From: an uncultured Anaeroplasmataceae bacterium
Lineage (GTDB): Bacteria > Bacillota_I > Bacilli_A > Acholeplasmatales > Anaeroplasmataceae
Length of the DNA: 64,000 nt
Reading direction: 5' to 3'
Assembly (NCBI GenBank): GCA_944325035.1
Contig: CALUYM010000001.1
Location: 186,001 to 250,000, forward strand
Part shown: positions 1-64,000 of the stretch, piece after piece
Layout of the letters: every line of letters begins with the position of its first letter
Position numbering within the stretch: the first letter of the stretch is position 1
Translations under genes and position numbers: made by a program
The notes under the pieces: model-generated
Seen by the model: only the letters and a program-made list of their open reading frames with translations
The model's database searches: none
What the model was told of the DNA's origin: nothing

Positions 1-456
1 TAAAATGAAACAAGATGAAACAATCTTATTACCAGGTTTTGTTTTGATTAATTGTAAAGCAGGACGAACTGTATCAGCAGTAGAATAAGTTGCACCACCA
101 AGTAAAGCATCAGCTTTACCAATCTTTACAAGCATAGTACCAAAGTAGTTAGCTTTTTGTAAAGCGCTACGACATTCATCTTCTGTCATCTTTCCTTTAC
201 GTAATTCAACCATCTTAGTTACCATTTCATCAAATTCAGGGTAAGTAAGTGGATCAATAATTTCTACATTATCAATATTGAAGCCATGTTCTTCACTAGC
301 TTTCTTTACATCTTCAACATTCCCAATTAGAATTGGTTTAATTGCACCTTCAGAATTTAAACGGCTAGCTGCTTCAAGAATTCTCTTGTCAGTTCCTTCG
401 GTAAACACTAAAGTACGTGGATTTTTTTTCAATTTTTCAATTAATTTATCAAACAT
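1..456 (-). CDS. pta: Phosphate acetyltransferase, N-terminal part (cut by window edge)
   Basis: Phosphotransacetylase interconverts acetyl-CoA and acetyl phosphate in the acetate/ATP fermentation branch. The reverse strand from 456 reads MFDKLIEKLKKNPRTLVFTE followed by a sequence with the family's early features: EGTDKRIL, then PILIGN, and GGATYSTADTVRPALQ towards the window edge. About 152 N-terminal residues are present; the rest lies outside the window. The start is supported by a GGAGG ribosome-binding site at about 463-470 (minus sense). The gene diverges from the phosphopantetheinyl transferase gene. The family assignment rests on reading the motifs, without a database search, but the match to Pta is good. 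Confidence 0.9.
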   Translation of the reverse strand, partial: MFDKLIEKLKKNPRTLVFTEGTDKRILEAASRLNSEGAIKPILIGNVEDVKKASEEHGFNIDNVEIIDPLTYPEFDEMVTKMVELRKGKMTEDECRSALQKANYFGTMLVKIGKADALLGGATYSTADTVRPALQLIKTKPGNKIVSSCFIL

Positions 457-483
457 GTGATTGAACCTCCTATTAACAATAAT

Positions 484-512
484 ATATTACTACTTTTAAC
501 CAAATTTATCAA
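484..512 (-). promoter_or_regulatory. Candidate promoter for pta
   Basis: On the minus strand TTGATA (507-512) and TAATAT (484-489) are separated by 17 bases, upstream of the pta start. Both boxes differ from consensus, so this is a plausible call only. Confidence 0.4.
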
Positions 513-592
513 ATACAAAATGGTGTTTTAACAAAATGAATTTTTAAATTTCAACATGTTTTATGTTAAAATATTATTAAGGAAGTGATAAT

Positions 593-1105
593 ATGCTTTA
601 TTTATTAGATACTACTGATATTAGCTTGGATGATTTAGTAGATTTTATTCCCTATTTTCCTAATCAAATGCAAGAAAAATTTTCAAAAATTAAAAATCAC
701 ATATATTTAAAAAACTCTCTTCTTGCATATTTAATTGTTATATTTGGAATAAAAAAAATAGTTGGATATTATTTCTTTCCAACTATTATAAAAGGTAAAA
801 TTACAGAAGATATAGGGATACATGTAAGTATTAGTCATACAAATAATTATGTTGCAGTTGTGATGAGTCTTGATGAAGTTGGATTAGATATTGAAGAAAA
901 AAGACAAGTTAGCGATAAATTCATAAAAAAACTAAATGCATCAAATGAAAATGATGCATTAGAAAAATGGACTAAATATGAAGCTTTATATAAATTAAAT
1001 AATAAAACTATTTTAAGTGATTTTGATACAAAGAAATATTCAATTCGAACTATTCATTTAGATGAAAATGAACTTATTATAAGTATAGCGAATAAAAAGG
1101 GATAA
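593..1105 (+). CDS. Sfp-type 4'-phosphopantetheinyl transferase (short)
   Basis: This enzyme class moves the phosphopantetheine arm of CoA onto a conserved serine of carrier proteins. The protein has 170 residues. Visible signatures are HVSISHT, then VGLDIEE with the two metal-binding acidic residues, then KWTKYEALYK, which is the WxxKEA-like motif of the Sfp/AcpT superfamily. It is shorter than typical Sfp (about 220-230 residues) and its N-terminal half is poorly conserved. The start is preceded by AAGGAAGTGAT. It may act on the fatty-acid acyl carrier protein or on an accessory carrier; no carrier-protein gene is in this window. Confidence is good for the superfamily and low for the substrate. 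Confidence 0.8.
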   Translation: MLYLLDTTDISLDDLVDFIPYFPNQMQEKFSKIKNHIYLKNSLLAYLIVIFGIKKIVGYYFFPTIIKGKITEDIGIHVSISHTNNYVAVVMSLDEVGLDIEEKRQVSDKFIKKLNASNENDALEKWTKYEALYKLNNKTILSDFDTKKYSIRTIHLDENELIISIANKKG

Positions 1106-1167
1106 TTTTTCTTGTTATAATAGCATTTTTAAATTATAATTTAGGTGAAATTTAGGAGGTTTAATTT

Positions 1168-1437
1168 ATGAATGCAGTTATTTCAGTTGTAGGTATTGAT
1201 AAAGTAGGAATTACCGCTTTTGTTACGAAAACGTGTGAAAAGTATAATGCTAATATTGTCGATATTAGTCAAAAAGTACTAGATAATTATTTTACGATGA
1301 TTATGATAGTATCTATTGATAAGTTAAATGTAAATTTTATTAAATTTGTTGAAGAATTTGAGTTACTCGGTAAAAATAAAGACTTAGTTATTAGAGTAAT
1401 GCATGAAGATATTTTTAATGCTATGCATAAAATTTAG
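1168..1437 (+). CDS. ACT domain protein, UPF0237 family
   Basis: An 89-residue protein made of a single ACT domain, a small ligand-binding fold that usually senses amino acids. The opening [20 protein letters not shown] and the later IVDISQ and YFTMIMIV stretches are typical of the UPF0237 family. It has a strong TAGGAGG ribosome-binding site. The gene ends 8 bases before the UPF0210 gene, and these two families are known to occur side by side in Firmicutes, suggesting a shared role. No experimental function can be read from the sequence; a regulatory role is inferred. Confidence 0.85.
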
Positions 1438-1445
1438 GTGATAAT

Positions 1446-2804
1446 ATGTTTAATAATGATGAAATTTTAGAAACTATAAATATGATAGATAAAGAAAACC
1501 TTGATATTAGAACAATTACAATGGGTATTTCTTTAATTGATTGTATGGATAGCGATATTCATAAATCATGTGAAAAAATATATAATAAAATCTATAGATA
1601 TGCTAAAGATTTGGTTAAGGTTGGTAATGATTTACAAAAGACATATGGAATTCCTATTATTAATAAAAGAGTTTCAGTTACGCCAATTTCAATGTTGTTA
1701 GGAGCATCTAAAGGTGATCCTATCCTTTATGCAAAAACCTTAGATAAGGTGGCTAAAGATATTGGAATTGATTTTATTGGAGGGTATTCTGCTTTAGTTC
1801 AAAAAGGATTTAGTGCTGGAGATTTAGAATTAATAAACTCAATTCCACAGGCTTTAGCTTCAACAGAACGTCTTTGTTCATCTGTTAATGTTGGATCTAC
1901 AAAAGCGGGCATTAACCTAGATGCTGTAAAAATTATGGGACATGTAATTAAAGAATCAGCAAATTTAACTAAAGATAATAATTCTATTGGTGCTGGTAAA
2001 CTAGTTGTATTTTGTAATGCTGTAGAAGATAATCCTTTTATGGCTGGAGCCTTTCATGGAGTAGGAGAGGCTGATGTGGTGATAAATGTAGGTGTATCTG
2101 GACCGGGAGTAGTTAGAGCAGCTTTAGCAAAGCTTGAAAAAAATGCGCCTATTTCATTAGTTGCTGATACGATAAAAAAGACTGCATTTAAAATTACCAG
2201 AATGGGACAATTAATTGGTACAGAAGCGTCAAAGCGTTTAGGAGTACCTTTTGGAATTGTTGATTTATCACTAGCCCCAACCCCAGCTATTGGTGATAGT
2301 GTAGCTCATATTTTAGAAGAAATTGGACTTGAATCATGTGGTGCATATGGCACAACTGCGTGCTTAGCTATGCTTAATGATGCTGTTAAAAAAGGCGGAG
2401 TTATGGCATCAAGTCGAGTCGGAGGGTTATCAGGGGCATTTATTCCAGTATCGGAAGATGCAGGTATGATTGCAGCTACAAAACGTGGAAGTTTAACATT
2501 AGAGAAATTAGAAGCTATGACAGCTGTTTGTTCAGTTGGCCTAGATATGGTTGTTATTCCTGGTGATACTTCTGAAGAAGTAATTTCTGGAATTATTGCA
2601 GATGAAGCTGCTATTGGAATGATTAATTCTAAGACAACTGCTGTTAGAATTATACCTGCTGTTGGGAAAAATGAAGGTGATGAATTAAATTTTGGTGGTC
2701 TTTTAGGTTGTGGACCAATTATGAAAATAAACACTTTTAAGCCAGATACTTTTATTAATCGTGGTGGGCAAATTCCTGCCCCACTTCAATCTTTAAAAAA
2801 TTAA
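1446..2804 (+). CDS. UPF0210 (DUF711) family protein
   Basis: A 452-residue protein of full family length. It starts [20 protein letters not shown] and contains long conserved glycine-rich stretches such as [29 protein letters not shown] and [16 protein letters not shown]. Family members are distantly related to the glycyl-radical (PFL-like) fold by annotation, but no clear radical glycine motif can be pointed to here, so the activity is unknown. It is probably cotranscribed with the ACT-domain gene just upstream, which may be its regulatory partner (inference from adjacency). The start follows TTAGGTGATAAT. Confidence 0.9.
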
Positions 2805-2908
2805 AGTTCTGACATATTAGTTTTATCTTTTTTAAAACTGAATATTAAAGAATAAATATAAAAAGATTTATAAACTACTAATAAGTGAATAGAGAGGAGA
2901 AAGTATAG

Positions 2909-2977
2909 TTGTATTTGATGTTTAAAATTAAATATAATTATATAAGTAATTTATGGAACGTTTGGATAAGATATTAG
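2909..2977 (+). other. Possible short upstream reading frame overlapping rluB start
   Basis: The best ribosome-binding site in this leader (AGAGGAGA, 2893-2900) is too far from the rluB ATG at 2953. It is correctly spaced for a TTG at 2909, which opens a 22-codon frame in a different phase (in-frame ATG at 2918) that ends at 2977, inside rluB. Translation of this frame could deliver ribosomes to the rluB start. This is inference; the frame codes for no recognisable peptide. Confidence 0.35.
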
Positions 2978-3651
2978 CTCATTTAAATTATGGTTCGCGA
3001 AAAGAAGTAAAAGAATATATTAGAAAAGGATATTTTATGGTAAATGGGGAAACTATCTATGACGATGACCATAAAATTAATCCTTTAGAAGATGAAATAA
3101 CTTTTGATGGTGAAAAAGTTGAATACACTGAGAAAGTATATTTTATGTTAAATAAACCAGAAGATGTCGTCAGTGCTACTTGGGATCCAAGATATAAAAC
3201 GGTTGTTGATATTTTAAGCGACTATGCAAAACAAAAGATTTTTCCAGTCGGTCGATTAGATATTGATACAACTGGTCTTTTAATTATGACTAATGATGGT
3301 AAATTAGCACATAAATTGCTATCACCTAAGTATCACGTTTGGAAAACTTATGAAGCTAGATTTACAGGAGACTTTAAAAGCGAATATGTAAAAAAATTTG
3401 AAGAGGGAATTACAATTGATGATGGTTATACTTGTTTACCTGCTAAAGTTGAATTGATTCAAAAAGATTTAGCTTTAGTATCAATTCATGAGGGTAAATA
3501 CCATCAGGTTAAAAGAATGTTTGAAGCACTTGATATGAAAGTTGTCCAATTAAAACGAGTTTCTTTTGGACCATTAACTTTAGATTCTAATTTAAGTTTA
3601 GGTGAATATAGAGCGTTAACGGAAGAAGAAATTAAACTTTTAAAAGAATAG
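2953..3651 (+). CDS. rluB: 16S/23S rRNA pseudouridine synthase, RsuA/RluB family
   Basis: A 232-residue enzyme that converts a specific rRNA uridine to pseudouridine. It begins with an S4 RNA-binding domain (MERLDKILAHL, residues 1-60). The catalytic motif GRLDIDTTGLL carries the nucleophilic aspartate at residue 103. A C-terminal HQVKRM motif is also typical of the RsuA/RluB/RluE group. The start is fixed by the conserved S4 N-terminus even though there is no good ribosome-binding site directly before it. Whether the target is 23S (RluB) or 16S (RsuA) cannot be decided from sequence alone; the symbol is the more common call in Firmicutes. Confidence 0.85.
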   Translation: MERLDKILAHLNYGSRKEVKEYIRKGYFMVNGETIYDDDHKINPLEDEITFDGEKVEYTEKVYFMLNKPEDVVSATWDPRYKTVVDILSDYAKQKIFPVGRLDIDTTGLLIMTNDGKLAHKLLSPKYHVWKTYEARFTGDFKSEYVKKFEEGITIDDGYTCLPAKVELIQKDLALVSIHEGKYHQVKRMFEALDMKVVQLKRVSFGPLTLDSNLSLGEYRALTEEEIKLLKE

Positions 3652-3652
3652 G

Positions 3653-6600
3653 GTGGTGTATGTGGATAAAAAATTGTATGGTATTGAACAAAGACTTTTA
3701 GATACAGGGAAACGAAATCGATTAATTAATTTTAAAAAAAGTAATATTTCAACTATTGAAATTGTATTTGATATTTATAAGCTTTTTGATGAATTAGAAG
3801 AAGGAAAAATTTATAATTTTGCCAAATTATTTACAGAATTGGATGAGGATTTGTCACTTAATGATGAAGAAAAAGCTAGGATTACTAATAGTTTAAGTGG
3901 CATAATGCCTTATAAAATTAGATATTCTAAAGAAGAAATTAATCAATTAGCTTCACATATCAAGGATAAGAAAGTTAATTATCTATTTTCGACAAGTCAT
4001 GAAAATAATTTAATGCGTACACTTAATCTACTTCGTAATAAAAGCCACTTATTTTTTGTTGAAAATGGAATTAATCCATTATTTTTAGCATTTGGATTTT
4101 TAAACTACATCGAAAATAATGAAAAATTTAGTGCACCCTTAATCTTAATCCCTGTTTCAATAAAGAAAAATAAGCTTACTGACAGGCCAACTTTGATTAT
4201 TGAAGATGATGAACCAGTTTATAATATTAATTTAATTGAAAAATTACTTCGCGACTATAGAGTTAATATTAACGTTGAATTTACTGATTTGAAAGAATAT
4301 TTTACTGAAATAAACGAAATTGTTAAAAAATTAAATTTTAGTGTAGATGAAAGTATTTATTTAGGATTATTTTCATTTTCTAAAATTATGATGTATCAAG
4401 ATATTGCATCTAATGAAGAATTAGTTAAGCAAAATCAAATTGTCAAAGCTTTTTTTAATCAACCATCAACTTTGAATGATGGTTTAAAATTAGAAGAAGT
4501 CGATTTAGATAAGGTAGAATCTATTTCACAACAAAATCAAGTATTATACGCTGATTCAAGTCAATACAAAGCTATTTATCATGCAAAAAAAGGGTTATCA
4601 TTTGTTTTACAAGGTCCACCAGGTACAGGTAAAAGTCAGACAATTACCAATATGCTTGCAGAATTAATTGCAAGTAAAAAACGTATCTTATTCGTTTGCG
4701 AAAAAAGACAGGCGCTTGAAGTGGTTTATCGTAATTTAAAAAAAAGAGATTTATCGCAATATGCATTATGCTTATTTGATACTAATGTAAATAAAAAGGA
4801 AGTAGTAGAAGATATTTATCAAAATCTTTTAAGTGTTCAAGATAATCGAGTTGAAATATCTGATTATGCTAAACAAGTTTTAACTGATGTTGAAGATGCT
4901 CATTATGAGTTAAATGATTATTTTAGAATACTGACTAATAAGATAATGCCGTTAAATAAGTCTTTATATGAATTGATTGCTTGGCATAATGATTCAATGG
5001 AACGTTTAAATACTCCGTTTAATAATATTTTAGAAATAAAAGAAGATGAATTAAGCGAATATTTAGAAGAAATTGAACGTTTTGAGTTTACTTTAAAAAA
5101 ATTAAATTCTAAACCGCAAGAACATCCTTTTTTCTTATTTAATCGAAATTCTTTATCCTTAGATGAATCACAGGAATTTAAGACATTAATTAAGGAATCT
5201 TATACACTCTTAGATGATATAATATATGAAGTAGATGTAATCAGAGAAAAAACCAGTTTAACTTTTAAAAATCTTAATGGAATAGCAAATATTTGTAATT
5301 TTATTCGCTGTTTTAATGTATTAAATGGCATTAATACTAAGTACTTTTCTTATCACAATATTAAATTAGATTATGATACTTTTAAAGTTTTACAACAATT
5401 GATTGAAGAAAATAAAAATATTCGACAAAATATCACTCAAAAATATAAACTGGAATTTTTAGATCTTAATGAAGATTCCTTATTAAATGAACTTAATAAC
5501 AAGTATAATTCGCGTTTAAAGCGTCTATTTGGCTACAAAAAAATAGAGGAGTATATCGAGTCTTTCTTAAATACAAAAGCTAAACTTAATTATGAAACGA
5601 TAATTAATGATTTACACATGCTCCAAAAGTATAAAAATAAATACCGGGAAATTTTAATAGCTGAAGTATCATTTAAAGAAAAATATGATGAATACGTAGG
5701 ATTTAAGACTAACTTTACTCAATTAGGAAATATAATTAAAAGTCTTTTGTTTATTGAAAATACTAGCTCGTTATTAGAAAATTATAATCCTTTATTTTTA
5801 AAAGAAACGATAGGAACAGATACTAATGAAGTGTATTTAAATGCTAAAATTTCACCTCTTGAAAAAATGATAGAGAGGTTAAATATAACTATTGACAAGT
5901 TAAATGCATATTATGATTATGATTTGAAAGAAGAAGAATATCACATATTGCTAACTAAACTTAAGGTTTCATATTTAAATTTTTCGAAAGTATATGATTA
6001 TGTTGATTTTATAAAAGCATTTCAAACAATAAATCCTAAACTTAATGAATTTAAACATGAATTTTTAAATTTATCTTCAACAAATTTAACTTCAATTTTC
6101 AAAAATAAATTTGCTAGTTGTTATTTAGATGAATATTTAAAAGAAAAGTCTAATTTAGAAATTTTTTCAAATGCATATTTAAATCACTTTTTATGGAAAT
6201 ATCAAGAAAATGATGATAAGATATTTGATATAGCAAAAAGTAAAATAAAAGAAATTGTGACTTCTTCTTGGCCACAATTGGATAGTTTAATGGCAAATAA
6301 TTTAGAGGTAAAAACTCTAGTTGAAGAAGCTAATAAAAAAAGAAAATTAAGATCATTACGAACTTTATTTAAAGAAATCCCAAAAATTTTAACAGATTTA
6401 AAACCGATAATAATGGCAACTCCAATGTCAGTGGCTACTTTCTTAGAGCCAGGAACATTTAACTTTGATTGTGTAATTTTTGATGAAGCAAGTCAATTAA
6501 CACTTGCTAATGCTTTAGGTGCGATTTATCGTAGTAAACAGGTTATTATTGTTGGAGATAACGAACAGCTGCCACCAACATCTTTTTTTGATATGATTAG

Positions 6601-8263
6601 TATCGATGATGAAGACGAAGAAGATTATGATGTTTATGAATCACTTTTAGATGAAGCAATTGTAACATTGCCTAAAATAATGCTTAAATGGCATTATCGA
6701 TCAAAAGATGAGAGTTTAATCAACTTTTCTAATCAAAAAATTTATCATGATTTAACTAGTTTTCCAAGTTCAATTATCAGTGATAATTTAGGAATTAAAC
6801 TAGAATACGTAAAAGATGCAACTTATTATCATGGAAAACGAATTAATCCCTGCGAAGCTAAACGTGTCATTGAAGTTTTAGAAGATATAGTTAAAAATAG
6901 ACCCGAAAAAAGTGTTGGTATTGTAACTTTTAACATGGCTATGCAACAATATTTAGAAAATTTAATAACTGTTTTCCGCTTGAAAAATCCTGAATATGAA
7001 GCCTTTTTTGATGAAGAAAAAACAGAAGCTTTTTTTATTAAAAATCTAGAAACAGTTCAAGGAGATGAACGAGATATCATTATTTTGGCCACAACATTTG
7101 GATATGATGAAAAACAAAAATTATCATTCAATTTTGGACCTATTAATAAAGAAGGCGGATATCGTAGATTAAACGTAGCAATTACACGTGCTAAAGAGGA
7201 ATTAATTTTAGTTACTTCATTAAATAATCAAGACTTTAATTCCACTAAATCGACTAATCGTGGTGTTTTAATGTTTAGAGATTATCTTGCGTATGCCCAA
7301 GAAGCTAAAGAATTAGCTCATTCAGGAACACAAAGTTCTGATGAAATGATTACTAGTATTCAAAGTTTTCTTAATAAGAATGGTTTTAAAACTATTACAA
7401 ATTTAGGATTGTCTGAATTTAAAATTGACTTAGCAGTTTATTCATCCAAGGGAGATTCTTATAAACTTGCAATTTTATCTGATGGGCCAAGTTATCAAAA
7501 ACTTAAAACTATTCGTGATAGAAATCATTTAATTGATAAAATCCTAAAAACGCGAGGATGGAATGTTTATCATATTTGGTCATTAGCTTATTTAAAGCAA
7601 AAAGAATTAATTCATCAAGAAATATTAGATCATCTTACTTCGAAAAATCAAAATGATGTAATTAGTAATAATGATGATGCTTTTTATGAGATAAAGGTTC
7701 AATCAAGTGCAACTAAATTAGAAGATTTATTTGAAGTTTATCCAGATATTAATAAAATGATTTTAGAGTGTGACCTAACCAAAAATAAGCATGATAATAT
7801 TAATGAAATTATGAAAAGAATAATTCCCGTTAGTTTTAAAGAATTAAAAAAATTAATCTTACCACTATATGGAAAAACTAGAATGAGTCCATCTTTATCT
7901 AAAGAAATGGATGAAGATATTAAAAATGTAATTGAAAAATGCGGCTATAAAACATCAATAGGTTTTATTTTAGATCCAAATCATTTTTTCAATATTCCAT
8001 TTAGGAAGCATCAAGAAGGTTATTATTATCCACCAATAGATGGGATATATATCGAAGAATTAGAAAATGCTATTTTGACTATTTTAAAAGAGATAAAAAC
8101 AACAAATAGAAAGACTTTATTTCAAACTTTAAATAGTTTAATTGGCTATGCTAAGGGCTCAATTGTAACAATTGAAACTTATGAAAATGTTATAAAGGCC
8201 TTGTCTGAATTAGGTGATATTACTCTTACAGATGATATAATCAGTGTTGAAGATATTTTGTGA
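3653..8263 (+). CDS. Giant SF1 helicase with nuclease-like C-terminal region (DUF4011/MTES_1575 type)
   Basis: A 1536-residue protein. Order of parts: an N-terminal DUF4011-like region (RLLDTGKRNRLINF); helicase Walker A GPPGTGKSQ at about 321-329; a long helical insertion (about 410-860); Walker B VIFDEASQL at about 940; DNEQLPP; the SF1 motif VI RLNVAITRAKEEL at about 1171-1183. After residue 1230 there is a domain resembling the MTES_1575/Vsr-like endonuclease (FKIDLAV, SDGPSYQ, RDRNHLID, GWNVYHIW), then a C-terminal region that may be DUF3320-like. Such DUF4011-helicase-nuclease proteins include the Hhe-type candidate phage-defence genes. The usual IEcDG nuclease motif reads ILSDG here, so the glutamate is not seen. 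A GTG at 3662, better spaced from AGGGTGG, may be the true start. Neighbours are housekeeping genes, so a general DNA-repair role is also possible. Confidence 0.75.
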   Translation: MVYVDKKLYGIEQRLLDTGKRNRLINFKKSNISTIEIVFDIYKLFDELEEGKIYNFAKLFTELDEDLSLNDEEKARITNSLSGIMPYKIRYSKEEINQLASHIKDKKVNYLFSTSHENNLMRTLNLLRNKSHLFFVENGINPLFLAFGFLNYIENNEKFSAPLILIPVSIKKNKLTDRPTLIIEDDEPVYNINLIEKLLRDYRVNINVEFTDLKEYFTEINEIVKKLNFSVDESIYLGLFSFSKIMMYQDIASNEELVKQNQIVKAFFNQPSTLNDGLKLEEVDLDKVESISQQNQVLYADSSQYKAIYHAKKGLSFVLQGPPGTGKSQTITNMLAELIASKKRILFVCEKRQALEVVYRNLKKRDLSQYALCLFDTNVNKKEVVEDIYQNLLSVQDNRVEISDYAKQVLTDVEDAHYELNDYFRILTNKIMPLNKSLYELIAWHNDSMERLNTPFNNILEIKEDELSEYLEEIERFEFTLKKLNSKPQEHPFFLFNRNSLSLDESQEFKTLIKESYTLLDDIIYEVDVIREKTSLTFKNLNGIANICNFIRCFNVLNGINTKYFSYHNIKLDYDTFKVLQQLIEENKNIRQNITQKYKLEFLDLNEDSLLNELNNKYNSRLKRLFGYKKIEEYIESFLNTKAKLNYETIINDLHMLQKYKNKYREILIAEVSFKEKYDEYVGFKTNFTQLGNIIKSLLFIENTSSLLENYNPLFLKETIGTDTNEVYLNAKISPLEKMIERLNITIDKLNAYYDYDLKEEEYHILLTKLKVSYLNFSKVYDYVDFIKAFQTINPKLNEFKHEFLNLSSTNLTSIFKNKFASCYLDEYLKEKSNLEIFSNAYLNHFLWKYQENDDKIFDIAKSKIKEIVTSSWPQLDSLMANNLEVKTLVEEANKKRKLRSLRTLFKEIPKILTDLKPIIMATPMSVATFLEPGTFNFDCVIFDEASQLTLANALGAIYRSKQVIIVGDNEQLPPTSFFDMISIDDEDEEDYDVYESLLDEAIVTLPKIMLKWHYRSKDESLINFSNQKIYHDLTSFPSSIISDNLGIKLEYVKDATYYHGKRINPCEAKRVIEVLEDIVKNRPEKSVGIVTFNMAMQQYLENLITVFRLKNPEYEAFFDEEKTEAFFIKNLETVQGDERDIIILATTFGYDEKQKLSFNFGPINKEGGYRRLNVAITRAKEELILVTSLNNQDFNSTKSTNRGVLMFRDYLAYAQEAKELAHSGTQSSDEMITSIQSFLNKNGFKTITNLGLSEFKIDLAVYSSKGDSYKLAILSDGPSYQKLKTIRDRNHLIDKILKTRGWNVYHIWSLAYLKQKELIHQEILDHLTSKNQNDVISNNDDAFYEIKVQSSATKLEDLFEVYPDINKMILECDLTKNKHDNINEIMKRIIPVSFKELKKLILPLYGKTRMSPSLSKEMDEDIKNVIEKCGYKTSIGFILDPNHFFNIPFRKHQEGYYYPPIDGIYIEELENAILTILKEIKTTNRKTLFQTLNSLIGYAKGSIVTIETYENVIKALSELGDITLTDDIISVEDIL

Positions 8264-8319
8264 GTACTTTAGCTATAAAAATAACAATAATAAAATCATA
8301 TATAATTATTGTTAATAGA

Positions 8320-8350
8320 CACCTCGCTTTTTGCGAAGTGTTTTTATTTT
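8320..8350 (+). terminator. Intrinsic terminator after the helicase gene
   Basis: Stem CACCTCGC / GCGAAGTG (one C:A mismatch) with a TTTTT loop, followed by a T-rich run. The rest of the 8264-8617 gap is AT-rich leader sequence with the pot promoter. Confidence 0.8.
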
Positions 8351-8513
8351 TAATTATAAAATTTGAGAAAATATAGTACAAAAAATCAATGATATTTTAT
8401 AATAATAAAAGAAATTATATATTGTATTATTGCTTAAAAAGATCTGTAAAAAACTTTAAAAACAGATGAAAATATCTAGTTATATCCATTCAAATTTTTT
8501 CCCATTTTTATTG

Positions 8514-8542
8514 TTTACATTAAATATCTTATATGGTATTAT
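8514..8542 (+). promoter_or_regulatory. Promoter of the pot operon
   Basis: TTTACA (8514-8519) and TATTAT (8537-8542) are 17 bases apart. The leader then holds a small inverted repeat AACTAAAA / TTTTAGTT (8584-8602) just before the TTAGGAG ribosome-binding site of potA; its role is unknown. Confidence 0.65.
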
Positions 8543-8617
8543 TTATGCAGTTATATAGATTACCCTTTCCGAGTAATATTAAAAACTAAAAAAATTTTAG
8601 TTATTAGGAGAAACGAA

Positions 8618-10396
8618 ATGGCACGTAAATTAGTTGAACTTAAAGGTGTAAGTAAGGTTTATGGTGAAAATGTCATTCTTAAAGATTTAGATATGGCGAT
8701 TAACGAAAATGAGTTTGTTACTTTACTTGGGCCTTCTGGTTGTGGTAAAACCACTACATTAAGAATTATTGGTGGATTTGAAACCATGAATGAGGGGCAG
8801 TTATTACTCGATGGGGAAGAAATACAGATGTTACCATCGCATAAACGCCCAGTAAATACTGTATTTCAAAGATACGCTTTATTTCCTCACCTAAATATTT
8901 ATGATAATGTCGCTTTTGGCTTAAGAAACAATGTTTATTCAAATGTTTATGACATTGGTGTAATGAATATGATGGAAGAGTATGGTTTTGATGAAGAGGA
9001 AATCGACAATGTAATTAAATATCTTGAAAAATTTAATCGACCTTCAGATGTTAAGAAAGCTGCAATTGATTATTTTTCAACACTTTCAGTTTCTTTTAAG
9101 GTTAACGCTGATTTAAAAATAATTACTAAAGAACAAAAGAAAGCATTAAACTATAAAGGTGTTTTAGAAGATATTATAAAACGTTATGATTTGAATATTA
9201 ATCTAACAGGAAACAAATATAAAGAAACTGTCACAATTCTTTTATCAGAAATTCAATCAAACGATGTTTATTTTAAAATGATTACAAGATTAAATGATCG
9301 TAAGTTCAAAGAAGATGTTATTCGTCATGAAGTAACTAAAGCTCTTAAATTGGTAAATTTAAATGGATATGAAAAAAGACAAATTAATTCATTATCAGGT
9401 GGCCAAATGCAACGAATTGCTATTGCTAGAGCAATTGTAAATAAACCACGTATTCTTTTATTAGATGAACCATTGTCAGCTTTAGATTTAAAACTTCGTA
9501 AATCAATGAGAATTGAGTTAAAGGAAATTCAACAAAAACTAGGTATAACATTTATTTTTGTTACACATGATCAAGAAGAAGCAATGGTTATGTCAGATAC
9601 TGTAATTGTTATGAATGGCGGAAAAATTCAACAAATTGGACGACCAGAAGATATTTATAATATGCCTACTAATCGTTTTGTGGCAACATTCATTGGAGAG
9701 GCGAATATAATTCGTGGTGTTTATAAGACAAAACAACGTCTTGAAATGTTAAATAAAACATTTAAGGTATCTGCACATGACTTTGAAATAGATGATAAAA
9801 TTTATGTCATTGTTGAAAAAGAAGATTTTGACATTGTCCCACTTGAAAGTGCTAAATTAATTGGTAAAGTAGAAAGCGTTAAATTTAATAAAAATGCTTA
9901 TGATTTAACAGTTTTAATTAAAGATACAAAGGTTAAAGTATTATCGGATAATAAATTTAATGTTGGTGATGAAATCGGATTTACAATTGATCCAAATAAC
10001 ATTTATTGTGAAGCTTTAACAGAATCAAAAGAAAGAATTCTAGCAAACTATGATGGTGGAAATATTTTAGAAGGTACATATAAAGGGAATAAAATAGTTG
10101 AATTTCTTGATCAAGAGTTTGATACATATGTTACAACATTTGAACCAGGCGAAGTTGTGGATGCTGTGATTAGACCCGAAGACTTCGATTTAGTTTTAGA
10201 TAATCCTGATTCTGCTATTTTACAAGGTGTAGTTACTAAATCAATTTTTACAGGAATTCACTTTGAAATCCATGTAAACTGTGAAGGTGTAGATTTATTA
10301 GTTGAAGATTATCAGAATGTTGAAGTTGGACAACGAATTGGTCTAAAAGTTGATTCGTATGAAATTCATATGATGAAAGTAAACGAGGAGGAATAG
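8618..10396 (+). CDS. potA: Spermidine/putrescine ABC transporter, ATP-binding protein with long insertion
   Basis: ATPase subunit that powers polyamine import. Walker A GPSGCGKTT (residues 38-46), Q-loop VFQRYALFPH (Q84), signature LSGGQ (259-263), Walker B LLLDEP (D283, E284) and H-loop histidine (317) are all present. At 592 residues it is far longer than the usual 350-380. About 130 extra residues (104-238) lie between the Q-loop and the signature, in the helical domain that contacts the permease, and the C-terminus seems to hold two TOBE-like regulatory units (from about 360). Long PotA proteins of this kind are known in mycoplasmas. First gene of potABCD; potB starts on its stop codon. 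Confidence 0.9.
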   Translation: MARKLVELKGVSKVYGENVILKDLDMAINENEFVTLLGPSGCGKTTTLRIIGGFETMNEGQLLLDGEEIQMLPSHKRPVNTVFQRYALFPHLNIYDNVAFGLRNNVYSNVYDIGVMNMMEEYGFDEEEIDNVIKYLEKFNRPSDVKKAAIDYFSTLSVSFKVNADLKIITKEQKKALNYKGVLEDIIKRYDLNINLTGNKYKETVTILLSEIQSNDVYFKMITRLNDRKFKEDVIRHEVTKALKLVNLNGYEKRQINSLSGGQMQRIAIARAIVNKPRILLLDEPLSALDLKLRKSMRIELKEIQQKLGITFIFVTHDQEEAMVMSDTVIVMNGGKIQQIGRPEDIYNMPTNRFVATFIGEANIIRGVYKTKQRLEMLNKTFKVSAHDFEIDDKIYVIVEKEDFDIVPLESAKLIGKVESVKFNKNAYDLTVLIKDTKVKVLSDNKFNVGDEIGFTIDPNNIYCEALTESKERILANYDGGNILEGTYKGNKIVEFLDQEFDTYVTTFEPGEVVDAVIRPEDFDLVLDNPDSAILQGVVTKSIFTGIHFEIHVNCEGVDLLVEDYQNVEVGQRIGLKVDSYEIHMMKVNEEE

Positions 10397-11193
10397 TGAT
10401 GAAGAAGTTTAAGTCCTATTCAGTTCCTTATTTTATATGGCTTGGTTTACTTGTAATCCTGCCATTATTATTAATGTTATGTTTAACATTTTTACAAACA
10501 GATGGTATGAATTTAAATGGAGCAGTACCTACGTTAAATAATTATCGTCAATTACTTGATATTACCTATTGGGAAGCATTGTGGAATTCATTTGTTATTG
10601 CTTTTTTTACAACAATTATTTGTTTATTAATTGGATATCCAGTAGCTTATTTTGTCTCATTTTCTAATATCAAACGTAAAATGTTAGTTTTACTTTGTAT
10701 GATATTACCGATGTGGTCAAATTCAATGCTTCGAATTCTTTCATGGTATAAGTTGTTCAGTTCTGATTTGTTTACTGGTTTAAATTTAATTGGCAGTAAA
10801 GAAGCAGTTATTTTTGTATCTGTAACGACATATTTGCCATTTATGATTTTTCCAATTTATACATTATTAGAAAAAATGGATCGTTCTTTAATAGAAGCAT
10901 CAAAGGATTTAGGGATACCAGCCTGGAAAACATTTTTTAAAGTTACATTACCGCTTTCTTTAAAAGGAGTAAGTTCAGGAATGATTATGGTATTCTTACC
11001 ATCAGCTACCGGTTTTGCGATTAGTGCTATAATCGGTAATGGTAATGTTAATATGATTGGTAATATTATTGAAAACATGTTTAAAACTGCAAATAACTAT
11101 AATTTAGGTTCATTGTTATCTATTTTTGTATCAGTAATAATTATTCTAATCTTAGTTATAATTGAAAAATTCAATGCTAAGGAGGAACAATAA
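10396..11193 (+). CDS. potB: Spermidine/putrescine ABC transporter permease
   Basis: A 265-residue inner-membrane permease with about six hydrophobic segments. The cytoplasmic EAA loop appears as EASKDLGIPAWKTFFKVTLP (residues about 167-186), the site that docks onto PotA. It starts one base inside the potA stop and its own stop overlaps the potC start, so translation is coupled. It has the ribosome-binding site GAGGAATAG. Assignment as PotB over PotC follows gene order and the longer N-terminal segment. Confidence 0.9.
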   Translation: MMKKFKSYSVPYFIWLGLLVILPLLLMLCLTFLQTDGMNLNGAVPTLNNYRQLLDITYWEALWNSFVIAFFTTIICLLIGYPVAYFVSFSNIKRKMLVLLCMILPMWSNSMLRILSWYKLFSSDLFTGLNLIGSKEAVIFVSVTTYLPFMIFPIYTLLEKMDRSLIEASKDLGIPAWKTFFKVTLPLSLKGVSSGMIMVFLPSATGFAISAIIGNGNVNMIGNIIENMFKTANNYNLGSLLSIFVSVIIILILVIIEKFNAKEEQ

Positions 11194-12032
11194 TGATAGA
11201 AAGTAAAGGCTTAAGAAAATACTTACCAATTATTTTTAAAGTTTTTTTTGTAACTTTATCAATGCTTATCATGTATATACCGGTACTTATTATCATCTAT
11301 CAATCATTTAATTCCGATGCAAATGCCATGCAGGCATTACATTTTGGACATTTTACATTTTCAAATTATGCGGAAATTTTTACAAATCGCCGTTTATATC
11401 AAAATATTATTGATTCGCTATTGGTTTCATTTTGGGCAACAGCTATTTCAACTATATTTGGACTTTTTGCCTCAATTGGTATAAATTCATTAACAGGAAA
11501 AGCTAAAAAAACTTTAAAATTCTTAAATGAGGTGCCAATGTTACAATCTGAAATTGTAACTGGTATTTCAATCATGTTAATTTTTAGTCTATTAATACCA
11601 ATAATTCCTCAAATTTTTGGTTTTCCAACAATGTTAATAGCACATGTTTTCTTTACTATTCCTTATGTAATTATGATGATTTTACCTAAATTAGAACAAA
11701 CTGATGAGTCATTGTTTGAAGCTGCGCAAGATTTGGGTTGTTCTAAAACAAAGGCCTTATTCAAGGTGATTATTCCTTCTTTACAAACCGCAATTATGAC
11801 AGGTGCATTACTAGCATTTACATTATCGATCGATGATTTTGTAATTTCATATTTTACTCAGGGTAATGGTTTTTATAATTTTTCAAATTATGTTTATAAT
11901 TCATATACAAAACGTAATTTTTCAGCGGGCGCTTATGCTTATAATTCATTATTAACCTTGGTTACTTTAGCAATTGTGCTATTTGTATCAATCAAAACAG
12001 GTACAAAGAAAAAGAAGGGGGTAAGTAAATGA
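11193..12032 (+). CDS. potC: Spermidine/putrescine ABC transporter permease
   Basis: A 279-residue membrane permease, the second pore subunit. It has about six hydrophobic segments and an EAA loop, EAAQDLGCSKTKALFKVIIP, followed by FTLSIDDFVISYFTQG, a stretch typical of PotC. The last bases overlap the potD start by 4 bases. The ribosome-binding site AAGGAGG is inside the end of potB. Confidence 0.9.
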   Translation: MIESKGLRKYLPIIFKVFFVTLSMLIMYIPVLIIIYQSFNSDANAMQALHFGHFTFSNYAEIFTNRRLYQNIIDSLLVSFWATAISTIFGLFASIGINSLTGKAKKTLKFLNEVPMLQSEIVTGISIMLIFSLLIPIIPQIFGFPTMLIAHVFFTIPYVIMMILPKLEQTDESLFEAAQDLGCSKTKALFKVIIPSLQTAIMTGALLAFTLSIDDFVISYFTQGNGFYNFSNYVYNSYTKRNFSAGAYAYNSLLTLVTLAIVLFVSIKTGTKKKKGVSK

Positions 12033-13357
12033 AAAAAATTATTTCAATTTTTTTATTCCTAATTGTATTTACAATTGTTTCTGTAATGATTTTGAACTCT
12101 GGTAGTGGTAATAATACTTTGTATTTACTTAACTGGGGAGAGTATATAAATCAAGATTTGATTTCTCGTTTTGAAAAGGAATATAACTGTGTGGTTGTAG
12201 AAGAGACTGTTACTTCAAGTGAAACAATGTATCAAAAAATTGTTTCTAATACAACAAGTTATGATGTGGCGATCCCTGGTGATTATATGGTAACAAAATT
12301 GACTAATGAGGGCTTATTAAAGCCAATTGATATCAATAATCCAGAACTTCCAAATCTACATCAAAATGATATGTTTGTAGATGAATTAGTTAAAATTCGT
12401 GATAAGTATAATTTTTCAGATGAATACTCACTTCCATATTTTTGGGGAGCGTATTCGATTTTATATAATACTCGCTATGAAGAAACTGAAAAAGTAATAC
12501 AGGAAAATGGATTTAATGCTTTATTTAATCGTGATTTATTTAAGGAAGATGTTAAAATTGGCATGTATTCGACAGCTCGTTGGACATTATCAGCTTACTT
12601 AATGTCTCAAAATTTAGATCCAAATACCGAAGATTTTGATACACAAAAAATAGTATCAGCTATTAAAAGTGCTAATATTGATGTTTGGGGAGATGATCAA
12701 TTAAAACGCCAAACAGCCACTGGGAAATTAGATTTAGCATTTACACAATTAGGTGATTTTTTTGATGGCTTATGGTTAAGTTTAGAAGAAGGTCTAGATG
12801 TGAATGAAAATGGAGAAACTGGACTTGATGCTTTAAGTTTTAATGTAAATGTTCCTAAAAATACATCAGCTTTTTTTGATGCGATGGTTATACCTAGAAC
12901 ATCAAAAAATTATACTTTAGCTAATCAATTTATTAATTTTATGCTAGAACCTCAAAATGCGTATGAGAATGCGTTAGCCATTGGTTACTGTCCAACATTA
13001 AATAGCGTTGTAAACTTATATCAAGAAGCTGCTAAAAATGGGAAATACTATTACGAAAATAAGGAAAACCCAAGTCGAAGTGTTTCTATGCAAGAATTCA
13101 TAGATAAATATCCTGTTTATTTAAATCCATTAGTCAATTCGGATATAGAACAAGTTACTCTATTTGAACCAAAAACTGCAGATTATATGACACTATGTGA
13201 AACAATAATTAATCAAGCTAAGTCTAATGTCGCAACTGGCTCTAATACTGGCGCTATTATTTGTTATACATTTACCGGGGTAGTTAGTCTAAGTATCGTA
13301 TCTTATGTATCCTATTCAATTTATAGAAAACATCGGAAAAAGAAAAATGCTAGATAA
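12029..13357 (+). CDS. potD: Polyamine-binding protein with both N- and C-terminal membrane helices
   Basis: Extracytoplasmic binding protein that captures spermidine or putrescine for PotABC. LYLLNWGEYI (from residue 31) is the PotD/PotF opening strand, and YFWGAYSILYNT and AMVIPRTSKN also fit the family. The N-terminus is one hydrophobic helix (residues 4-23) with no lipobox cysteine, so it looks like an uncleaved anchor and not a lipoprotein signal. Unusually, residues about 408-430 form a second hydrophobic helix followed by a basic tail (YRKHRKKK), so the protein may be held in the membrane at both ends. The final bases overlap the next gene. Confidence 0.88.
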   Translation: MKKIISIFLFLIVFTIVSVMILNSGSGNNTLYLLNWGEYINQDLISRFEKEYNCVVVEETVTSSETMYQKIVSNTTSYDVAIPGDYMVTKLTNEGLLKPIDINNPELPNLHQNDMFVDELVKIRDKYNFSDEYSLPYFWGAYSILYNTRYEETEKVIQENGFNALFNRDLFKEDVKIGMYSTARWTLSAYLMSQNLDPNTEDFDTQKIVSAIKSANIDVWGDDQLKRQTATGKLDLAFTQLGDFFDGLWLSLEEGLDVNENGETGLDALSFNVNVPKNTSAFFDAMVIPRTSKNYTLANQFINFMLEPQNAYENALAIGYCPTLNSVVNLYQEAAKNGKYYYENKENPSRSVSMQEFIDKYPVYLNPLVNSDIEQVTLFEPKTADYMTLCETIINQAKSNVATGSNTGAIICYTFTGVVSLSIVSYVSYSIYRKHRKKKNAR

Positions 13358-13739
13358 TCAAGAATATACTTTTAAAAAAATTAATGAAGCAAGACAATTT
13401 GTAAAAAAAATTGTTGGTTTAAAACCATGTTATTTTGAAAAGGATGTTTTTAATATATTGAAAGAATTTGGATTTGTTGAGTCTTTGACATTAGAAGAAG
13501 TTCCTTACTATTTACCATCTAAAGGTTATGATATCTCAAGTATTGAGTCATTTACAAATGGTTTTATTACAAGTGATAAATATAAAATTTATGCAGTACG
13601 AATGGAAAAACACTTTAATTTATTTGTTGTAACATATAATATTTATCAAGAAATGGAAGATTATTATAGTGTTACAATAAATGAAGAAACATTAAAATTA
13701 TGTTTTATTTTAGAAGTAATGAAAGTAGATAATAATTAA
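13347..13739 (+). CDS. Hypothetical protein at the end of the pot operon
   Basis: A 130-residue protein starting at the ATG at 13347, which overlaps the potD stop by 11 bases in another frame. It begins MLDNQEYTFKKINEARQFVK and has no membrane segment, signal or motif that I recognise; it is soluble, mixed charged and rich in aromatic residues. An earlier in-frame ATG (13305) exists but lies deeper in potD and would add a stretch of unrelated composition. Overlap with potD suggests cotranscription and a link to polyamine transport, which is only inference. Confidence 0.65.
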   Translation: MLDNQEYTFKKINEARQFVKKIVGLKPCYFEKDVFNILKEFGFVESLTLEEVPYYLPSKGYDISSIESFTNGFITSDKYKIYAVRMEKHFNLFVVTYNIYQEMEDYYSVTINEETLKLCFILEVMKVDNN

Positions 13740-13760
13740 AACAGTCTTCTTTAGATAATC

Positions 13761-13788
13761 TTGACAAAGAAAATAAATAAAGTATAAT
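13761..13788 (+). promoter_or_regulatory. Promoter of the T-box / valS operon
   Basis: TTGACA (13761-13766) and TATAAT (13783-13788), both consensus, are 16 bases apart, directly upstream of the T-box leader. Confidence 0.85.
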
Positions 13789-13797
13789 ATATGCAAA

Positions 13798-14012
13798 TGC
13801 GATGAATAGAAGAGTAATTTAATTAAAGTTTTTAGAGACAACATGGTTGGTGAAAATGTTGATTTTGATTAAACGAAGGTAGTCTAGGAGCAGTAAGGAT
13901 GAAAATTTAGTAGTTCTTACCGGGTAATTCCGTTATCAATTTTGAGAGCTAGCTTAGGCTAGAATTAAGGTGGTACCGCGTTTATGACGTCCTTTATTGG
14001 GCGTCTTTTTTA
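13798..14012 (+). ncRNA. T-box leader (tRNA-sensing riboswitch) upstream of valS
   Basis: The diagnostic T-box antiterminator sequence AAGGTGGTACCGCG is at 13967-13980. It follows a structured leader with an AGAGA motif near 13835. A terminator hairpin GACGTCC / GGGCGTC (13986-13992 and 13999-14005) ends in a T run. Uncharged tRNA would pair with the leader, favour the antiterminator and turn on the operon. The operon holds valS, so tRNA-Val is the expected ligand. I could not place the specifier codon with certainty because the Stem I 3' side can be folded in several ways. Confidence 0.92.
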
Positions 14013-14029
14013 TTTTTTGAGGTGATATC

Positions 14030-14578
14030 TTGCGCTTAGAAACAAAACGTTTAGTAATTCGTAGTTTCAATGAATTTGATTTAGATGATTTTTATGAGCT
14101 TAATAAGGATGAACAATTGACTTATTATGCAGGATTTAAACCTCATCCAGATAAAGAGACAAGTAACTATCAATTAAAAAGTATCATGTTGCTTAATGAT
14201 TATTTTGCTATAACATTAAAAGATGATACCTTAATTGGTGACCTTAATTACTATAAAGATCCATTAAGAAGAGGTTGTAAAGCTTATCAAATTGGATTTC
14301 TTTTAAGAAAAGAATACCAGCATCAAGGTTATATGCAAGAAGCTTTAAAAAATTTTATTGAGTACTTATATTTCCAATTAGATATTGAAATATTGTCTTG
14401 CGTAACAATGGTTAATAATAAAAGTGCTCAAAATACGATTGAAGCTTTAGGCTTTCAATATGATGGTGTTATTAGACAATACAAAAGGCTTTATAATGGA
14501 GAATTAATTGATTGCAAATTGTATACACTAACTAAAGATGAATTAGAAAGGAAGTTAATATTATGGCAAAAGAACTGA
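14030..14578 (+). CDS. GNAT acetyltransferase, RimJ/RimL type
   Basis: A 182-residue acetyl-CoA-dependent N-acetyltransferase. MRLETKRLVIRSFNEFDLDD is the standard RimJ/RimL opening; residues 85-125 hold the acetyl-CoA-binding region (IGFLLRKEYQHQGYMQEAL). NNKSAQNTIEALGFQYDGVI is the typical C-terminal motif. It starts with TTG, preceded by GAGGTGAT, just after the T-box terminator, so it lies under the T-box. Its last 16 bases overlap valS. The substrate is unknown; a ribosomal or elongation-factor N-terminus is usual for the family. Confidence 0.85.
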   Translation: MRLETKRLVIRSFNEFDLDDFYELNKDEQLTYYAGFKPHPDKETSNYQLKSIMLLNDYFAITLKDDTLIGDLNYYKDPLRRGCKAYQIGFLLRKEYQHQGYMQEALKNFIEYLYFQLDIEILSCVTMVNNKSAQNTIEALGFQYDGVIRQYKRLYNGELIDCKLYTLTKDELERKLILWQKN

Positions 14579-17163
14579 GTTCAAAATATGATCATAAACA
14601 AGTAGAAACTGGTAAATATGATTTTTGGAAAAATAGTGGTTATTTTACATCTGGCGATAAGTCAAAAGAACCATTTACAATTGTCCTACCTCCACCTAAT
14701 GTAACAGGTAAATTACACTTAGGACATTCATGGGATACATCCATTCAAGATATGATTATCCGTCGTAAACGTATGCAAGGATATGATGCATTGTGGTTAC
14801 CAGGTATGGACCATGCAGGTATTGCAACGCAAGCGAAAGTCGATGCAAGATTAAAAGAACAAGGAATAAGTCGTTTTGATATTGGACGTGAAAAGTTTTT
14901 AGAATATGCTTGGGCTTGGAAACATGAATATGCGGAAATCATTCATGATCAATGGAAAGCTTTAGGTTTATCATTAGATTATACTAAAGAACGTTTTACT
15001 TTGGACGATGGCTTATCAGAAGCTGTAAACCATGTATTTATTTCTTTATATAATAAAGGATACTTATATCAAGGAGAAAGAATTATAAATTGGGATTGTC
15101 AGGCTAAAACTGCTTTATCGAATATTGAAGTTATCCACCAAGATGATGAAGGAGCATTTTATTTTTTCAAATATCCTTTTACAGATGGAAGTGGACATCT
15201 ATTAATCGCAACAACCCGCCCAGAGACAATGTTTGCTGACCAAGCAATTATGGTTAATCCAAATGATGACAGATTTAAAGCATATGTTGGTAAGGAAGTA
15301 TATATTCCAGGTACGGATGTAAAAATTCCTGTTATTACAGATGAGTATGTTGATATGGAATTTGGTACTGGTTGTGTTAAATGTACTCCAGCGCATGACC
15401 CTAATGACTATGAAGTTGGAGTAAGACATAATTTAGCAATGCCTCTTTGTATGAATGAAGATGGAACAATGAACCACATGGCTTTAAAATATGAAGGTCA
15501 AGACCGCTTTGAGTGTCGTGAAAACTTAATTAAGGATTTAAAAGAAGCTGGGTTATTTGATCATCAAGAACCATTAGTTCACTCTGTAGGTCACTCTGAA
15601 AGAACTGGAGTTGTAGTTGAACCACGTCTATCTAAGCAATGGTTTGTTAAAATGGATGTATTAGCTAAACAAGTATTGGATAATAAAGAATATGAATTTG
15701 TTCCAGAAAGATTTAAACATACACTTGTTAATTGGTTGACTAATATTCAAGATTGGTGTATTTCACGTCAATTATGGTGGGGACATCGCATTCCAGCTTG
15801 GTATAAAGATGATCAAATGAAAGTACAAGTAGAATGTCCTGGAGATGGTTGGTACCAAGATGAAGATGTCCTTGATACATGGTTTTCAAGTGCATTATGG
15901 CCTTTTTCAACTCTAGGTTGGCCACGTAAAACAGAGTTATTTGATAGATATTATCCAACTAATGTACTTGTAACTGGATACGACATCATTTTCTTCTGGG
16001 TCTCTAGAATGCTATTTGAAGGAATTGAATTTACTGGAAAAGCTCCGTTTAAACAAATCCTTATTCACGGCTTAATTCGTGATAATAAGGGACGTAAGAT
16101 GTCTAAATCTTTAGGAAATGGTATTGATCCATTTGATGTAATTGATAAGTATGGTTGTGATTCACTAAGATACTTCTTAAATACAAATAGTTCTCCAGGC
16201 TTAGATTTACGCTATGATGAAACAAAGATTGAATCTTCTTGGAATTATTTAAATAAAATTTGGAATATTTCACGTTATGTAATGATGAATATTGAAGGCT
16301 ATGAAAAAATTGATTTAGAAAAAGCTAATTTGAATCTAGCCTCAAGTTGGATTTTAACTCGTTTAAATGAAGTTATTAAAGAAGTTGATTATAACTACGA
16401 TAAATATGAGTTTGGTGAAATGGCAAAATCACTATACAATTTTGTATGGAATGATTTTGCAAGTTGGTATATTGAAATTTGTAAGGTAGACTTGCAGGGA
16501 AATGATTTAGAAAATCAAAATGTCACGAAAAATGTTTTAATTTATGTTTTAACAGCTATTGTTAAAATGTTGCATCCAATTGTTCCATTTATTACAGAAG
16601 AAATTTATCAAATTCTGCCACATGAAGAAGAATCGATTATGATTTCAAAGTGGTCAAATGTAAATGAAACTTTCACTAATATTCATTCAGTAAAAGCAAT
16701 GAATATTATTATGGATATTATCACGGCTGTACGTAATGAGCGTGCTAAAGCAAATAAAGCACCGTCTGTTAAAGTAAATATCCGTCTTGAAGCCAAGAGT
16801 GATGAAATTAAAGAAATTCTTGAATCATCACGTCCTTATTTACAACGTTTTACTAATCCTAATGAATTAATTGTAACAACTGAAAAGGCTAATTTGGAGA
16901 ATCAAGTTGTAGTGGTATTAGATGATTTAACTATTTTTATTCCATCAACTGATCTAGTAGATATCGAGGAAGTTAAATCAAAATTAAAACAAGAATTAAT
17001 TAAGCTTGAAGCCGAATTAGAAAGAAGTAAAAAGATGCTATCCAATCCAAACTTCGTAAGTAAAGCTCCAAAAGAAAAAATAGAACAAGAACAAAATAAG
17101 CAAGCTTTATATCAAGCTAAGTATGAAGAAGTTAAAGAACATCTTAATCGTTTGGAGAGATAA
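14563..17163 (+). CDS. valS: Valyl-tRNA synthetase
   Basis: Charges tRNA-Val with valine. The 866-residue protein has the class I HIGH-type motif in PNVTGKLHLGHS (about residues 46-57), the KMSKS motif at 512-516, the CP1 editing domain between them (TTRPETMFADQA), and a C-terminal coiled coil (SKLKQELIKLEAELERSK) that contacts tRNA. The length is normal for bacterial ValRS. GAAAGGAAG precedes the start inside the GNAT gene, so the two are translationally coupled, and both are under the T-box. Confidence 0.97.
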   Translation: MAKELSSKYDHKQVETGKYDFWKNSGYFTSGDKSKEPFTIVLPPPNVTGKLHLGHSWDTSIQDMIIRRKRMQGYDALWLPGMDHAGIATQAKVDARLKEQGISRFDIGREKFLEYAWAWKHEYAEIIHDQWKALGLSLDYTKERFTLDDGLSEAVNHVFISLYNKGYLYQGERIINWDCQAKTALSNIEVIHQDDEGAFYFFKYPFTDGSGHLLIATTRPETMFADQAIMVNPNDDRFKAYVGKEVYIPGTDVKIPVITDEYVDMEFGTGCVKCTPAHDPNDYEVGVRHNLAMPLCMNEDGTMNHMALKYEGQDRFECRENLIKDLKEAGLFDHQEPLVHSVGHSERTGVVVEPRLSKQWFVKMDVLAKQVLDNKEYEFVPERFKHTLVNWLTNIQDWCISRQLWWGHRIPAWYKDDQMKVQVECPGDGWYQDEDVLDTWFSSALWPFSTLGWPRKTELFDRYYPTNVLVTGYDIIFFWVSRMLFEGIEFTGKAPFKQILIHGLIRDNKGRKMSKSLGNGIDPFDVIDKYGCDSLRYFLNTNSSPGLDLRYDETKIESSWNYLNKIWNISRYVMMNIEGYEKIDLEKANLNLASSWILTRLNEVIKEVDYNYDKYEFGEMAKSLYNFVWNDFASWYIEICKVDLQGNDLENQNVTKNVLIYVLTAIVKMLHPIVPFITEEIYQILPHEEESIMISKWSNVNETFTNIHSVKAMNIIMDIITAVRNERAKANKAPSVKVNIRLEAKSDEIKEILESSRPYLQRFTNPNELIVTTEKANLENQVVVVLDDLTIFIPSTDLVDIEEVKSKLKQELIKLEAELERSKKMLSNPNFVSKAPKEKIEQEQNKQALYQAKYEEVKEHLNRLER

Positions 17164-17165
17164 TT

Positions 17166-18053
17166 ATGGAAGAAATTAAATTAATATCAAGTTTTGATAA
17201 ATTAAATATTGCGGTAAGTTATCTTGCCCCAGAAAAACCAAAAGCAATTATCCAAATAGTTCATGGAATGTCAGAGCATAAAGAAAGATATTATCCTTTT
17301 ATGCACTTTTTATCGCAAAATGGCTATATGGTTATTATTCATGATCATCGTGGTCACGGAGCTAGTGTTGAAAATCCTAATGATTTAGGTGATTTCTATA
17401 CTACTGATATTAAAGGTATCGTTGGCGATATGCTACAAGTATCAAAATATGCCAAAGATTTATATCCTGATTTACCACTTTATATTTTTGCCCATAGTAT
17501 GGGAACCCTAGTTACAAGATGTTTTTTAAAGAAATATGATGATTTAGTGGATAAAGTTGTATTGTGTGGAGCGCCAACTAGAAATTATTTAGCTGATTTT
17601 GGAATAGTTTTAGCTAAAATTCGTAATAGTTACCATCAAGGACCAGATGATTTTTTAAATAACTTAGCAATGGGACCATATAATAAAAAATTTAACGCCC
17701 CTTATTTATGGTTGAGTAAGTCAGAAGCGAATATTCGTTCTTATAAGGAAGATAATTTATGTGGATTTGTTTTTAAAACAAATGGTTTTGTTAATCTATT
17801 TACATTGCTTAAAGAATCATTTTGTAGCGATTACTTGATGTTAAATCCAAATTTAAAAATATTTTTAATTGGTGGCTCTGATGATCCTGTAATTGGTGGA
17901 GAAAATAAATTCAAGGATTTAGAAAACTTTTTAGTAAAACGTGGCTATAAGGATGTAATTGCTAAATTATATCCAACTCTTCGCCATGAGATTTTAAATG
18001 AAGAAGAGAATGAAATAGTGTATAACGATGTCCTTTTATTCTTTAATAATTGA
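17166..18053 (+). CDS. Alpha/beta hydrolase, lysophospholipase-like
   Basis: A 295-residue serine hydrolase of the Hydrolase_4 group (monoacylglycerol lipase/lysophospholipase-like). The nucleophile elbow is AHSMG with Ser111. IVHGMSEHKERY forms the oxyanion region, HDHRGHGAS follows, a likely acid is in GGSDDPV, and the likely catalytic histidine is in LRHEILNE. No signal peptide, so cytoplasmic. It starts 2 bases after valS, so it is probably in the same T-box-controlled transcript. The substrate is not known. Confidence 0.85.
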   Translation: MEEIKLISSFDKLNIAVSYLAPEKPKAIIQIVHGMSEHKERYYPFMHFLSQNGYMVIIHDHRGHGASVENPNDLGDFYTTDIKGIVGDMLQVSKYAKDLYPDLPLYIFAHSMGTLVTRCFLKKYDDLVDKVVLCGAPTRNYLADFGIVLAKIRNSYHQGPDDFLNNLAMGPYNKKFNAPYLWLSKSEANIRSYKEDNLCGFVFKTNGFVNLFTLLKESFCSDYLMLNPNLKIFLIGGSDDPVIGGENKFKDLENFLVKRGYKDVIAKLYPTLRHEILNEEENEIVYNDVLLFFNN

Positions 18054-18177
18054 TTTTTGAAAAGCATTATTTTATAATCAATTAAAAAAAATAAAATTAA
18101 GCTATCTATTGTAATATTACATATATAATTTATAAATGGTAATGTTTTAATTGATGTTTGATCGTATAGATTAATTT

Positions 18178-18228
18178 AGACTTTTAAGGAGCAGCATTTA
18201 TGTCAAATTTCTTAAAAGTCTTTTTTAT
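18178..18228 (+). terminator. Terminator of the valS operon
   Basis: Perfect 11-base inverted repeat AGACTTTTAAG (18178-18188) and its complement (18211-18221), loop of 22 bases, then TTTTTT. The rest of 18054-18330 is AT-rich with nothing I can assign. Confidence 0.8.
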
Positions 18229-18351
18229 TAAATCTATATTTTCTATTAATTTTTAATTATGTCTAATATACAAAAATTTAAGATGTAGTATTAGAATTGT
18301 TTAAAAGTAGACGGAAGATATGATAAACTTGAAATTTTTTATAAAAAGTTA

Positions 18352-18379
18352 TTGACATGATATTTTTTTTTGGTATAAT
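18352..18379 (+). promoter_or_regulatory. Promoter of tRNA-Gly copy 1
   Basis: TTGACA (18352-18357) and TATAAT (18374-18379), 16 bases apart. Confidence 0.85.
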
Positions 18380-18408
18380 TACTACTGCAAATAGCAAATA
18401 CATAAAAT

Positions 18409-18483
18409 GCAGTAGTAGTACAACGGTTAGTACTCCACATTGCCAATGTGGAGATACGGGTTCGATTCCCGTCTATTGCTCCA
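18409..18483 (+). tRNA. tRNA-Gly (GCC), copy 1
   Basis: A 75-base cloverleaf with encoded CCA. The acceptor stem GCAGTAG pairs with CTATTGC (one G:T). The anticodon loop TTGCCAA on a CCACA/TGTGG stem gives anticodon GCC, which reads glycine codons GGC and GGU. The T-arm is CGGGTTCGATTCCCG. Identical to the copy at 21492-21566. Terminator at 18497-18530. Confidence 0.97.
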
Positions 18484-18496
18484 AAAAGAACATGTG

Positions 18497-18530
18497 GCTT
18501 GATACTCATTAGTAGTGTCAAGCTTTTTTT
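18497..18530 (+). terminator. Terminator of tRNA-Gly copy 1
   Basis: Stem GCTTGATACT / AGTGTCAAGC with a 7-base loop, followed by seven Ts. It is unrelated to the terminator behind copy 2. Confidence 0.8.
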
Positions 18531-19068
18531 ACAATAATTATTAAAACAGTACCATGTTGAGTATTAATGATTCTATCTTTTTTATCTTCTGACTATTGCA
18601 TAGTTTAAATCAAAACTAATCTTTGATTATTAACAAGTGTCCGTATAGATCAATTAGTCAAAGATAAAATTATTTCACTTAAAAAAAAGAGACATATTTC
18701 ATAAAATGGTAATATTATTAAAAAGTCAATATTACTTTTATATATGATATAGTAAAAAACATAATTTAACTACTATCTTTATATATTTGATAAATATTTA
18801 TGATATTGCTAATATTAAACTATTATTTAAAAAGTATAAATCAAAAATTAGAGAAAATATCAAAAATGCTAAAGGAAAAATTTGAAAAAGATACATTAAT
18901 AATGTTGTATTAATATTTTTGAATATGAAGAATTGTTTAATTGATTTTTTGACTACTCTAATGGTTTATTTGCCTTTAAATGGATATAATTTATATTATC
19001 AAAATTAATAGAATAAATAGTAAGTATTCATATTTTATGGTAAAATCTTTAAAAAAGTAGGTGATTTA
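18531..19068. other. Long non-coding gap, possibly degraded sequence
   Basis: About 540 bases, very AT-rich, with no intact gene. Short reading stretches with amino-acid-like composition (for example around 18800-18890, Lys/Ile-rich) run into stops, so decayed coding DNA is possible. No transposase or integrase remnant is recognised. Confidence 0.4.
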
Positions 19069-19695
19069 ATGAAAGGACCATATAAGAATAAAATACATCC
19101 AAATCCAAACGTTCCGAGTCTTTGTTTTATAAAGAATATAATTAAGAATTCAAATATTATAATTGGCGATTATACTTATTATGATGATTATGAAAGTAAT
19201 GGTGAAGACTTCGAAAAGCATGTAACCCATTTCTATCCATTTATAGGTGATAGGCTAGTAATTGGAAAGTTTTGTACTATTGCTAAAGGAATTAAATTCA
19301 TTATGAATGGAGCAAATCATAGGATGAATGGTTTAACAACTTATCCTTTTAACATTATGAGCAATGGTTGGGAAAAAGTAACTCCTAAACTAGAAGAGCT
19401 TCCGTTAAAAGGAGATACCATTATAGGTAACGATGTATGGATTGGAGAAAATGTCAGTATACTTCCAGGTGTTCATATTGGTGATGGAGCAATTATCGGA
19501 GCGAATTCAGTTGTTGCTAAAAATATAGAACCATACACTATTGCTGTTGGAAATCCTTGTAGAGTAGTAAAGAAAAGATTTGACGATGAAAAGATTAAAA
19601 AACTACTTGAACTTAAATGGTGGGATTGGGATGAAAATAAAATCTTCGATAACGTTGAAGTGTTAACTAGTGGAAAGATAGAAGATTTAAAATAA
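19069..19695 (+). CDS. Vat-like xenobiotic O-acetyltransferase (hexapeptide-repeat)
   Basis: A 208-residue left-handed beta-helix acetyltransferase closely resembling streptogramin A (virginiamycin) acetyltransferases. Shared elements are the N-terminal YTYYDDY, IGKFCTIAKG, the catalytic-histidine segment MNGANHRM (His84), TYPFN, NGWEK, then GDTIIGNDVWIG, GDGAIIGANSVV and KWWDWDENK near the C-terminus. The length matches Vat(A)/Vat(D). It would transfer acetyl from acetyl-CoA to a hydroxyl of a macrocycle and so block ribosome binding; chromosomal homologues without that activity also exist, so resistance is inference. The start follows GTAGGTGATTTA. It lies between two tRNA-Gly copies, with long AT-rich gaps on both sides. 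Confidence 0.88.
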   Translation: MKGPYKNKIHPNPNVPSLCFIKNIIKNSNIIIGDYTYYDDYESNGEDFEKHVTHFYPFIGDRLVIGKFCTIAKGIKFIMNGANHRMNGLTTYPFNIMSNGWEKVTPKLEELPLKGDTIIGNDVWIGENVSILPGVHIGDGAIIGANSVVAKNIEPYTIAVGNPCRVVKKRFDDEKIKKLLELKWWDWDENKIFDNVEVLTSGKIEDLK

Positions 19696-19778
19696 AGATA
19701 TACCATAGAATGAAATATTAGAGTTATAAAAACTTAAAACTATATTTCATTAAAATTAACTAAATATTAAATTATTAT

Positions 19779-19818
19779 AGATTGATATCGATAAATAATT
19801 GGTATCAATCTTTTTTAT
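19779..19818 (+). terminator. Terminator after the vat-like gene
   Basis: Stem AGATTGATATC (19779-19789) against GGTATCAATCT (19801-19811), near-perfect, followed by TTTTT. The remaining sequence up to 20149 is AT-rich with no recognisable gene. Confidence 0.8.
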
Positions 19819-20149
19819 TTAGTAAAGATTCTTCGAGTAATTAGTATTATATATATCTTTACATATATTATTTAAACTGATCTAGGGTTTTAAATTCTTT
19901 AAAAATTTTATTTTTAGTTATGAATAATAAAATTATCATAATAGTTACCTCAGATAGGTTATTTATATACTAACTTATTTGATATTCCGATTCAAAATCT
20001 AAATAAGGTATTACTAAATATCTATTTTATATTGATTAAATTAAAGTATAATGAAAATTATGTTGTATCAAAATTATTTATTACAAATATCAAACATTTA
20101 ATGAACAATTGAATTTTAACGATTATTTACTAATAAGAATTTAATAAAC

Positions 20150-20178
20150 TTGACAATATGTTTTTATCAGGTATTATA
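20150..20178 (+). promoter_or_regulatory. Promoter of the GGDEF gene
   Basis: TTGACA (20150-20155) with ATTATA about 17 bases downstream (20173-20178). Its position argues against translation from the ATG at 20158 and supports a start at 20194 or 20221. Confidence 0.6.
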
Positions 20179-20220
20179 GATATATTAGCTTTAATGTATG
20201 ATAGAAAAGAGGTTATTTTA

Positions 20221-21366
20221 ATGAAACAAATAATGGAACTGACTCAAATATTCTCTTTTCATTGGCCACATTTATTAATAATTGACTTTTTTCAAGTAAA
20301 AAAAGAAAGGTCAGCATCATTATCAGTATCTAAATCCATAAACACCTTTAATTATCATTTTAATAAGAATCATTATTTATATACAAAGTCTTATAATAAA
20401 ACTAGTGATATTGTTATTGTTTTTCTTTTTGTAGGGATATTAATTCTATCTTTACTTTTGTTCTTGAACATCAAACCTAAAAAAGATGAAAAAAAGAATT
20501 ACATTAGACGGTATGATTGTATAATTGATATATTAAAAGCTTCCTTATTTGAATATGATTATTTAAATGATGAATTAACTTTTGAGAAAAATATGATTAC
20601 TAGTAACCAGTGTAGTTCAAAATTAATTTTTCATTTTTCACAGTCTGGTCGATATAAAAATATTTGGAATATGCTTGAATTAAAAGAGGATTATTCTGGA
20701 CGAATTTTGATTGAAAAAGATTTGTCTTTAAAATGGTATAATATTGATATAAAAATAATTAGAGATGAATATAATAATGCTTTGTATGCTGTTGGAGCAT
20801 TAGAAGATGTTGATGAATTAGTAAAGAAACATCAGTTTTTAGAATATCAAGCGAATCATGATTGTATGACGAATCTTTTAAATCGACAAGGTTTAAATAA
20901 AGAAATTGAGGAAGTTTTAAGGAATGATTCTTCTGGAGTGATAATGCTCTTTGATATTGATAATTTTAAAAAAGTTAATGATACATTAGGTCATCCATTT
21001 GGAGATGCACTTTTAAGAGAGTTTGGTTCTTATATCAATAATTATTTTCATAATCATATAGTATCAAGATTTGCTGGTGATGAGTTTATTGTCATTCTAA
21101 CTGGAAAATATGATCAAATAAACATCAAAGAGTTGCTTGAAGATTTAATGATTAAATTGTATAATGATATATTTATTGACTATGATGATTTAAAAGTATC
21201 ATGTAGTATCGGTGCATTAATTTTTACGGGCAATGTTACTTTTACTAAATTATATAATCAAGTTGATAAATTACTATATTATGCCAAAGATGATGAATCT
21301 AGGTCGTTTGTAATTAATACATATCAAGATAATAATGTAGTAAATATTCTTCTAAATAAAAGATAA
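20221..21366 (+). CDS. Membrane-anchored PAS-like/GGDEF protein (putative diguanylate cyclase)
   Basis: A 381-residue protein if begun at the ATG at 20221, which has AAAGAGG 8 bases upstream. One membrane helix (about 63-83), then a PAS-like region (about 95-215, ending GALEDVDELV), then a GGDEF domain from HDCMTNLLNRQGL. The catalytic loop reads AGDEF (285-289), with alanine for the first glycine, which active cyclases tolerate. DIDNFKKVND carries the metal-binding aspartates. No RxxD inhibitory site precedes the loop. The N-terminal 60 residues are short for an extracytoplasmic sensor, so the front may be lost. It would make cyclic di-GMP; no EAL or PilZ gene is in the window. Confidence 0.8.
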   Translation: MKQIMELTQIFSFHWPHLLIIDFFQVKKERSASLSVSKSINTFNYHFNKNHYLYTKSYNKTSDIVIVFLFVGILILSLLLFLNIKPKKDEKKNYIRRYDCIIDILKASLFEYDYLNDELTFEKNMITSNQCSSKLIFHFSQSGRYKNIWNMLELKEDYSGRILIEKDLSLKWYNIDIKIIRDEYNNALYAVGALEDVDELVKKHQFLEYQANHDCMTNLLNRQGLNKEIEEVLRNDSSGVIMLFDIDNFKKVNDTLGHPFGDALLREFGSYINNYFHNHIVSRFAGDEFIVILTGKYDQINIKELLEDLMIKLYNDIFIDYDDLKVSCSIGALIFTGNVTFTKLYNQVDKLLYYAKDDESRSFVINTYQDNNVVNILLNKR

Positions 21367-21433
21367 ATTAAAGAATTATTGCTAGACTATCAAGCCCACA
21401 GTCAATAAAAAAGAATTTTTTTATAAAAAGTTA

Positions 21434-21461
21434 TTGACATGATAATTTTTTTTGATATAAT
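21434..21461 (+). promoter_or_regulatory. Promoter of tRNA-Gly copy 2
   Basis: TTGACA (21434-21439) and TATAAT (21456-21461), 16 bases apart, as in copy 1. Confidence 0.85.
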
Positions 21462-21491
21462 TACTACTGCAAATAGTAAAAATTTAAAAAT

Positions 21492-21566
21492 GCAGTAGTA
21501 GTACAACGGTTAGTACTCCACATTGCCAATGTGGAGATACGGGTTCGATTCCCGTCTATTGCTCCA
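21492..21566 (+). tRNA. tRNA-Gly (GCC), copy 2
   Basis: All 75 bases are identical to the copy at 18409-18483, anticodon GCC, CCA encoded. Similarity ends immediately after CCA. Confidence 0.97.
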
Positions 21567-21577
21567 GTTTTGAATCT

Positions 21578-21604
21578 AAATCGGTAGAAATACCGATTTT
21601 TTGT
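21578..21604 (+). terminator. Terminator of tRNA-Gly copy 2
   Basis: Perfect stem AAATCGGTA / TACCGATTT around a GAAA tetraloop, then a T run. Confidence 0.88.
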
Positions 21605-21645
21605 TGGGTTCTAGCAAATATATGCTAGATAAGGAGAAAGATACT

Positions 21646-23121
21646 ATGAAAATTTTAAAACGATTGTTTGAACCAATTGATTTATCAAAAGGTATAATAT
21701 GGAAAGTTATTGTGTTGTTTTCAATTCCAATCTTATTAAGTTATATATTTCAACAAATTTACACAATTGCTGATGCGGCTATTTGTGGTCAATTTTTAAA
21801 TGAAAATCAGGTGGCAGGAGTAAATAATACAGGTAATATAGTATTTATAGTATTACAGTTTGCGTTTGGATGTACTGCGGGATTTTCGGTTATTACTTCT
21901 AATAAAATAGGTCAAAAAGATATTGAAGGTGTAAGAAGAAGTTTTGCTACGCAAATTAAGCTGTCTTTTGTCATTAGTATTATACTTACCATTATTGCTA
22001 TATTGTGCATAAATCCACTTTTAGCAGTGATTGGTCTTAAAGCTTCGAATAATCCAGTTCAAAATGAAATTTATGAGTCTGCAAAACTTTATGTTTTAAT
22101 AATATTCGCAGGGACATTTACGCAAATTTTTTATAATCAAGTATGTTCATTTTTAAGAAGTGTAGGCGATTCGTTAACTCCTCTTTTATTTTTAATTTTT
22201 TCAACTGTTGTAAACATTTTATTAGATTTATTGTTTATAGCAGTTTTTAATTGGGGAGTAGCAGGAGCTGCTATTGCAACTGTTATTGCCCAGGCAATCT
22301 CTGCAATAGGATGTTTTATTTATACTTTCTATCATTATAGAGAATATCGTTTAAAAAAATCGGATTTTTCATTTAATTTGAATGATGATATAAGACATTT
22401 AAAGTTAGGTTTACCACTGGCGTTTCAATTCTCAATACTTTGTATAGGATTAATTGTAATGCAGGCTGTAATTATAAAATTTGATACAAATACAGCAGGA
22501 CAAGTCGTCACATCATATGCACAAAATGGTTTCGGAGCTGCTACAAAATTAAATAACTTCTTAATGTGCCCATTTAATGCTCTAGGAACAGCGATGTTAT
22601 CATATTGTGGACAAAATTTTGGTGCAAATAAGAAAGAACGTATAAAACTTGGTGTCAAACAAGCATTTATCATCGTTTTTATTGAATATATAATTTTTGC
22701 TGGAATAGGCTTATTATTAACTATTAATGGTTTTTATTTATATATTTTCTATTCTGCAGATAAAGTAAATCCAGAAACTATTCGCTATGGAAACATATAT
22801 TTATACTGTGATTTATCATTATATTTTATTTTAGGAATGCTATTTGTTTTAAGAAATTCATTACAAGGAATTGGCAAAGCATTATATCCATTTTTAGCAG
22901 GTATTGGAGAGTTAGCGGGAAGAACCATGATTTGCCTGACATTACCTACATTAATTAATGGTGGTCCAATTTCAACTGAAGCAAGTGATATTTCATTGCT
23001 AGGAATTTCTTTTGCTGATCCATTAGCTTGGATTTTTGCTACAAGTATTATGATTTATGGAGCTGTTAAGTATATTTTTAAGATATCATCAAATGAAGAA
23101 AATATTATAAATATGAAATAA
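21646..23121 (+). CDS. MATE family multidrug/sodium efflux protein
   Basis: A 491-residue membrane transporter of the MATE (NorM/DinF) family with about 12 hydrophobic segments in two homologous halves. IPILLSYIFQQIYTIADAA near the N-terminus is the conserved first helix, and the second half begins LGLPLAFQFSILCIG. These proteins export cationic drugs or metabolites in exchange for Na+ or H+. The ATG at 21646, preceded by AAGGAGA, is preferred to a TTG at 21601 that lies in the tRNA terminator. It directly follows the second tRNA-Gly. Confidence 0.92.
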   Translation: MKILKRLFEPIDLSKGIIWKVIVLFSIPILLSYIFQQIYTIADAAICGQFLNENQVAGVNNTGNIVFIVLQFAFGCTAGFSVITSNKIGQKDIEGVRRSFATQIKLSFVISIILTIIAILCINPLLAVIGLKASNNPVQNEIYESAKLYVLIIFAGTFTQIFYNQVCSFLRSVGDSLTPLLFLIFSTVVNILLDLLFIAVFNWGVAGAAIATVIAQAISAIGCFIYTFYHYREYRLKKSDFSFNLNDDIRHLKLGLPLAFQFSILCIGLIVMQAVIIKFDTNTAGQVVTSYAQNGFGAATKLNNFLMCPFNALGTAMLSYCGQNFGANKKERIKLGVKQAFIIVFIEYIIFAGIGLLLTINGFYLYIFYSADKVNPETIRYGNIYLYCDLSLYFILGMLFVLRNSLQGIGKALYPFLAGIGELAGRTMICLTLPTLINGGPISTEASDISLLGISFADPLAWIFATSIMIYGAVKYIFKISSNEENIINMK

Positions 23122-23123
23122 AG

Positions 23124-23147
23124 AAGTGGAAATATCCACTTTTTTAT
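23124..23147 (+). terminator. Terminator of the MATE gene
   Basis: Stem AAGTGGA / TCCACTT with an AATA loop, then a T run. Confidence 0.85.
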
Positions 23148-23358
23148 TTTAATTAAAACTAATCATATTAATAATAATTTTAGTATTTTTTTGACTGTAA
23201 TTGTAAATAAAAAAAACACTTTAAGGAATAATAAGAGTAATTAAATAAATTTAAATAATTATATTGTTTTTAAGCGATTTAATTATGTGTAAAGCTTTCA
23301 ATTTAAATTGTATTATGATATAATTGATAAAGTAAAAAAACGAAAGGTGATAAAAATT

Positions 23359-26352
23359 ATGGCTAGAATTGAAATAGCAAATATTCGAACTGCCGCTGCA
23401 TCGCTACAAGAGCTTAATGCCGGATACTTACTATATCAAAAACAGGAATTTGAAGATTTTGAATTTGAAATTATAAAAATTCCAACACTATCATTTATCG
23501 CTACTGCGATTTTTGATGATAAGAGAGTTACTTTACACTATGGCCAAGATGCCAAGGGGGACTGTGGGTGTAAATTAAAGGGCCTATGTCGTCACGAAAT
23601 TTGTTTGTTTTTCCTACTTCGTGATAAATTAAATGAAATCTTTAACGATAAAAAATCGGAAGATGAATTTTTTAACAATGCACGTCAAGATGAGCTTATG
23701 CAAGAGTTGATGGAAATCAATATCACACGTAATGTACATGAATTTGAACTAATTCCAATTGTAACATTAGAAAATGATAAGTTATTCCTAGCATATGAAT
23801 TCATTTGTGAAAAATATCGCAAAGTTATTTTAGATATTGAACAGTTCTTACAAAATATTGAATCTAAACAAACTTTAGCTATTGAAAATGAAAATCTACA
23901 ACTAGATTATAAGTATTTTAGTCCTATTAGTCAGAAGTTATTAGATTTATGTTTTTTAAATCGTACTGCGATGTCTAAGGTACTTGATAGAACACAAATT
24001 AACGAAGAATTTTTAACATTTATTTATGCAATATATAAAGATAGTATCTATTACTGTGAAAATTTATTTACAAAAAAGATTCATTTTAAAGAAGAATTAC
24101 CAAATGTAAAAATCATTGTTGAGGATACTACTTTAAGTCTTAACAATTTAAATTTTAGACTAATTATAACGCATTCAAAGAGTTTCTGCTTTATGGGAGA
24201 TTATTGCTATGTAATATCTGGTGAACATAAAATGTATGCAACATTATTAAAGCGTTTATTAGATAAAAAGTGTTTAGAATTAAATGACAATAACTTTGAA
24301 ATATTTTTAAATAATATTTATCCATCATATTCAAAATATATAAATTATATGAATTACACGCCACGCAAGGAAATTAAGATTGATACATACTTTGATTATG
24401 ATAAAAAGCGATTAACAATTCGTTATGAGGGTGATTTTAAAGATGATACTTTCTATTTAAAAAAGAAAAATTATAAGCTTCTTATTAGAAACTTAGGATT
24501 CTTAAAATCAAATAACTATACTATTAATGATTTTGATGTAATATGCGATATTATTAATAATAAACTAGAATTGTTTAAAGCATATGGAGATGTATTCTTA
24601 AGTGAAAATATTACAAAATTAAAATTCGTTAAAATGAATAGTCAAAAGATGAGTCTAAAGATGAAAGATTCAATTATAAGTTTAACTTTTGAAGGCATGC
24701 ATTATTCAGCTAATGAATTAAAAGATATTTTAATTGCGTATAAAAATAATGAAAGATATTTAGAGTTAGAAAATGGAGAAATTATTTCTATTGATCCAGA
24801 CACTGCATCACTATTTAATGATTTGGTTAACGAACTAGGTATTAATAATATTCAAGAAGAAATTAAAATTCCATTGCATCAAGCATATTTTATAGCTAGT
24901 CGCTATCAAGATTTAATTAACTCAAATGAACTTTTAGATAAATTCAGTCATGATTTAATTAATTATCATCAATACGATGTAAACCCAAGTGATGCAATTA
25001 GTCATACACTAAGAGATTACCAACGTGATGGATTTAGATGGCTAAGAGTATTATCAGAGTATAACTTAGGTGGAATCTTAGCTGACGATATGGGACTAGG
25101 TAAAACACTAGAGATTATTAGTTTGATTGATACTCTACCTCGTGATAGAGCATATTTAATAGTAGCTCCAACTTCTCTAATTTTTAACTGGGAGATGGAA
25201 TTTGAAAAATTTACACCACATTTAAATGTAAAAGTTATATATGGTCAAACTCGAACTAAAGAAGCAATTGATGAAGCTTATAATTCCAATTGTATTTTGA
25301 TAACTTCATATGAATCAATTAGAATGGATTTAGAAAAATATGATAACCTTAATTTCCGTTTAATGGTAATTGATGAAGCTCAATACATCAAAAATCCAGA
25401 TGCCTTAAAGACAATGGCTGTAAAAAAAATCAAGTCAGATTCTAAGTTTGCGTTAACAGGAACACCAATAGAAAATAGTTTACTTGATTTATGGTCAATT
25501 TTTGATTTTGCACTTCCTTCATATTTAAAATCTAAACAAGAATTTGTTAAGACTTATGAAAATGTTGAAAATAAACATTTACTTGAAGAATTAAATAAGA
25601 AAACAAGTCCATTCATCTTACGCCGTCTAAAAGGCGAAGTATTAGACTTAGAGGATAAAGTAGAAAACTTTAGCTTCAGTTTTATGACACCAGAAGAAAG
25701 AAAGTTATACGATGCCTATTTATTACAAGCTCGTCAAGAGTTAAATGGTGATTTCAAAATTAGTCATGTTTTAAGCTTATTAACAAGACTAAGAGAATTA
25801 GCATGTGAACCACGATTATTCTTAGAAAATGTTACTGCACCGAATTCAAAAATGGATTTATTAATGGAAATAATTGATGAAAGAATAGCTGAAGGACATA
25901 AAATGTTAGTTTTCTCACAATTTACATCAATCTTTCCATTTATGGAAGATCGTTTAAAGGCAAGAGGAATTGAATATTTAGTCTTAACAGGTAAAACTGA
26001 TCCAAAGGATAGAATAGAACTTGTAAATAAATATAATTCAAGTCCGAATATAAAAGTATTTTTAATTAGTCTAAAAGCAGGTGGTACGGGACTTAACTTA
26101 ACAAGTGCGGATACAGTTATCCATTATGATCCATGGTGGAACTTAGCAGCAATGAATCAAGCAACTGACCGTGCTCACCGTATTGGACAAAAGAACATTG
26201 TTCATGTTATTAAGCTTATTAATAAAAATACAATTGAGGATAAAATTGTCGAATTACAAAATCGTAAAAAATACTTAACGGATGAAGTAATTAATGATGA
26301 AGATGTTATTAGACATATGACAAAAGAAGAGATTAAGGAGTTATTTAAATAA
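23359..26352 (+). CDS. SNF2-type helicase with N-terminal SWIM zinc finger
   Basis: A 997-residue Swi2/Snf2 ATPase of the RapA/HepA-like bacterial group. The N-terminus has a SWIM zinc finger (C69, C71, C77, H79). Helicase parts follow: ADDMGLGKT (575-583), DEAQ (672-675), LTGTPIEN, and motif VI QATDRAHRIGQ near the end. It probably remodels or translocates on DNA or displaces proteins such as RNA polymerase; the partner is unknown. The ATG at 23359 with CGAAAGGTGAT upstream is preferred over 23308. Its stop overlaps the next ATG by one base. Confidence 0.92.
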   Translation: MARIEIANIRTAAASLQELNAGYLLYQKQEFEDFEFEIIKIPTLSFIATAIFDDKRVTLHYGQDAKGDCGCKLKGLCRHEICLFFLLRDKLNEIFNDKKSEDEFFNNARQDELMQELMEINITRNVHEFELIPIVTLENDKLFLAYEFICEKYRKVILDIEQFLQNIESKQTLAIENENLQLDYKYFSPISQKLLDLCFLNRTAMSKVLDRTQINEEFLTFIYAIYKDSIYYCENLFTKKIHFKEELPNVKIIVEDTTLSLNNLNFRLIITHSKSFCFMGDYCYVISGEHKMYATLLKRLLDKKCLELNDNNFEIFLNNIYPSYSKYINYMNYTPRKEIKIDTYFDYDKKRLTIRYEGDFKDDTFYLKKKNYKLLIRNLGFLKSNNYTINDFDVICDIINNKLELFKAYGDVFLSENITKLKFVKMNSQKMSLKMKDSIISLTFEGMHYSANELKDILIAYKNNERYLELENGEIISIDPDTASLFNDLVNELGINNIQEEIKIPLHQAYFIASRYQDLINSNELLDKFSHDLINYHQYDVNPSDAISHTLRDYQRDGFRWLRVLSEYNLGGILADDMGLGKTLEIISLIDTLPRDRAYLIVAPTSLIFNWEMEFEKFTPHLNVKVIYGQTRTKEAIDEAYNSNCILITSYESIRMDLEKYDNLNFRLMVIDEAQYIKNPDALKTMAVKKIKSDSKFALTGTPIENSLLDLWSIFDFALPSYLKSKQEFVKTYENVENKHLLEELNKKTSPFILRRLKGEVLDLEDKVENFSFSFMTPEERKLYDAYLLQARQELNGDFKISHVLSLLTRLRELACEPRLFLENVTAPNSKMDLLMEIIDERIAEGHKMLVFSQFTSIFPFMEDRLKARGIEYLVLTGKTDPKDRIELVNKYNSSPNIKVFLISLKAGGTGLNLTSADTVIHYDPWWNLAAMNQATDRAHRIGQKNIVHVIKLINKNTIEDKIVELQNRKKYLTDEVINDEDVIRHMTKEEIKELFK

Positions 26353-26903
26353 TGAAATATTTAGTTATTAGTGATATTCATGGTAGTTTTAAATATTTAA
26401 GTAAAGCATTAGAAGCATTTAATTATTTTAATTGTGAAAAAATCATTTGCTTAGGAGATATTTTATATCATGGTCCGCGAAATGATCTTCCTGAAGAATA
26501 TCAACCGAAACAATGTATAGCAGCTTTAAATTCATTAAGTGATAAAATTATAGCTGTTAAAGGAAATTGTGAGGCTGAAGTTGATCAAATGGTTTTAAAT
26601 TTTAAAATAGAAGATTCTCATTTTGAAAATATCAATGGTTTAAATGTTTACTTAACACATGGTCATCATTTAGAAGAAGTACCTGCGAATGTAAAAATTA
26701 TTTTCCACGGTCATGATCACTTGCACAAAGCAACTTTTATTGATGGTATTTTTTATTTCGATCCAGGTTCGATTAGTATTCCAAAAGGTGACAAAATTCA
26801 CTCATTTGGAATAATTGATGATATAAAAATTCAAGTCTTAGACTTTAACTATAATATATTAGATGAAGCATTAATTGATGATTTAAAAAAAATTGAAAAT
26901 TAA
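26352..26903 (+). CDS. YfcE/MJ0936-type metallophosphoesterase
   Basis: A 183-residue calcineurin-like phosphodiesterase. Metal-binding motifs in order: SDIHGS (start), GDILYHGPRN, KGNCEAE, LTHGHH, and FHGHDH. Family members cleave small phosphodiesters in the test tube; natural substrates are uncertain. Its ATG overlaps the SNF2 gene stop by one base, so the two are translationally coupled. It ends before a strong terminator. Confidence 0.9.
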   Translation: MKYLVISDIHGSFKYLSKALEAFNYFNCEKIICLGDILYHGPRNDLPEEYQPKQCIAALNSLSDKIIAVKGNCEAEVDQMVLNFKIEDSHFENINGLNVYLTHGHHLEEVPANVKIIFHGHDHLHKATFIDGIFYFDPGSISIPKGDKIHSFGIIDDIKIQVLDFNYNILDEALIDDLKKIEN

Positions 26904-26938
26904 TAACTATAAAATGCTCAATTAGATTGGGCCAATTA

Positions 26939-26970
26939 GGTGTTTAAGTGAAAGCTTAAACATCTTTTTA
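26939..26970 (+). terminator. Terminator of the SNF2-phosphoesterase pair
   Basis: Stem GGTGTTTAAG / CTTAAACATC (one G:T) with a six-base loop, followed by TTTTT. Confidence 0.85.
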
Positions 26971-27082
26971 TATTCCCAATGTTAAGTGAAATTAAATATG
27001 AAAAGAATTTTTAACTATTGATTAAATAAATTGAAAGTTTTTTAATAATATTTAGTGGTATAATTTAAAATGGTGAGAGTAT

Positions 27083-28321
27083 ATGAAAAAATTATTGATT
27101 GACGGTATAAAAACTCTTTTAGCTGGAGTTTTAATAGGTATTTTTATATCTTTATTTCAGTTTTTGACTCATGAGATTATTAAGCTATCAACATATTTAT
27201 TAACATATGATGGAAATTTAATATTTATATTAGTTATCTTATTAAGTTTAAGTTTTAGTTTTGTTTTAATTTATATAAATAAAAAAAATCCTGGATATAC
27301 AGGTTCAGGAGTTCCACAGTTTGAAGGATATCAAAGTGGTTTTTATAAGATTAACCCTTATAAAATGTTTATTTTTATATGGATTAATTCCTTATTTGGT
27401 TTTTTCTTTTGTTTCTTATTGGGAGGAGAAGGTCCTTCGATAAGCATTAGTTCAAGTATTGGTTTAGGAATAAATAAAAAAATAAAAAGAGATGACAAAG
27501 AGTTAATTGCTGCATGTGGAAGTGCTGGATTTGGTGTAGCTTTTATGTCACCAATAGCGGCATTTTGCCATTTACTTGAAGAAAATAAAAAACTATTATC
27601 AGTAAGACTTATCATTAAAGGATTATTTATAATTGTAATTAGTTTTATAATTTCTCATTTTATATATAATCACAATTTGTTAAATATTAGTAGTGATTTA
27701 GTTTTACCAATTAATTATTATTACATTTTAGTGTTAATTTTCATCTTTTCATTATTTATTAGTAAATGCTACATACTTTTAATTGTCAAAATTAAAGATA
27801 TGACAAAGAGAATAAAAATTTGGAGCTATTTATTACCAATATTTATTTTAATTTTTATGGTGATTAAGCGAAATAATTCATTATTGGTCGGAAGTGGTAT
27901 TGAAATTATTAGTGCTGATTCTACTGATGTGTCTTTACTAATAATAGTTGGAATTTTAGTATTTAGATTAATAGGTACTGCTATTTCTGCAAATCAAACT
28001 ATATCGGGAGGTTTAGTTTTACCTATGATTGCGTGCGGAGCTTTAGTAGGAGATTTGATTGTGACTCTAATAAGCTCTTGGGATGAAGATGTTATTAAAT
28101 ATAAAAATTTAATAGTAATTATCTCAATGCTTTCTGTGTTTAGCTTTGTTTGTCATACTCCATTAACTGCTCTAGCATTAAGTTTAAAATTACTATGTTT
28201 TAAGGCAATTCTTCCACTTTTTATAGTATTATTCTTTGGAACATTAGTTTTATATTTTTTTAGGCAAAAAAATATATATCGTGAATTAGAAGAAAGACTA
28301 CCAGGCTTTAATGAATATTAG
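27083..28321 (+). CDS. ClC family chloride channel or Cl-/H+ antiporter
   Basis: A 412-residue membrane protein with about ten hydrophobic segments. Selectivity-filter motifs: GSGVPQ (about residue 75), GGEGPSIS (usual form GREGP; the gating glutamate is kept), and GGLVLPMIACGALVG (usual GxFxP; the phenylalanine place is valine). A pair of glutamates follows in CHLLEEN, where the proton-path glutamate of antiporters lies, so antiport is possible. It starts at an ATG after GGTGAG. It stands alone between terminators. Confidence 0.88.
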   Translation: MKKLLIDGIKTLLAGVLIGIFISLFQFLTHEIIKLSTYLLTYDGNLIFILVILLSLSFSFVLIYINKKNPGYTGSGVPQFEGYQSGFYKINPYKMFIFIWINSLFGFFFCFLLGGEGPSISISSSIGLGINKKIKRDDKELIAACGSAGFGVAFMSPIAAFCHLLEENKKLLSVRLIIKGLFIIVISFIISHFIYNHNLLNISSDLVLPINYYYILVLIFIFSLFISKCYILLIVKIKDMTKRIKIWSYLLPIFILIFMVIKRNNSLLVGSGIEIISADSTDVSLLIIVGILVFRLIGTAISANQTISGGLVLPMIACGALVGDLIVTLISSWDEDVIKYKNLIVIISMLSVFSFVCHTPLTALALSLKLLCFKAILPLFIVLFFGTLVLYFFRQKNIYRELEERLPGFNEY

Positions 28322-28404
28322 AACTTTTAATTTGTCTTTTCTTGTTTAAAAAAGATTTAATTAATGGTAAAATAAACTTATATTTTAATTTTGGAGGATA
28401 TTAA

Positions 28405-28905
28405 ATGGAGTATTTTGATGTTCTAGATGAAAAAGGTAAGAAAAAAGGATATACAATTGCAAGAGGCTTACCAGCTAATGAGGGTGACTATTTAGGTATT
28501 GTAAATGTTTTAGTTTTTTACAAAAATAAGTTTTTAGTTACAAAACGTCATCCTGAAAAAACTTCTCCTAATATGTGGGAAATAACTGGTGGTGGTATTT
28601 TAGCTGGAGAAGAAGTAATTGATGCTGCTATAAGAGAATTAAAGGAAGAAACCGGTATTAGCAGATCTAAAGAAGATTTTATTTTCTTAGGAGCGGAAAT
28701 TTCATCTTGTTTTTATGCTAGTTTATTTTTAGTCAAATTAGATAAAATGCCAAAAATTGTTTTACAAGAAAACGAAACTGTTGATTATAAATGGATAGAA
28801 ATCGATGAGTTTTTTAATAATGTATCGGCTAAAGACTTCTTACCATATTTAGGATTAAGATTACTAAAATATAAGTCGCTTGTTTTAGATAATATAAATA
28901 GTTAA
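28405..28905 (+). CDS. Nudix hydrolase
   Basis: A 166-residue pyrophosphohydrolase. The Nudix box is complete, from GGGILAGEE to RELKEETGI, with the metal-binding glutamates. The N-terminus MEYFDVLDEKGKKKGYTIAR resembles the IDI-like/NUDIX group that also includes isopentenyl isomerase-type proteins. The substrate is not decided by sequence. It has a GGAGG ribosome-binding site. Confidence 0.88.
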   Translation: MEYFDVLDEKGKKKGYTIARGLPANEGDYLGIVNVLVFYKNKFLVTKRHPEKTSPNMWEITGGGILAGEEVIDAAIRELKEETGISRSKEDFIFLGAEISSCFYASLFLVKLDKMPKIVLQENETVDYKWIEIDEFFNNVSAKDFLPYLGLRLLKYKSLVLDNINS

Positions 28906-28989
28906 TATATAAAATCATTAAGTAATAATACTATCCCATGTTGTATGTAAAATAGTCTAAATTAATATTTTGAGTCTTTGATTGAAATT

Positions 28990-29037
28990 AAAAAAGCTAT
29001 AAGATAAAAATTTTTATTTTACCTTATAGCTTTTTTA
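28990..29037. terminator. Bidirectional terminator between Nudix gene and the small minus-strand gene
   Basis: A long stem, AAAAGCTATAAG paired with CTTATAGCTTTT, flanked by A and T tracts on both sides, so it can end transcription from either direction. Confidence 0.8.
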
Positions 29038-29122
29038 TTAATAATTTTTATATTATAATCCTTTTTAAAACTAAGCTTTGTCTTTAAATTAAAAAATAAA
29101 TTAAGCATTAAAATAAATCATT

Positions 29123-29326
29123 TTAGTTATATTTTTTTAGTTCATTTTCAATTAAACTATTTGCAATTTCAAATGCTTTTACCCTTCTTTTAGCTAACGT
29201 TATTTGTGATTTATATCTGTTTGAATTCTCTTTTGCCTCAAATGTTATAATTGTTTGTTTTAATTTATGCAAAGTTGAATCAATTTGACGTTTGGCTTCT
29301 TTTAAATCATCTTCTAAAAATTCCAT
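29123..29326 (-). CDS. Small hypothetical helical protein
   Basis: A 67-residue protein starting at the ATG at 29326 (reverse strand), with an AAGGAGA ribosome-binding site about 8 bases upstream; a TTG two codons earlier is possible. The sequence (MEFLEDDLKEAKRQIDSTL and on) is highly charged and helical with a heptad-like pattern, likely a coiled coil. No family is recognised. The strong ribosome-binding site and a terminator downstream (29037) favour a real gene. Confidence 0.65.
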   Translation of the reverse strand: MEFLEDDLKEAKRQIDSTLHKLKQTIITFEAKENSNRYKSQITLAKRRVKAFEIANSLIENELKKYN

Positions 29327-29500
29327 TTGCAATCTCCTTGTATAATATATTAGTATAACTTGAATTTCCTTATTAGGTTGGTATTAACTATATTTTTTTT
29401 ATTGTGTAATTTATATATTATATTTAAAGAAAAGTCAATTTTAAAATAATGTATATTCAAAAGATATTATGACCAATATAAATTTTTAGTTTTTTAAAAT

Positions 29501-29571
29501 AAAAAGAGTAATCTTTTAATGATCAATTAAATTTAATAGCAAAAGCATATGAACAACTGATTACTCTTTTT
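29501..29571. terminator. Long stem-loop with T/A tails, clpB terminator
   Basis: Perfect 13-base inverted repeat: 29501-29513 (AAAAAGAGTAATC) and 29559-29571, with a 45-base loop. It is oriented to stop clpB transcription on the minus strand, and could also work on the plus strand. The long loop is unusual. Confidence 0.7.
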
Positions 29572-29624
29572 TGTATCAAAATATTGTATTAATATAACTT
29601 ATTATTTATAGAAAAATAGAAGTA

Positions 29625-31736
29625 TTATTTTTCAAAAATTTGTAATTCATCACGAATTGAGTCTAAGACATAATGCTTATCAGGTAAGATTTCGCCTTTA
29701 ATAATTCTAGCTGCTAGATATGTTTCAATATAGCGTTGAATGAAACGTTTTAATGGACGAGCACCGTATGTTAAATCAAATGCTTGTTCAATAACATATT
29801 GTTTTAAATTTTCAGTAAAATCAACACTTATATTTTGTGATAAAAGACGAAGATCTAATTCATGTAAAATCTTATCAACTATCTTAATTTGTATATCCTT
29901 AGTTAAAGTATTGAAAACTAAAATTTCATCAATACGATTTAAAAATTCTGGCTTAAAATAACTTCTTACAACGCTTAATACTCCTTTTTTATTGTTAGGA
30001 TCTTGTAACAATAATTCTGCACCTAAGTTAGAAGTCATAATAATAATAGTGTTTTTGAAATCGACAACTTTACCTTGTGAATCTGTTAGGCGACCATCAT
30101 CAAGAATTTGTAGCAGTAAATTAAATACATCCTTATGCGCTTTTTCAATTTCATCAAATAAAATAATTGAATAAGGGTTACGTCTGACAGCTTCAGTTAG
30201 TTGACCACCTTCATCATAACCAACATATCCAGGAGGAGCACCTATTAAACGTGCAACGGTATGAGCTTCTTGATATTCTGACATATCAATACGCACAATG
30301 TGCTGCTCAGAGTCGAATAAAGCTTGTGCCAATGCTTTGGCAAGTTCAGTTTTACCAACACCAGTAGGTCCTAGAAACATAAATGAACCGATTGGACGAT
30401 TTTCATCTTTAATCCCGGCTCTTTGACGAATAATTGCATCAGAAATAAGCTCAATTGCTTCATCTTGTCCGATAACACGATTTTTTAAAGTTTGAGCTAA
30501 ATGTAAAACTTTTTCGCGCTCTCCTTGCATTAACTTAGAAACAGGAATATTTGTCCATTTAGATACCACTTCTGCCACATCATCTTCTGAAACTGTTTCA
30601 GACAAAAGTTTGTTATCTTTATTTTGATTTTCAAAATCACTGATAGCTTTTTCTAATGCAGGAATTTCTTGATACTGTAGTTTCGAAGCTTTTTCAAAGT
30701 TACCAGCATTATAAGCTTGTTCTAGTTCAAAACGCTTTTTATCTAATTGTTCTTTACGATTTTTAAGACTTAGAATCTCATTTTTTTCATTATCCCATTT
30801 ACTACGGATGTTTTGTTCTTTTTTATTTAATTCATTTAGTTCATTTTCAAGTTCTTCTTTATGTCTTAAAGAAGTAGGATCCTTTTCTTTTTTTATCGAG
30901 ATAAGTTCAATTTTAATTTGATTAATACGACGAATGATGTTATCAAGTTCAACAGGCATTGAATCTAGAGTTAAGCGAACTGAAGCACAAGCTTCATCAA
31001 TTAAATCAATTGCCTTATCTGGTAAAAAACGGTCAGTGATATAACGATTTGATAAAGTTGCAGCTTGAACTAAAGCATTATCCTTAATATGAACTCCATG
31101 ATGAACTTCAAATCTTTCTTTTAATCCTCTTAAAATAGAAATTGTATCTTCAACGGTAGGCTCTGAAACAATAACTTTTTGGAAACGACGCTCAAGTGCT
31201 TGATCCTTTTCGATGTATTTTCGATATTCATCAAGAGTAGTAGCACCAATACAGTGTAATTCACCACGTGCTAGCATTGGTTTTAAAATATTACCAGCAT
31301 CCATCGCTCCATCAACTTTACCAGCTCCAACTATTAAGTGAATTTCATCGATGAAAAGAATAATTTTACCATCTGATTCAGAGATTTTTTTAAGTACAGC
31401 TTTTAATCTTTCCTCAAATTCACCGCGGTATTTAGCACCAGCAACTAGGCTTGCCATATCTAATTCGTATATAATCTTATCTTTTAGACCGGTTGGGACA
31501 TCTTGCGAAACAATTCGACGGGCAAGACCTTCAATGATGGCAGTTTTACCAACGCCAGGTTCACCTATTAAAACCGGATTATTTTTTGTTTTACGAGATA
31601 ATATTTTTATAATACGTCTAATCTCTTCATCGCGTCCAATTACAGGGTCGATTTTACCTTTTTTGACTAATTCGACAATATTACGACCAAATTTGTCTAG
31701 AATGTTTTCATCGTTTGCATAGTTTGGTTCTTGCAT
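29625..31736 (-). CDS. clpB: ClpB disaggregase without N-terminal domain
   Basis: AAA+ chaperone that works with DnaK to pull proteins out of aggregates. The 703-residue protein has both ATPase modules: first Walker A GEPGVGKT (58-65), second GPTGVGKT, with the coiled-coil middle domain between (about 270-380) that identifies ClpB over ClpA/ClpC, and the C-terminal GARPLKR motif. The usual 150-residue N domain is missing: the protein begins directly with [19 protein letters not shown]. The start is set by AAAGGATG and lies 3' of a CIRCE-controlled promoter, so the short form is real and not a missed start. Similar short ClpB proteins are known in mycoplasmas. Confidence 0.95.
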
Positions 31737-31777
31737 ATTATCATCCTTTCTGTAGTATGATTTCCAACTACAACCAT

Positions 31778-31806
31778 ATTATACTCTTAAATTTTGGCAC
31801 TGTCAA
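31778..31806 (-). promoter_or_regulatory. Promoter of clpB
   Basis: On the minus strand TTGACA (31801-31806) and TATAAT (31778-31783) are 17 bases apart; both match consensus. The -35 box lies inside the CIRCE element. Confidence 0.88.
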
Positions 31807-31820
31807 CATACGAGTGCTAG
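31794..31820. promoter_or_regulatory. CIRCE element (HrcA operator)
   Basis: TTGGCACTG, 9-base spacer, GAGTGCTAG. This matches the CIRCE consensus TTAGCACTC-N9-GAGTGCTAA at 15 of 18 positions. It overlaps the clpB -35 box, so HrcA binding would block transcription until heat stress. HrcA itself is not in the window. Confidence 0.9.
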
Positions 31821-31959
31821 TTTTTGAAAATGATGTTGGAAGATATAAAAATCAAGATTCTTTATAGTATCTATGAAATAAAAAATGATATTTTTCAATA
31901 ATATTTAATTATATGAATTAAGGAATTAGAAAAAATAGAAAGAAAAAAATAAAAAATCA

Positions 31960-31988
31960 TTGACATCTATAATATGTTTTGGTATAAT
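31960..31988 (+). promoter_or_regulatory. Promoter of tRNA-Cys
   Basis: TTGACA (31960-31965) and TATAAT (31983-31988), 17 bases apart. Confidence 0.88.
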
Positions 31989-32015
31989 CTATCTGCTTGA
32001 ATAATATAAGCAAAT

Positions 32016-32090
32016 GGCCGGGTAGCCAAGTGGTAAGGCTAGGCACTGCAACTGCCTCATGCGGGGGTTCGAATCCGTCCCCGGCCTCCA
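32016..32090 (+). tRNA. tRNA-Cys (GCA)
   Basis: 75 bases with encoded CCA. The acceptor stem GGCCGGG pairs fully with CCCGGCC. The anticodon loop CTGCAAC on an AGGCA/TGCCT stem gives anticodon GCA. The T-loop is TTCGAAT. The T-stem (GGGGG against CCGTC) has a G:G mismatch at its middle and a G:U pair. A terminator follows at 32108. Confidence 0.95.
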
Positions 32091-32107
32091 AATTTGAACT
32101 ATTATAA

Positions 32108-32133
32108 AAGTTAGGTTTTCCTAGCTTTTTTTT
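32108..32133 (+). terminator. Terminator of tRNA-Cys
   Basis: Stem AAGTTAGG / CCTAGCTT (one G:T) with a TTTT loop, followed by a T run. Confidence 0.85.
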
Positions 32134-32288
32134 ATTTTTTAAAATTTGGAAGTAGGGTGTACGGATTTGAATTTTTTGTGTTATTTTTATTTTTAAGTAC
32201 AAAGATAAGAGATAAAATTCAAAATCTTAGCTTTAAAAATGGTCCACAAAGGTGTATAATAACATAACTGAAAGATGTAGGTGTTAAT

Positions 32289-32711
32289 ATGATTTATGAT
32301 GATTTAAAAAAAGCTAATATGCAAGCTATGAAAGATAAAGATACTGTAGCCCGCGGTGTTTACACCGTTTTAATAAATAAGTGTATGCTTAAAGCAGTTG
32401 AATTAAAACCACAAGGTAAAGACTTAACTGATGCTGATACATTAGCAATTATTAACAAGACAGTTAAAGAGCTTGAAGAAGAATTACGTGCTTTTAAAGA
32501 AGCTAATCGTAGTGATAAAGTTGAAGAATTAGAAAAACAAAAATTATTGCTTCAAACTTATTTACCTAAATTAATGAGTGAAGAAGAAATAATCGCAGTT
32601 TTAAATAATTTAGAAGATAAGTCAATTAAAAATGTAATGATGTATTTTAAAACTAATTATCCTGGTAAAGCTGATATGAAACTTGTATCAGAGCTTGCTA
32701 AGAAATTATAA
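32289..32711 (+). CDS. yqeY: YqeY family protein (GatB/YqeY domain)
   Basis: A 140-residue protein of the GatB/YqeY domain family, related to the tail of the Asp/Glu-tRNA amidotransferase subunit GatB. Features: AMKDKDTVARGVYTVL near the N-terminus, a long charged helix, QTYLPKLMSEEEI and the C-terminal KADMKLVSELAKKL. It may contact tRNA, but its job is not known. It is monocistronic, with its own terminator. Confidence 0.88.
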   Translation: MIYDDLKKANMQAMKDKDTVARGVYTVLINKCMLKAVELKPQGKDLTDADTLAIINKTVKELEEELRAFKEANRSDKVEELEKQKLLLQTYLPKLMSEEEIIAVLNNLEDKSIKNVMMYFKTNYPGKADMKLVSELAKKL

Positions 32712-32715
32712 TAAT

Positions 32716-32743
32716 TAATCAGGTTTAATCCTGATTATTTTTT
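32716..32743 (+). terminator. Terminator of yqeY
   Basis: Stem TAATCAGG / CCTGATTA with a TTTAAT loop and T run. Confidence 0.85.
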
Positions 32744-32881
32744 CCTAAAATTACTTTCAAATATTTATATATCTTTTATTTAAAAAGTTATTTTTAAATA
32801 GAAATAAACGATAAAAGTAAAAAAAGTGACTGGAAACCTTTATTTTAGAATTTAATTATTATATAATTAAAACATACTAAA

Positions 32882-32910
32882 AAGGAGTTTAAGTCTTCAA
32901 AGACTTTTTA
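32882..32910 (+). promoter_or_regulatory. Hairpin between a distant ribosome-binding site and the ybeY start
   Basis: The only good Shine-Dalgarno (AAGGAG, about 32881-32886) is about 30 bases before the ybeY ATG at 32919, which is too far. A hairpin AAGTCT / AGACTT (32891-32906) sits between them and, if formed, would bring the two closer. A short T run follows the hairpin, so weak attenuation is the alternative. Confidence 0.4.
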
Positions 32911-32918
32911 TATAGATT

Positions 32919-33359
32919 ATGAAAGTAAATTTTACAAATCAATTAGAAATTGACACTAAAGGATATGAAAAAATTATTAAAAAAATTTTTAGAAAGGTAA
33001 AAGATAAACATTTTTTTAATATAATATTTGTTTCAAAAGAAGAAATACAACGTATTAACCGTGAGTATCGCAATATTGATCGTGTTACTGATGTAATTAG
33101 TTTTGCATTAAATGATAATGATGATTCTAATTATTTTGCAGAAAAAGAATTAGGTGATATTTTTATTTGTATCGACCGTGCTATTGAGCAAGCTGAAGAA
33201 TATGGTCATTCGATTGCACGTGAAGTTGGATTTTTAGCTGTCCATGGATATCTTCATCTATCTGGATATGATCATATGACAGAAGAAGATGAAAAAATAA
33301 TGTTTACTAAGCAAGAGGAAATCTTGCAAAAAGCGAGATTAAAACGAGGTGAATACTAA
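32919..33359 (+). CDS. ybeY: Endoribonuclease YbeY, rRNA maturation
   Basis: A 146-residue zinc-dependent endoribonuclease needed for 16S rRNA 3' end maturation and ribosome quality control. The metal site is HGYLHLSGYDH (H109, H113, H119), and NIDRVTDVISF is also characteristic. It overlaps the cdd start by one base. First gene of the ybeY-cdd-era-yqzL-recO group. Confidence 0.95.
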   Translation: MKVNFTNQLEIDTKGYEKIIKKIFRKVKDKHFFNIIFVSKEEIQRINREYRNIDRVTDVISFALNDNDDSNYFAEKELGDIFICIDRAIEQAEEYGHSIAREVGFLAVHGYLHLSGYDHMTEEDEKIMFTKQEEILQKARLKRGEY

Positions 33360-33754
33360 TGCAAGAAATAGTAAAAAAAGCAATTGAAGGATTAAATAAA
33401 ACATATTCTCCATATTCAAAATTTGGAGTTGGTGCTGCCCTTTTGATGAAAGATGGTTCATATATTACTGGAGCTAATATTGAAAATGCAGCTTATGGTG
33501 TTTGTATTTGTGCTGAACGTTCAACAATGTTTACAGCTCATAATTTAGGCTATAATTTAAAAACTGATGTAGCTAAAATGTGTATTGTTGCCAATACTGA
33601 AAAACCTGTTAGTCCATGTGGAAGTTGTCGACAAGTTATGAATGAATTATTACCAAAGGATTTAGTGGTTGTCCTTGCTAATACTAAAGGTGATATAAAG
33701 GAGGTTACTGTAAGCGATTTACTTCCTTACAGTTTTGATGAAATTGAGCTATAA
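33359..33754 (+). CDS. cdd: Cytidine deaminase
   Basis: A 131-residue homotetramer-type enzyme that deaminates cytidine and deoxycytidine to uridine for pyrimidine salvage. The zinc motifs are CAERSTM, with the catalytic glutamate, and PCGSCRQVM. The start overlaps the ybeY stop (TAATG), and the last 17 bases overlap era. Confidence 0.95.
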   Translation: MQEIVKKAIEGLNKTYSPYSKFGVGAALLMKDGSYITGANIENAAYGVCICAERSTMFTAHNLGYNLKTDVAKMCIVANTEKPVSPCGSCRQVMNELLPKDLVVVLANTKGDIKEVTVSDLLPYSFDEIEL

Positions 33755-34649
33755 ATCTGGATTTATAACTATTATCGGACGTCCTAATGTCGGTAAATCA
33801 ACTTTTTTAAATAAAGTTATTGGTCAAAAAATTGCAATTATGTCTGATAAACCACAAACAACTCGTAATACTATTTTAGGAGTTTTAACACGCACTGATT
33901 GTCAAATAATATTTACGGATACTCCTGGTATTCATAAAGCTCATTCTGAACTAGGTGAAAGAATGAATGAAGCAACATATAGTGCTACTCAAGGACAGGA
34001 TGCAATTTTGTTTATGGTTTCTGCAGTAGAACCAATTGGACCTGGAGATCGTTTAATAATTGAGCGTCTTAAAAATCAAAAGAAACCGGTTTACTTATTA
34101 ATTAATAAAGTAGATCTATTAAAAAATAAAAATGATGTTCAAAAAATAATTGTATCTTACATGAATGAAATGGATTTTAAAGAAATTTTTCCTATTTCTG
34201 CTAAAGAAGGAATCAATATTGATAATTTAATTGATAATTTAAAATCACTATTAAAAGAAGGACCGCAATTTTATCCTGAAGATATGATTACAGATCACCC
34301 TGAACGATTTATTATAGCAGAACTCATTAGAGAAAAGTTATTATATTTTACAGAAGAAGAAGTTCCGCATAGTATTGCATGTGTTGTTGATTCATTAAAG
34401 CCTTCATTAGATGAAGAAGATAAACTTGATGTTTATGCTACAATTTACGTTGAACGCGAAAGCCAAAAACGAATTGTTATTGGATCAAATGGTGCATTAC
34501 TAAAAAAAGTAAAAGATTTAGCTAAACGCGATATAAAACGTTTGCTAGGTTCACGTGTTAATCTTGATTTATGGGTTAAAGTAAAAAAAGATTGGACAAA
34601 TCGACCTGATGTTTTACGTAGCTTAGGTTTTGAGAAGGATAATTTCTAA
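33738..34649 (+). CDS. era: GTPase Era
   Basis: A 303-residue GTPase that binds the 3' end of 16S rRNA during 30S assembly. G1 GRPNVGKS (about 13-20), G3 DTPGIH, G4 NKVD, then a KH RNA-binding domain (about 200-300, VYVERESQKRIVIG, GSRVNLDLWVKVK). An ATG at 33738 is preferred over TTG 33735. It overlaps the end of cdd by 17 bases. Confidence 0.97.
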   Translation: MKLSYKSGFITIIGRPNVGKSTFLNKVIGQKIAIMSDKPQTTRNTILGVLTRTDCQIIFTDTPGIHKAHSELGERMNEATYSATQGQDAILFMVSAVEPIGPGDRLIIERLKNQKKPVYLLINKVDLLKNKNDVQKIIVSYMNEMDFKEIFPISAKEGINIDNLIDNLKSLLKEGPQFYPEDMITDHPERFIIAELIREKLLYFTEEEVPHSIACVVDSLKPSLDEEDKLDVYATIYVERESQKRIVIGSNGALLKKVKDLAKRDIKRLLGSRVNLDLWVKVKKDWTNRPDVLRSLGFEKDNF

Positions 34650-34703
34650 TAAATGGTATAAATTTGTCACTAAACCTCATAATATAGGTGAGGAGTGAAA
34701 CAA

Positions 34704-34850
34704 ATGAATGAACATTTTAAGAAGTTTAGACAAACTGGTAAAATTGCTGATTATTTAAAATATAAAGAAGAATTGGCTAAAGAAGTCAAGTTAAAGGAAG
34801 TAAAGGATGAAAACAATAAAGACAAGGGGACTAGTAATCCGAAGTCTTGA
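34704..34850 (+). CDS. yqzL: YqzL-like small protein between era and recO
   Basis: A 48-residue protein, too short for most gene finders. It starts at an ATG preceded by GAGGAG, and the N-terminus (FKKFRQTGKIADYLKYKE) fits the YqzL family, which sits between era and recO in Bacillus. The C-terminal half is lysine- and glutamate-rich. Its last 44 bases overlap recO in another frame, so recO translation may be coupled to it. The function is not known. Confidence 0.75.
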   Translation: MNEHFKKFRQTGKIADYLKYKEELAKEVKLKEVKDENNKDKGTSNPKS

Positions 34851-35502
34851 TTATAAAGATACATCAAAGATTGTGTATTTACTATCGCCTTATGGAATAT
34901 TAAGTATTAAAGCCTTAGGCGTAAAAAAATATAAAAATAAGAATTATAATTTTTACGAGCCACTAACTTATGTACAAGTAGAAATAACTGACTCTAGTTT
35001 TCCAAATCTAGTTGAATATTCAGTCGTTGATGGCTTTATTGATATAAAGTCTGATTTTGAAAAGTTTTTTGCTTATGCTTATTTTATGGAGTTTTTAAAT
35101 AGGCTACCATCTGATATACCATTTGAAAAAACACTAGATTTTGCTCTGAATACGATTAAGTTAGGACGTCTTTATAACCCTTTATTACTTATATTAATGT
35201 TTCAAATCAAAGTATTACCTCTTTTTGGGATTAAACCTGATTTAAAAAAATGTGGGTATTGCTTAAATAAACCACAATTTTTAGATATAAATAGCGGTTT
35301 ATCATTGTGCAAAATACATAATCATATAGGAACAGTATTGATTAATGATATATTGCTGCTATATTACTTTGATTTGAAAAAAGATGATTATTCAATATTA
35401 ACAAATATTGATTTAAAGTTTATTTTAGATTTCGTTACTAATTATTATTTATATCATGCCGATATAAAATTAAAAAGTCTTAGTAGCTTAATAATAAAAT
35501 AA
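34807..35502 (+). CDS. recO: DNA repair protein RecO
   Basis: A 231-residue recombination mediator that, with RecR, loads RecA onto SSB-coated DNA. It has an N-terminal OB fold (TRGLVIRSLDYKDTSKIVYLLS) and a C-terminal helical domain with a zinc-like pair of motifs (KCGYCLNKP, LCKIHN). The N-terminal region overlaps yqzL. It ends the era operon. Confidence 0.92.
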   Translation: MKTIKTRGLVIRSLDYKDTSKIVYLLSPYGILSIKALGVKKYKNKNYNFYEPLTYVQVEITDSSFPNLVEYSVVDGFIDIKSDFEKFFAYAYFMEFLNRLPSDIPFEKTLDFALNTIKLGRLYNPLLLILMFQIKVLPLFGIKPDLKKCGYCLNKPQFLDINSGLSLCKIHNHIGTVLINDILLLYYFDLKKDDYSILTNIDLKFILDFVTNYYLYHADIKLKSLSSLIIK

Positions 35503-35554
35503 GCTTTTTTTGTGAATAACAGTTAGTTATAACTAATTATAGACGAGGTTTAAA

Positions 35555-36220
35555 ATGAAAAAAATAACGATTATTAAAATAATGATTGATATAATAATGT
35601 TAATTATTTTAGTTCTTTTAATGGGGTATTATCAATTTACTGACAAAACTCATCAAATGTTAGGGAAAGTATTAGTTTTGATATTTATAGTTCATAATTT
35701 ATTGAATTTAAGGTATTACAAAGTGATATTCAAAGGTCAATATAAGCCACTTAGAATTTGTGGTTTAATTGTAAATCTTTTATTGTGGCTATTAATGATT
35801 GGAAATGTAGTAACTGGAATTATTAGTGTAAAAAAACCAGGGACTATGATTGTTAATTTTCATAGTTTTTTTACCATGTGGACATTTATTTTGATTTCAA
35901 TTCATATTGGATTAAATATAAAAAATTTAATGAATTGGGTGAAAAAAAGATTAAATATAAAAGAAAAAAGATTTATCAATATAGTAGCGCATATAATTGT
36001 TCTATCTTTAGTATTGTATGGCATTTTTGTTATATTTAGAATTAAAATATATAAAGATTTATTTTTTATCGATAATAATGATAGATATATTTATTCAAAT
36101 TTAGCCCTTTTTATTTTAGATTATATATCTATGATGTTAATTTTTGTAAGTATCACCTATCATTTTCGTCTACGACTTATCAAAAGACCTGATTTAGAAA
36201 AGAAAAATAAAAGTATCTAA
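35555..36220 (+). CDS. DUF4405-like membrane protein (possible heme-binding four-histidine protein)
   Basis: A 221-residue polytopic membrane protein with about six hydrophobic segments (roughly 8-25, 35-52, 68-90, 105-121, 142-162, 181-202). Histidines H33, H47, H103 and H117 lie in or next to four helices, a spacing like that of cytochrome b561/DUF4405-type proteins in which histidines bind heme. DUF4405 membership is inferred from this pattern. The start follows AGACGAGGTTTAAA. No partner reductase is nearby. Confidence 0.65.
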   Translation: MKKITIIKIMIDIIMLIILVLLMGYYQFTDKTHQMLGKVLVLIFIVHNLLNLRYYKVIFKGQYKPLRICGLIVNLLLWLLMIGNVVTGIISVKKPGTMIVNFHSFFTMWTFILISIHIGLNIKNLMNWVKKRLNIKEKRFINIVAHIIVLSLVLYGIFVIFRIKIYKDLFFIDNNDRYIYSNLALFILDYISMMLIFVSITYHFRLRLIKRPDLEKKNKSI

Positions 36221-36234
36221 TTTTTCCTTTATAG

Positions 36235-36263
36235 TTGATTTTATTGAATATAATTTGTATAAT
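36235..36263 (+). promoter_or_regulatory. Promoter of the SAM-riboswitch operon
   Basis: TTGATT (36235-36240) and TATAAT (36258-36263), 17 bases apart, just before the aptamer. Confidence 0.75.
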
Positions 36264-36281
36264 AATAGCGATATAAATAAC

Positions 36282-36407
36282 GAACCATTTAGAGAAGGTG
36301 AGAGGTCAAGCTCTATGACCCTTCAGCAACTTGCCTATAAGGTGGAGTGCTAAAACTTGAGTGTGATGGAGTAAAAAATCATTCTTCACACGGAGAATGA
36401 TTTTTTT
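36282..36407 (+). ncRNA. SAM-I (S-box) riboswitch with transcription terminator
   Basis: The aptamer carries the S-box signatures in order: AGAGAAGGTGAGAGG (36291-36305), a GACCCTTCAGCAAC segment, then AAGGTGGAGTGCTAAAACTTGAG. A short P1 helix can form from CCAT (about 36285-36288) and ATGG (36366-36369). A terminator hairpin follows at 36376-36403 (AAATCATTCT / AGAATGATTT) with a T run to 36407. S-adenosylmethionine binding should promote the terminator and lower expression of the downstream operon, which contains metK. No competing antiterminator was drawn in detail. Confidence 0.92.
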
Positions 36408-36424
36408 ATTAAGGAGGTGATTTA

Positions 36425-38749
36425 GTGGTAGTAAGTGTTGCTTTAGATATATCAAATAATCAATGTAATCGACTTTTTGATTACGAGGTTACTAAAAATT
36501 TAGAACCTTTTGTTAAAATTGGTGTTCGTGTTTTTGTTCCCTTTGGATCGCGTAGTATTCTTGGTTTTGTTGTAAAAATTATAGATGAAACGACTTATGA
36601 TAAGCCATTAAAGTCGATTAAGGAATTAATTGATTTTGAACCGGTTTTAAGTGATGAGTTAATTGAACTAGGACTTAAGATGAGTGAGTATTATTTTTCA
36701 TTTCTATCATTAAATTACTTAATGATGATACCATCATCTTTAAAAGTAAGTTATCCTAAGGTGTTAAAGGTTTTAGATGAATCCAAATTAAGTGATGAAT
36801 TGCTTAAAAAGATAAATAATCGAAAAGAAGTACCATTATCGCAATTAGATGAATTTTTAACTGAAATTGGACATTTAAAAAAGATTAATGCAGTTTCGAT
36901 TACAAATTTATTTAAGGAAAACGGTAAAGCTTTAACAAAGCGTTATGTCTATTTAGCAGATATGAGTTTAGGTAAAACTAATAAGCAAAGAGAAATTCTT
37001 TCATATCTATTTGAGCTCAATGATAAAGTATTATTTACAAGTTTAGTCAATGATATGGGGTATTCAGCCTCAGTTTTGAATACTCTAAACAAAAATGGAG
37101 CAATTATTATTAAGGATGAAGAAGTATATCGTAGCGTTAATTATAATAAAATTAACAATCAAAAGATTGTACTAAATACTTATCAAGAAGATGCTTTTAA
37201 ACAAATATCTAATTGTGATAAATATGAAGAATTTTTATTACATGGTGTTTGCGGTTCTGGGAAAACAGAAGTATATCTTAATTTAATTGAAAAAGTGATT
37301 AAAGATAATAAGACGGCTTTAATGCTTGTTCCAGAGATATCATTAAGTTCGCAAATTTCTTCTAGGTTCAAAGCTAGATTTGGAGATATGGTGGCAATTT
37401 TACATAGTCGTTTAAGTGCAGGTGAAAAATTTGATGAATGGAGAAGAATAAAACGTGGTGAAGCTAAGATTGTAATTGGAGCTAGAAGTGCACTTTTTGC
37501 TCCGCTGGTTAATTTAGGAATAATTATTATGGATGAAGAACAAGAAACCAGTTACATACAAGATTCTAATCCACGATATGATAGTCATTTTGTCGCAAGA
37601 TTTCGTGCTAGATATCATAAAATTCCCCTAGTATTTGGAAGTGCAACTCCTTCGGTTGAAACTTATTACAATGCTTTAAATGATAAAATCAAATTGCTAG
37701 AAATTCCCATTCGTGCTAATAATACTAAACAAAATAAATCATTAGTTATCGATATGCGTCAAGAACTTAGAGAGAATAATAAATCCGTTTTATCACGTGC
37801 TCTTCAATTTGAATTGAAAAAGACACTGAGTAATAACGAACAAGCGATTTTATTAATTAATCGACGCGGATATTCAACATTTGTAATGTGTAGAAGTTGT
37901 GGAAAAGAAATTAAATGCCCCCACTGTGATGTTAGTTTGACATACCATCGTTATAACAATTCTCTCGTATGCCATTATTGTGGACATCAAACACCAAGTC
38001 CATCACTTTGTCCAACTTGCCAATCCCCATATATCAGATTTGTTGGTGATGGGACTCAAAAAGTCGAAGAAGAATTAAAATATCTTTATCCTGAAGCTAG
38101 AGTATTACGAATGGATTCTGATACAACAAAAGGAAAAAATGGTCATAATGAAATTATTGCATCATTTCAAGAACATGAAGCTGATATTTTACTTGGAACT
38201 CAGGTAGTAGCGAAGGGGCTAGATTTTCCACTTGTGAGTTTAGTTGGTGTTGTAAATGCTGATTTAGGATTAAAAATACCATACTATGATGCTTATGAAA
38301 AATCTTTTGATCTATTAGAACAATCCTCTGGTCGGGCAGGTAGAAAAGATACAACTAGTACTGTGATTATTCAAAGTTACAGTCCAGATAATGAGGTAAT
38401 TCAAACTGCATCTTGTCATGATTATAAAAGTTTTTATCAAAGTGAAATTAAAAGACGTAGATTAATGAAAGCACCACCATTTAATAGTGTAATTGAATTA
38501 GTTGTTTCATCAAAAGACATAAGCCAAGCGAGTAATGAAGCTATTAGCATTGTAAATTTGTTAAAAATAAAACTACCAACAGCTACGATACTAGGTCCAG
38601 TTAAAAATTGTATTTTTAAAATTAAAGATAGGTATCATTATCAAATAACTTTGAAAGTAAAAAATGGTGATTCATTAGATGTACTTAGTTATTTAAATGA
38701 AAGATATCAAGTTTTTAAAGATATTTATTTATCAATTAGAAGGATGTGA
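36425..38749 (+). CDS. priA: Primosomal helicase PriA
   Basis: A 774-residue SF2 helicase that restarts stalled replication forks. Helicase Walker A GVCGSGKTEVY (274-284), DEEQE box, and the zinc-binding region (CRSCGKEIKCPHC, CHYCG, CPTCQ) are all there. The GTG start is preceded by AAGGAGGTGA, immediately after the riboswitch terminator. fmt follows after 4 bases, the usual priA-fmt order in Firmicutes. Confidence 0.96.
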   Translation: MVVSVALDISNNQCNRLFDYEVTKNLEPFVKIGVRVFVPFGSRSILGFVVKIIDETTYDKPLKSIKELIDFEPVLSDELIELGLKMSEYYFSFLSLNYLMMIPSSLKVSYPKVLKVLDESKLSDELLKKINNRKEVPLSQLDEFLTEIGHLKKINAVSITNLFKENGKALTKRYVYLADMSLGKTNKQREILSYLFELNDKVLFTSLVNDMGYSASVLNTLNKNGAIIIKDEEVYRSVNYNKINNQKIVLNTYQEDAFKQISNCDKYEEFLLHGVCGSGKTEVYLNLIEKVIKDNKTALMLVPEISLSSQISSRFKARFGDMVAILHSRLSAGEKFDEWRRIKRGEAKIVIGARSALFAPLVNLGIIIMDEEQETSYIQDSNPRYDSHFVARFRARYHKIPLVFGSATPSVETYYNALNDKIKLLEIPIRANNTKQNKSLVIDMRQELRENNKSVLSRALQFELKKTLSNNEQAILLINRRGYSTFVMCRSCGKEIKCPHCDVSLTYHRYNNSLVCHYCGHQTPSPSLCPTCQSPYIRFVGDGTQKVEEELKYLYPEARVLRMDSDTTKGKNGHNEIIASFQEHEADILLGTQVVAKGLDFPLVSLVGVVNADLGLKIPYYDAYEKSFDLLEQSSGRAGRKDTTSTVIIQSYSPDNEVIQTASCHDYKSFYQSEIKRRRLMKAPPFNSVIELVVSSKDISQASNEAISIVNLLKIKLPTATILGPVKNCIFKIKDRYHYQITLKVKNGDSLDVLSYLNERYQVFKDIYLSIRRM

Positions 38750-38753
38750 TTAA

Positions 38754-39668
38754 ATGAAAATTATTTTTATGGGAACACCTGAATTTTCTGTTCCAATTTT
38801 AGAAGCGTTAAATGAAAAATATGAAGTTGTGCTAGTTGTTTCACAACCGAATCAACGTGGGAAAAAAAATAAAATAATTTATACACCGGTTGCTCAAAAA
38901 GCTTTAGAACTTGGTCTTAGTCTAGCACAACCTCTTTCAATTAAAGAATTATTTGATAGGTTTAAAGAGTTAGAGGCTGATGTGTTAGTAACTGCAGCAT
39001 ATGGCCAATTTGTTCCAGTTAAAATGTTAAATTTATTTAAAAAATGTATTAATGTTCATGGTTCATTACTGCCACATCGTCGTGGTGGAGCTCCAATTCA
39101 AAGAGCAATTATTGAAGGTGATACTGTGACAGGAATCACTATTATGGAAATGGTTAAAGCAATGGATGCAGGTAGAATGTATGCTAAGCGAGAAATTCCT
39201 ATTTTAGATGAAGAAAGCAACGAAACTATGTTTGCCAAATTATCCATTCTTGGCCGTGATTTATTAATGGAAACGATTGAAGATATTGTTTCGGGTAAAA
39301 ACGAGGGAATACCTCAAGATGAAAAAGAGGTTACTATTAGTCCTAATATAGATGTAACTGAAGAAAAAATTGATTTTAATAAAGATTCGCGAGCAGTTTT
39401 TAATCAAATAAGAGGGCTAGCTATGAATCCTGGGGCGTATGGAATTATAAATAATAGTCGAATTAAAATTTATAAATCAAAAATGATTGAAAATGACACT
39501 AACCTAAAACCGGGAGTTGTTATCTTGGCTAAGAAACGCTTAATTATTAAATGTGCAACTAATGCGATTGAAATTCTAGAATTAAAGCCAGAAGGAAAGC
39601 AAATTATGCCTGCTTCAAGTTTTTTAAATGGACAAAGAATTTTTAAAGAAGGCGACTACTTTTTGTAG
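38754..39668 (+). CDS. fmt: Methionyl-tRNA formyltransferase
   Basis: A 304-residue enzyme that formylates initiator Met-tRNA using 10-formyl-tetrahydrofolate. MGTPEFSVPIL at the start and the catalytic region NVHGSLLPHRRGGAPIQRAI (Asn/His pair) are typical. It lies 4 bases after priA. The usual downstream rsmB is not found; the next gene is a membrane HD-like protein. Confidence 0.96.
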   Translation: MKIIFMGTPEFSVPILEALNEKYEVVLVVSQPNQRGKKNKIIYTPVAQKALELGLSLAQPLSIKELFDRFKELEADVLVTAAYGQFVPVKMLNLFKKCINVHGSLLPHRRGGAPIQRAIIEGDTVTGITIMEMVKAMDAGRMYAKREIPILDEESNETMFAKLSILGRDLLMETIEDIVSGKNEGIPQDEKEVTISPNIDVTEEKIDFNKDSRAVFNQIRGLAMNPGAYGIINNSRIKIYKSKMIENDTNLKPGVVILAKKRLIIKCATNAIEILELKPEGKQIMPASSFLNGQRIFKEGDYFL

Positions 39669-39717
39669 AAGAATGTTATATCTTGTGTTATAATTTTCTA
39701 ATGCGGAGGTGTGGTCT

Positions 39718-41013
39718 TTGAAAAAACTTAATAAAGCTAAATTTTTCCATTTGTTTGATGAGTTTTTTGGGTTTGAACAAGGAATTGATATCTCCGATGA
39801 TACCCAAGTCTTGTTTAGACGTAATGTTGTTATTAAAAATATTATTTTTGTTTCAAACTTAGTTTATACATTATTGTTGATGCTATTGTCACTTTTAAAT
39901 ACAGCATCATCGAGTTGGATTTTAACTTTCATCTTATTTCCATTAACTTTTTTGATTAACTCTACATTGAAAAAAATGATTAATACCCATAAAGGAGACT
40001 ATTTACATCAGCAAATTGCAATGTATTTTGCCTGCTTTTATATGTTTGTGTCATCTATTTTAGTCTATATGAAAATGAAAAATTCTGATGTAAGCTTTGG
40101 TGAGGCAGGATATATCTTAATATATTATTCGCTAGTAATTGTATCTCTTTATCAGGATAAAAAAATGCTTAAAACAATTTCAATTTGGGTAGTAGTTTTA
40201 GTTACAATTCTACATTTTACAGTTACATACGATTTAATAAATACAGCATCAGATGATAGTGTATTTAAACAAGTTATGGCATTTATGCATTCAAAGGAAT
40301 TTTCTGATATTTTGATGAGAACTATTATTTTAATAGTCTTTATGGTTGTTTTATATGTCATCGTAGGTTTGTCGCAATTTATGCAAGATGAACGCAAGAA
40401 GGAACTTATAAAGCGAAAAGAAGTTGAAAATGATTTTACTAAAGTAGTTACAGAGATGTTTAAAGTTACACTAAATGATAGAGTTTTAACGGCAGATGAT
40501 ACTAAGCAAATCAAAATTGTAAGTCAAATGGTTGGAACGTTATGTCATATTTTAGGCGAACCTGATGATGTAGCGAAAGCAACATATGCATTTTCAAGAA
40601 TACATTTAGATAAAAAAGTTGATCTTGATTTAAGTCAAATTCAAGATAAAGATGAACAGTTTTTAAGACTTCGCGATCAAACTGAGCTTGGAAATGAAAT
40701 AGTTAGACGTCTTGAGTTATCACGTCGATGTGAAGATATTATCAGAACTCATGAAGAAGTTGGTTCAGATATCGAATTATTAAAAAGGATAAAAGAAGAT
40801 AAATTAGATGAACGAGGTCAAATTATTTTAATCTGTGAAATGTATACAACACTTCGAAGTGTTAAAAATTATAAACGTCCATTAAATCATCGTTTATCTA
40901 TTCAAATAATGGAACAGGAATTTAGATCTTATTTAGATGGATATATCTTTGAACGTTTTATACGTTTTCAAGATAAATTTGAAGAAATATATGATAATTA
41001 TAAGGAGAATTAA
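39718..41013 (+). CDS. Membrane protein with degenerate HD/HD-GYP-like domain
   Basis: A 431-residue protein. A TTG at 39718 with GGAGGT 7 bases upstream is the likely start. Residues about 30-220 hold some six hydrophobic segments; from about 230 a cytoplasmic helical domain follows. Its pattern (SQMVGTLCHILG, IHLDKKVDLDL, ELGNEIVRRLELS, CEMYTTLRSVKNYKRPL) looks like an HD-GYP/HD domain. However, no HD pair and no GYP are visible, only HLD at one place and HEEVG at another. If correct, it has lost metal binding and may be a sensor or scaffold. Cotranscribed with priA-fmt and metK under the SAM riboswitch. Confidence 0.6.
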   Translation: MKKLNKAKFFHLFDEFFGFEQGIDISDDTQVLFRRNVVIKNIIFVSNLVYTLLLMLLSLLNTASSSWILTFILFPLTFLINSTLKKMINTHKGDYLHQQIAMYFACFYMFVSSILVYMKMKNSDVSFGEAGYILIYYSLVIVSLYQDKKMLKTISIWVVVLVTILHFTVTYDLINTASDDSVFKQVMAFMHSKEFSDILMRTIILIVFMVVLYVIVGLSQFMQDERKKELIKRKEVENDFTKVVTEMFKVTLNDRVLTADDTKQIKIVSQMVGTLCHILGEPDDVAKATYAFSRIHLDKKVDLDLSQIQDKDEQFLRLRDQTELGNEIVRRLELSRRCEDIIRTHEEVGSDIELLKRIKEDKLDERGQIILICEMYTTLRSVKNYKRPLNHRLSIQIMEQEFRSYLDGYIFERFIRFQDKFEEIYDNYKEN

Positions 41014-41015
41014 TT

Positions 41016-41273
41016 ATGCAACAAAAAGTATTTAATACTAAAGGAGTATGCTCGAAAAAAATTATTTTCGATTATGATGAAGAAGGTAAAATTCACAATT
41101 TAAAATTTGAAGGTGGATGTAATGGTAATTTAAAAGCTATCAGTCTTCTTTGTGAAGGAATGGAACTAAACAAAGTAGAAAAAATTTTAGAAGGAAATAC
41201 TTGTGGACCACGTTCTACAAGTTGCGCAGATCAATTAGCACAAGCTATCAAGGAGGTAATTAATAATGCGTAA
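41016..41273 (+). CDS. TSCPD domain protein (TIGR03905 type)
   Basis: An 85-residue protein made of one TSCPD domain. The domain name residues are seen in variant form: [27 protein letters not shown] also fits the TIGR03905 family. Similar domains are fused to class II ribonucleotide reductases, with cysteines that may bind metal. Only 2 bases separate it from the HD-like gene, and its last 8 bases overlap metK, which suggests tight coexpression. Confidence 0.85.
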
Positions 41274-42417
41274 ATTTTTTACATCAGAATCAGTAACAGA
41301 AGGTCATCCTGACAAAATTTGTGACCAAATCAGCGATGCAATTTTAGACGATATTTTAACACATGATCCAAATGGTCGTGTTGCATGTGAAACAATTGTG
41401 ACAACTGGTTTATGTGTTGTATTTGGAGAAATCACAACTGAACATTATGTAGATGTTCAAAAAATTGTTCGCAATAAAGTTCGTGAAATTGGCTATACTC
41501 GTGGAAAATATGGCTTTGATGCAGATAATTTAGCCGTTTTAACTGCAATTGATCCTCAATCACCAGATATCGCTATGGGAGTTGATGAAACGCAGGAACA
41601 TGAACAAGGCGCTGGTGACCAAGGAATTATGTTTGGATATGCTTGTGATGAAACAAGTGTATATATGCCTGCAGCAATAACTTATGCTCAACAGCTTGCC
41701 AAAAAATTGTCTTCTGTACGTAAGGATGGAACACTTGACTATCTTCGTCCAGATGGTAAGACACAAGTTACAGTTGAATATGATGAAAGCGATAAGATTA
41801 AACGTATTGATACTGTTTTAATTTCAACTCAACATTCACCTGAAGTTTCAATGGAACAATTAGCAAAAGACATTCGTGAATATGTTGTAAATCCAGTTTT
41901 ACCTACTGATTTAATTGATTCTCAAACTAAGTTTTTAGTTAATCCAACTGGTCGTTTTGTAGTTGGTGGGCCTCAAGGAGATTCAGGACTTACAGGTCGT
42001 AAGATAATTGTAGATACATATGGTGGAGCTGCATGCCATGGTGGGGGAGCTTTTTCAGGGAAAGATCCATCTAAGGTTGACCGTAGTGCTTCATATATGG
42101 CGCGTTATATTGCTAAAAATATTGTTGCTTCTGGGGTATGTACAAAGTGTCAAATCCAGTTATCATATGCAATTGGTGTTGCTGAACCAACATCTGTTTT
42201 AGTTGATACATTTGGTACAAATAGAGTAAGTGAAGAATTAATCCAAGATGCAGTTGTTAAAAACTTTAAACTAACACCTAAAGGAATTATTGAATCACTT
42301 GATTTAAAACGTCCGATTTATGCTCAAACTGCCGCTTATGGTCACTTTGGACGTGATGACATTGACTTACCTTGGGAACGTCTAGATAAAGTTGATATTT
42401 TTAAAAATCTATTATAA
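41266..42417 (+). CDS. metK: S-adenosylmethionine synthetase
   Basis: Makes SAM from methionine and ATP. The 383-residue protein has all three domains; [20 protein letters not shown] near the start, [12 protein letters not shown] (the DQG loop) and [22 protein letters not shown] (P-loop) are intact. It is part of the operon that begins with the SAM-I riboswitch 4.9 kb upstream, so product feedback is expected. The stop overlaps the next ATG. Confidence 0.97.
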
Positions 42418-42833
42418 TGAAAAAATATTGGTTTATTTTTAAGAAAAAAGCCAAATTTATAATACCTATTTCAATCATTTTTATAATATATGCTACAGTT
42501 ATTCCAATAATTTTTAAAGGACATTCGACATGTTTAATAAAAGAATTTATTGGTATTCCTTGTCCAACTTGCGGCATGACAAGAGCTTACCTTGCTTTTT
42601 TTAGAGGCGACATTTTAAATGCTTTCTATAATAATCCTCTATTTTGGACGGTTCCAATAATTTTGATGGTCATTATTTTTAGTGAAATAGGAATTTGGAA
42701 AAAACTTTATAAAAGCAAATTGTTTTGGATAAGTTATATAATTATTTTGTTAATTTTTTATATTCTAAGAATGATTTATATTTTCCCAAATCCACCAATG
42801 GAAATGGGAAATGGTATATTATTTAATTTTTAA
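42417..42833 (+). CDS. DUF2752 membrane protein
   Basis: A 138-residue membrane protein with about three hydrophobic segments. The DUF2752 hallmark GIPCPTCGMTRAYLAFFRGD followed by NNPLFW is clear at residues about 43-80. The function is unknown; the CPxCG motif may bind metal or act in redox. It overlaps the metK stop by one base and is the last gene of the SAM-riboswitch operon. Confidence 0.85.
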   Translation: MKKYWFIFKKKAKFIIPISIIFIIYATVIPIIFKGHSTCLIKEFIGIPCPTCGMTRAYLAFFRGDILNAFYNNPLFWTVPIILMVIIFSEIGIWKKLYKSKLFWISYIIILLIFYILRMIYIFPNPPMEMGNGILFNF

Positions 42834-42862
42834 GTCTTACTGAGTTTTAGTAAGACTTTTTT
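42833..42862 (+). terminator. Terminator of the SAM-riboswitch operon
   Basis: Perfect 9-base stem AGTCTTACT / AGTAAGACT with a 7-base loop and T run. Confidence 0.88.
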
Positions 42863-42905
42863 GAATTCCCGAAACTTTTTGCAATATATTAATTGAGGTG
42901 ATAAA

Positions 42906-43277
42906 ATGCGGTGCTTGATTTGTAAAAGAATAATTCAAAGGAAATTAACTTTTAGCAATATCTTTAAACATCAAGTTGATTTGGTTTGTGATTATTGTTT
43001 TAAACGCTATCCATTTCATATTTGTTGTTCAACATTACCAATTGGGAAAAACATAAATATTTATAGCTTATTTGAAAAAAAAAATCAAATACCTGACAAT
43101 GCATTTTTAATTGAATACTCAAGAATCTTTGAATACATTTTAAATAATTTCTCAAAATCTGTTATTTTAGTCTATAACAATTTATATTTAAACGATTTTT
43201 TAATTAATAATTTAGAAATTATAGCTAAACTTTTTAATAATGAAATATATATTCTTTGTAATTATTTATCTAATTAA
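42906..43277 (+). CDS. Zinc-finger protein in the comF position (ComFC N-terminal remnant?)
   Basis: A 123-residue protein. Two CxxC pairs (C3/C6 and C28/C31) make a zinc finger like the N-terminus of ComFC, the competence protein whose gene lies just before hpf-secA in Bacillus. ComFC's phosphoribosyltransferase domain is not present: residues 60-123 show no DDVxTTG-type motif. So this is either a shortened ComFC or a repurposed zinc-finger protein. It has a TTGAGGTGAT ribosome-binding site and lies 163 bases before csp. Confidence 0.6.
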   Translation: MRCLICKRIIQRKLTFSNIFKHQVDLVCDYCFKRYPFHICCSTLPIGKNINIYSLFEKKNQIPDNAFLIEYSRIFEYILNNFSKSVILVYNNLYLNDFLINNLEIIAKLFNNEIYILCNYLSN

Positions 43278-43440
43278 GCTTAAAAAGAACTAAAGAATGA
43301 GGAACAAAAGTCAATATTATGTTTAAAAAGTTAATAATATAGCGAAAACTGATATATTTTAAATAAATTTTTCGAACGAAAAAAGTTTCAATTATAATTT
43401 AAACTTGTATAATTAAAGTTATATAGAAAGGGGTATACAT

Positions 43441-43650
43441 ATGCTAGTAGGAAAAGTTAAATGGTTTAATAATGAGAAGGGGTATGGATTTATTGTTAAA
43501 GAAAATTACGATGATATTTTTGTTCATTACTCACAAATACAAGATTCAGGTTTTAAAACACTTGAAGAAGGTGAAGTCGTTGAGTTTGAATTAATGAATG
43601 GCACTAAAGGCTTGCAAGCGCAAAACGTTTTTAAAATTTCTAAAGCTTGA
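43441..43650 (+). CDS. Cold-shock protein
   Basis: A 69-residue single-strand nucleic-acid-binding protein. RNP1 KGYGFI and RNP2 DIFVHYSQI (usual VFVHFSAI) are in place. It probably melts RNA structure at low temperature or in normal growth. AAAGGGG precedes the start. The gene is inserted between the comF-like gene and hpf. A possible promoter is in the AT-rich leader from about 43380 (TTTCAA ... TATAAT near 43409). Confidence 0.93.
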
Positions 43651-43725
43651 TTCTTGTAAACGCTTTAGTGATGTGCTATAATATCAGTGTAGGAAGGAAA
43701 AGTATTTATTAAGGAGTGATTTTTT

Positions 43726-44277
43726 ATGAAATTAGAAGTAATTGGCAAAAACGGTTTTGTACCAAGCGAAGCTAACCGTGAATATGCAGCTAGCAAGTTA
43801 GAGAAGGTTTCTCATTTTTTAAAGGATGATGGAAATCTAGAAGCTCGCGTAGTTTGTAAGGTATATAATGATCACCATAAAGTAGAAGTTACAATTCCTG
43901 CTAAGAATGTAATCCTTCGTGCTGAAGCAAGTGATGAGACTGTTTACAGTGCACTTGATAAGGCCATTGATAAACTTGTCGCACAAATCAAAAAATATAA
44001 GACAAGAACTAAATCTAAAGATAATAAGGAAGGAATTAAAGAAATATTCGTAAATGAAGAATTTGATGCAAAAGCTTTAGAAAAAGAAATTATTGCATCT
44101 CAATTGGTTCGTTCTAAATCTGTTGAACTTTCTCCATTATCTGTAGAAGAAGCAATCGAACAAATGGAATTATTAGGACATGATTTCTTTATTTTCCAAA
44201 ATAAAGATAAAGATAATACAGTTTGTGTCATCTATACTCGTGAAGATGGCGATTACGCAGTACTAGAAACTAGATAG
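43726..44277 (+). CDS. hpf: Long-form ribosome hibernation promoting factor
   Basis: A 183-residue protein that dimerises 70S ribosomes into inactive 100S particles in slow growth. The N-terminal domain (about 1-100) is the RaiA/HPF ribosome-binding fold, and residues 125-183 (VRSKSVELSPLSVEEAIEQM and on) are the dimerisation domain of the long form. AAGGAGTGAT precedes the ATG. The csp-hpf-secA-prfB order is close to that of Bacillus. Confidence 0.95.
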   Translation: MKLEVIGKNGFVPSEANREYAASKLEKVSHFLKDDGNLEARVVCKVYNDHHKVEVTIPAKNVILRAEASDETVYSALDKAIDKLVAQIKKYKTRTKSKDNKEGIKEIFVNEEFDAKALEKEIIASQLVRSKSVELSPLSVEEAIEQMELLGHDFFIFQNKDKDNTVCVIYTREDGDYAVLETR

Positions 44278-44286
44278 TCAATTAAT

Positions 44287-44318
44287 AACCATAGCCAATT
44301 ATTTGGTTATGGTTTTAT
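44287..44318 (+). terminator. Terminator of hpf
   Basis: Stem AACCATAGCCAA / TTGGTTATGGTT (one G:T) with a short loop, then TTTT. Confidence 0.8.
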
Positions 44319-44447
44319 TTTAAAAAAATTACTAAAAAAGTTAATAATTATCATATAAACTTCTTACAAAACATTATTTTGTAAAATTTTAGATGACAAA
44401 TAATAAAAAACGTTGTTTGTTCTTTATTAAAATAAATATATATTTTC

Positions 44448-44476
44448 TTGAAAAAATATAGTAATTTTGTTAAAAT
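44448..44476 (+). promoter_or_regulatory. Candidate secA promoter
   Basis: TTGAAA (44448-44453) and TAAAAT (44471-44476) with a 17-base spacer. Confidence 0.55.
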
Positions 44477-44536
44477 AAACATATGTATCAATTTATGGCT
44501 ACATTTAGTAAAATTAACTAAAGGTGAGGGAAAAAA

Positions 44537-47053
44537 ATGTTTAAAAAATTATTTGATTCAGGATATAAAGAATTAAAGCGTTGCGAAAAAATTGCTCAAA
44601 AAGTTTTTTCTTTTGAAGCACAAATGTCGGCTCTTAGCGATGAAGAGTTACAAGCCAAAACGCCTTATTTTAAAGAACTATTAAAAAATGGTAAAACTTT
44701 AGATGACATTTTACCTGAAGCATATGCAGTTGTAAGAGAAGCTGCTTGGCGTGTAACAAGTAAGAAACCTTACTTTGTTCAAGTTTGTGGTGCGATTGCG
44801 ATTCATGGTGGAAATATAGCAGAAATGAAAACAGGTGAAGGAAAAACATTAACTGCTGTTATGCCTGCGTATTTAAATGCATTAAGTGGTGATGGGGTTC
44901 ATATTGTTACTGTAAATGAGTATCTAGCTGCTCGTGAAGTCGATGGAGAGATTGGACAAATTTATAAATTTTTAGGGTTAACAATTGGCTTAAATATTCG
45001 CGATTTGTCTCGTCAAGAGAAGCGTGAACAATATTCATGTGATATTTTATATTCAACAAACTCAGAATTAGGTTTTGATTATTTAAGAGATAATATGTCT
45101 GTGCGTGAAGAAGATTTAGTTCAAACCCGCGGTCTAAATTATGCTATTATTGACGAAGTAGACTCAATTTTAATTGATGAGGCTCGTACACCGTTGATTA
45201 TATCTGGAGGAGCTAAATCAAGTGTTCAAAGCTATGTATCAGCAGATTCTTTTGCTAAATCTCTAACTGAAGAAGACTATGAAATTGATATTGAATCAAA
45301 GACAATTCAACTATTAGAATCAGGAGTTTTAAAAGCTGAGAAGGCTTTCAATTTAAAAAATTTATATGAGATTGATAATGTATCGTTAGTTCATCGTATT
45401 AACAACGCTCTTAAAGCTAATTATATTTTCCAAAATGGCGTTGAATATATGGTTCAAGATGGTGAAATTGTAATTATTGATTCATTTACAGGTCGTGTTT
45501 TAAAAGGACGCCAATATAGTGAAGGTCTTCATCAAGCATTAGAGGCTAAAGAAGGTGTTGAAATTAAAAAGGAAACGGTTACAGTTGCTACTATTACTTA
45601 TCAAAACTTTTTCCGTATGTATAAAAAGTTATCAGGTATGACTGGTACAGCCAAAACGGAAGAAGAAGAATTCCGTAACATTTACAATATGTATGTTGTA
45701 ACAGTACCAACTAATAAACCGGTAATTCGTCAAGATATGCCTGATTTATTATTTGTTTCGCTTGAAGCAAAACTAAATGCATTAATTGAAGAGATTAAAA
45801 CGCGTCATGCAACTGGTCAACCAATTCTAATCGGTACAGTTTCAGTTGAATCTTCTGAAGTGATTTCACATCTACTTAATAAAGCAAATATTCCACATGA
45901 AGTATTAAACGCTAAAAACCATGCTCGTGAAGCTGAAATTATAGCAAAAGCTGGTGAAAAATATGCTGTTACACTTGCGACAAATATGGCAGGACGTGGT
46001 ACAGATATAAAACTTGCACCAGGAGTAAAAGAATTAGGTGGATTATGTGTTTTAGGTACAGAGCGTCATGAATCACGTCGAATTGATAATCAGTTACGTG
46101 GACGTTCAGGTCGTCAAGGTGATCCAGGTTATTCTCGTTTTTATATTTCGACAGAAGATGAATTATTAAAACGTTTTGCGGGAGATAGATTTAAACAACG
46201 TATTGATGTTGCGATTCGTTATTCTAATGGTGGGGATGACTCTAAACCGTTAGAATCGAAGTTATTTACAACAATGATTACAAACGCACAAACAAAAATT
46301 GAAGGTGTCAACTACGACTCTCGAAAAAATGTTTTAAAATATGACGATGTTATTCGTAAACAAAGAGAATTATTTTATGAACAAAGAATGCATGTAATTA
46401 AAGATAAATCAATTGAACCTATTGCTAAAAAATTAATGTTAGCTGGTGTGCAAAATGTTGCTTATTCCCATATGCATGAAGTTGGTCATAATAAATACAA
46501 TATTGATGATGCTGCTATTACAATTGATTTTAATGATAATTATTTTGGTCAAGGTAGTGTTGATATTGGTGTAATTCAAACCAAGGATGAAGTTGAGATT
46601 ATTGAATATTTATCAGATATAGCAATCAAGAAGCTTGAAGATAAAAAAGAATCAATTGATGAAGATGTGTATCAAGAATTTTTAAAAGTAATTGTTTTAC
46701 GTGTCTTCGATACTCATTGGACAACACATATTGATAAAATGTCAGAACTTCGACAAGCAGTATCCCTACAATCCTATGCTCAACAAAACCCATTCCAACT
46801 ATATCAAAAGAGTGGTGTAGAATTATTTAACAATTTGATGAAGAAAATTGAAAATGATGTATTACGTTATTTGATGTTTGCACAAATAAGATCAAATCTT
46901 GAGCGCAAGGACATGTCTGAAAATACAGTTACAAATGATTCTAAGGGTGGCGAAATTAAACGCGCTCCAAAAAAGAATTTGGTAGAAGTTGGACGTAATG
47001 ATTTATGCCCTTGTGGTTCAGGTAAAAAATATAAATATTGTCATGGACGTTAA
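44537..47053 (+). CDS. secA: Preprotein translocase ATPase SecA
   Basis: An 838-residue motor that drives proteins through SecYEG. Walker A MKTGEGKT (97-104), DEVDSILIDEAR, the preprotein-binding and scaffold domains, and the C-terminal zinc motif CPCGSGKKYKYCHGR are present. It is full length. It starts after GGTGAGGG. Confidence 0.97.
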   Translation: MFKKLFDSGYKELKRCEKIAQKVFSFEAQMSALSDEELQAKTPYFKELLKNGKTLDDILPEAYAVVREAAWRVTSKKPYFVQVCGAIAIHGGNIAEMKTGEGKTLTAVMPAYLNALSGDGVHIVTVNEYLAAREVDGEIGQIYKFLGLTIGLNIRDLSRQEKREQYSCDILYSTNSELGFDYLRDNMSVREEDLVQTRGLNYAIIDEVDSILIDEARTPLIISGGAKSSVQSYVSADSFAKSLTEEDYEIDIESKTIQLLESGVLKAEKAFNLKNLYEIDNVSLVHRINNALKANYIFQNGVEYMVQDGEIVIIDSFTGRVLKGRQYSEGLHQALEAKEGVEIKKETVTVATITYQNFFRMYKKLSGMTGTAKTEEEEFRNIYNMYVVTVPTNKPVIRQDMPDLLFVSLEAKLNALIEEIKTRHATGQPILIGTVSVESSEVISHLLNKANIPHEVLNAKNHAREAEIIAKAGEKYAVTLATNMAGRGTDIKLAPGVKELGGLCVLGTERHESRRIDNQLRGRSGRQGDPGYSRFYISTEDELLKRFAGDRFKQRIDVAIRYSNGGDDSKPLESKLFTTMITNAQTKIEGVNYDSRKNVLKYDDVIRKQRELFYEQRMHVIKDKSIEPIAKKLMLAGVQNVAYSHMHEVGHNKYNIDDAAITIDFNDNYFGQGSVDIGVIQTKDEVEIIEYLSDIAIKKLEDKKESIDEDVYQEFLKVIVLRVFDTHWTTHIDKMSELRQAVSLQSYAQQNPFQLYQKSGVELFNNLMKKIENDVLRYLMFAQIRSNLERKDMSENTVTNDSKGGEIKRAPKKNLVEVGRNDLCPCGSGKKYKYCHGR

Positions 47054-47076
47054 AAAAAGCTCGTATGAGCTTTTTT
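47053..47076 (+). terminator. Terminator of secA
   Basis: Perfect stem AAAAAAGCTC / GAGCTTTTTT with a GTAT loop. Confidence 0.9.
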
Positions 47077-47145
47077 GACTAAAAAGTCATTTTTTTGTTT
47101 AGATAATAAACAAAATATTATAATATAATATGTGGGGTGAAGATA

Positions 47146-48240
47146 ATGGAAAAATATGAGATTAATCGCTATTTAGAAAATTTTAAAACTAAGATCGATG
47201 ATTTCTGCGTGGCTTTAAGAATTAGTCAACTTGAAAAAGAGTTGCCTGACTATGAAGCAAAAGTCGCTGATCCAAACCTATGGAATGATTCAGCTAATGC
47301 TCAAGCAATTATTACAAAATATAATCAAATTAAAGGAAAACTTAATTTGTATAGAGAATTAAAAAATCGTTATGACGATTTGAATGAGTTAGTATTAAAC
47401 CAAGATAGTGATGAGGGTGTATTAGAATTAATTGAAGAAGAAATAATCTCATTAAATAAAAGTTTAGAAGAATTAGAAGTTGAAGTTACATTATCATCAC
47501 CTTATGATGATAATGGTTGCATTCTAGAATTTCATCCAGGCGCTGGTGGAACTGAGTCAATGGACTGGGCTTCAATGTTATTTAGAATGTATCAACATTA
47601 TGCTAATAAAAAAGGCTTTAAATTTAATGTTATCGACTATCAACCTGGTGAGGCAGGAATTAAATCAGCAACTGTAGAAATTACTGGTCCATATGCTTAT
47701 GGATATTTAAAAGGAGAACGAGGTGTTCATCGCTTAGTAAGAATTTCGCCATTTGATACTAATAAAAGACGACATACATCATTTGCAAGTATTGATGTAG
47801 CACCAGTTATTGAAAACAATGATGAAATTGTTGTCAAAGATGAAGATATTAGAATTGATACATATTGTTCATCTGGAGCTGGCGGTCAAGGTGTTAATAC
47901 AACCTATTCCGCAGTTAGAGTTACTCATATACCAACTAACATTGTTGTAACATGCCAACAAGAACGCAGTCAAATAAAGAATAAAGAACTTGCTTTAAAA
48001 GTTTTAAAATCAAAATTATTTGAATTAAAGATTCAAAAAGAAGAAGAAGAGATTCGCAAATTAAAAGGAGAACAAATGGACATTGGATTTGGATCTCAAA
48101 TAAGATCTTACGTTTTTTGTCCATATACTTTAGTAAAAGACCACCGGACTAATTGTGAAACAGGTAATATTGAAGCGGTAATGAACGGTGAAATCGAAGA
48201 TTTTACACGTGCATATCTAAAAATGAATGCGTCTAAATAA
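47146..48240 (+). CDS. prfB: Peptide chain release factor 2, without programmed frameshift
   Basis: Stops translation at UGA and UAA. The 364-residue protein has the stop-codon recognition motif SPF (201-203) and GGQ (246-248). In most bacteria prfB contains an in-frame UGA near codon 25 that is bypassed by +1 frameshift. Here the frame is continuous and the usual CTTTGAC is absent (FCVALRISQLEKEL). Start at the ATG at 47146, which has GGGGTGA just before; an in-frame GTG at 47137 is also possible. Confidence 0.95.
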   Translation: MEKYEINRYLENFKTKIDDFCVALRISQLEKELPDYEAKVADPNLWNDSANAQAIITKYNQIKGKLNLYRELKNRYDDLNELVLNQDSDEGVLELIEEEIISLNKSLEELEVEVTLSSPYDDNGCILEFHPGAGGTESMDWASMLFRMYQHYANKKGFKFNVIDYQPGEAGIKSATVEITGPYAYGYLKGERGVHRLVRISPFDTNKRRHTSFASIDVAPVIENNDEIVVKDEDIRIDTYCSSGAGGQGVNTTYSAVRVTHIPTNIVVTCQQERSQIKNKELALKVLKSKLFELKIQKEEEEIRKLKGEQMDIGFGSQIRSYVFCPYTLVKDHRTNCETGNIEAVMNGEIEDFTRAYLKMNASK

Positions 48241-49109
48241 TGACTAAACATAAATTAATTCAATATGTAGAAATTATAATTGGTGTGATTTTACTTGATT
48301 TAGCTTACTTTTTCTTTTTTGAACCAGCATCATTAGTGACAGGTGGAATTATGGGATTATCAATTTTAATTGATGATTATCTCCCTTTTTCTCCTTCAGT
48401 TTTTATGTATATTTGTAATATTACTCTTTTAATTATTGCCTTATTTGCATTGGGTAAGGATTTCTTTATTAAAACAATATTTGCCTCTATTTTCTCCCCT
48501 ACTGTTGTTCTAATTTTAGAAAATTTATGTGAACCAACATGGTTTTTATCATCAGTTAATCCCGCCAATTGGTATTTTATATCAATGTTAGTAGCTAGCC
48601 CTTTGACTGCTTTAGGCTTAGGTTTATGTTTAAGAGCTCACGGTTCAACTGGTGGCATGGACATACTACAAAAAATAATGTCTAAGTATTTGCATATACC
48701 ATATTCAAAAACAATGTATTTAACAGATTGGTTGATTGTTATTTTATCTGGTTTTTTTGTAGAATCAAACCATTTATTTTCAATTGAATGCGTTGTCTAC
48801 GGGGTTTTAAGTGTATTAATTATCGGTTATGTAGTTGATTATGTGGTATTAAATGCCAAAACAAGACGTACTGCTTATATTATTACAAAAGAACCAGATA
48901 AAATGAAGCAAATGATTTATGATAAAATCGGACGCGGAGTAACTGAATGTGATGTTCGTGGTGGATATGAACAAAAAAATATGGTGATGTTAATTTGTAC
49001 ACTTGATGTAAATGAAGCTTATCGCCTTCAAGATTATATTAAGCAAATTGACTCAACATCATTTACTTTTATGACAAAAACAAAAGAAGTCGTAGGTGAA
49101 TTTGAGTGA
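48240..49109 (+). CDS. YitT family membrane protein (DUF161/DUF2179)
   Basis: A 289-residue membrane protein: about five to six hydrophobic segments in residues 1-200 (FEPASLVTGGIMGLSIL; GSTGGMDIL), then a cytoplasmic DUF2179 domain (from YIITKEPDKMKQMIYDKIGRGVTE). Function unknown in the family; transport or signalling is guessed. It starts on the prfB stop and overlaps recX by 4 bases. Confidence 0.9.
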   Translation: MTKHKLIQYVEIIIGVILLDLAYFFFFEPASLVTGGIMGLSILIDDYLPFSPSVFMYICNITLLIIALFALGKDFFIKTIFASIFSPTVVLILENLCEPTWFLSSVNPANWYFISMLVASPLTALGLGLCLRAHGSTGGMDILQKIMSKYLHIPYSKTMYLTDWLIVILSGFFVESNHLFSIECVVYGVLSVLIIGYVVDYVVLNAKTRRTAYIITKEPDKMKQMIYDKIGRGVTECDVRGGYEQKNMVMLICTLDVNEAYRLQDYIKQIDSTSFTFMTKTKEVVGEFE

Positions 49110-49717
49110 TTAGGGTTTTAAGTTTATTTTTTAACAAAGGAATTTATGAAGTAACATTTACAAATGGTGAAGTTTTAAGATGTAATGAAGAATTAATATT
49201 AAAATATCGTCTAGTTAAAGATAAAGAAATAACAGAAGAAACTTTTTTATTAATATTAGAAGACTCAAAGTGGTATCATTTTTATCAAAAAGCAATTAAC
49301 TACTTAAGTCGTGGACTAAAATCTTCTTATAAGGTTTATTTGTATTTAAAAGAAAAAGAAGTTTCTGATGAGGAGATTATAAAAGTAATTGAACTTCTAA
49401 AAAAGAATAACATTTTAAATGACGGACTTTATTTTGAAACTTTAACGGAACAATACATCCGTAATGGTTATGGTAGTTTATACATAAAACAAAAAGGTTT
49501 ATTAGAAAGAATAGATAGTGCAATCATAAGTGATATCTTATCAAAAGTTGATAGAGATATGTATGTTGAAAATGCAATGAAATTATATATCAAAAAGAAA
49601 AGTATTAATCAAGCTAATTTGACTTACAATGAGAAACAAAAAATAAAGCGATATCTATATAGTAGGGGATATGACTTTGATATTATCGAAATTGTAATGC
49701 GTGAGGAGTCAAGATGA
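49106..49717 (+). CDS. recX: Regulatory protein RecX
   Basis: A 203-residue modulator of RecA filaments. The helical repeats show as AINYLSRGLKSSYKVYLYLK, LKKNNILNDGLYFETLTEQY and YLYSRGYDFDIIEIVM, typical RecX three-helix units. It starts at GTG inside the yitT stop and overlaps the MutS-like gene by 4 bases. No recA in the window. Confidence 0.85.
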   Translation: MIRVLSLFFNKGIYEVTFTNGEVLRCNEELILKYRLVKDKEITEETFLLILEDSKWYHFYQKAINYLSRGLKSSYKVYLYLKEKEVSDEEIIKVIELLKKNNILNDGLYFETLTEQYIRNGYGSLYIKQKGLLERIDSAIISDILSKVDRDMYVENAMKLYIKKKSINQANLTYNEKQKIKRYLYSRGYDFDIIEIVMREESR

Positions 49718-51471
49718 AAAAAGACAAAATTTTAGATTTAACTCAAAAATATGAAAGAATAAAAAAAGAAAACGAAATAATTAAAAATAGAATATCTTAT
49801 ATTAGATTATTTATATTTCTTCTAATTATAATCTCTTTAATACTATTTTTTATTTATTATAAATACATGATTATCTTTCCAATTATTACGATCGGAGCCT
49901 TTATTTATGTCAGTTTTATTCATAGAAAATATTTTATTATAGTTGATGATGCAACATTTAAATTATCGGTACTAAAAGCATATTTAAATCGGTTTGATGA
50001 TTCATTTAAGAAAAATTCAGATTCAGGTCTAGATTTAAAAAGTGATTCTTATTTAGAATCTGACTTAGATATTTATGGTAAATCAAGTTTATTTTCTTAT
50101 TTATCATTTGCTAAAACACCCTATGGAAGAAAATTTTTAAGTGATGCATTAAAAGGAAATATAATTAAAGAAGACAAATTATTAAGACGTCAAGAAGCAA
50201 TTAAAGAGTTAACTGAAAATTTTGAAACAACACTTACAATTGAAGCGGCCTCTTTTAAATTTAGTGGAATAAATGATTCTAAGAAAATTTCAATTTTAGA
50301 AAATGCATTTAACTTAGTTTCAAATGATATAATCTTTAATAAAAAGACTTTATTTATAAATGTTTTATTATTTATCATATTAATAATTTCTATTGCCCTA
50401 GCAGTTCTAAAAATGGTTAACCCATATATTCCATTAGTTGTATTAGTTGTTAATTATATTATTAGTCGAATGATATTTGCTAATATAAAGCCAGTTTCAG
50501 ATGCTTTTGTGCAAGTAAATGATATCTTTTATGGATACAATTATTTACTAGATGCTGTTAATTCATCAGAATTTAAAAGCGAAGAGCTAGTCAAGCTTCA
50601 ACGAGATACTAAAAAACTAAGTGCTCATGCCATTAAGCATTTTAGGATGTTATCGTCAATTGTTTCAACAAGGAACAACTTCATTTTTGGTTTTATTTTA
50701 AATGGAATTTTCTTATTAGATGGTGTTATAATCTATCTTTTTAAAGAATGGCAAAAAAAATATCACCGTGATTTTGAGCGTGCAATTAAAAATATTGGAC
50801 ATTTTGAAGAATTAATTTCTTTAGCGACAATCGGGATTGTTAAAGAGGATAGTACAACGCCAAAAGTTAGTAATATTTTTACATTTAGAGGTATAAAGCA
50901 TCCTTTAATTGAAGAAAAAAAATGTGTTGCTAATGACTTTATGTTTAAAGGAACTAATATAATTACTGGGTCAAATATGTCAGGTAAGACGACTTTCATG
51001 AGATCTATTGGTGTTAACTATCTTCTATTCTTGAGTGGGTCAGAAGTATCATCGCTTAAGTTTGAAGCACCAATTGCTAAGCTATTTACTTCTATGAAAG
51101 TTGTTGATGACGTTAATAATAACATTTCAACATTTTATGGTGAGATATTGAGAGTAAAAGAAATCTGTTTATATTTAAAAACAAATGAGCCGATGATTGT
51201 TTTAATAGATGAAATATTTAAAGGAACTAATACGAAAGATAGAATTACTGGTGCTTTTGCAGTTGCTGAAAAGTTAATAAAAGGCAATGCTCTTGCAATT
51301 ATTACAACTCATGATAGTGAATTGTGTGAAATCAAAGGCGTATCTAACTTTTATTTTCTAGAGCATTATGAAAAGGATAAAATTGCTTTTGATTACAAAA
51401 TTAGAACAGGTGTATCTAACACAAGAAATGCAATATACTTATTGAAAATGGCAGGTGTCATTGAAGAATAG
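49714..51471 (+). CDS. Membrane-anchored MutS-like ATPase
   Basis: A 585-residue protein with the MutS-type ATPase module at its C-terminus: Walker A GSNMSGKTT (419-427), Walker B IDEIFKGTN (498-506) and an HDSELCEI-type histidine region. Two hydrophobic helices (about 28-48 and 50-70) open the protein, and two more lie at about 210-245, so it should be embedded in the membrane. The mismatch-recognition and clamp domains of MutS are absent. These MutS-related membrane ATPases occur in Firmicutes with no known function. It overlaps recX by 4 bases and ends at a terminator. Confidence 0.85.
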   Translation: MKKDKILDLTQKYERIKKENEIIKNRISYIRLFIFLLIIISLILFFIYYKYMIIFPIITIGAFIYVSFIHRKYFIIVDDATFKLSVLKAYLNRFDDSFKKNSDSGLDLKSDSYLESDLDIYGKSSLFSYLSFAKTPYGRKFLSDALKGNIIKEDKLLRRQEAIKELTENFETTLTIEAASFKFSGINDSKKISILENAFNLVSNDIIFNKKTLFINVLLFIILIISIALAVLKMVNPYIPLVVLVVNYIISRMIFANIKPVSDAFVQVNDIFYGYNYLLDAVNSSEFKSEELVKLQRDTKKLSAHAIKHFRMLSSIVSTRNNFIFGFILNGIFLLDGVIIYLFKEWQKKYHRDFERAIKNIGHFEELISLATIGIVKEDSTTPKVSNIFTFRGIKHPLIEEKKCVANDFMFKGTNIITGSNMSGKTTFMRSIGVNYLLFLSGSEVSSLKFEAPIAKLFTSMKVVDDVNNNISTFYGEILRVKEICLYLKTNEPMIVLIDEIFKGTNTKDRITGAFAVAEKLIKGNALAIITTHDSELCEIKGVSNFYFLEHYEKDKIAFDYKIRTGVSNTRNAIYLLKMAGVIEE

Positions 51472-51492
51472 GACTCTAGTCCTATTTTTTTT
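51467..51492 (+). terminator. Terminator of the prfB-recX-mutS-like operon
   Basis: Perfect stem AATAGGACT / AGTCCTATT with a two-base loop and T run. It overlaps the last codon. Confidence 0.85.
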
Positions 51493-51499
51493 ATAAAAA

Positions 51500-51520
51500 A
51501 AAAGAACCATAAGGTTCCTA
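51500..51520 (-). terminator. Terminator of the HAD gene
   Basis: On the minus strand GGAACC, loop TTAT, GGTTCT, then a T run; a short stem. Confidence 0.7.
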
Positions 51521-52333
51521 AAATTGGTCAATATTTTGATCAATTTTTTGTAAAAATTTTAAAACTCCTTTATTATTGTTATCAAAATCGGTTACGTATT
51601 TAGCTTTATTTTTAACTTCTGGCAATGAATTTATCATAGCTACCGTGATACCATTTAAACATAACATAGGGATATCTACATCGCCATCACCAAAAACAAT
51701 TAAATCTTGTTCATTACGTTTTAATTTCATTAACAATTCTAAAATGGCATAAGCCTTATTAGTGTTTTTTAAGGTTAAAATTGTAATTGAATAATCACGA
51801 TCATGTCCGTATTCGAATAAGTTAATTTCATCATCATATTTTTTTACTTCATTAAAAAATTTTTCTTTTTCACTATTTTTTAAAATAAAATAGATACTAT
51901 TAGGACTTTCAAGTTCTATCTCGTCAAAACTACCTTCAATCAAAATACTATTTTCGTTAATTTTATATAAAAAACTTAAAATATCGAGTTTATTATAAAT
52001 AAATAATTTTTGTTTAAATGAATAAAAGGCACTAACAATAATATCTTTTGTAGATGTAAAAATCGCTTTTAGTTTTGAAATAGAAATTGACATGCAAACA
52101 CCGGGGCTTCCATCAAAAAAATCTAGTGCACCACCATTATTGGATATAATTGGGCCTTTTAAACCATACTTATCATGAATGATTGATAAATCATGATATC
52201 CTCTAGAAGAAGCCAAAACGATAATATTATTTTTTTCTAATTCTTGTAAATATTCAATCGTCTCAGTATCTGGGATATTATTTGAAGGAAGAAGCGTTCC
52301 GTCTACATCTAAGACAATAATCTTATTCTTCAC
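51518..52333 (-). CDS. Cof-type HAD phosphatase
   Basis: A 271-residue HAD-superfamily phosphatase with a C2B cap. VLDVDGTLLPSNN carries the nucleophile Asp9 and the acid/base Asp11; the C-terminal FGDGDVDIPML binds magnesium. Family members dephosphorylate sugar phosphates, FMN or PLP; the specificity is not set by sequence. Convergent with the MutS-like gene and divergent from 52602. Confidence 0.92.
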   Translation of the reverse strand: MKNKIIVLDVDGTLLPSNNIPDTETIEYLQELEKNNIIVLASSRGYHDLSIIHDKYGLKGPIISNNGGALDFFDGSPGVCMSISISKLKAIFTSTKDIIVSAFYSFKQKLFIYNKLDILSFLYKINENSILIEGSFDEIELESPNSIYFILKNSEKEKFFNEVKKYDDEINLFEYGHDRDYSITILTLKNTNKAYAILELLMKLKRNEQDLIVFGDGDVDIPMLCLNGITVAMINSLPEVKNKAKYVTDFDNNNKGVLKFLQKIDQNIDQF

Positions 52334-52601
52334 AAAATCACACTCCTGCTTTTAAAATTTATACGTTTTATTTTACTAGATATTTAAGGTAAAATTTGTC
52401 TAACTTTAAAATTGGTATATTATTTATTATCTCATAATTAGTATGAATTTTCAAGCATTGATAGTTTATTATATTAAAAATCAATAAGGCATTATATCAT
52501 ATATTTTCAAAGAATTTGATATTAAAATAGATAATTTAAATAATTGTTTCTTTAATATAAACTTAATTTATTGTATAATATCTTCAATAGGAGGAGATGA
52601 A

Positions 52602-53507
52602 ATGATTTTAGCTTTTTTAATTCAGTTTAATCTTTCCCTTTTATTTAGTTTTTTAATTGGTGTAGGTGTCGGATTAGCGGTTATGTCAGTTGGATACTTA
52701 ATTTTAGTCTTATCTTCAATGAAAAGCGAAAAATATATCGTTGAAACTCAAGTTAAAGATGTAAATGATCAAGAGATTTTTGATATCATTAAAGAAACTC
52801 AAGAAATGTTCAAGGATGAAAATTTAAAAGGAATTCAATCAAATATTGCTTATGCTAAAGATTTATCTGTTGAGTTAGTTTTAAATATTGCTAGAAAATT
52901 TTTTCCTGAATCGAAACATCCACTATACGAATTATCGATAAATGAAGTGTTAATGCTTGGAACATATATTTCAAAGCGTTTAGATGAAGTTCTTGATTTT
53001 AAAGGACTCCGTATTTTACGTAAGTTAAAGATTTCTACTATTGTAAGCTTTACTGAGGTTAAGGAAAAGATTGAGGCAAATTCAATTGTAAAAGCTACTA
53101 AAAAATATAAAATTATGGAAGCTTTATCAGCGACTAAAAAAGTCATTAATATAGTCAATCCAGTCTATTGGGCACGTAAATTTTTAATAGATACTACATT
53201 AAGTGTAGTTATAAAAAAATTATGTCTAGTCTTAATTGGAGTTGTTGGTGAAGAAACATATAAAATTTATTCCAAATCAGTTTTTGATCGTGAAGTTGAA
53301 ATTGATACAGGTGTTAATGAAATTGTATCGGATATTGAAGCTGATTTAGAGGCTGATTTAAAAGATACAAATCGTGTTGATTTAGAAATGGAACTGCATA
53401 AAAGCATTGATGAGTCACTTTTAAGATTAGATGTCCCAAAATCAGACATTGTTAAAGAAGAGCCAAAGAAGAAATCATTTTTCTCACGGTTTAGAAAAAA
53501 ATCATAG
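52602..53507 (+). CDS. Uncharacterised membrane-anchored protein paired with the FtsK-like translocase
   Basis: A 301-residue protein of no family I recognise. One hydrophobic segment (about 2-37) anchors it, and a soluble helical domain follows (about 60-230). The tail is acidic (GVNEIVSDIEADLEADLKD) and then strongly basic (KKKSFFSRFRKKS). GGAGGAG precedes the start. The next gene, the soluble DNA translocase, starts 11 bases after it, so both are one unit. A role as membrane tether or partner of the translocase is inference. Confidence 0.65.
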   Translation: MILAFLIQFNLSLLFSFLIGVGVGLAVMSVGYLILVLSSMKSEKYIVETQVKDVNDQEIFDIIKETQEMFKDENLKGIQSNIAYAKDLSVELVLNIARKFFPESKHPLYELSINEVLMLGTYISKRLDEVLDFKGLRILRKLKISTIVSFTEVKEKIEANSIVKATKKYKIMEALSATKKVINIVNPVYWARKFLIDTTLSVVIKKLCLVLIGVVGEETYKIYSKSVFDREVEIDTGVNEIVSDIEADLEADLKDTNRVDLEMELHKSIDESLLRLDVPKSDIVKEEPKKKSFFSRFRKKS

Positions 53508-53518
53508 GAGTTGGTGGT

Positions 53519-55801
53519 ATGTTTAGAAAAAATAAAAAATTAACCCCAAATTTAGATAGCGTTAAAGTTAAGGTAAAATTTGTTATTCCTCAAGTTTCAG
53601 AATCAACAGAGGGCTTAAAAACAGCCAAAGATGCCTTTAGAAAGAAAGAATTTGTATCATCTTTATACGGAACTGGAATTAAAGATGTAATATCTTATCA
53701 TGATAATGCTAAAGAAGGCATTGATGTAACTAAAGCTTATGATTCGTTTAGAAAAGAAGAAGATAGACGAATTACGGACGAAGAGCGTTTGAAAAAATAT
53801 GGAACGATGTTTCCAGAATTTCAACAAATTAATATTGAAACAGCTAAAGAAGTATATGGTAAGGCAATTACTATTAATAAGAAAAATGAAGTAGAAAAGA
53901 AAAAATCACCAGTAAGTTTTTCTTTTATTAAAGAAAAAGAAAATAGTATTCCAAATAATAATGAAGATAAAAACAATCATGAATCATTGAAATCAAGTAA
54001 TCCATTTTTTGATTATGTTGATACATCAAAACCAAAAGAAGATATAAATAATGATAATTTAGAGTTAAAGGGATTTAGTTTCGATTTTGATTCATTGATT
54101 ACAGATGACTCAAATCAAGATATTAAATCATTTGAACCAGTAATTGAAATCAATGAAACTGAAGATATTCAAATACCGACTGATAAACCGCAAGTATTTA
54201 GTAATATTGTAAAACGCTCAAAAGAAGAAATTGAGGAGATTTATAAAGCTAGTACGCACTTTGAGATAAAAGAAGATGCAATTAAAGAAGACAAAAATTC
54301 TAATAACCTAGTAGAGGAAACTCCTTTAAAACCTGCATGTTTTGATATTCCTAAAGTTGTAAATCCATTTGTGAACTATTTACTTCCGCCACTTGATCAT
54401 TTCACAAGAACGCCATTAGAAGAAACCTTAACTCCACAATGGGTATTGGATAAGCGTGATATTATTAATGAAACTCTACGTTCATTTGACTTATCTGGTG
54501 AAGTTACAAGCTTCACCGAAGGTCCAACTTTCACTCGATATGAGGTCTTACTTCAAAGTGGTGTCAATGTTAGAAAAATTGTAACTTTGACAGATACTTT
54601 CCAAGCAAATTTAGGAGTAAAAACAATTCGTATTCAAGCCCCAATTCCTGGTAAAAGAACCATTGGGATTGAAGTGCCAAATGAACAAACTAAGACTGTA
54701 TGGTTTGGTGATATTATCAGTGACGAATTTGTTCATGATCAAAACCCTTTAAATGTTGCACTTGGTAAGGATATCGATGGTAAAGTAATTACGACTGATA
54801 TCACAAAATGGCCACATGGGCTTGTAGCTGGGGCTACTAATTCAGGGAAATCTGTATGTATAAATACTATTTTAGTAAGCTTATTGCTAAAAAATAAACC
54901 AGACGAACTAAAATTAATTCTAGTTGATCCTAAGCAAGTTGAGCTTATTGCATACAACGATTTACCTCATCTTATTACCCCTGTTATTTCAGATGCCAAA
55001 ATGGCAAGTCATGCTTTAAAATGGACAGTTGAAGAGATGGAACGTCGTTATACTATGTTTGCGCATACAAGAGTAAGAAATATTAAAGATTATAATGATA
55101 AGACGAAAGAAGATCCAACATTACAAAAAATGTCTTATATTGTAGTGGTCATTGATGAATTAGCTGACTTGATGCAAGTTTGTGGTGCTGATGTTGAAGA
55201 ATCAATTCAAAGAATTACTCAAAAAGCTCGAGCAGCCGGTATTCATTTAATTGTAGCTACTCAACGGCCAACAGTTGATGTTGTAAAGGGTACGATTAAA
55301 GCTAATATCCCAACACGTCTTGCGTTTAGAGTATTTTCAAAAATGGATAGTTTAACAATTTTGGATGAAGATGGAGCTGATTCGTTACTTGGTAAAGGAG
55401 ATATGCTTTTAAAAGAAACTGATTTACCACTTCGTCTACAAGGTGCTTATATTCCAGATAAAGAGATTGACTTTGTGACTGATTTTATCAAGAAAGAGTC
55501 TACACCCGATTATATTTTTGATCATAGTGATTTAAAACAAAAATTTGAATCTGAACAATTTGGTGGTACTCAATCAAATAGTGAGTCTGCTGAAATGTTA
55601 TATCAATGTGCAAAATTTTGCATTGAAGAAAATAGTTGTTCAATCAATGCGATGCAACAAAACTTCAATTTAGGATTCAATCGTGCTTCGCGGATTGCTC
55701 AAGCATTAGAAGAAATGGGTATCGTTAGCGAAAAATTAAGTAAAAAAGGTCGTGAAGTACTTGTTACATTAGAACAATTAGATGAAATTTTTGAGCGATA
55801 A
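53519..55801 (+). CDS. FtsK/SpoIIIE-family DNA translocase without membrane helices (SftA-like)
   Basis: A 760-residue DNA pump. Residues 1-270 form a charged, low-complexity linker with no membrane segment, unlike FtsK or SpoIIIE, but like Bacillus SftA. The motor has FTRYEVLLQSGV, Walker A GATNSGKS (438-445), Walker B VVIDELADLM, then a C-terminal winged-helix gamma domain (AEMLYQCAKFCIEE and on). It should help clear chromosomes from the septum. The upstream membrane protein may supply the missing anchor. Confidence 0.92.
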   Translation: MFRKNKKLTPNLDSVKVKVKFVIPQVSESTEGLKTAKDAFRKKEFVSSLYGTGIKDVISYHDNAKEGIDVTKAYDSFRKEEDRRITDEERLKKYGTMFPEFQQINIETAKEVYGKAITINKKNEVEKKKSPVSFSFIKEKENSIPNNNEDKNNHESLKSSNPFFDYVDTSKPKEDINNDNLELKGFSFDFDSLITDDSNQDIKSFEPVIEINETEDIQIPTDKPQVFSNIVKRSKEEIEEIYKASTHFEIKEDAIKEDKNSNNLVEETPLKPACFDIPKVVNPFVNYLLPPLDHFTRTPLEETLTPQWVLDKRDIINETLRSFDLSGEVTSFTEGPTFTRYEVLLQSGVNVRKIVTLTDTFQANLGVKTIRIQAPIPGKRTIGIEVPNEQTKTVWFGDIISDEFVHDQNPLNVALGKDIDGKVITTDITKWPHGLVAGATNSGKSVCINTILVSLLLKNKPDELKLILVDPKQVELIAYNDLPHLITPVISDAKMASHALKWTVEEMERRYTMFAHTRVRNIKDYNDKTKEDPTLQKMSYIVVVIDELADLMQVCGADVEESIQRITQKARAAGIHLIVATQRPTVDVVKGTIKANIPTRLAFRVFSKMDSLTILDEDGADSLLGKGDMLLKETDLPLRLQGAYIPDKEIDFVTDFIKKESTPDYIFDHSDLKQKFESEQFGGTQSNSESAEMLYQCAKFCIEENSCSINAMQQNFNLGFNRASRIAQALEEMGIVSEKLSKKGREVLVTLEQLDEIFER

Positions 55802-55813
55802 GAAAGGATATTT

Positions 55814-56710
55814 ATGCATAAGAGTAAAAAGAAAGTCTTAGTTGAAAAAATTAAGAAAAAAGATGATGCTGCCCCTCAGTTAATTGAGACTTATCTTTTT
55901 TCTAATGCTTGTATTAAATTAGTTATAACCTATTTTATTTTAATATTATCATTTATTTTAGTTGAAGATATCAATAAATTATCATTCATATCACCAAAAA
56001 TATTTTTTACTTCGATGATAATTTTTATTTCTATTATGATATTTTTTCTTTCTTTTTTGGTCTATTTTAAGTTTGGAAGAAAAGAAAGTTTAAAGGAAAG
56101 ATTTATTGTTAAAATATTTGATATATATGACTTTTTAAGTTTTATTTTAATGACGATTAATGTATGCTTTTTTATTATTCTATTTATTTTAACACCTACA
56201 GTCATTGATGGAAATAGTATGAAAAATTCATATTATGATGGAGATAGAGTCTTAGTATGGCATCTAGGCTATACTCCTAAAATCGATGATGCTGTGATAA
56301 TAGATGTTGCAAGTGGGAATTATCCCCAAATATCTAATTTTCATAACGAAAAGTTTTTTATTAAAAGAGTTATTGCAACATCAGGAGATAAAGTTGAAAA
56401 TACGGGCTTTACTTATTCTAAAACAGCGTATCTTAAAATTAATGGAAAAATCTTAAATGATACATGGTATACACAAGAAGAATTTCAAACAATGACAACT
56501 TATGAAAAAACTAATGCATCAATTTTAGATGAAAATAGTTGTATAAAAAAAGGATATTCTATTGTTATAGGGGATAATCGGTCTAATTCTTATGATTCAC
56601 GTTATATTGGGGCTGTATTAGATAGTGATATTCAAGGAAAAGTCGTATTTATTTTTTTTAGTAAAAATGGAAATTTCGGTTTTCCTAAGGAAAATATAAA
56701 AATTAATTAA
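55814..56710 (+). CDS. lepB: Signal peptidase I with extra N-terminal membrane helices
   Basis: A 298-residue type I signal peptidase that cuts signal peptides from exported proteins. Catalytic Ser135 in DGNSMKNSYYDGDRVLV and Lys184 in FFIKRVIATSGD; box E GDNRSNSYDSRYIG. Instead of the usual single helix there are about three hydrophobic segments (roughly 30-48, 60-85, 105-130) before the catalytic domain. GAAAGGAT precedes the start. Confidence 0.92.
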   Translation: MHKSKKKVLVEKIKKKDDAAPQLIETYLFSNACIKLVITYFILILSFILVEDINKLSFISPKIFFTSMIIFISIMIFFLSFLVYFKFGRKESLKERFIVKIFDIYDFLSFILMTINVCFFIILFILTPTVIDGNSMKNSYYDGDRVLVWHLGYTPKIDDAVIIDVASGNYPQISNFHNEKFFIKRVIATSGDKVENTGFTYSKTAYLKINGKILNDTWYTQEEFQTMTTYEKTNASILDENSCIKKGYSIVIGDNRSNSYDSRYIGAVLDSDIQGKVVFIFFSKNGNFGFPKENIKIN

Positions 56711-56728
56711 ATGTAAGGAGTGATTGCT

Positions 56729-57589
56729 ATGCCAATTCAGTGGTATCCTGGGCATATGGCGAAAGCAAAAAGGGAGATTACAGAAGTATTGCATCTAGTC
56801 GATATTGTCTTAGAAATTAGAGATGCTAGAATTCCTATTTCTTCGAAAAATCCGATGATTGATGAAATTTTAAAGAATAAACCACGCTTAATTCTATTGA
56901 ATAAAGCTACATTAGCTGATAAGAATGATACAAAACGTTGGATGAATTTTTTAACAAAAGATAATGTATTTGCATTGGATATTGATAGTATAAGCGGCTA
57001 TAATATGAATAAAATTCAACCAATGATAAAAGAAATATTAAAAGATAAATTAGATGCTTTAAAAGAAAAAGGTCTAGTTAATAAGTCACTTCGAGCATTA
57101 GTCGTTGGTATTCCTAATGTTGGTAAATCTACATTTATTAATGCAATGGCTAAAAGAAAAGTGGCTAAAACAGGTGATAAGCCTGGTGTAACTAAAAATC
57201 AGTCATGGTTAAAAATAACTGATACTTTACAATTTCTAGATACTCCTGGTATTTTATGGCCAAAGTTTGAATCGCAAGAAGTCGGAATTAAACTATCAAT
57301 TTGTGGTTCGATTAAAGATGAAATTGTTGATTTAAGTCTAGTTGCATTGGAGGCTTTAAAATATATTTATTTATATTATCCTGATTTTTTAGTTCAAAGA
57401 TATAATGTAAATAAAGATGACTTATATTTAGATGAGAATGAGTCAGCTTTACCAATTGCAATATCGATTGCTAAAAAAAGAGGTTGTTTGTTAAAGAAAA
57501 ATGAGTATGATTTTGATCGAGTATTTACATTAGTGATGAATGATATTAGAAATAATCGGATTGGAGCGATGACTTTTGAAAAAGTTTGA
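56729..57589 (+). CDS. rbgA: Ribosome biogenesis GTPase RbgA (YlqF)
   Basis: A 286-residue circularly permuted GTPase for late 50S assembly. The motif order is G4 LLNKAT, G1 [10 protein letters not shown]3 DTPG, as expected. [13 protein letters not shown] is the classical N-terminus, so the ATG at 56729 (AAGGAGTGAT upstream) is chosen over GTG 56720. Its last 14 bases overlap rnhB. Confidence 0.96.
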
Positions 57590-58235
57590 TGACGTTAATC
57601 TCTACCAATATGAAGAAGAATTAGAAGATAGTGGAATTAAGTATATAGCAGGTGTTGATGAAGTGGGACGCGGGCCACTAGCTGGTCCTGTAGTTGTAGC
57701 AGCTGTAATTATGCCAATCGATTTTCGATTAAAAGGGATTAATGATTCTAAGAAGTTGAGCGAAAAAAAGCGAAATGAACTTTATAAAACTATTAATCAT
57801 GAAGCTCTTGCAATAAGTGTAGCTTTTGTAGATGAAAAAACTATAGATGAAATTAATATCTATGAAGCCACAAAAAAAGGCATGTTAGAAGCTGTTGAAA
57901 AATTAAAAATAAAACCAGAACATGTTTTAATCGATGCAATGCCTTTAAATGAATTATCAATTCCTCACACATCTATTATTCATGGTGATGCTTTATCTGC
58001 TTCAATTGGTGCAGCTTCTGTTATTGCTAAAGTAACTCGTGATACATTCATGGAGAAAATGGATTTTAAATATCCGAATTATGGCTTTAAAAATCATAAA
58101 GGATATTGCACTAAAGAGCACTTAGAGGCTTTAGAAAAATATGGTCCTTGTGAAATTCATCGAAAAAGTTTTAGTCCCGTTGCTAAGTATTATACGAAAC
58201 AATTACAAATTGATTTTGATAATTTAGATAATTAG
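57576..58235 (+). CDS. rnhB: Ribonuclease HII
   Basis: A 219-residue enzyme that cuts RNA in DNA hybrids and removes single ribonucleotides. [16 protein letters not shown] carries the first acidic residues; DAMPL and the conserved [14 protein letters not shown] follow. TTG start inside rbgA, with GGAG upstream. The dprA gene often found between rnhB and topA is missing. Confidence 0.95.
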
Positions 58236-58260
58236 AAAGACAATAACAATTTGTCTTTTT
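58236..58260 (+). terminator. Terminator of rnhB
   Basis: Stem AAAGACAA / TTGTCTTT and T run. The remaining 58261-58432 is an AT-rich leader of topA, with no RNA family recognised. Confidence 0.8.
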
Positions 58261-58432
58261 ATTTTGAATTTTTTACTTTTTTGTAAATAAATAATTGTAT
58301 TATTAATTATAATATAATTAAAGGGAAAAACTGCCTTCTATGAGAAAATAATTGAGTTGACAAGGTGTAGTCAGTAGTTTAATATTAATGTACAATTAAT
58401 CAAAGATGGCATCAGGAAAGGAAAGATGAAAA

Positions 58433-60709
58433 ATGAAGAATGTAATAATCGTTGAATCACCTTCAAAATCAAAGACAATTGAATCATATATGGGAAGTGA
58501 TTATAAAGTTGTTTCAAGCTTAGGTCATATTAGAGATTTAGCAACTTCTGGTAAAGATGGATTAGGAATTGATATTGAACATAATTTCAAACCTGATTAT
58601 ACTATTATAAAGGGAAAAACAAAATTAGTAAGTGAACTAAAAAAAATATGTAAGGGTGCTAAAGTTTATCTTGCTACCGACCCTGACCGTGAAGGAGAGG
58701 CTATTTCTTATCATTTAAAAGAAGTCTTAGGATTAAGTGATGATGAATATGAGCGTGTAGTTTTTCATGAAATAACAAAGCCTGCAATCAAGGAAGCATT
58801 TAAGGAACCAAGAAAAATTGACTACAATTTAGTATCAAGTCAGGAAACTAGAAGAATGTTAGACCGAATTATAGGTTTTAAATTATCAAAACTTTTACAA
58901 AAGAAAATTAAATCTAAATCTGCTGGTCGTGTTCAGTCAGTTGCTTTAAAACTAATTTGTGATTTAGAAACAGAAATTGAAAGTTTCATCTCAACTCCTT
59001 ATTATGAGCTAGAGGCCTTATTTGAGAATTTTAAACTGGATTTACAAAGTTATAAAGGTAATAAAGAAAGAATTTTAACTCGTGAACTGGCTAATGAGAT
59101 TAAAGATTCTTTATTAAAAGAGTTTACAGTTTCGAATGTCGAAGCGAAAATACAATCTCGTCAAAGTAAACCAGCATATACAACCTCAACTTTGCAACAA
59201 GATGCTTCAAATAAATTAAATTATAATTCAACTAAAACTATGCGTATTGCACAAAGTTTATATGAAGGTAAAGAAATTGGGAATGAACATATCGGTTTAA
59301 TTACATATATGCGTACTGACTCAACTCGTCTGTCTGATGTATTTGTTAAAGAGGCTAATGAATTTATTAACGACTCTTTTGGCTCAGATTACGTTGGGAC
59401 TACTCATATTAAAGAACAAAAACTTGCCCAAGATGCGCATGAAGCCATTCGAGTTACTTCGATTTATCGTCGTCCAGAGGATGTTAAAGATTATTTAAGT
59501 TTGGAAGAATATAAACTTTATGATTTAATTTATAAACGTACATTAGCTTCATTAATGTCTAATGCTAAATTCAGCAGAAAAACAGTTTTATTTAGAAATA
59601 ATGAAACAGTTTGGAAAACAACAGGTCAAACTTTATTATTTGATGGGTATTTAAAAGTTTATGGTAAAGAAGAGGATGATTTAAATAAGACTTTACTCAA
59701 TTTTAAAGAAGCAGAAAAGTATGAAGCTAATGATGTTTTAATCAACGAATTATTCACTAAACCTAAAACTAGATATACAGAATCAAGCTTAATTAAAGAT
59801 ATGGATGAACTGGGAATTGGGCGACCTTCTACTTATGCTCAAACTATGCAAGTTTTAAAGGAAAGAGAATATGTTACTTTAGATAAAAAATATTTAGTCC
59901 CAACAGAACAAGGAAGATTAACATCCAAAGCTCTTGATTCATATTTTAGCCCAATTATTAATGTAAAATATACGGCTCAAATGGAAGAAGATTTAGATAA
60001 AATCTCAAAAGGTGAAGAAGACAGTTTGACAGAATTACATGAATTTTATGATGAGTTTATGCCTTTATATGACAATGCAATAAAAAACATGGAAGCTACT
60101 AAACCTGTTTTAACTGATGAGATTTGTCCTGAATGTGGAGCTCATTTAGCAGTTCGTAAATCTAAATATGGAGAATTTTTGGCTTGTTCAAATTATCCTA
60201 AATGTAAGTATATAAAACAAGATGAAAGTATTGATTTGTCACAAGACAACGTTGATACTGGTGTAACTTGTCCTAAATGTAAAAAAGAACATTTGATTAG
60301 TCATGTTGTAAAAGTAGGTCCTAATAAAGGTAGTCTTTATTATGCATGTAATAATTATCCCAAATGTAAAACTACTTTTTCAGATATTCCAACTTTAAAC
60401 ACTTGTCCTAAGTGTGGAGAAATGATGCTAAAAGATAAAGATGGTAATTTGTATTGTTCTAAGCATTGCGAAAATCAAACAAATATTACTTGTCCTGTTT
60501 GCAATAAGGGTCATATTGTAAAACGTATTGCAACTCGAGGGAAGAATAAAGGAAATGTTTTCTTTGCATGCGGTAATTTTCCAAAGTGTAAGACTATTTT
60601 TAATGATGAGCCATTAGCTGAAAAATGTCCAATTTGTGGTTCGAATTTATTCAAAGATAAAGATGGTAATAAATATTGTTTAAATAAAGAGTGTGGATAT
60701 AAAGAGTAA
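58433..60709 (+). CDS. topA: DNA topoisomerase I with five zinc ribbons
   Basis: A 758-residue type IA topoisomerase that relaxes negative supercoils. The toprim domain has TDPDREGEAISYH; the catalytic Tyr is about residue 292 in YMRTDSTRL. The tail (from about 563) holds five C4-type elements: CPECG, CPKCKKEH, CPKCGEMM, CPVCNKGH and CPICGSN. The last four look like two copies of a long plus short ribbon pair. Start at ATG 58433 with GGAAAGG upstream. Confidence 0.96.
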   Translation: MKNVIIVESPSKSKTIESYMGSDYKVVSSLGHIRDLATSGKDGLGIDIEHNFKPDYTIIKGKTKLVSELKKICKGAKVYLATDPDREGEAISYHLKEVLGLSDDEYERVVFHEITKPAIKEAFKEPRKIDYNLVSSQETRRMLDRIIGFKLSKLLQKKIKSKSAGRVQSVALKLICDLETEIESFISTPYYELEALFENFKLDLQSYKGNKERILTRELANEIKDSLLKEFTVSNVEAKIQSRQSKPAYTTSTLQQDASNKLNYNSTKTMRIAQSLYEGKEIGNEHIGLITYMRTDSTRLSDVFVKEANEFINDSFGSDYVGTTHIKEQKLAQDAHEAIRVTSIYRRPEDVKDYLSLEEYKLYDLIYKRTLASLMSNAKFSRKTVLFRNNETVWKTTGQTLLFDGYLKVYGKEEDDLNKTLLNFKEAEKYEANDVLINELFTKPKTRYTESSLIKDMDELGIGRPSTYAQTMQVLKEREYVTLDKKYLVPTEQGRLTSKALDSYFSPIINVKYTAQMEEDLDKISKGEEDSLTELHEFYDEFMPLYDNAIKNMEATKPVLTDEICPECGAHLAVRKSKYGEFLACSNYPKCKYIKQDESIDLSQDNVDTGVTCPKCKKEHLISHVVKVGPNKGSLYYACNNYPKCKTTFSDIPTLNTCPKCGEMMLKDKDGNLYCSKHCENQTNITCPVCNKGHIVKRIATRGKNKGNVFFACGNFPKCKTIFNDEPLAEKCPICGSNLFKDKDGNKYCLNKECGYKE

Positions 60710-60757
60710 GGCATTTTGCTTTACTCTTTACACTAAATAGAGGGTTTTCCCTTTTTC

Positions 60758-60786
60758 TTGAAATTGACTATTAAAAATGATATAAT
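60758..60786 (+). promoter_or_regulatory. Promoter of ftsY-ylxM-ffh
   Basis: TTGAAA (60758-60763) and TATAAT (60781-60786), 17-base spacer. A short hairpin with CCC/GGG and T run (about 60740-60757) ends topA transcription just before. Confidence 0.75.
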
Positions 60787-60813
60787 TTTTTTAGTATGAC
60801 AGGAGTTGATTAG

Positions 60814-61779
60814 ATGGCTTTTTTTGGCTTATTTAAATCGAAAAAAGATAAAGAAAAAAGTAAGAAATTCAAGCTAGGTCTTCATAAAACACGTGAAGGG
60901 GCTTTTAAAACTTTAAAGGAAATTCTTAATGAGAATACTAAGATTAATGATGATTTGTTCGATCAATTAGAAGAAATTTTCATAGCTGCTGATATTGGTG
61001 TTGATACAGTTATAAAGTTTATTGAAGATTTAAAAGATGAAGTTAATCATAAGAAAATTACTGATCCAATTTTACTTCAAGAAATGATTATGGATAAAAT
61101 GTTTGAGATCTATCTAAAAGGTGAAATTGTTAATGCAAATCTAAATCTTCATGATGGATTAAACGTTTTATTGTTTGTCGGCGTAAATGGTGTTGGAAAA
61201 ACTACCTCAATTGCAAAAATCGCTTCTAAATTAAAATCAGAAGGAAAGAAAGTGTTACTTGCTGCAGGTGATACATTTAGAGCAGGTGCAATTGAACAAT
61301 TAACAGAATGGTCACGACGAATTGGTGTAGAAATAGTAACAAAACCAGCTGGTTCTGATCCATCTAGTGTTATTTTTGATGCGATTAAGAAAGCTCAGGC
61401 TGAAAACTATGATGTTTTACTTTGTGATACTGCAGGTCGTTTACAAAATAAAGTTAATTTGATGAATGAATTAGCTAAAATTAAGCGAGTTATTGAAAAG
61501 GAAGCTCCGGGCGAACCAACTGAAACACTATTAGTGATTGATGCTACAACGGGACAAAATGGAATGGTTCAAGCAAAAGCATTTAGCGAATGTACTAGCG
61601 TATCAGGTATTATTTTAACTAAACTTGATGGTACTGCTAAGGGTGGTATAGTACTTGCCATTCGAAATGAAATGGGAATTCCAATTAAGTTTGTTGGTCT
61701 TGGTGAAAAAGTTGATGACTTAGAAATATTTGATATTGAAAATTACTTATACGGTCTATTTGCCGATTTCTTTAACTAA
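60814..61779 (+). CDS. ftsY: Signal recognition particle receptor FtsY
   Basis: A 321-residue SRP receptor GTPase. N domain about 20-100, G1 GVNGVGKTTSIAKIA, G3 DTAGRL, G4/G5 TKLDGTAKGG. The acidic A domain of Gram-negative FtsY is absent, as usual here; the lysine-rich start may bind lipid. One base overlap with ylxM. Confidence 0.96.
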   Translation: MAFFGLFKSKKDKEKSKKFKLGLHKTREGAFKTLKEILNENTKINDDLFDQLEEIFIAADIGVDTVIKFIEDLKDEVNHKKITDPILLQEMIMDKMFEIYLKGEIVNANLNLHDGLNVLLFVGVNGVGKTTSIAKIASKLKSEGKKVLLAAGDTFRAGAIEQLTEWSRRIGVEIVTKPAGSDPSSVIFDAIKKAQAENYDVLLCDTAGRLQNKVNLMNELAKIKRVIEKEAPGEPTETLLVIDATTGQNGMVQAKAFSECTSVSGIILTKLDGTAKGGIVLAIRNEMGIPIKFVGLGEKVDDLEIFDIENYLYGLFADFFN

Positions 61780-62087
61780 TGATAGAACTTGATAAACGTG
61801 AAGAGATAATCAAATTGTTTGATACATACTCATCACTATTAACCGATAAACAAAAAATGTACTTTGAGGCTTATTACTATGATGATTTTTCATTGTCAGA
61901 AATTGCTCAAAATTATGGTGTGAGTCGCAATGCAGTTTTTGATCAAATTAAAAAAACTGTTTCAATATTAAATAAGTATGAAAATAATATTCACCAAGTT
62001 AAGCATCTTTTTATGTTAGAAGAGTGTTTAAAACTTGATAATATCGACCAAATAAAAGAACTAATTTCAAAAATAATTGAGGAGTGA
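61779..62087 (+). CDS. ylxM: YlxM, UPF0122 helix-turn-helix protein
   Basis: A 102-residue sigma-70 region-4-like helix-turn-helix protein (SLSEIAQNYGVSRNAVFDQI). It is known to aid SRP function in streptococci and lies in the expected place between ftsY and ffh. Starts on the ftsY stop. Confidence 0.93.
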   Translation: MIELDKREEIIKLFDTYSSLLTDKQKMYFEAYYYDDFSLSEIAQNYGVSRNAVFDQIKKTVSILNKYENNIHQVKHLFMLEECLKLDNIDQIKELISKIIEE

Positions 62088-62091
62088 TTGT

Positions 62092-63513
62092 ATGGCATTT
62101 GATTCTTTATCAAGCCGTTTACAAATGGCATTACGCCGTGTTACAGGTAAGGGCAAATTAAATGAATCTGATATCGATGATATGTTAAAGGAAGTTCGTC
62201 TTTCTTTACTAGAAGCCGATGTAAATTTTAAAGTTGTAAAAGATTTTTTAAATCGCATTAAGCAAGAAGCATACGGCGAAAAGATAATGAAAGGTCTTAA
62301 TCCAGGCCAACAAGTTGTCAAAATTGTTAGAGAAGAACTAAAAAATACATTAGGTAGTGAAACTGTTGAACTTAATTTAAAGCCACAAGGTAAACCTACT
62401 GTGATTATGATGGCAGGGTTACAAGGTGCAGGTAAAACAACGGCAGTAGGAAAAATGGCTGTTTATTATCGTAAAAAATTTAATAAAAAGCCGTTCTTAA
62501 TCGCTGCTGATATTTACCGTCCTGCTGCAATTGATCAATTAGTTACAATTGGTAAACAAATTGGTGTTCCTGTTTTTGAGATGGGAACTAAAGTTAAGGC
62601 TGAAAAAATCGTTAAAGAAGGTTTGAAAGAAGCACAAAATCAAGGCGCTGATTTTATCATTATCGATACAGCTGGTCGTTTACATATTAATGAAGAATTA
62701 ATGGAGGAATTAGTTAATGTTAAATCAGAAGCTAATCCTGATGAAATTTTATTAACAGTTGATGCGATGACTGGTCAAGACGCTGTTAATGTTGCACTAT
62801 CTTTCCATGAAAAGTTAAATGTTACAGGTATTATTTTAACTAAGATGGATGGTGACACACGTGGTGGTGCTGCCTTATCAATTAAGACTATGACTGGTGT
62901 ACCTATTAAATTAATGTCAACTGGTGAAAAATTAGATCAAATCGAAATTTTTTATCCTGATCGCTTGGCAGATAGAATTCTTGGAATGGGTGATGTTTTA
63001 TCACTAATTGATACAGTTACTGAAAATGTCGATGAAGATGAAATGATGGATATGGCTGAAAAGCTTATGTCTAACAAATTTAACTACAATGACTTATTAA
63101 AACAATTAAAAATGTTTAAGCGCATGGGTTCAATTTCTAAGATTTTAGGATTCTTACCTGGATTAGGCAAAATTAAAGATGCTATGAAGAATGTAGATGG
63201 AACTAAAGAATTTGAGCGTATCGAAGTTATTATTGGCTCTATGACTGAAGAAGAACGACGCAATCCACAATTGATTAATCAAAGTGCTACAAGACGTAGT
63301 CGTATTGCTAAGGGTAGTGGAACTAGCGTTACAGAAGTGAATAGATTAAGAGATATGCTTGAACAACAAATAAAAACAATGAAAAAAATGTCTACAATGA
63401 GTGAAACCGATATGATGCGCATGAGCCAACAAATTCAAAATGGACAAATGCCAAACCAAATGGGTCGTCAAAGACAAGGTAAGGGTAAGGGAAAAGGAAA
63501 CTTTAGATTTTAA
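62092..63513 (+). CDS. ffh: Signal recognition particle protein Ffh
   Basis: A 473-residue SRP54. NG domain with G1 GLQGAGKTT and G3 DTAGRL; methionine-rich M domain from about 320 to the end (MGSISKILGFLPGLGKI, KKMSTMSETDMMRM) that binds SRP RNA and signal peptides. ATG at 62092 with GAGGAGTGAT. No SRP RNA gene is seen in the window. Confidence 0.97.
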   Translation: MAFDSLSSRLQMALRRVTGKGKLNESDIDDMLKEVRLSLLEADVNFKVVKDFLNRIKQEAYGEKIMKGLNPGQQVVKIVREELKNTLGSETVELNLKPQGKPTVIMMAGLQGAGKTTAVGKMAVYYRKKFNKKPFLIAADIYRPAAIDQLVTIGKQIGVPVFEMGTKVKAEKIVKEGLKEAQNQGADFIIIDTAGRLHINEELMEELVNVKSEANPDEILLTVDAMTGQDAVNVALSFHEKLNVTGIILTKMDGDTRGGAALSIKTMTGVPIKLMSTGEKLDQIEIFYPDRLADRILGMGDVLSLIDTVTENVDEDEMMDMAEKLMSNKFNYNDLLKQLKMFKRMGSISKILGFLPGLGKIKDAMKNVDGTKEFERIEVIIGSMTEEERRNPQLINQSATRRSRIAKGSGTSVTEVNRLRDMLEQQIKTMKKMSTMSETDMMRMSQQIQNGQMPNQMGRQRQGKGKGKGNFRF

Positions 63514-63531
63514 TATTAAGGAGGGATTTTA

Positions 63532-64000
63532 ATGGAGTTAATTGGTGCAATTTATGATGCATCAACAATTTCTAAAATTCTGCCTTTTGTCGATGGAATA
63601 GTCGTTTACTCAAGCGACTTTTCTTCTTTTTCGATGAATGGTCTAAAAAAAGATGAGATCTTAGAAATTGTTAAAAGTACAACCAAAGAAGTATATATTA
63701 ATTTGGAATTTATGTTTGAAGATGAAGAAGAAACAGCACTGACTTCATTTATTACTACATTTACACCTTATGGTAATGTTAGTTTTATTGTATCTGATTT
63801 AGGAGTTTTCCAAATTTTAAAGGAACACAATAAAGCAAATAAAACAATTTATAATCCGAATACATTAATAACAAATGAATTTGATTTAAATTTTTATCAT
63901 ATGGTTGGTGCTAAAGCTGCAGCTTTAAGTTTGGAAATAACGCTTGAAGACCAAGTTAAAATTCTTGATAAAAAAGAAGGTAAAGCATTTATGGAAGTAT
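63532..64000 (+). CDS. Peptidase U32-like protein, N-terminal part (cut by window edge)
   Basis: The first 156 residues of a gene that starts at an ATG after AAGGAGGG. The section IVSDLGVFQILKEH, then YNPNTLIT, then MVGAKAAALSLEITLEDQV follows the pattern of the U32 peptidase fold (VQDLGxL, TQMT, Gax ... SREL). Members include the collagenase-like and tRNA-modification (TrhP) groups; the missing part prevents a closer call. It may be cotranscribed with ffh. Confidence 0.65.
   Translation, partial: MELIGAIYDASTISKILPFVDGIVVYSSDFSSFSMNGLKKDEILEIVKSTTKEVYINLEFMFEDEEETALTSFITTFTPYGNVSFIVSDLGVFQILKEHNKANKTIYNPNTLITNEFDLNFYHMVGAKAAALSLEITLEDQVKILDKKEGKAFMEV

Follow-up and report, generated by a model that had tools for sequence, protein, structure and literature searches.

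MTES_1575 of Microbacterium testaceum combines HEPN, transglutaminase, SF1 helicase, Vsr-type restriction-endonuclease (REase) and two winged helix-turn-helix (wHTH) domains (PMC3710099). The protein described here shares with the known system Hhe the core order DUF4011-helicase-Vsr, and with ProA the order DUF4011, SF1 helicase, MTES_1575 and tail (ProA profile positions 358-1902). It has the same domain order and length as PDC-S37, a candidate phage-defence family encoded by a single gene, whose anti-phage activity is putative. When a profile match indicates a nuclease domain in such proteins, one would naturally assume that they defend by cutting DNA. A literature search yielded no paper on PDC-S37 and none that treats ProA as an anti-phage protein; DUF4011 is mentioned in just three.

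The gene lies in a window of 64,000 nucleotides of an uncultured Anaeroplasmataceae bacterium. The reading frame, with its 1536 codons and GTG start, is present as an earlier sequence-based note had given it. Nevertheless, the GTG at 3662 is the likelier start, because the same-genus homologues begin with M-D-K at the fourth codon of the frame, after a purine-rich stretch. Residues are numbered below from the first codon of the frame, and the main features are:

2953..3651, forward strand: rluB-type 23S rRNA pseudouridine synthase, a conserved upstream neighbour with a single base between it and the reading frame
3653..8263, forward strand: predicted DUF4011 - SF1B helicase - Vsr-like pseudonuclease - winged-helix protein; probable start 3662 (1533 aa)
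3692..4246, forward strand: DUF4011 domain, residues 14-198 (Pfam PF13195, 8.2e-29)
4613..4651, forward strand: Walker A / motif I GPPGTGKSQTITN, residues 321-333, invariant or nearly so among homologues
4970..6232, forward strand: insertion of about 420 residues (about 440-860) that splits the first RecA-like domain (AlphaFold2 model md49ae727d263)
6482..6496, forward strand: motif II DEASQ, residues 944-948, invariant among homologues
6671..7219, forward strand: second RecA-like domain (AAA_12), residues 1007-1189 (Pfam PF13087, 1e-15)
7340..7648, forward strand: Vsr/MTES_1575 restriction-endonuclease-fold domain, residues about 1230-1332, predicted non-catalytic (Pfam PF18741, 1.6e-17; Foldseek)
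7748..8245, forward strand: C-terminal tail with two predicted winged-helix units, about 1366-1440 and about 1467-1531 (model md09cba0ac864; Foldseek winged-helix matches)
8316..8352, forward strand: intrinsic-terminator-like hairpin with U tract immediately 3' of the gene (folding -11.8 kcal/mol, z -5.5, 0/200 shuffles)

The hairpin is absent from the list of a consensus terminator scan, probably because of a stem mismatch.

The proposed order of DUF4011, an SF1 helicase split by a long insertion and an MTES_1575/Vsr-like region was borne out by Pfam (which also matches AAA_11), AlphaFold2 and Foldseek. The insertion is nearly all alpha-helical in the model (mean pLDDT 78.7). The helicase motifs GPPGTGKSQTITN, DEASQ, GDNEQLPP, QGDERD and RRLNVAITRAK are all intact and comprise the SF1B (Upf1-like) set of Walker A, DEAxQ, QGDERD and RRLNVAxTRAK, and Foldseek likens the motor to those of Upf1, Sen1, Senataxin and Aquarius. 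As read from its motifs, the protein thus has an intact Upf1-like SF1B helicase motor. It has the motor fold and motifs in common with Upf1, Sen1, Senataxin, Aquarius and Ighmbp2, but adds the DUF4011, pseudonuclease and wHTH fusions and differs in its insertion. The suggestion of a DUF3320-like tail held in part: the tail itself gave no Pfam match, even at E 10, but homologue tails do match PF11784 (4e-13 in homologue L038), and the predicted structure is that of tandem winged helices.

A comparison with the available profiles placed the protein closest to PDC-S37, with a full-length PADLOC match of 993 bits (residues 4-1530, profile 6-1544 of 1550); a member that bears the active-site Glu (L032) scores 1484 bits, against 993 for the window protein, which has lost the site. 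The ProA profile (NCBIfam NF058533) gave 961.7 bits, below its curated cutoff of 1500 bits, and the match begins at profile position 358, the N-terminal extension of about 350 residues being absent from the window protein. In the homologue L038, this extension has a weak transglutaminase match. Hhe scored 615.4 bits with NF042953, under the curated cutoff of 2000 bits, and 412 bits with PADLOC. Membership in Hhe or ProA was rejected, as both scores lie below the cutoffs. The earlier note had likened the gene to single-gene defence proteins of the Hhe type; the kinship with defence helicases stands, but both PDC-S37 and ProA outscore Hhe. Moreover, the one Hhe representative examined, which is plasmid-borne in Klebsiella and flanked by IS elements, keeps IECDGATYH where the window protein reads ILSDGPSYQ. 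With MTES_1575 the protein shares the helicase, the Vsr-like REase domain and the tandem wHTH tail, but its nuclease residues are lost, and the N-terminal HEPN and transglutaminase domains have no room because it starts at DUF4011.

A check on the fold of the nuclease region confirmed its restriction-endonuclease character. Residues 1235-1328 belong to PF18741 (MTES_1575; 63.8 bits, gathering cutoff 38.2), the model blocks have pLDDT values of 77-95, and Foldseek matches 3HRL (prob 1.00, TMt 0.75). The region also matches RAP domains in fold, although the sequence similarity to these and to 3HRL is marginal (E 0.28-0.38) and the matched RAP proteins are mitoribosomal. As claimed before, the Asp of FKIDLAV (D1259) and the RDRN and GW-IW motifs are kept (IRDRN with D1289; GWNVYHIW), and the expected Glu is missing from ILSDG (L1275, D1277). 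In fact, the catalytic Glu/His set of the MTES_1575 REase is absent altogether, and no second MTES_1575 nuclease was found elsewhere in the genome. The relevant sites, with their counts in homologues with and without the IEcDG Glu, are:

7349..7351, forward strand: Ile1233, site of the helix-1 Glu in intact homologues (Glu in 34/44 with, 4/64 without)
7427..7429, forward strand: Asp1259 of FKIDLAV, kept (43/44 with, 58/64 without)
7475..7477, forward strand: Leu1275, catalytic Glu site, ILSDG in place of IEcDG (homologue alignment)
7496..7498, forward strand: Gln1282, Vsr-like His site (His in 31/44 with, 1/64 without)

The substitution is by no means peculiar to the window gene. Among 108 non-redundant homologues position 1275 is Glu in 44 and another residue in 64 (Met or Leu in 52). 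Leu is common to all three genomes of the genus (g1) and to genome G005, and the loss is shared with the genus g4 and recurs in several further clades. A sequencing error or single-gene quirk was ruled out, as G001, G002 and G005 all have Leu at the site. The Vsr-type His tracks Glu1275 (Fisher p 1.3e-15, uncorrected for phylogeny); with phylogenetic pairing, however, the coupling depends on 6 independent pairs, of which about 4.5 agreed and none disagreed (median p 0.06), a point against the main reading. With the helix Glu, the IEcDG Glu and the His all gone, the suggestion that the enzyme may have become helicase-only gains support. The other suggestion, that a different residue had taken the place of the Glu, gains none: no column gains acidic residues comparably in the Glu-less set, and a compensating acidic residue was therefore ruled out.

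Trees built from the helicase region only show how often the loss occurred. A 113-row tree has nine changes at the Glu site, six of them forced by well-supported branches; a careful 44-row tree forces four, with a single change in 0/200 bootstrap trees, and a single Glu-less clade is rejected (AU p 2e-120). On these trees, the Glu has been lost independently at least four to six times in the family. Two homologues that exceed the ProA cutoff, L038 (2156 bits) and L044 (1974 bits), are likewise Glu-less, reading GIICDG and GILCDG. At a motor identity of 60-65% the mean identity of the nuclease domain is 0.61 with Glu and 0.41 without, and the pair formed by the window protein and that of G002 has 0.66 in the motor versus 0.45 in the nuclease domain. 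Judged by these identities, nuclease domains without Glu change faster relative to the motor, under relaxed constraint.

The genomic context points to a resident gene. In each of the three g1 genomes the gene immediately upstream is rluB, in two g4 genomes rluB-ybaK precedes the helicase gene, recurring genus-specific loci are found in the genera g5 and g6 (with a cardiolipin-synthase neighbour in seven loci), and a copy is present in most genomes of most genera of the family. A PADLOC scan of the window neighbours found no defence genes adjoining the helicase gene; the sole matches were the ABC-ATPase matches of a PotA-like protein, judged generic, and a defence island was thereby ruled out. 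The gene is resident, coupled to rluB in its genus and outside any mobile island. The idea of a lone defence gene among core genes is thus right in that the gene stands alone, but this residence and coupling tell in part against a defence role. No conserved partner gene was seen adjoining the long Glu-less homologues. Large serine recombinases occur near five Glu-bearing and no Glu-less loci, numbers too small to support a claim.

The same neighbourhood could equally well be that of a housekeeping gene, and the earlier note had taken shared neighbours in related core genomes as grounds for such a role, which the rluB and rluB-ybaK linkages supply in part. The protein would then be a domesticated, vertically inherited Upf1/Senataxin-like remodeller that acts on structured RNA or R-loops or in ribosome biogenesis and shares its transcript with rRNA/tRNA-quality genes. 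The recurring loci, the wide presence in the family, the RNA helicases that top the Foldseek list and the match to RAP-domain mitoribosome proteins are in line with this. We nevertheless consider it unlikely, though worth keeping in mind: orthologue identity within the genus is 48-50%, versus 70-71% for RluB, the g3 genomes listed give shorter, partial matches only, the several paralogues per genome in g5 resemble immune more than ribosomal genes, and every close whole-length model is anti-phage or candidate anti-phage.

It is quite improbable that the nuclease is still active, be it via Vsr-like metal coordination by Asp1259 and Asp1277 or via another residue. The Glu-less homologues do keep D1259, D1277 (63/64) and D1289 (61/64), each conserved in more than 90% of them, which may allow weak metal binding or unusual catalysis and counts against a pseudonuclease. 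Vsr itself has Phe at the site where the family has Glu. However, Vsr retains the His that the window protein has lost, the His and the helix Glu vanish along with the Glu, replacement acidic residues are wanting, the domain evolves faster, and D1259 is missing too in six Glu-less homologues. A former defence gene drifting to loss would also have lost its active site and would be a single gene at one locus, but this is very improbable and largely refuted: the frame is open over all 1536 codons, the helicase motifs are all invariant, the motor is far better conserved than the nuclease domain, and the g4 homologues, at about 40% identity, are Glu-less too, which makes this state old.

Rather, we think it reasonably probable that the gene encodes a resident DUF4011 SF1 helicase of the PDC-S37/ProA/Hhe group, whose Vsr-like endonuclease has become a pseudonuclease and which acts by ATP-driven engagement of nucleic acid. 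By sequence, the motor is intact and the restriction-endonuclease fold kept, and the catalytic set is gone. As the same loss arose repeatedly and independently across the family, the Glu-less domain now probably binds nucleic acid or props the structure without cutting. The protein would load on foreign or aberrant nucleic acid via DUF4011, the winged helices and the pseudonuclease, and ATP-driven translocation would block or remodel the bound nucleic acid, the protein itself not cutting. The most likely biology is defence against phages, since the same loss occurs in proteins annotated as anti-phage ProA; we put the chances of such a role at about even or slightly better.

Since the catalytic set was lost repeatedly and in parallel while fold and motor were retained, much of the family would be expected to do without cleavage. 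Annotation by profile only labels many probably inactive domains as nucleases. It is plausible, if somewhat short of probable, that throughout the family, including the ProA lineage, the Vsr-like nuclease turned into a pseudonuclease on those at least four to six occasions, its fold being kept as a nucleic-acid sensor or clamp. If true, immunity of this kind would be widespread, with the motor on its own, or else a partner, exerting the defence.

The open reading frame described by the earlier note is real, and a terminator-like hairpin follows it:

3653-8263, plus strand, DUF4011 helicase gene
8316-8352, terminator-like hairpin after the helicase gene

Judged from sequence, GTG 3662 is a likelier start than 3653, since the M-D-K starts of the proteins of G001 and G002 (genomes of the same genus) align with the window's fourth codon. 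The protein matches the Pfam families DUF4011, AAA_11/AAA_12 and MTES_1575 and carries the full set of SF1B helicase motifs. Its nuclease region reads FKIDLAV...LAILSDGPSYQ...IRDRN...RGWNVYHIWS; the glutamate of the IEcDG motif is indeed missing, as had been claimed, and Leu1275 stands at the position where the Klebsiella plasmid Hhe (IECDGATYH) has Glu. The Leu is common to 3/3 genomes of the genus (GILTDQENYQ in G001, GILTDQDNYQ in G002). The proposed resemblance to Hhe holds in part: Hhe profiles match (412 bits in PADLOC, 615 in NCBIfam), but the PADLOC candidate PDC-S37 scores higher (993 bits, whole-length), and the curated NCBIfam cutoffs are missed for both Hhe (2000) and ProA (962 bits against 1500). 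The protein is thus PDC-S37-type and, by curated cutoffs, neither ProA nor Hhe.

We aligned 134 nuclease domains, of which 108 were left after removal of near-copies. In this sample, picked by similarity to the window protein and hence not giving population frequencies, the IEcDG position holds Glu in 44 and another residue in 64 (Met 27, Leu 25, Ile 7, remainder other). The Vsr-type His occurs in 31/44 homologues with the glutamate versus 1/64 without it (Fisher p 1.3e-15), and the helix-1 Glu drops from 34/44 to 4/64. Corrected for phylogeny, the Glu/His coupling is consistent in direction and short of formal significance (6 independent pairs, ~4.5 agreeing, 0 disagreeing, median p 0.06). 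Asp1259, Asp1277, Asp1289 and Trp1303 are retained in 58, 63, 61 and 63 of the 64 Glu-less homologues, respectively. No column of the alignment gains acidic residues comparably, which speaks against the suggestion that another residue has taken over. At 60-65% motor identity, nuclease identity is 61% for Glu-bearing versus 41% for Glu-less pairs; the pairs are non-independent, and the direction of the difference fits a domain that lost catalytic constraint and kept its fold. Between the window and G002 proteins, identity is 66% in the motor and 45% in the nuclease domain.

For residues 1190-1536, AlphaFold2 (56 sequences, mean pLDDT 86) predicts a restriction-endonuclease-like core (helix-strand-strand-strand-helix-strand-helix) followed by two winged-helix-like units. 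Foldseek matched the endonuclease-like protein 3HRL (prob 1.00, TMt 0.75) as well as mitoribosome proteins with RAP domains and the winged helices of cullins, with zero matches of the whole model passing E 0.001; a profile search of PDB sequences again returned 3HRL and RAP proteins, only at E 0.28-0.38. The model of residues 1-1198 (pLDDT 79) resembles the Upf1/Senataxin/Aquarius motor and carries an all-helical insertion. For MTES_1575 itself, PMC3710099 lists HEPN and transglutaminase parts, an SF1 helicase, a Vsr REase and two wHTH domains.

A 113-row tree built on helicase columns only needs 9 changes of Glu state (37 in shuffles), 6 of them forced by well-supported branches, and a careful 44-row tree forces 4, with single-change trees in 0/200 bootstraps. 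One Glu-less clade was rejected, the constraint costing 290 log-likelihood units (AU p 2e-120). The tree counts changes irrespective of direction; we infer losses because the same Glu/His set is found in Hhe and most other clades. Together with G002 and G005 (second genus), the window protein forms a Glu-less clade nested among members of the same order and Mycoplasma, with intact relatives in G049, G159 and Mycoplasma zalophi. A separate 22-row clade from the window's own family and a 32-row ProA-type clade are independently Glu-less.

Upstream of the helicase lie an ACT-domain gene, DUF711 and rluB, and downstream a potABCD-like operon. RluB is directly upstream in 3/3 genomes of the window's genus, and the second genus (G005, G015) has the order rluB-ybaK-helicase; downstream neighbours vary between these loci. 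Other genera carry the helicase at different loci, each recurring internally. Given this linkage and recurrence, the gene is resident and apparently vertically inherited within genera, and lies outside any mobile defence island. Large serine recombinase genes (~580 aa) lie near five Glu-bearing loci (L078, L082, L086, L091, L096) and none of the Glu-less loci compared; these few cases hint at mobility of the intact forms and residency of the pseudonuclease forms. A cardiolipin-synthase-like gene (~520 aa) stands immediately 5' of a Glu-less helicase at seven loci in two genera (L147, L150, L151, L158, L162, L170, L171); at L158 (G028:C10) two DUF4011 helicases follow in direct tandem. In the window, the 592-aa PotA-like ABC ATPase (8618-10396) has a long insertion between the first ABC-domain part and the LSGGQ signature, splitting its ABC_tran match into two stretches, and the C-terminus of the PotD-like binding protein (12029-13357) resembles a transmembrane tail ending in basic residues. 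Two tRNA-Gly(gcc) genes on one strand (18409-18483 and 21492-21566, 3 kb apart) possibly mark a duplication or insertion site.

The rluB linkage points to a housekeeping role. Against it stand the defence-family models, patchy presence, multiplied paralogues and rapid divergence (48-50% within-genus identity for the helicase versus 70-71% for RluB), and because of these a role in defence is favoured. Two homologues lie above the ProA cutoff, L038 (GIICDG) and L044 (GILCDG); by their sequences, the Glu-less state extends to members of NCBI's own anti-phage family, 'anti-phage' being the NCBI name. A search of a library of papers found none on PDC-S37, on ProA as an anti-phage protein or on the glutamate loss.

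The motor signature is intact, the fold is predicted to be retained, and the active site has been lost convergently. The protein is probably an SF1B translocase, guided by DUF4011 and the winged helices, that engages foreign or aberrant nucleic acid to block or remodel it without cutting; the pseudonuclease would be a binding or regulatory module.
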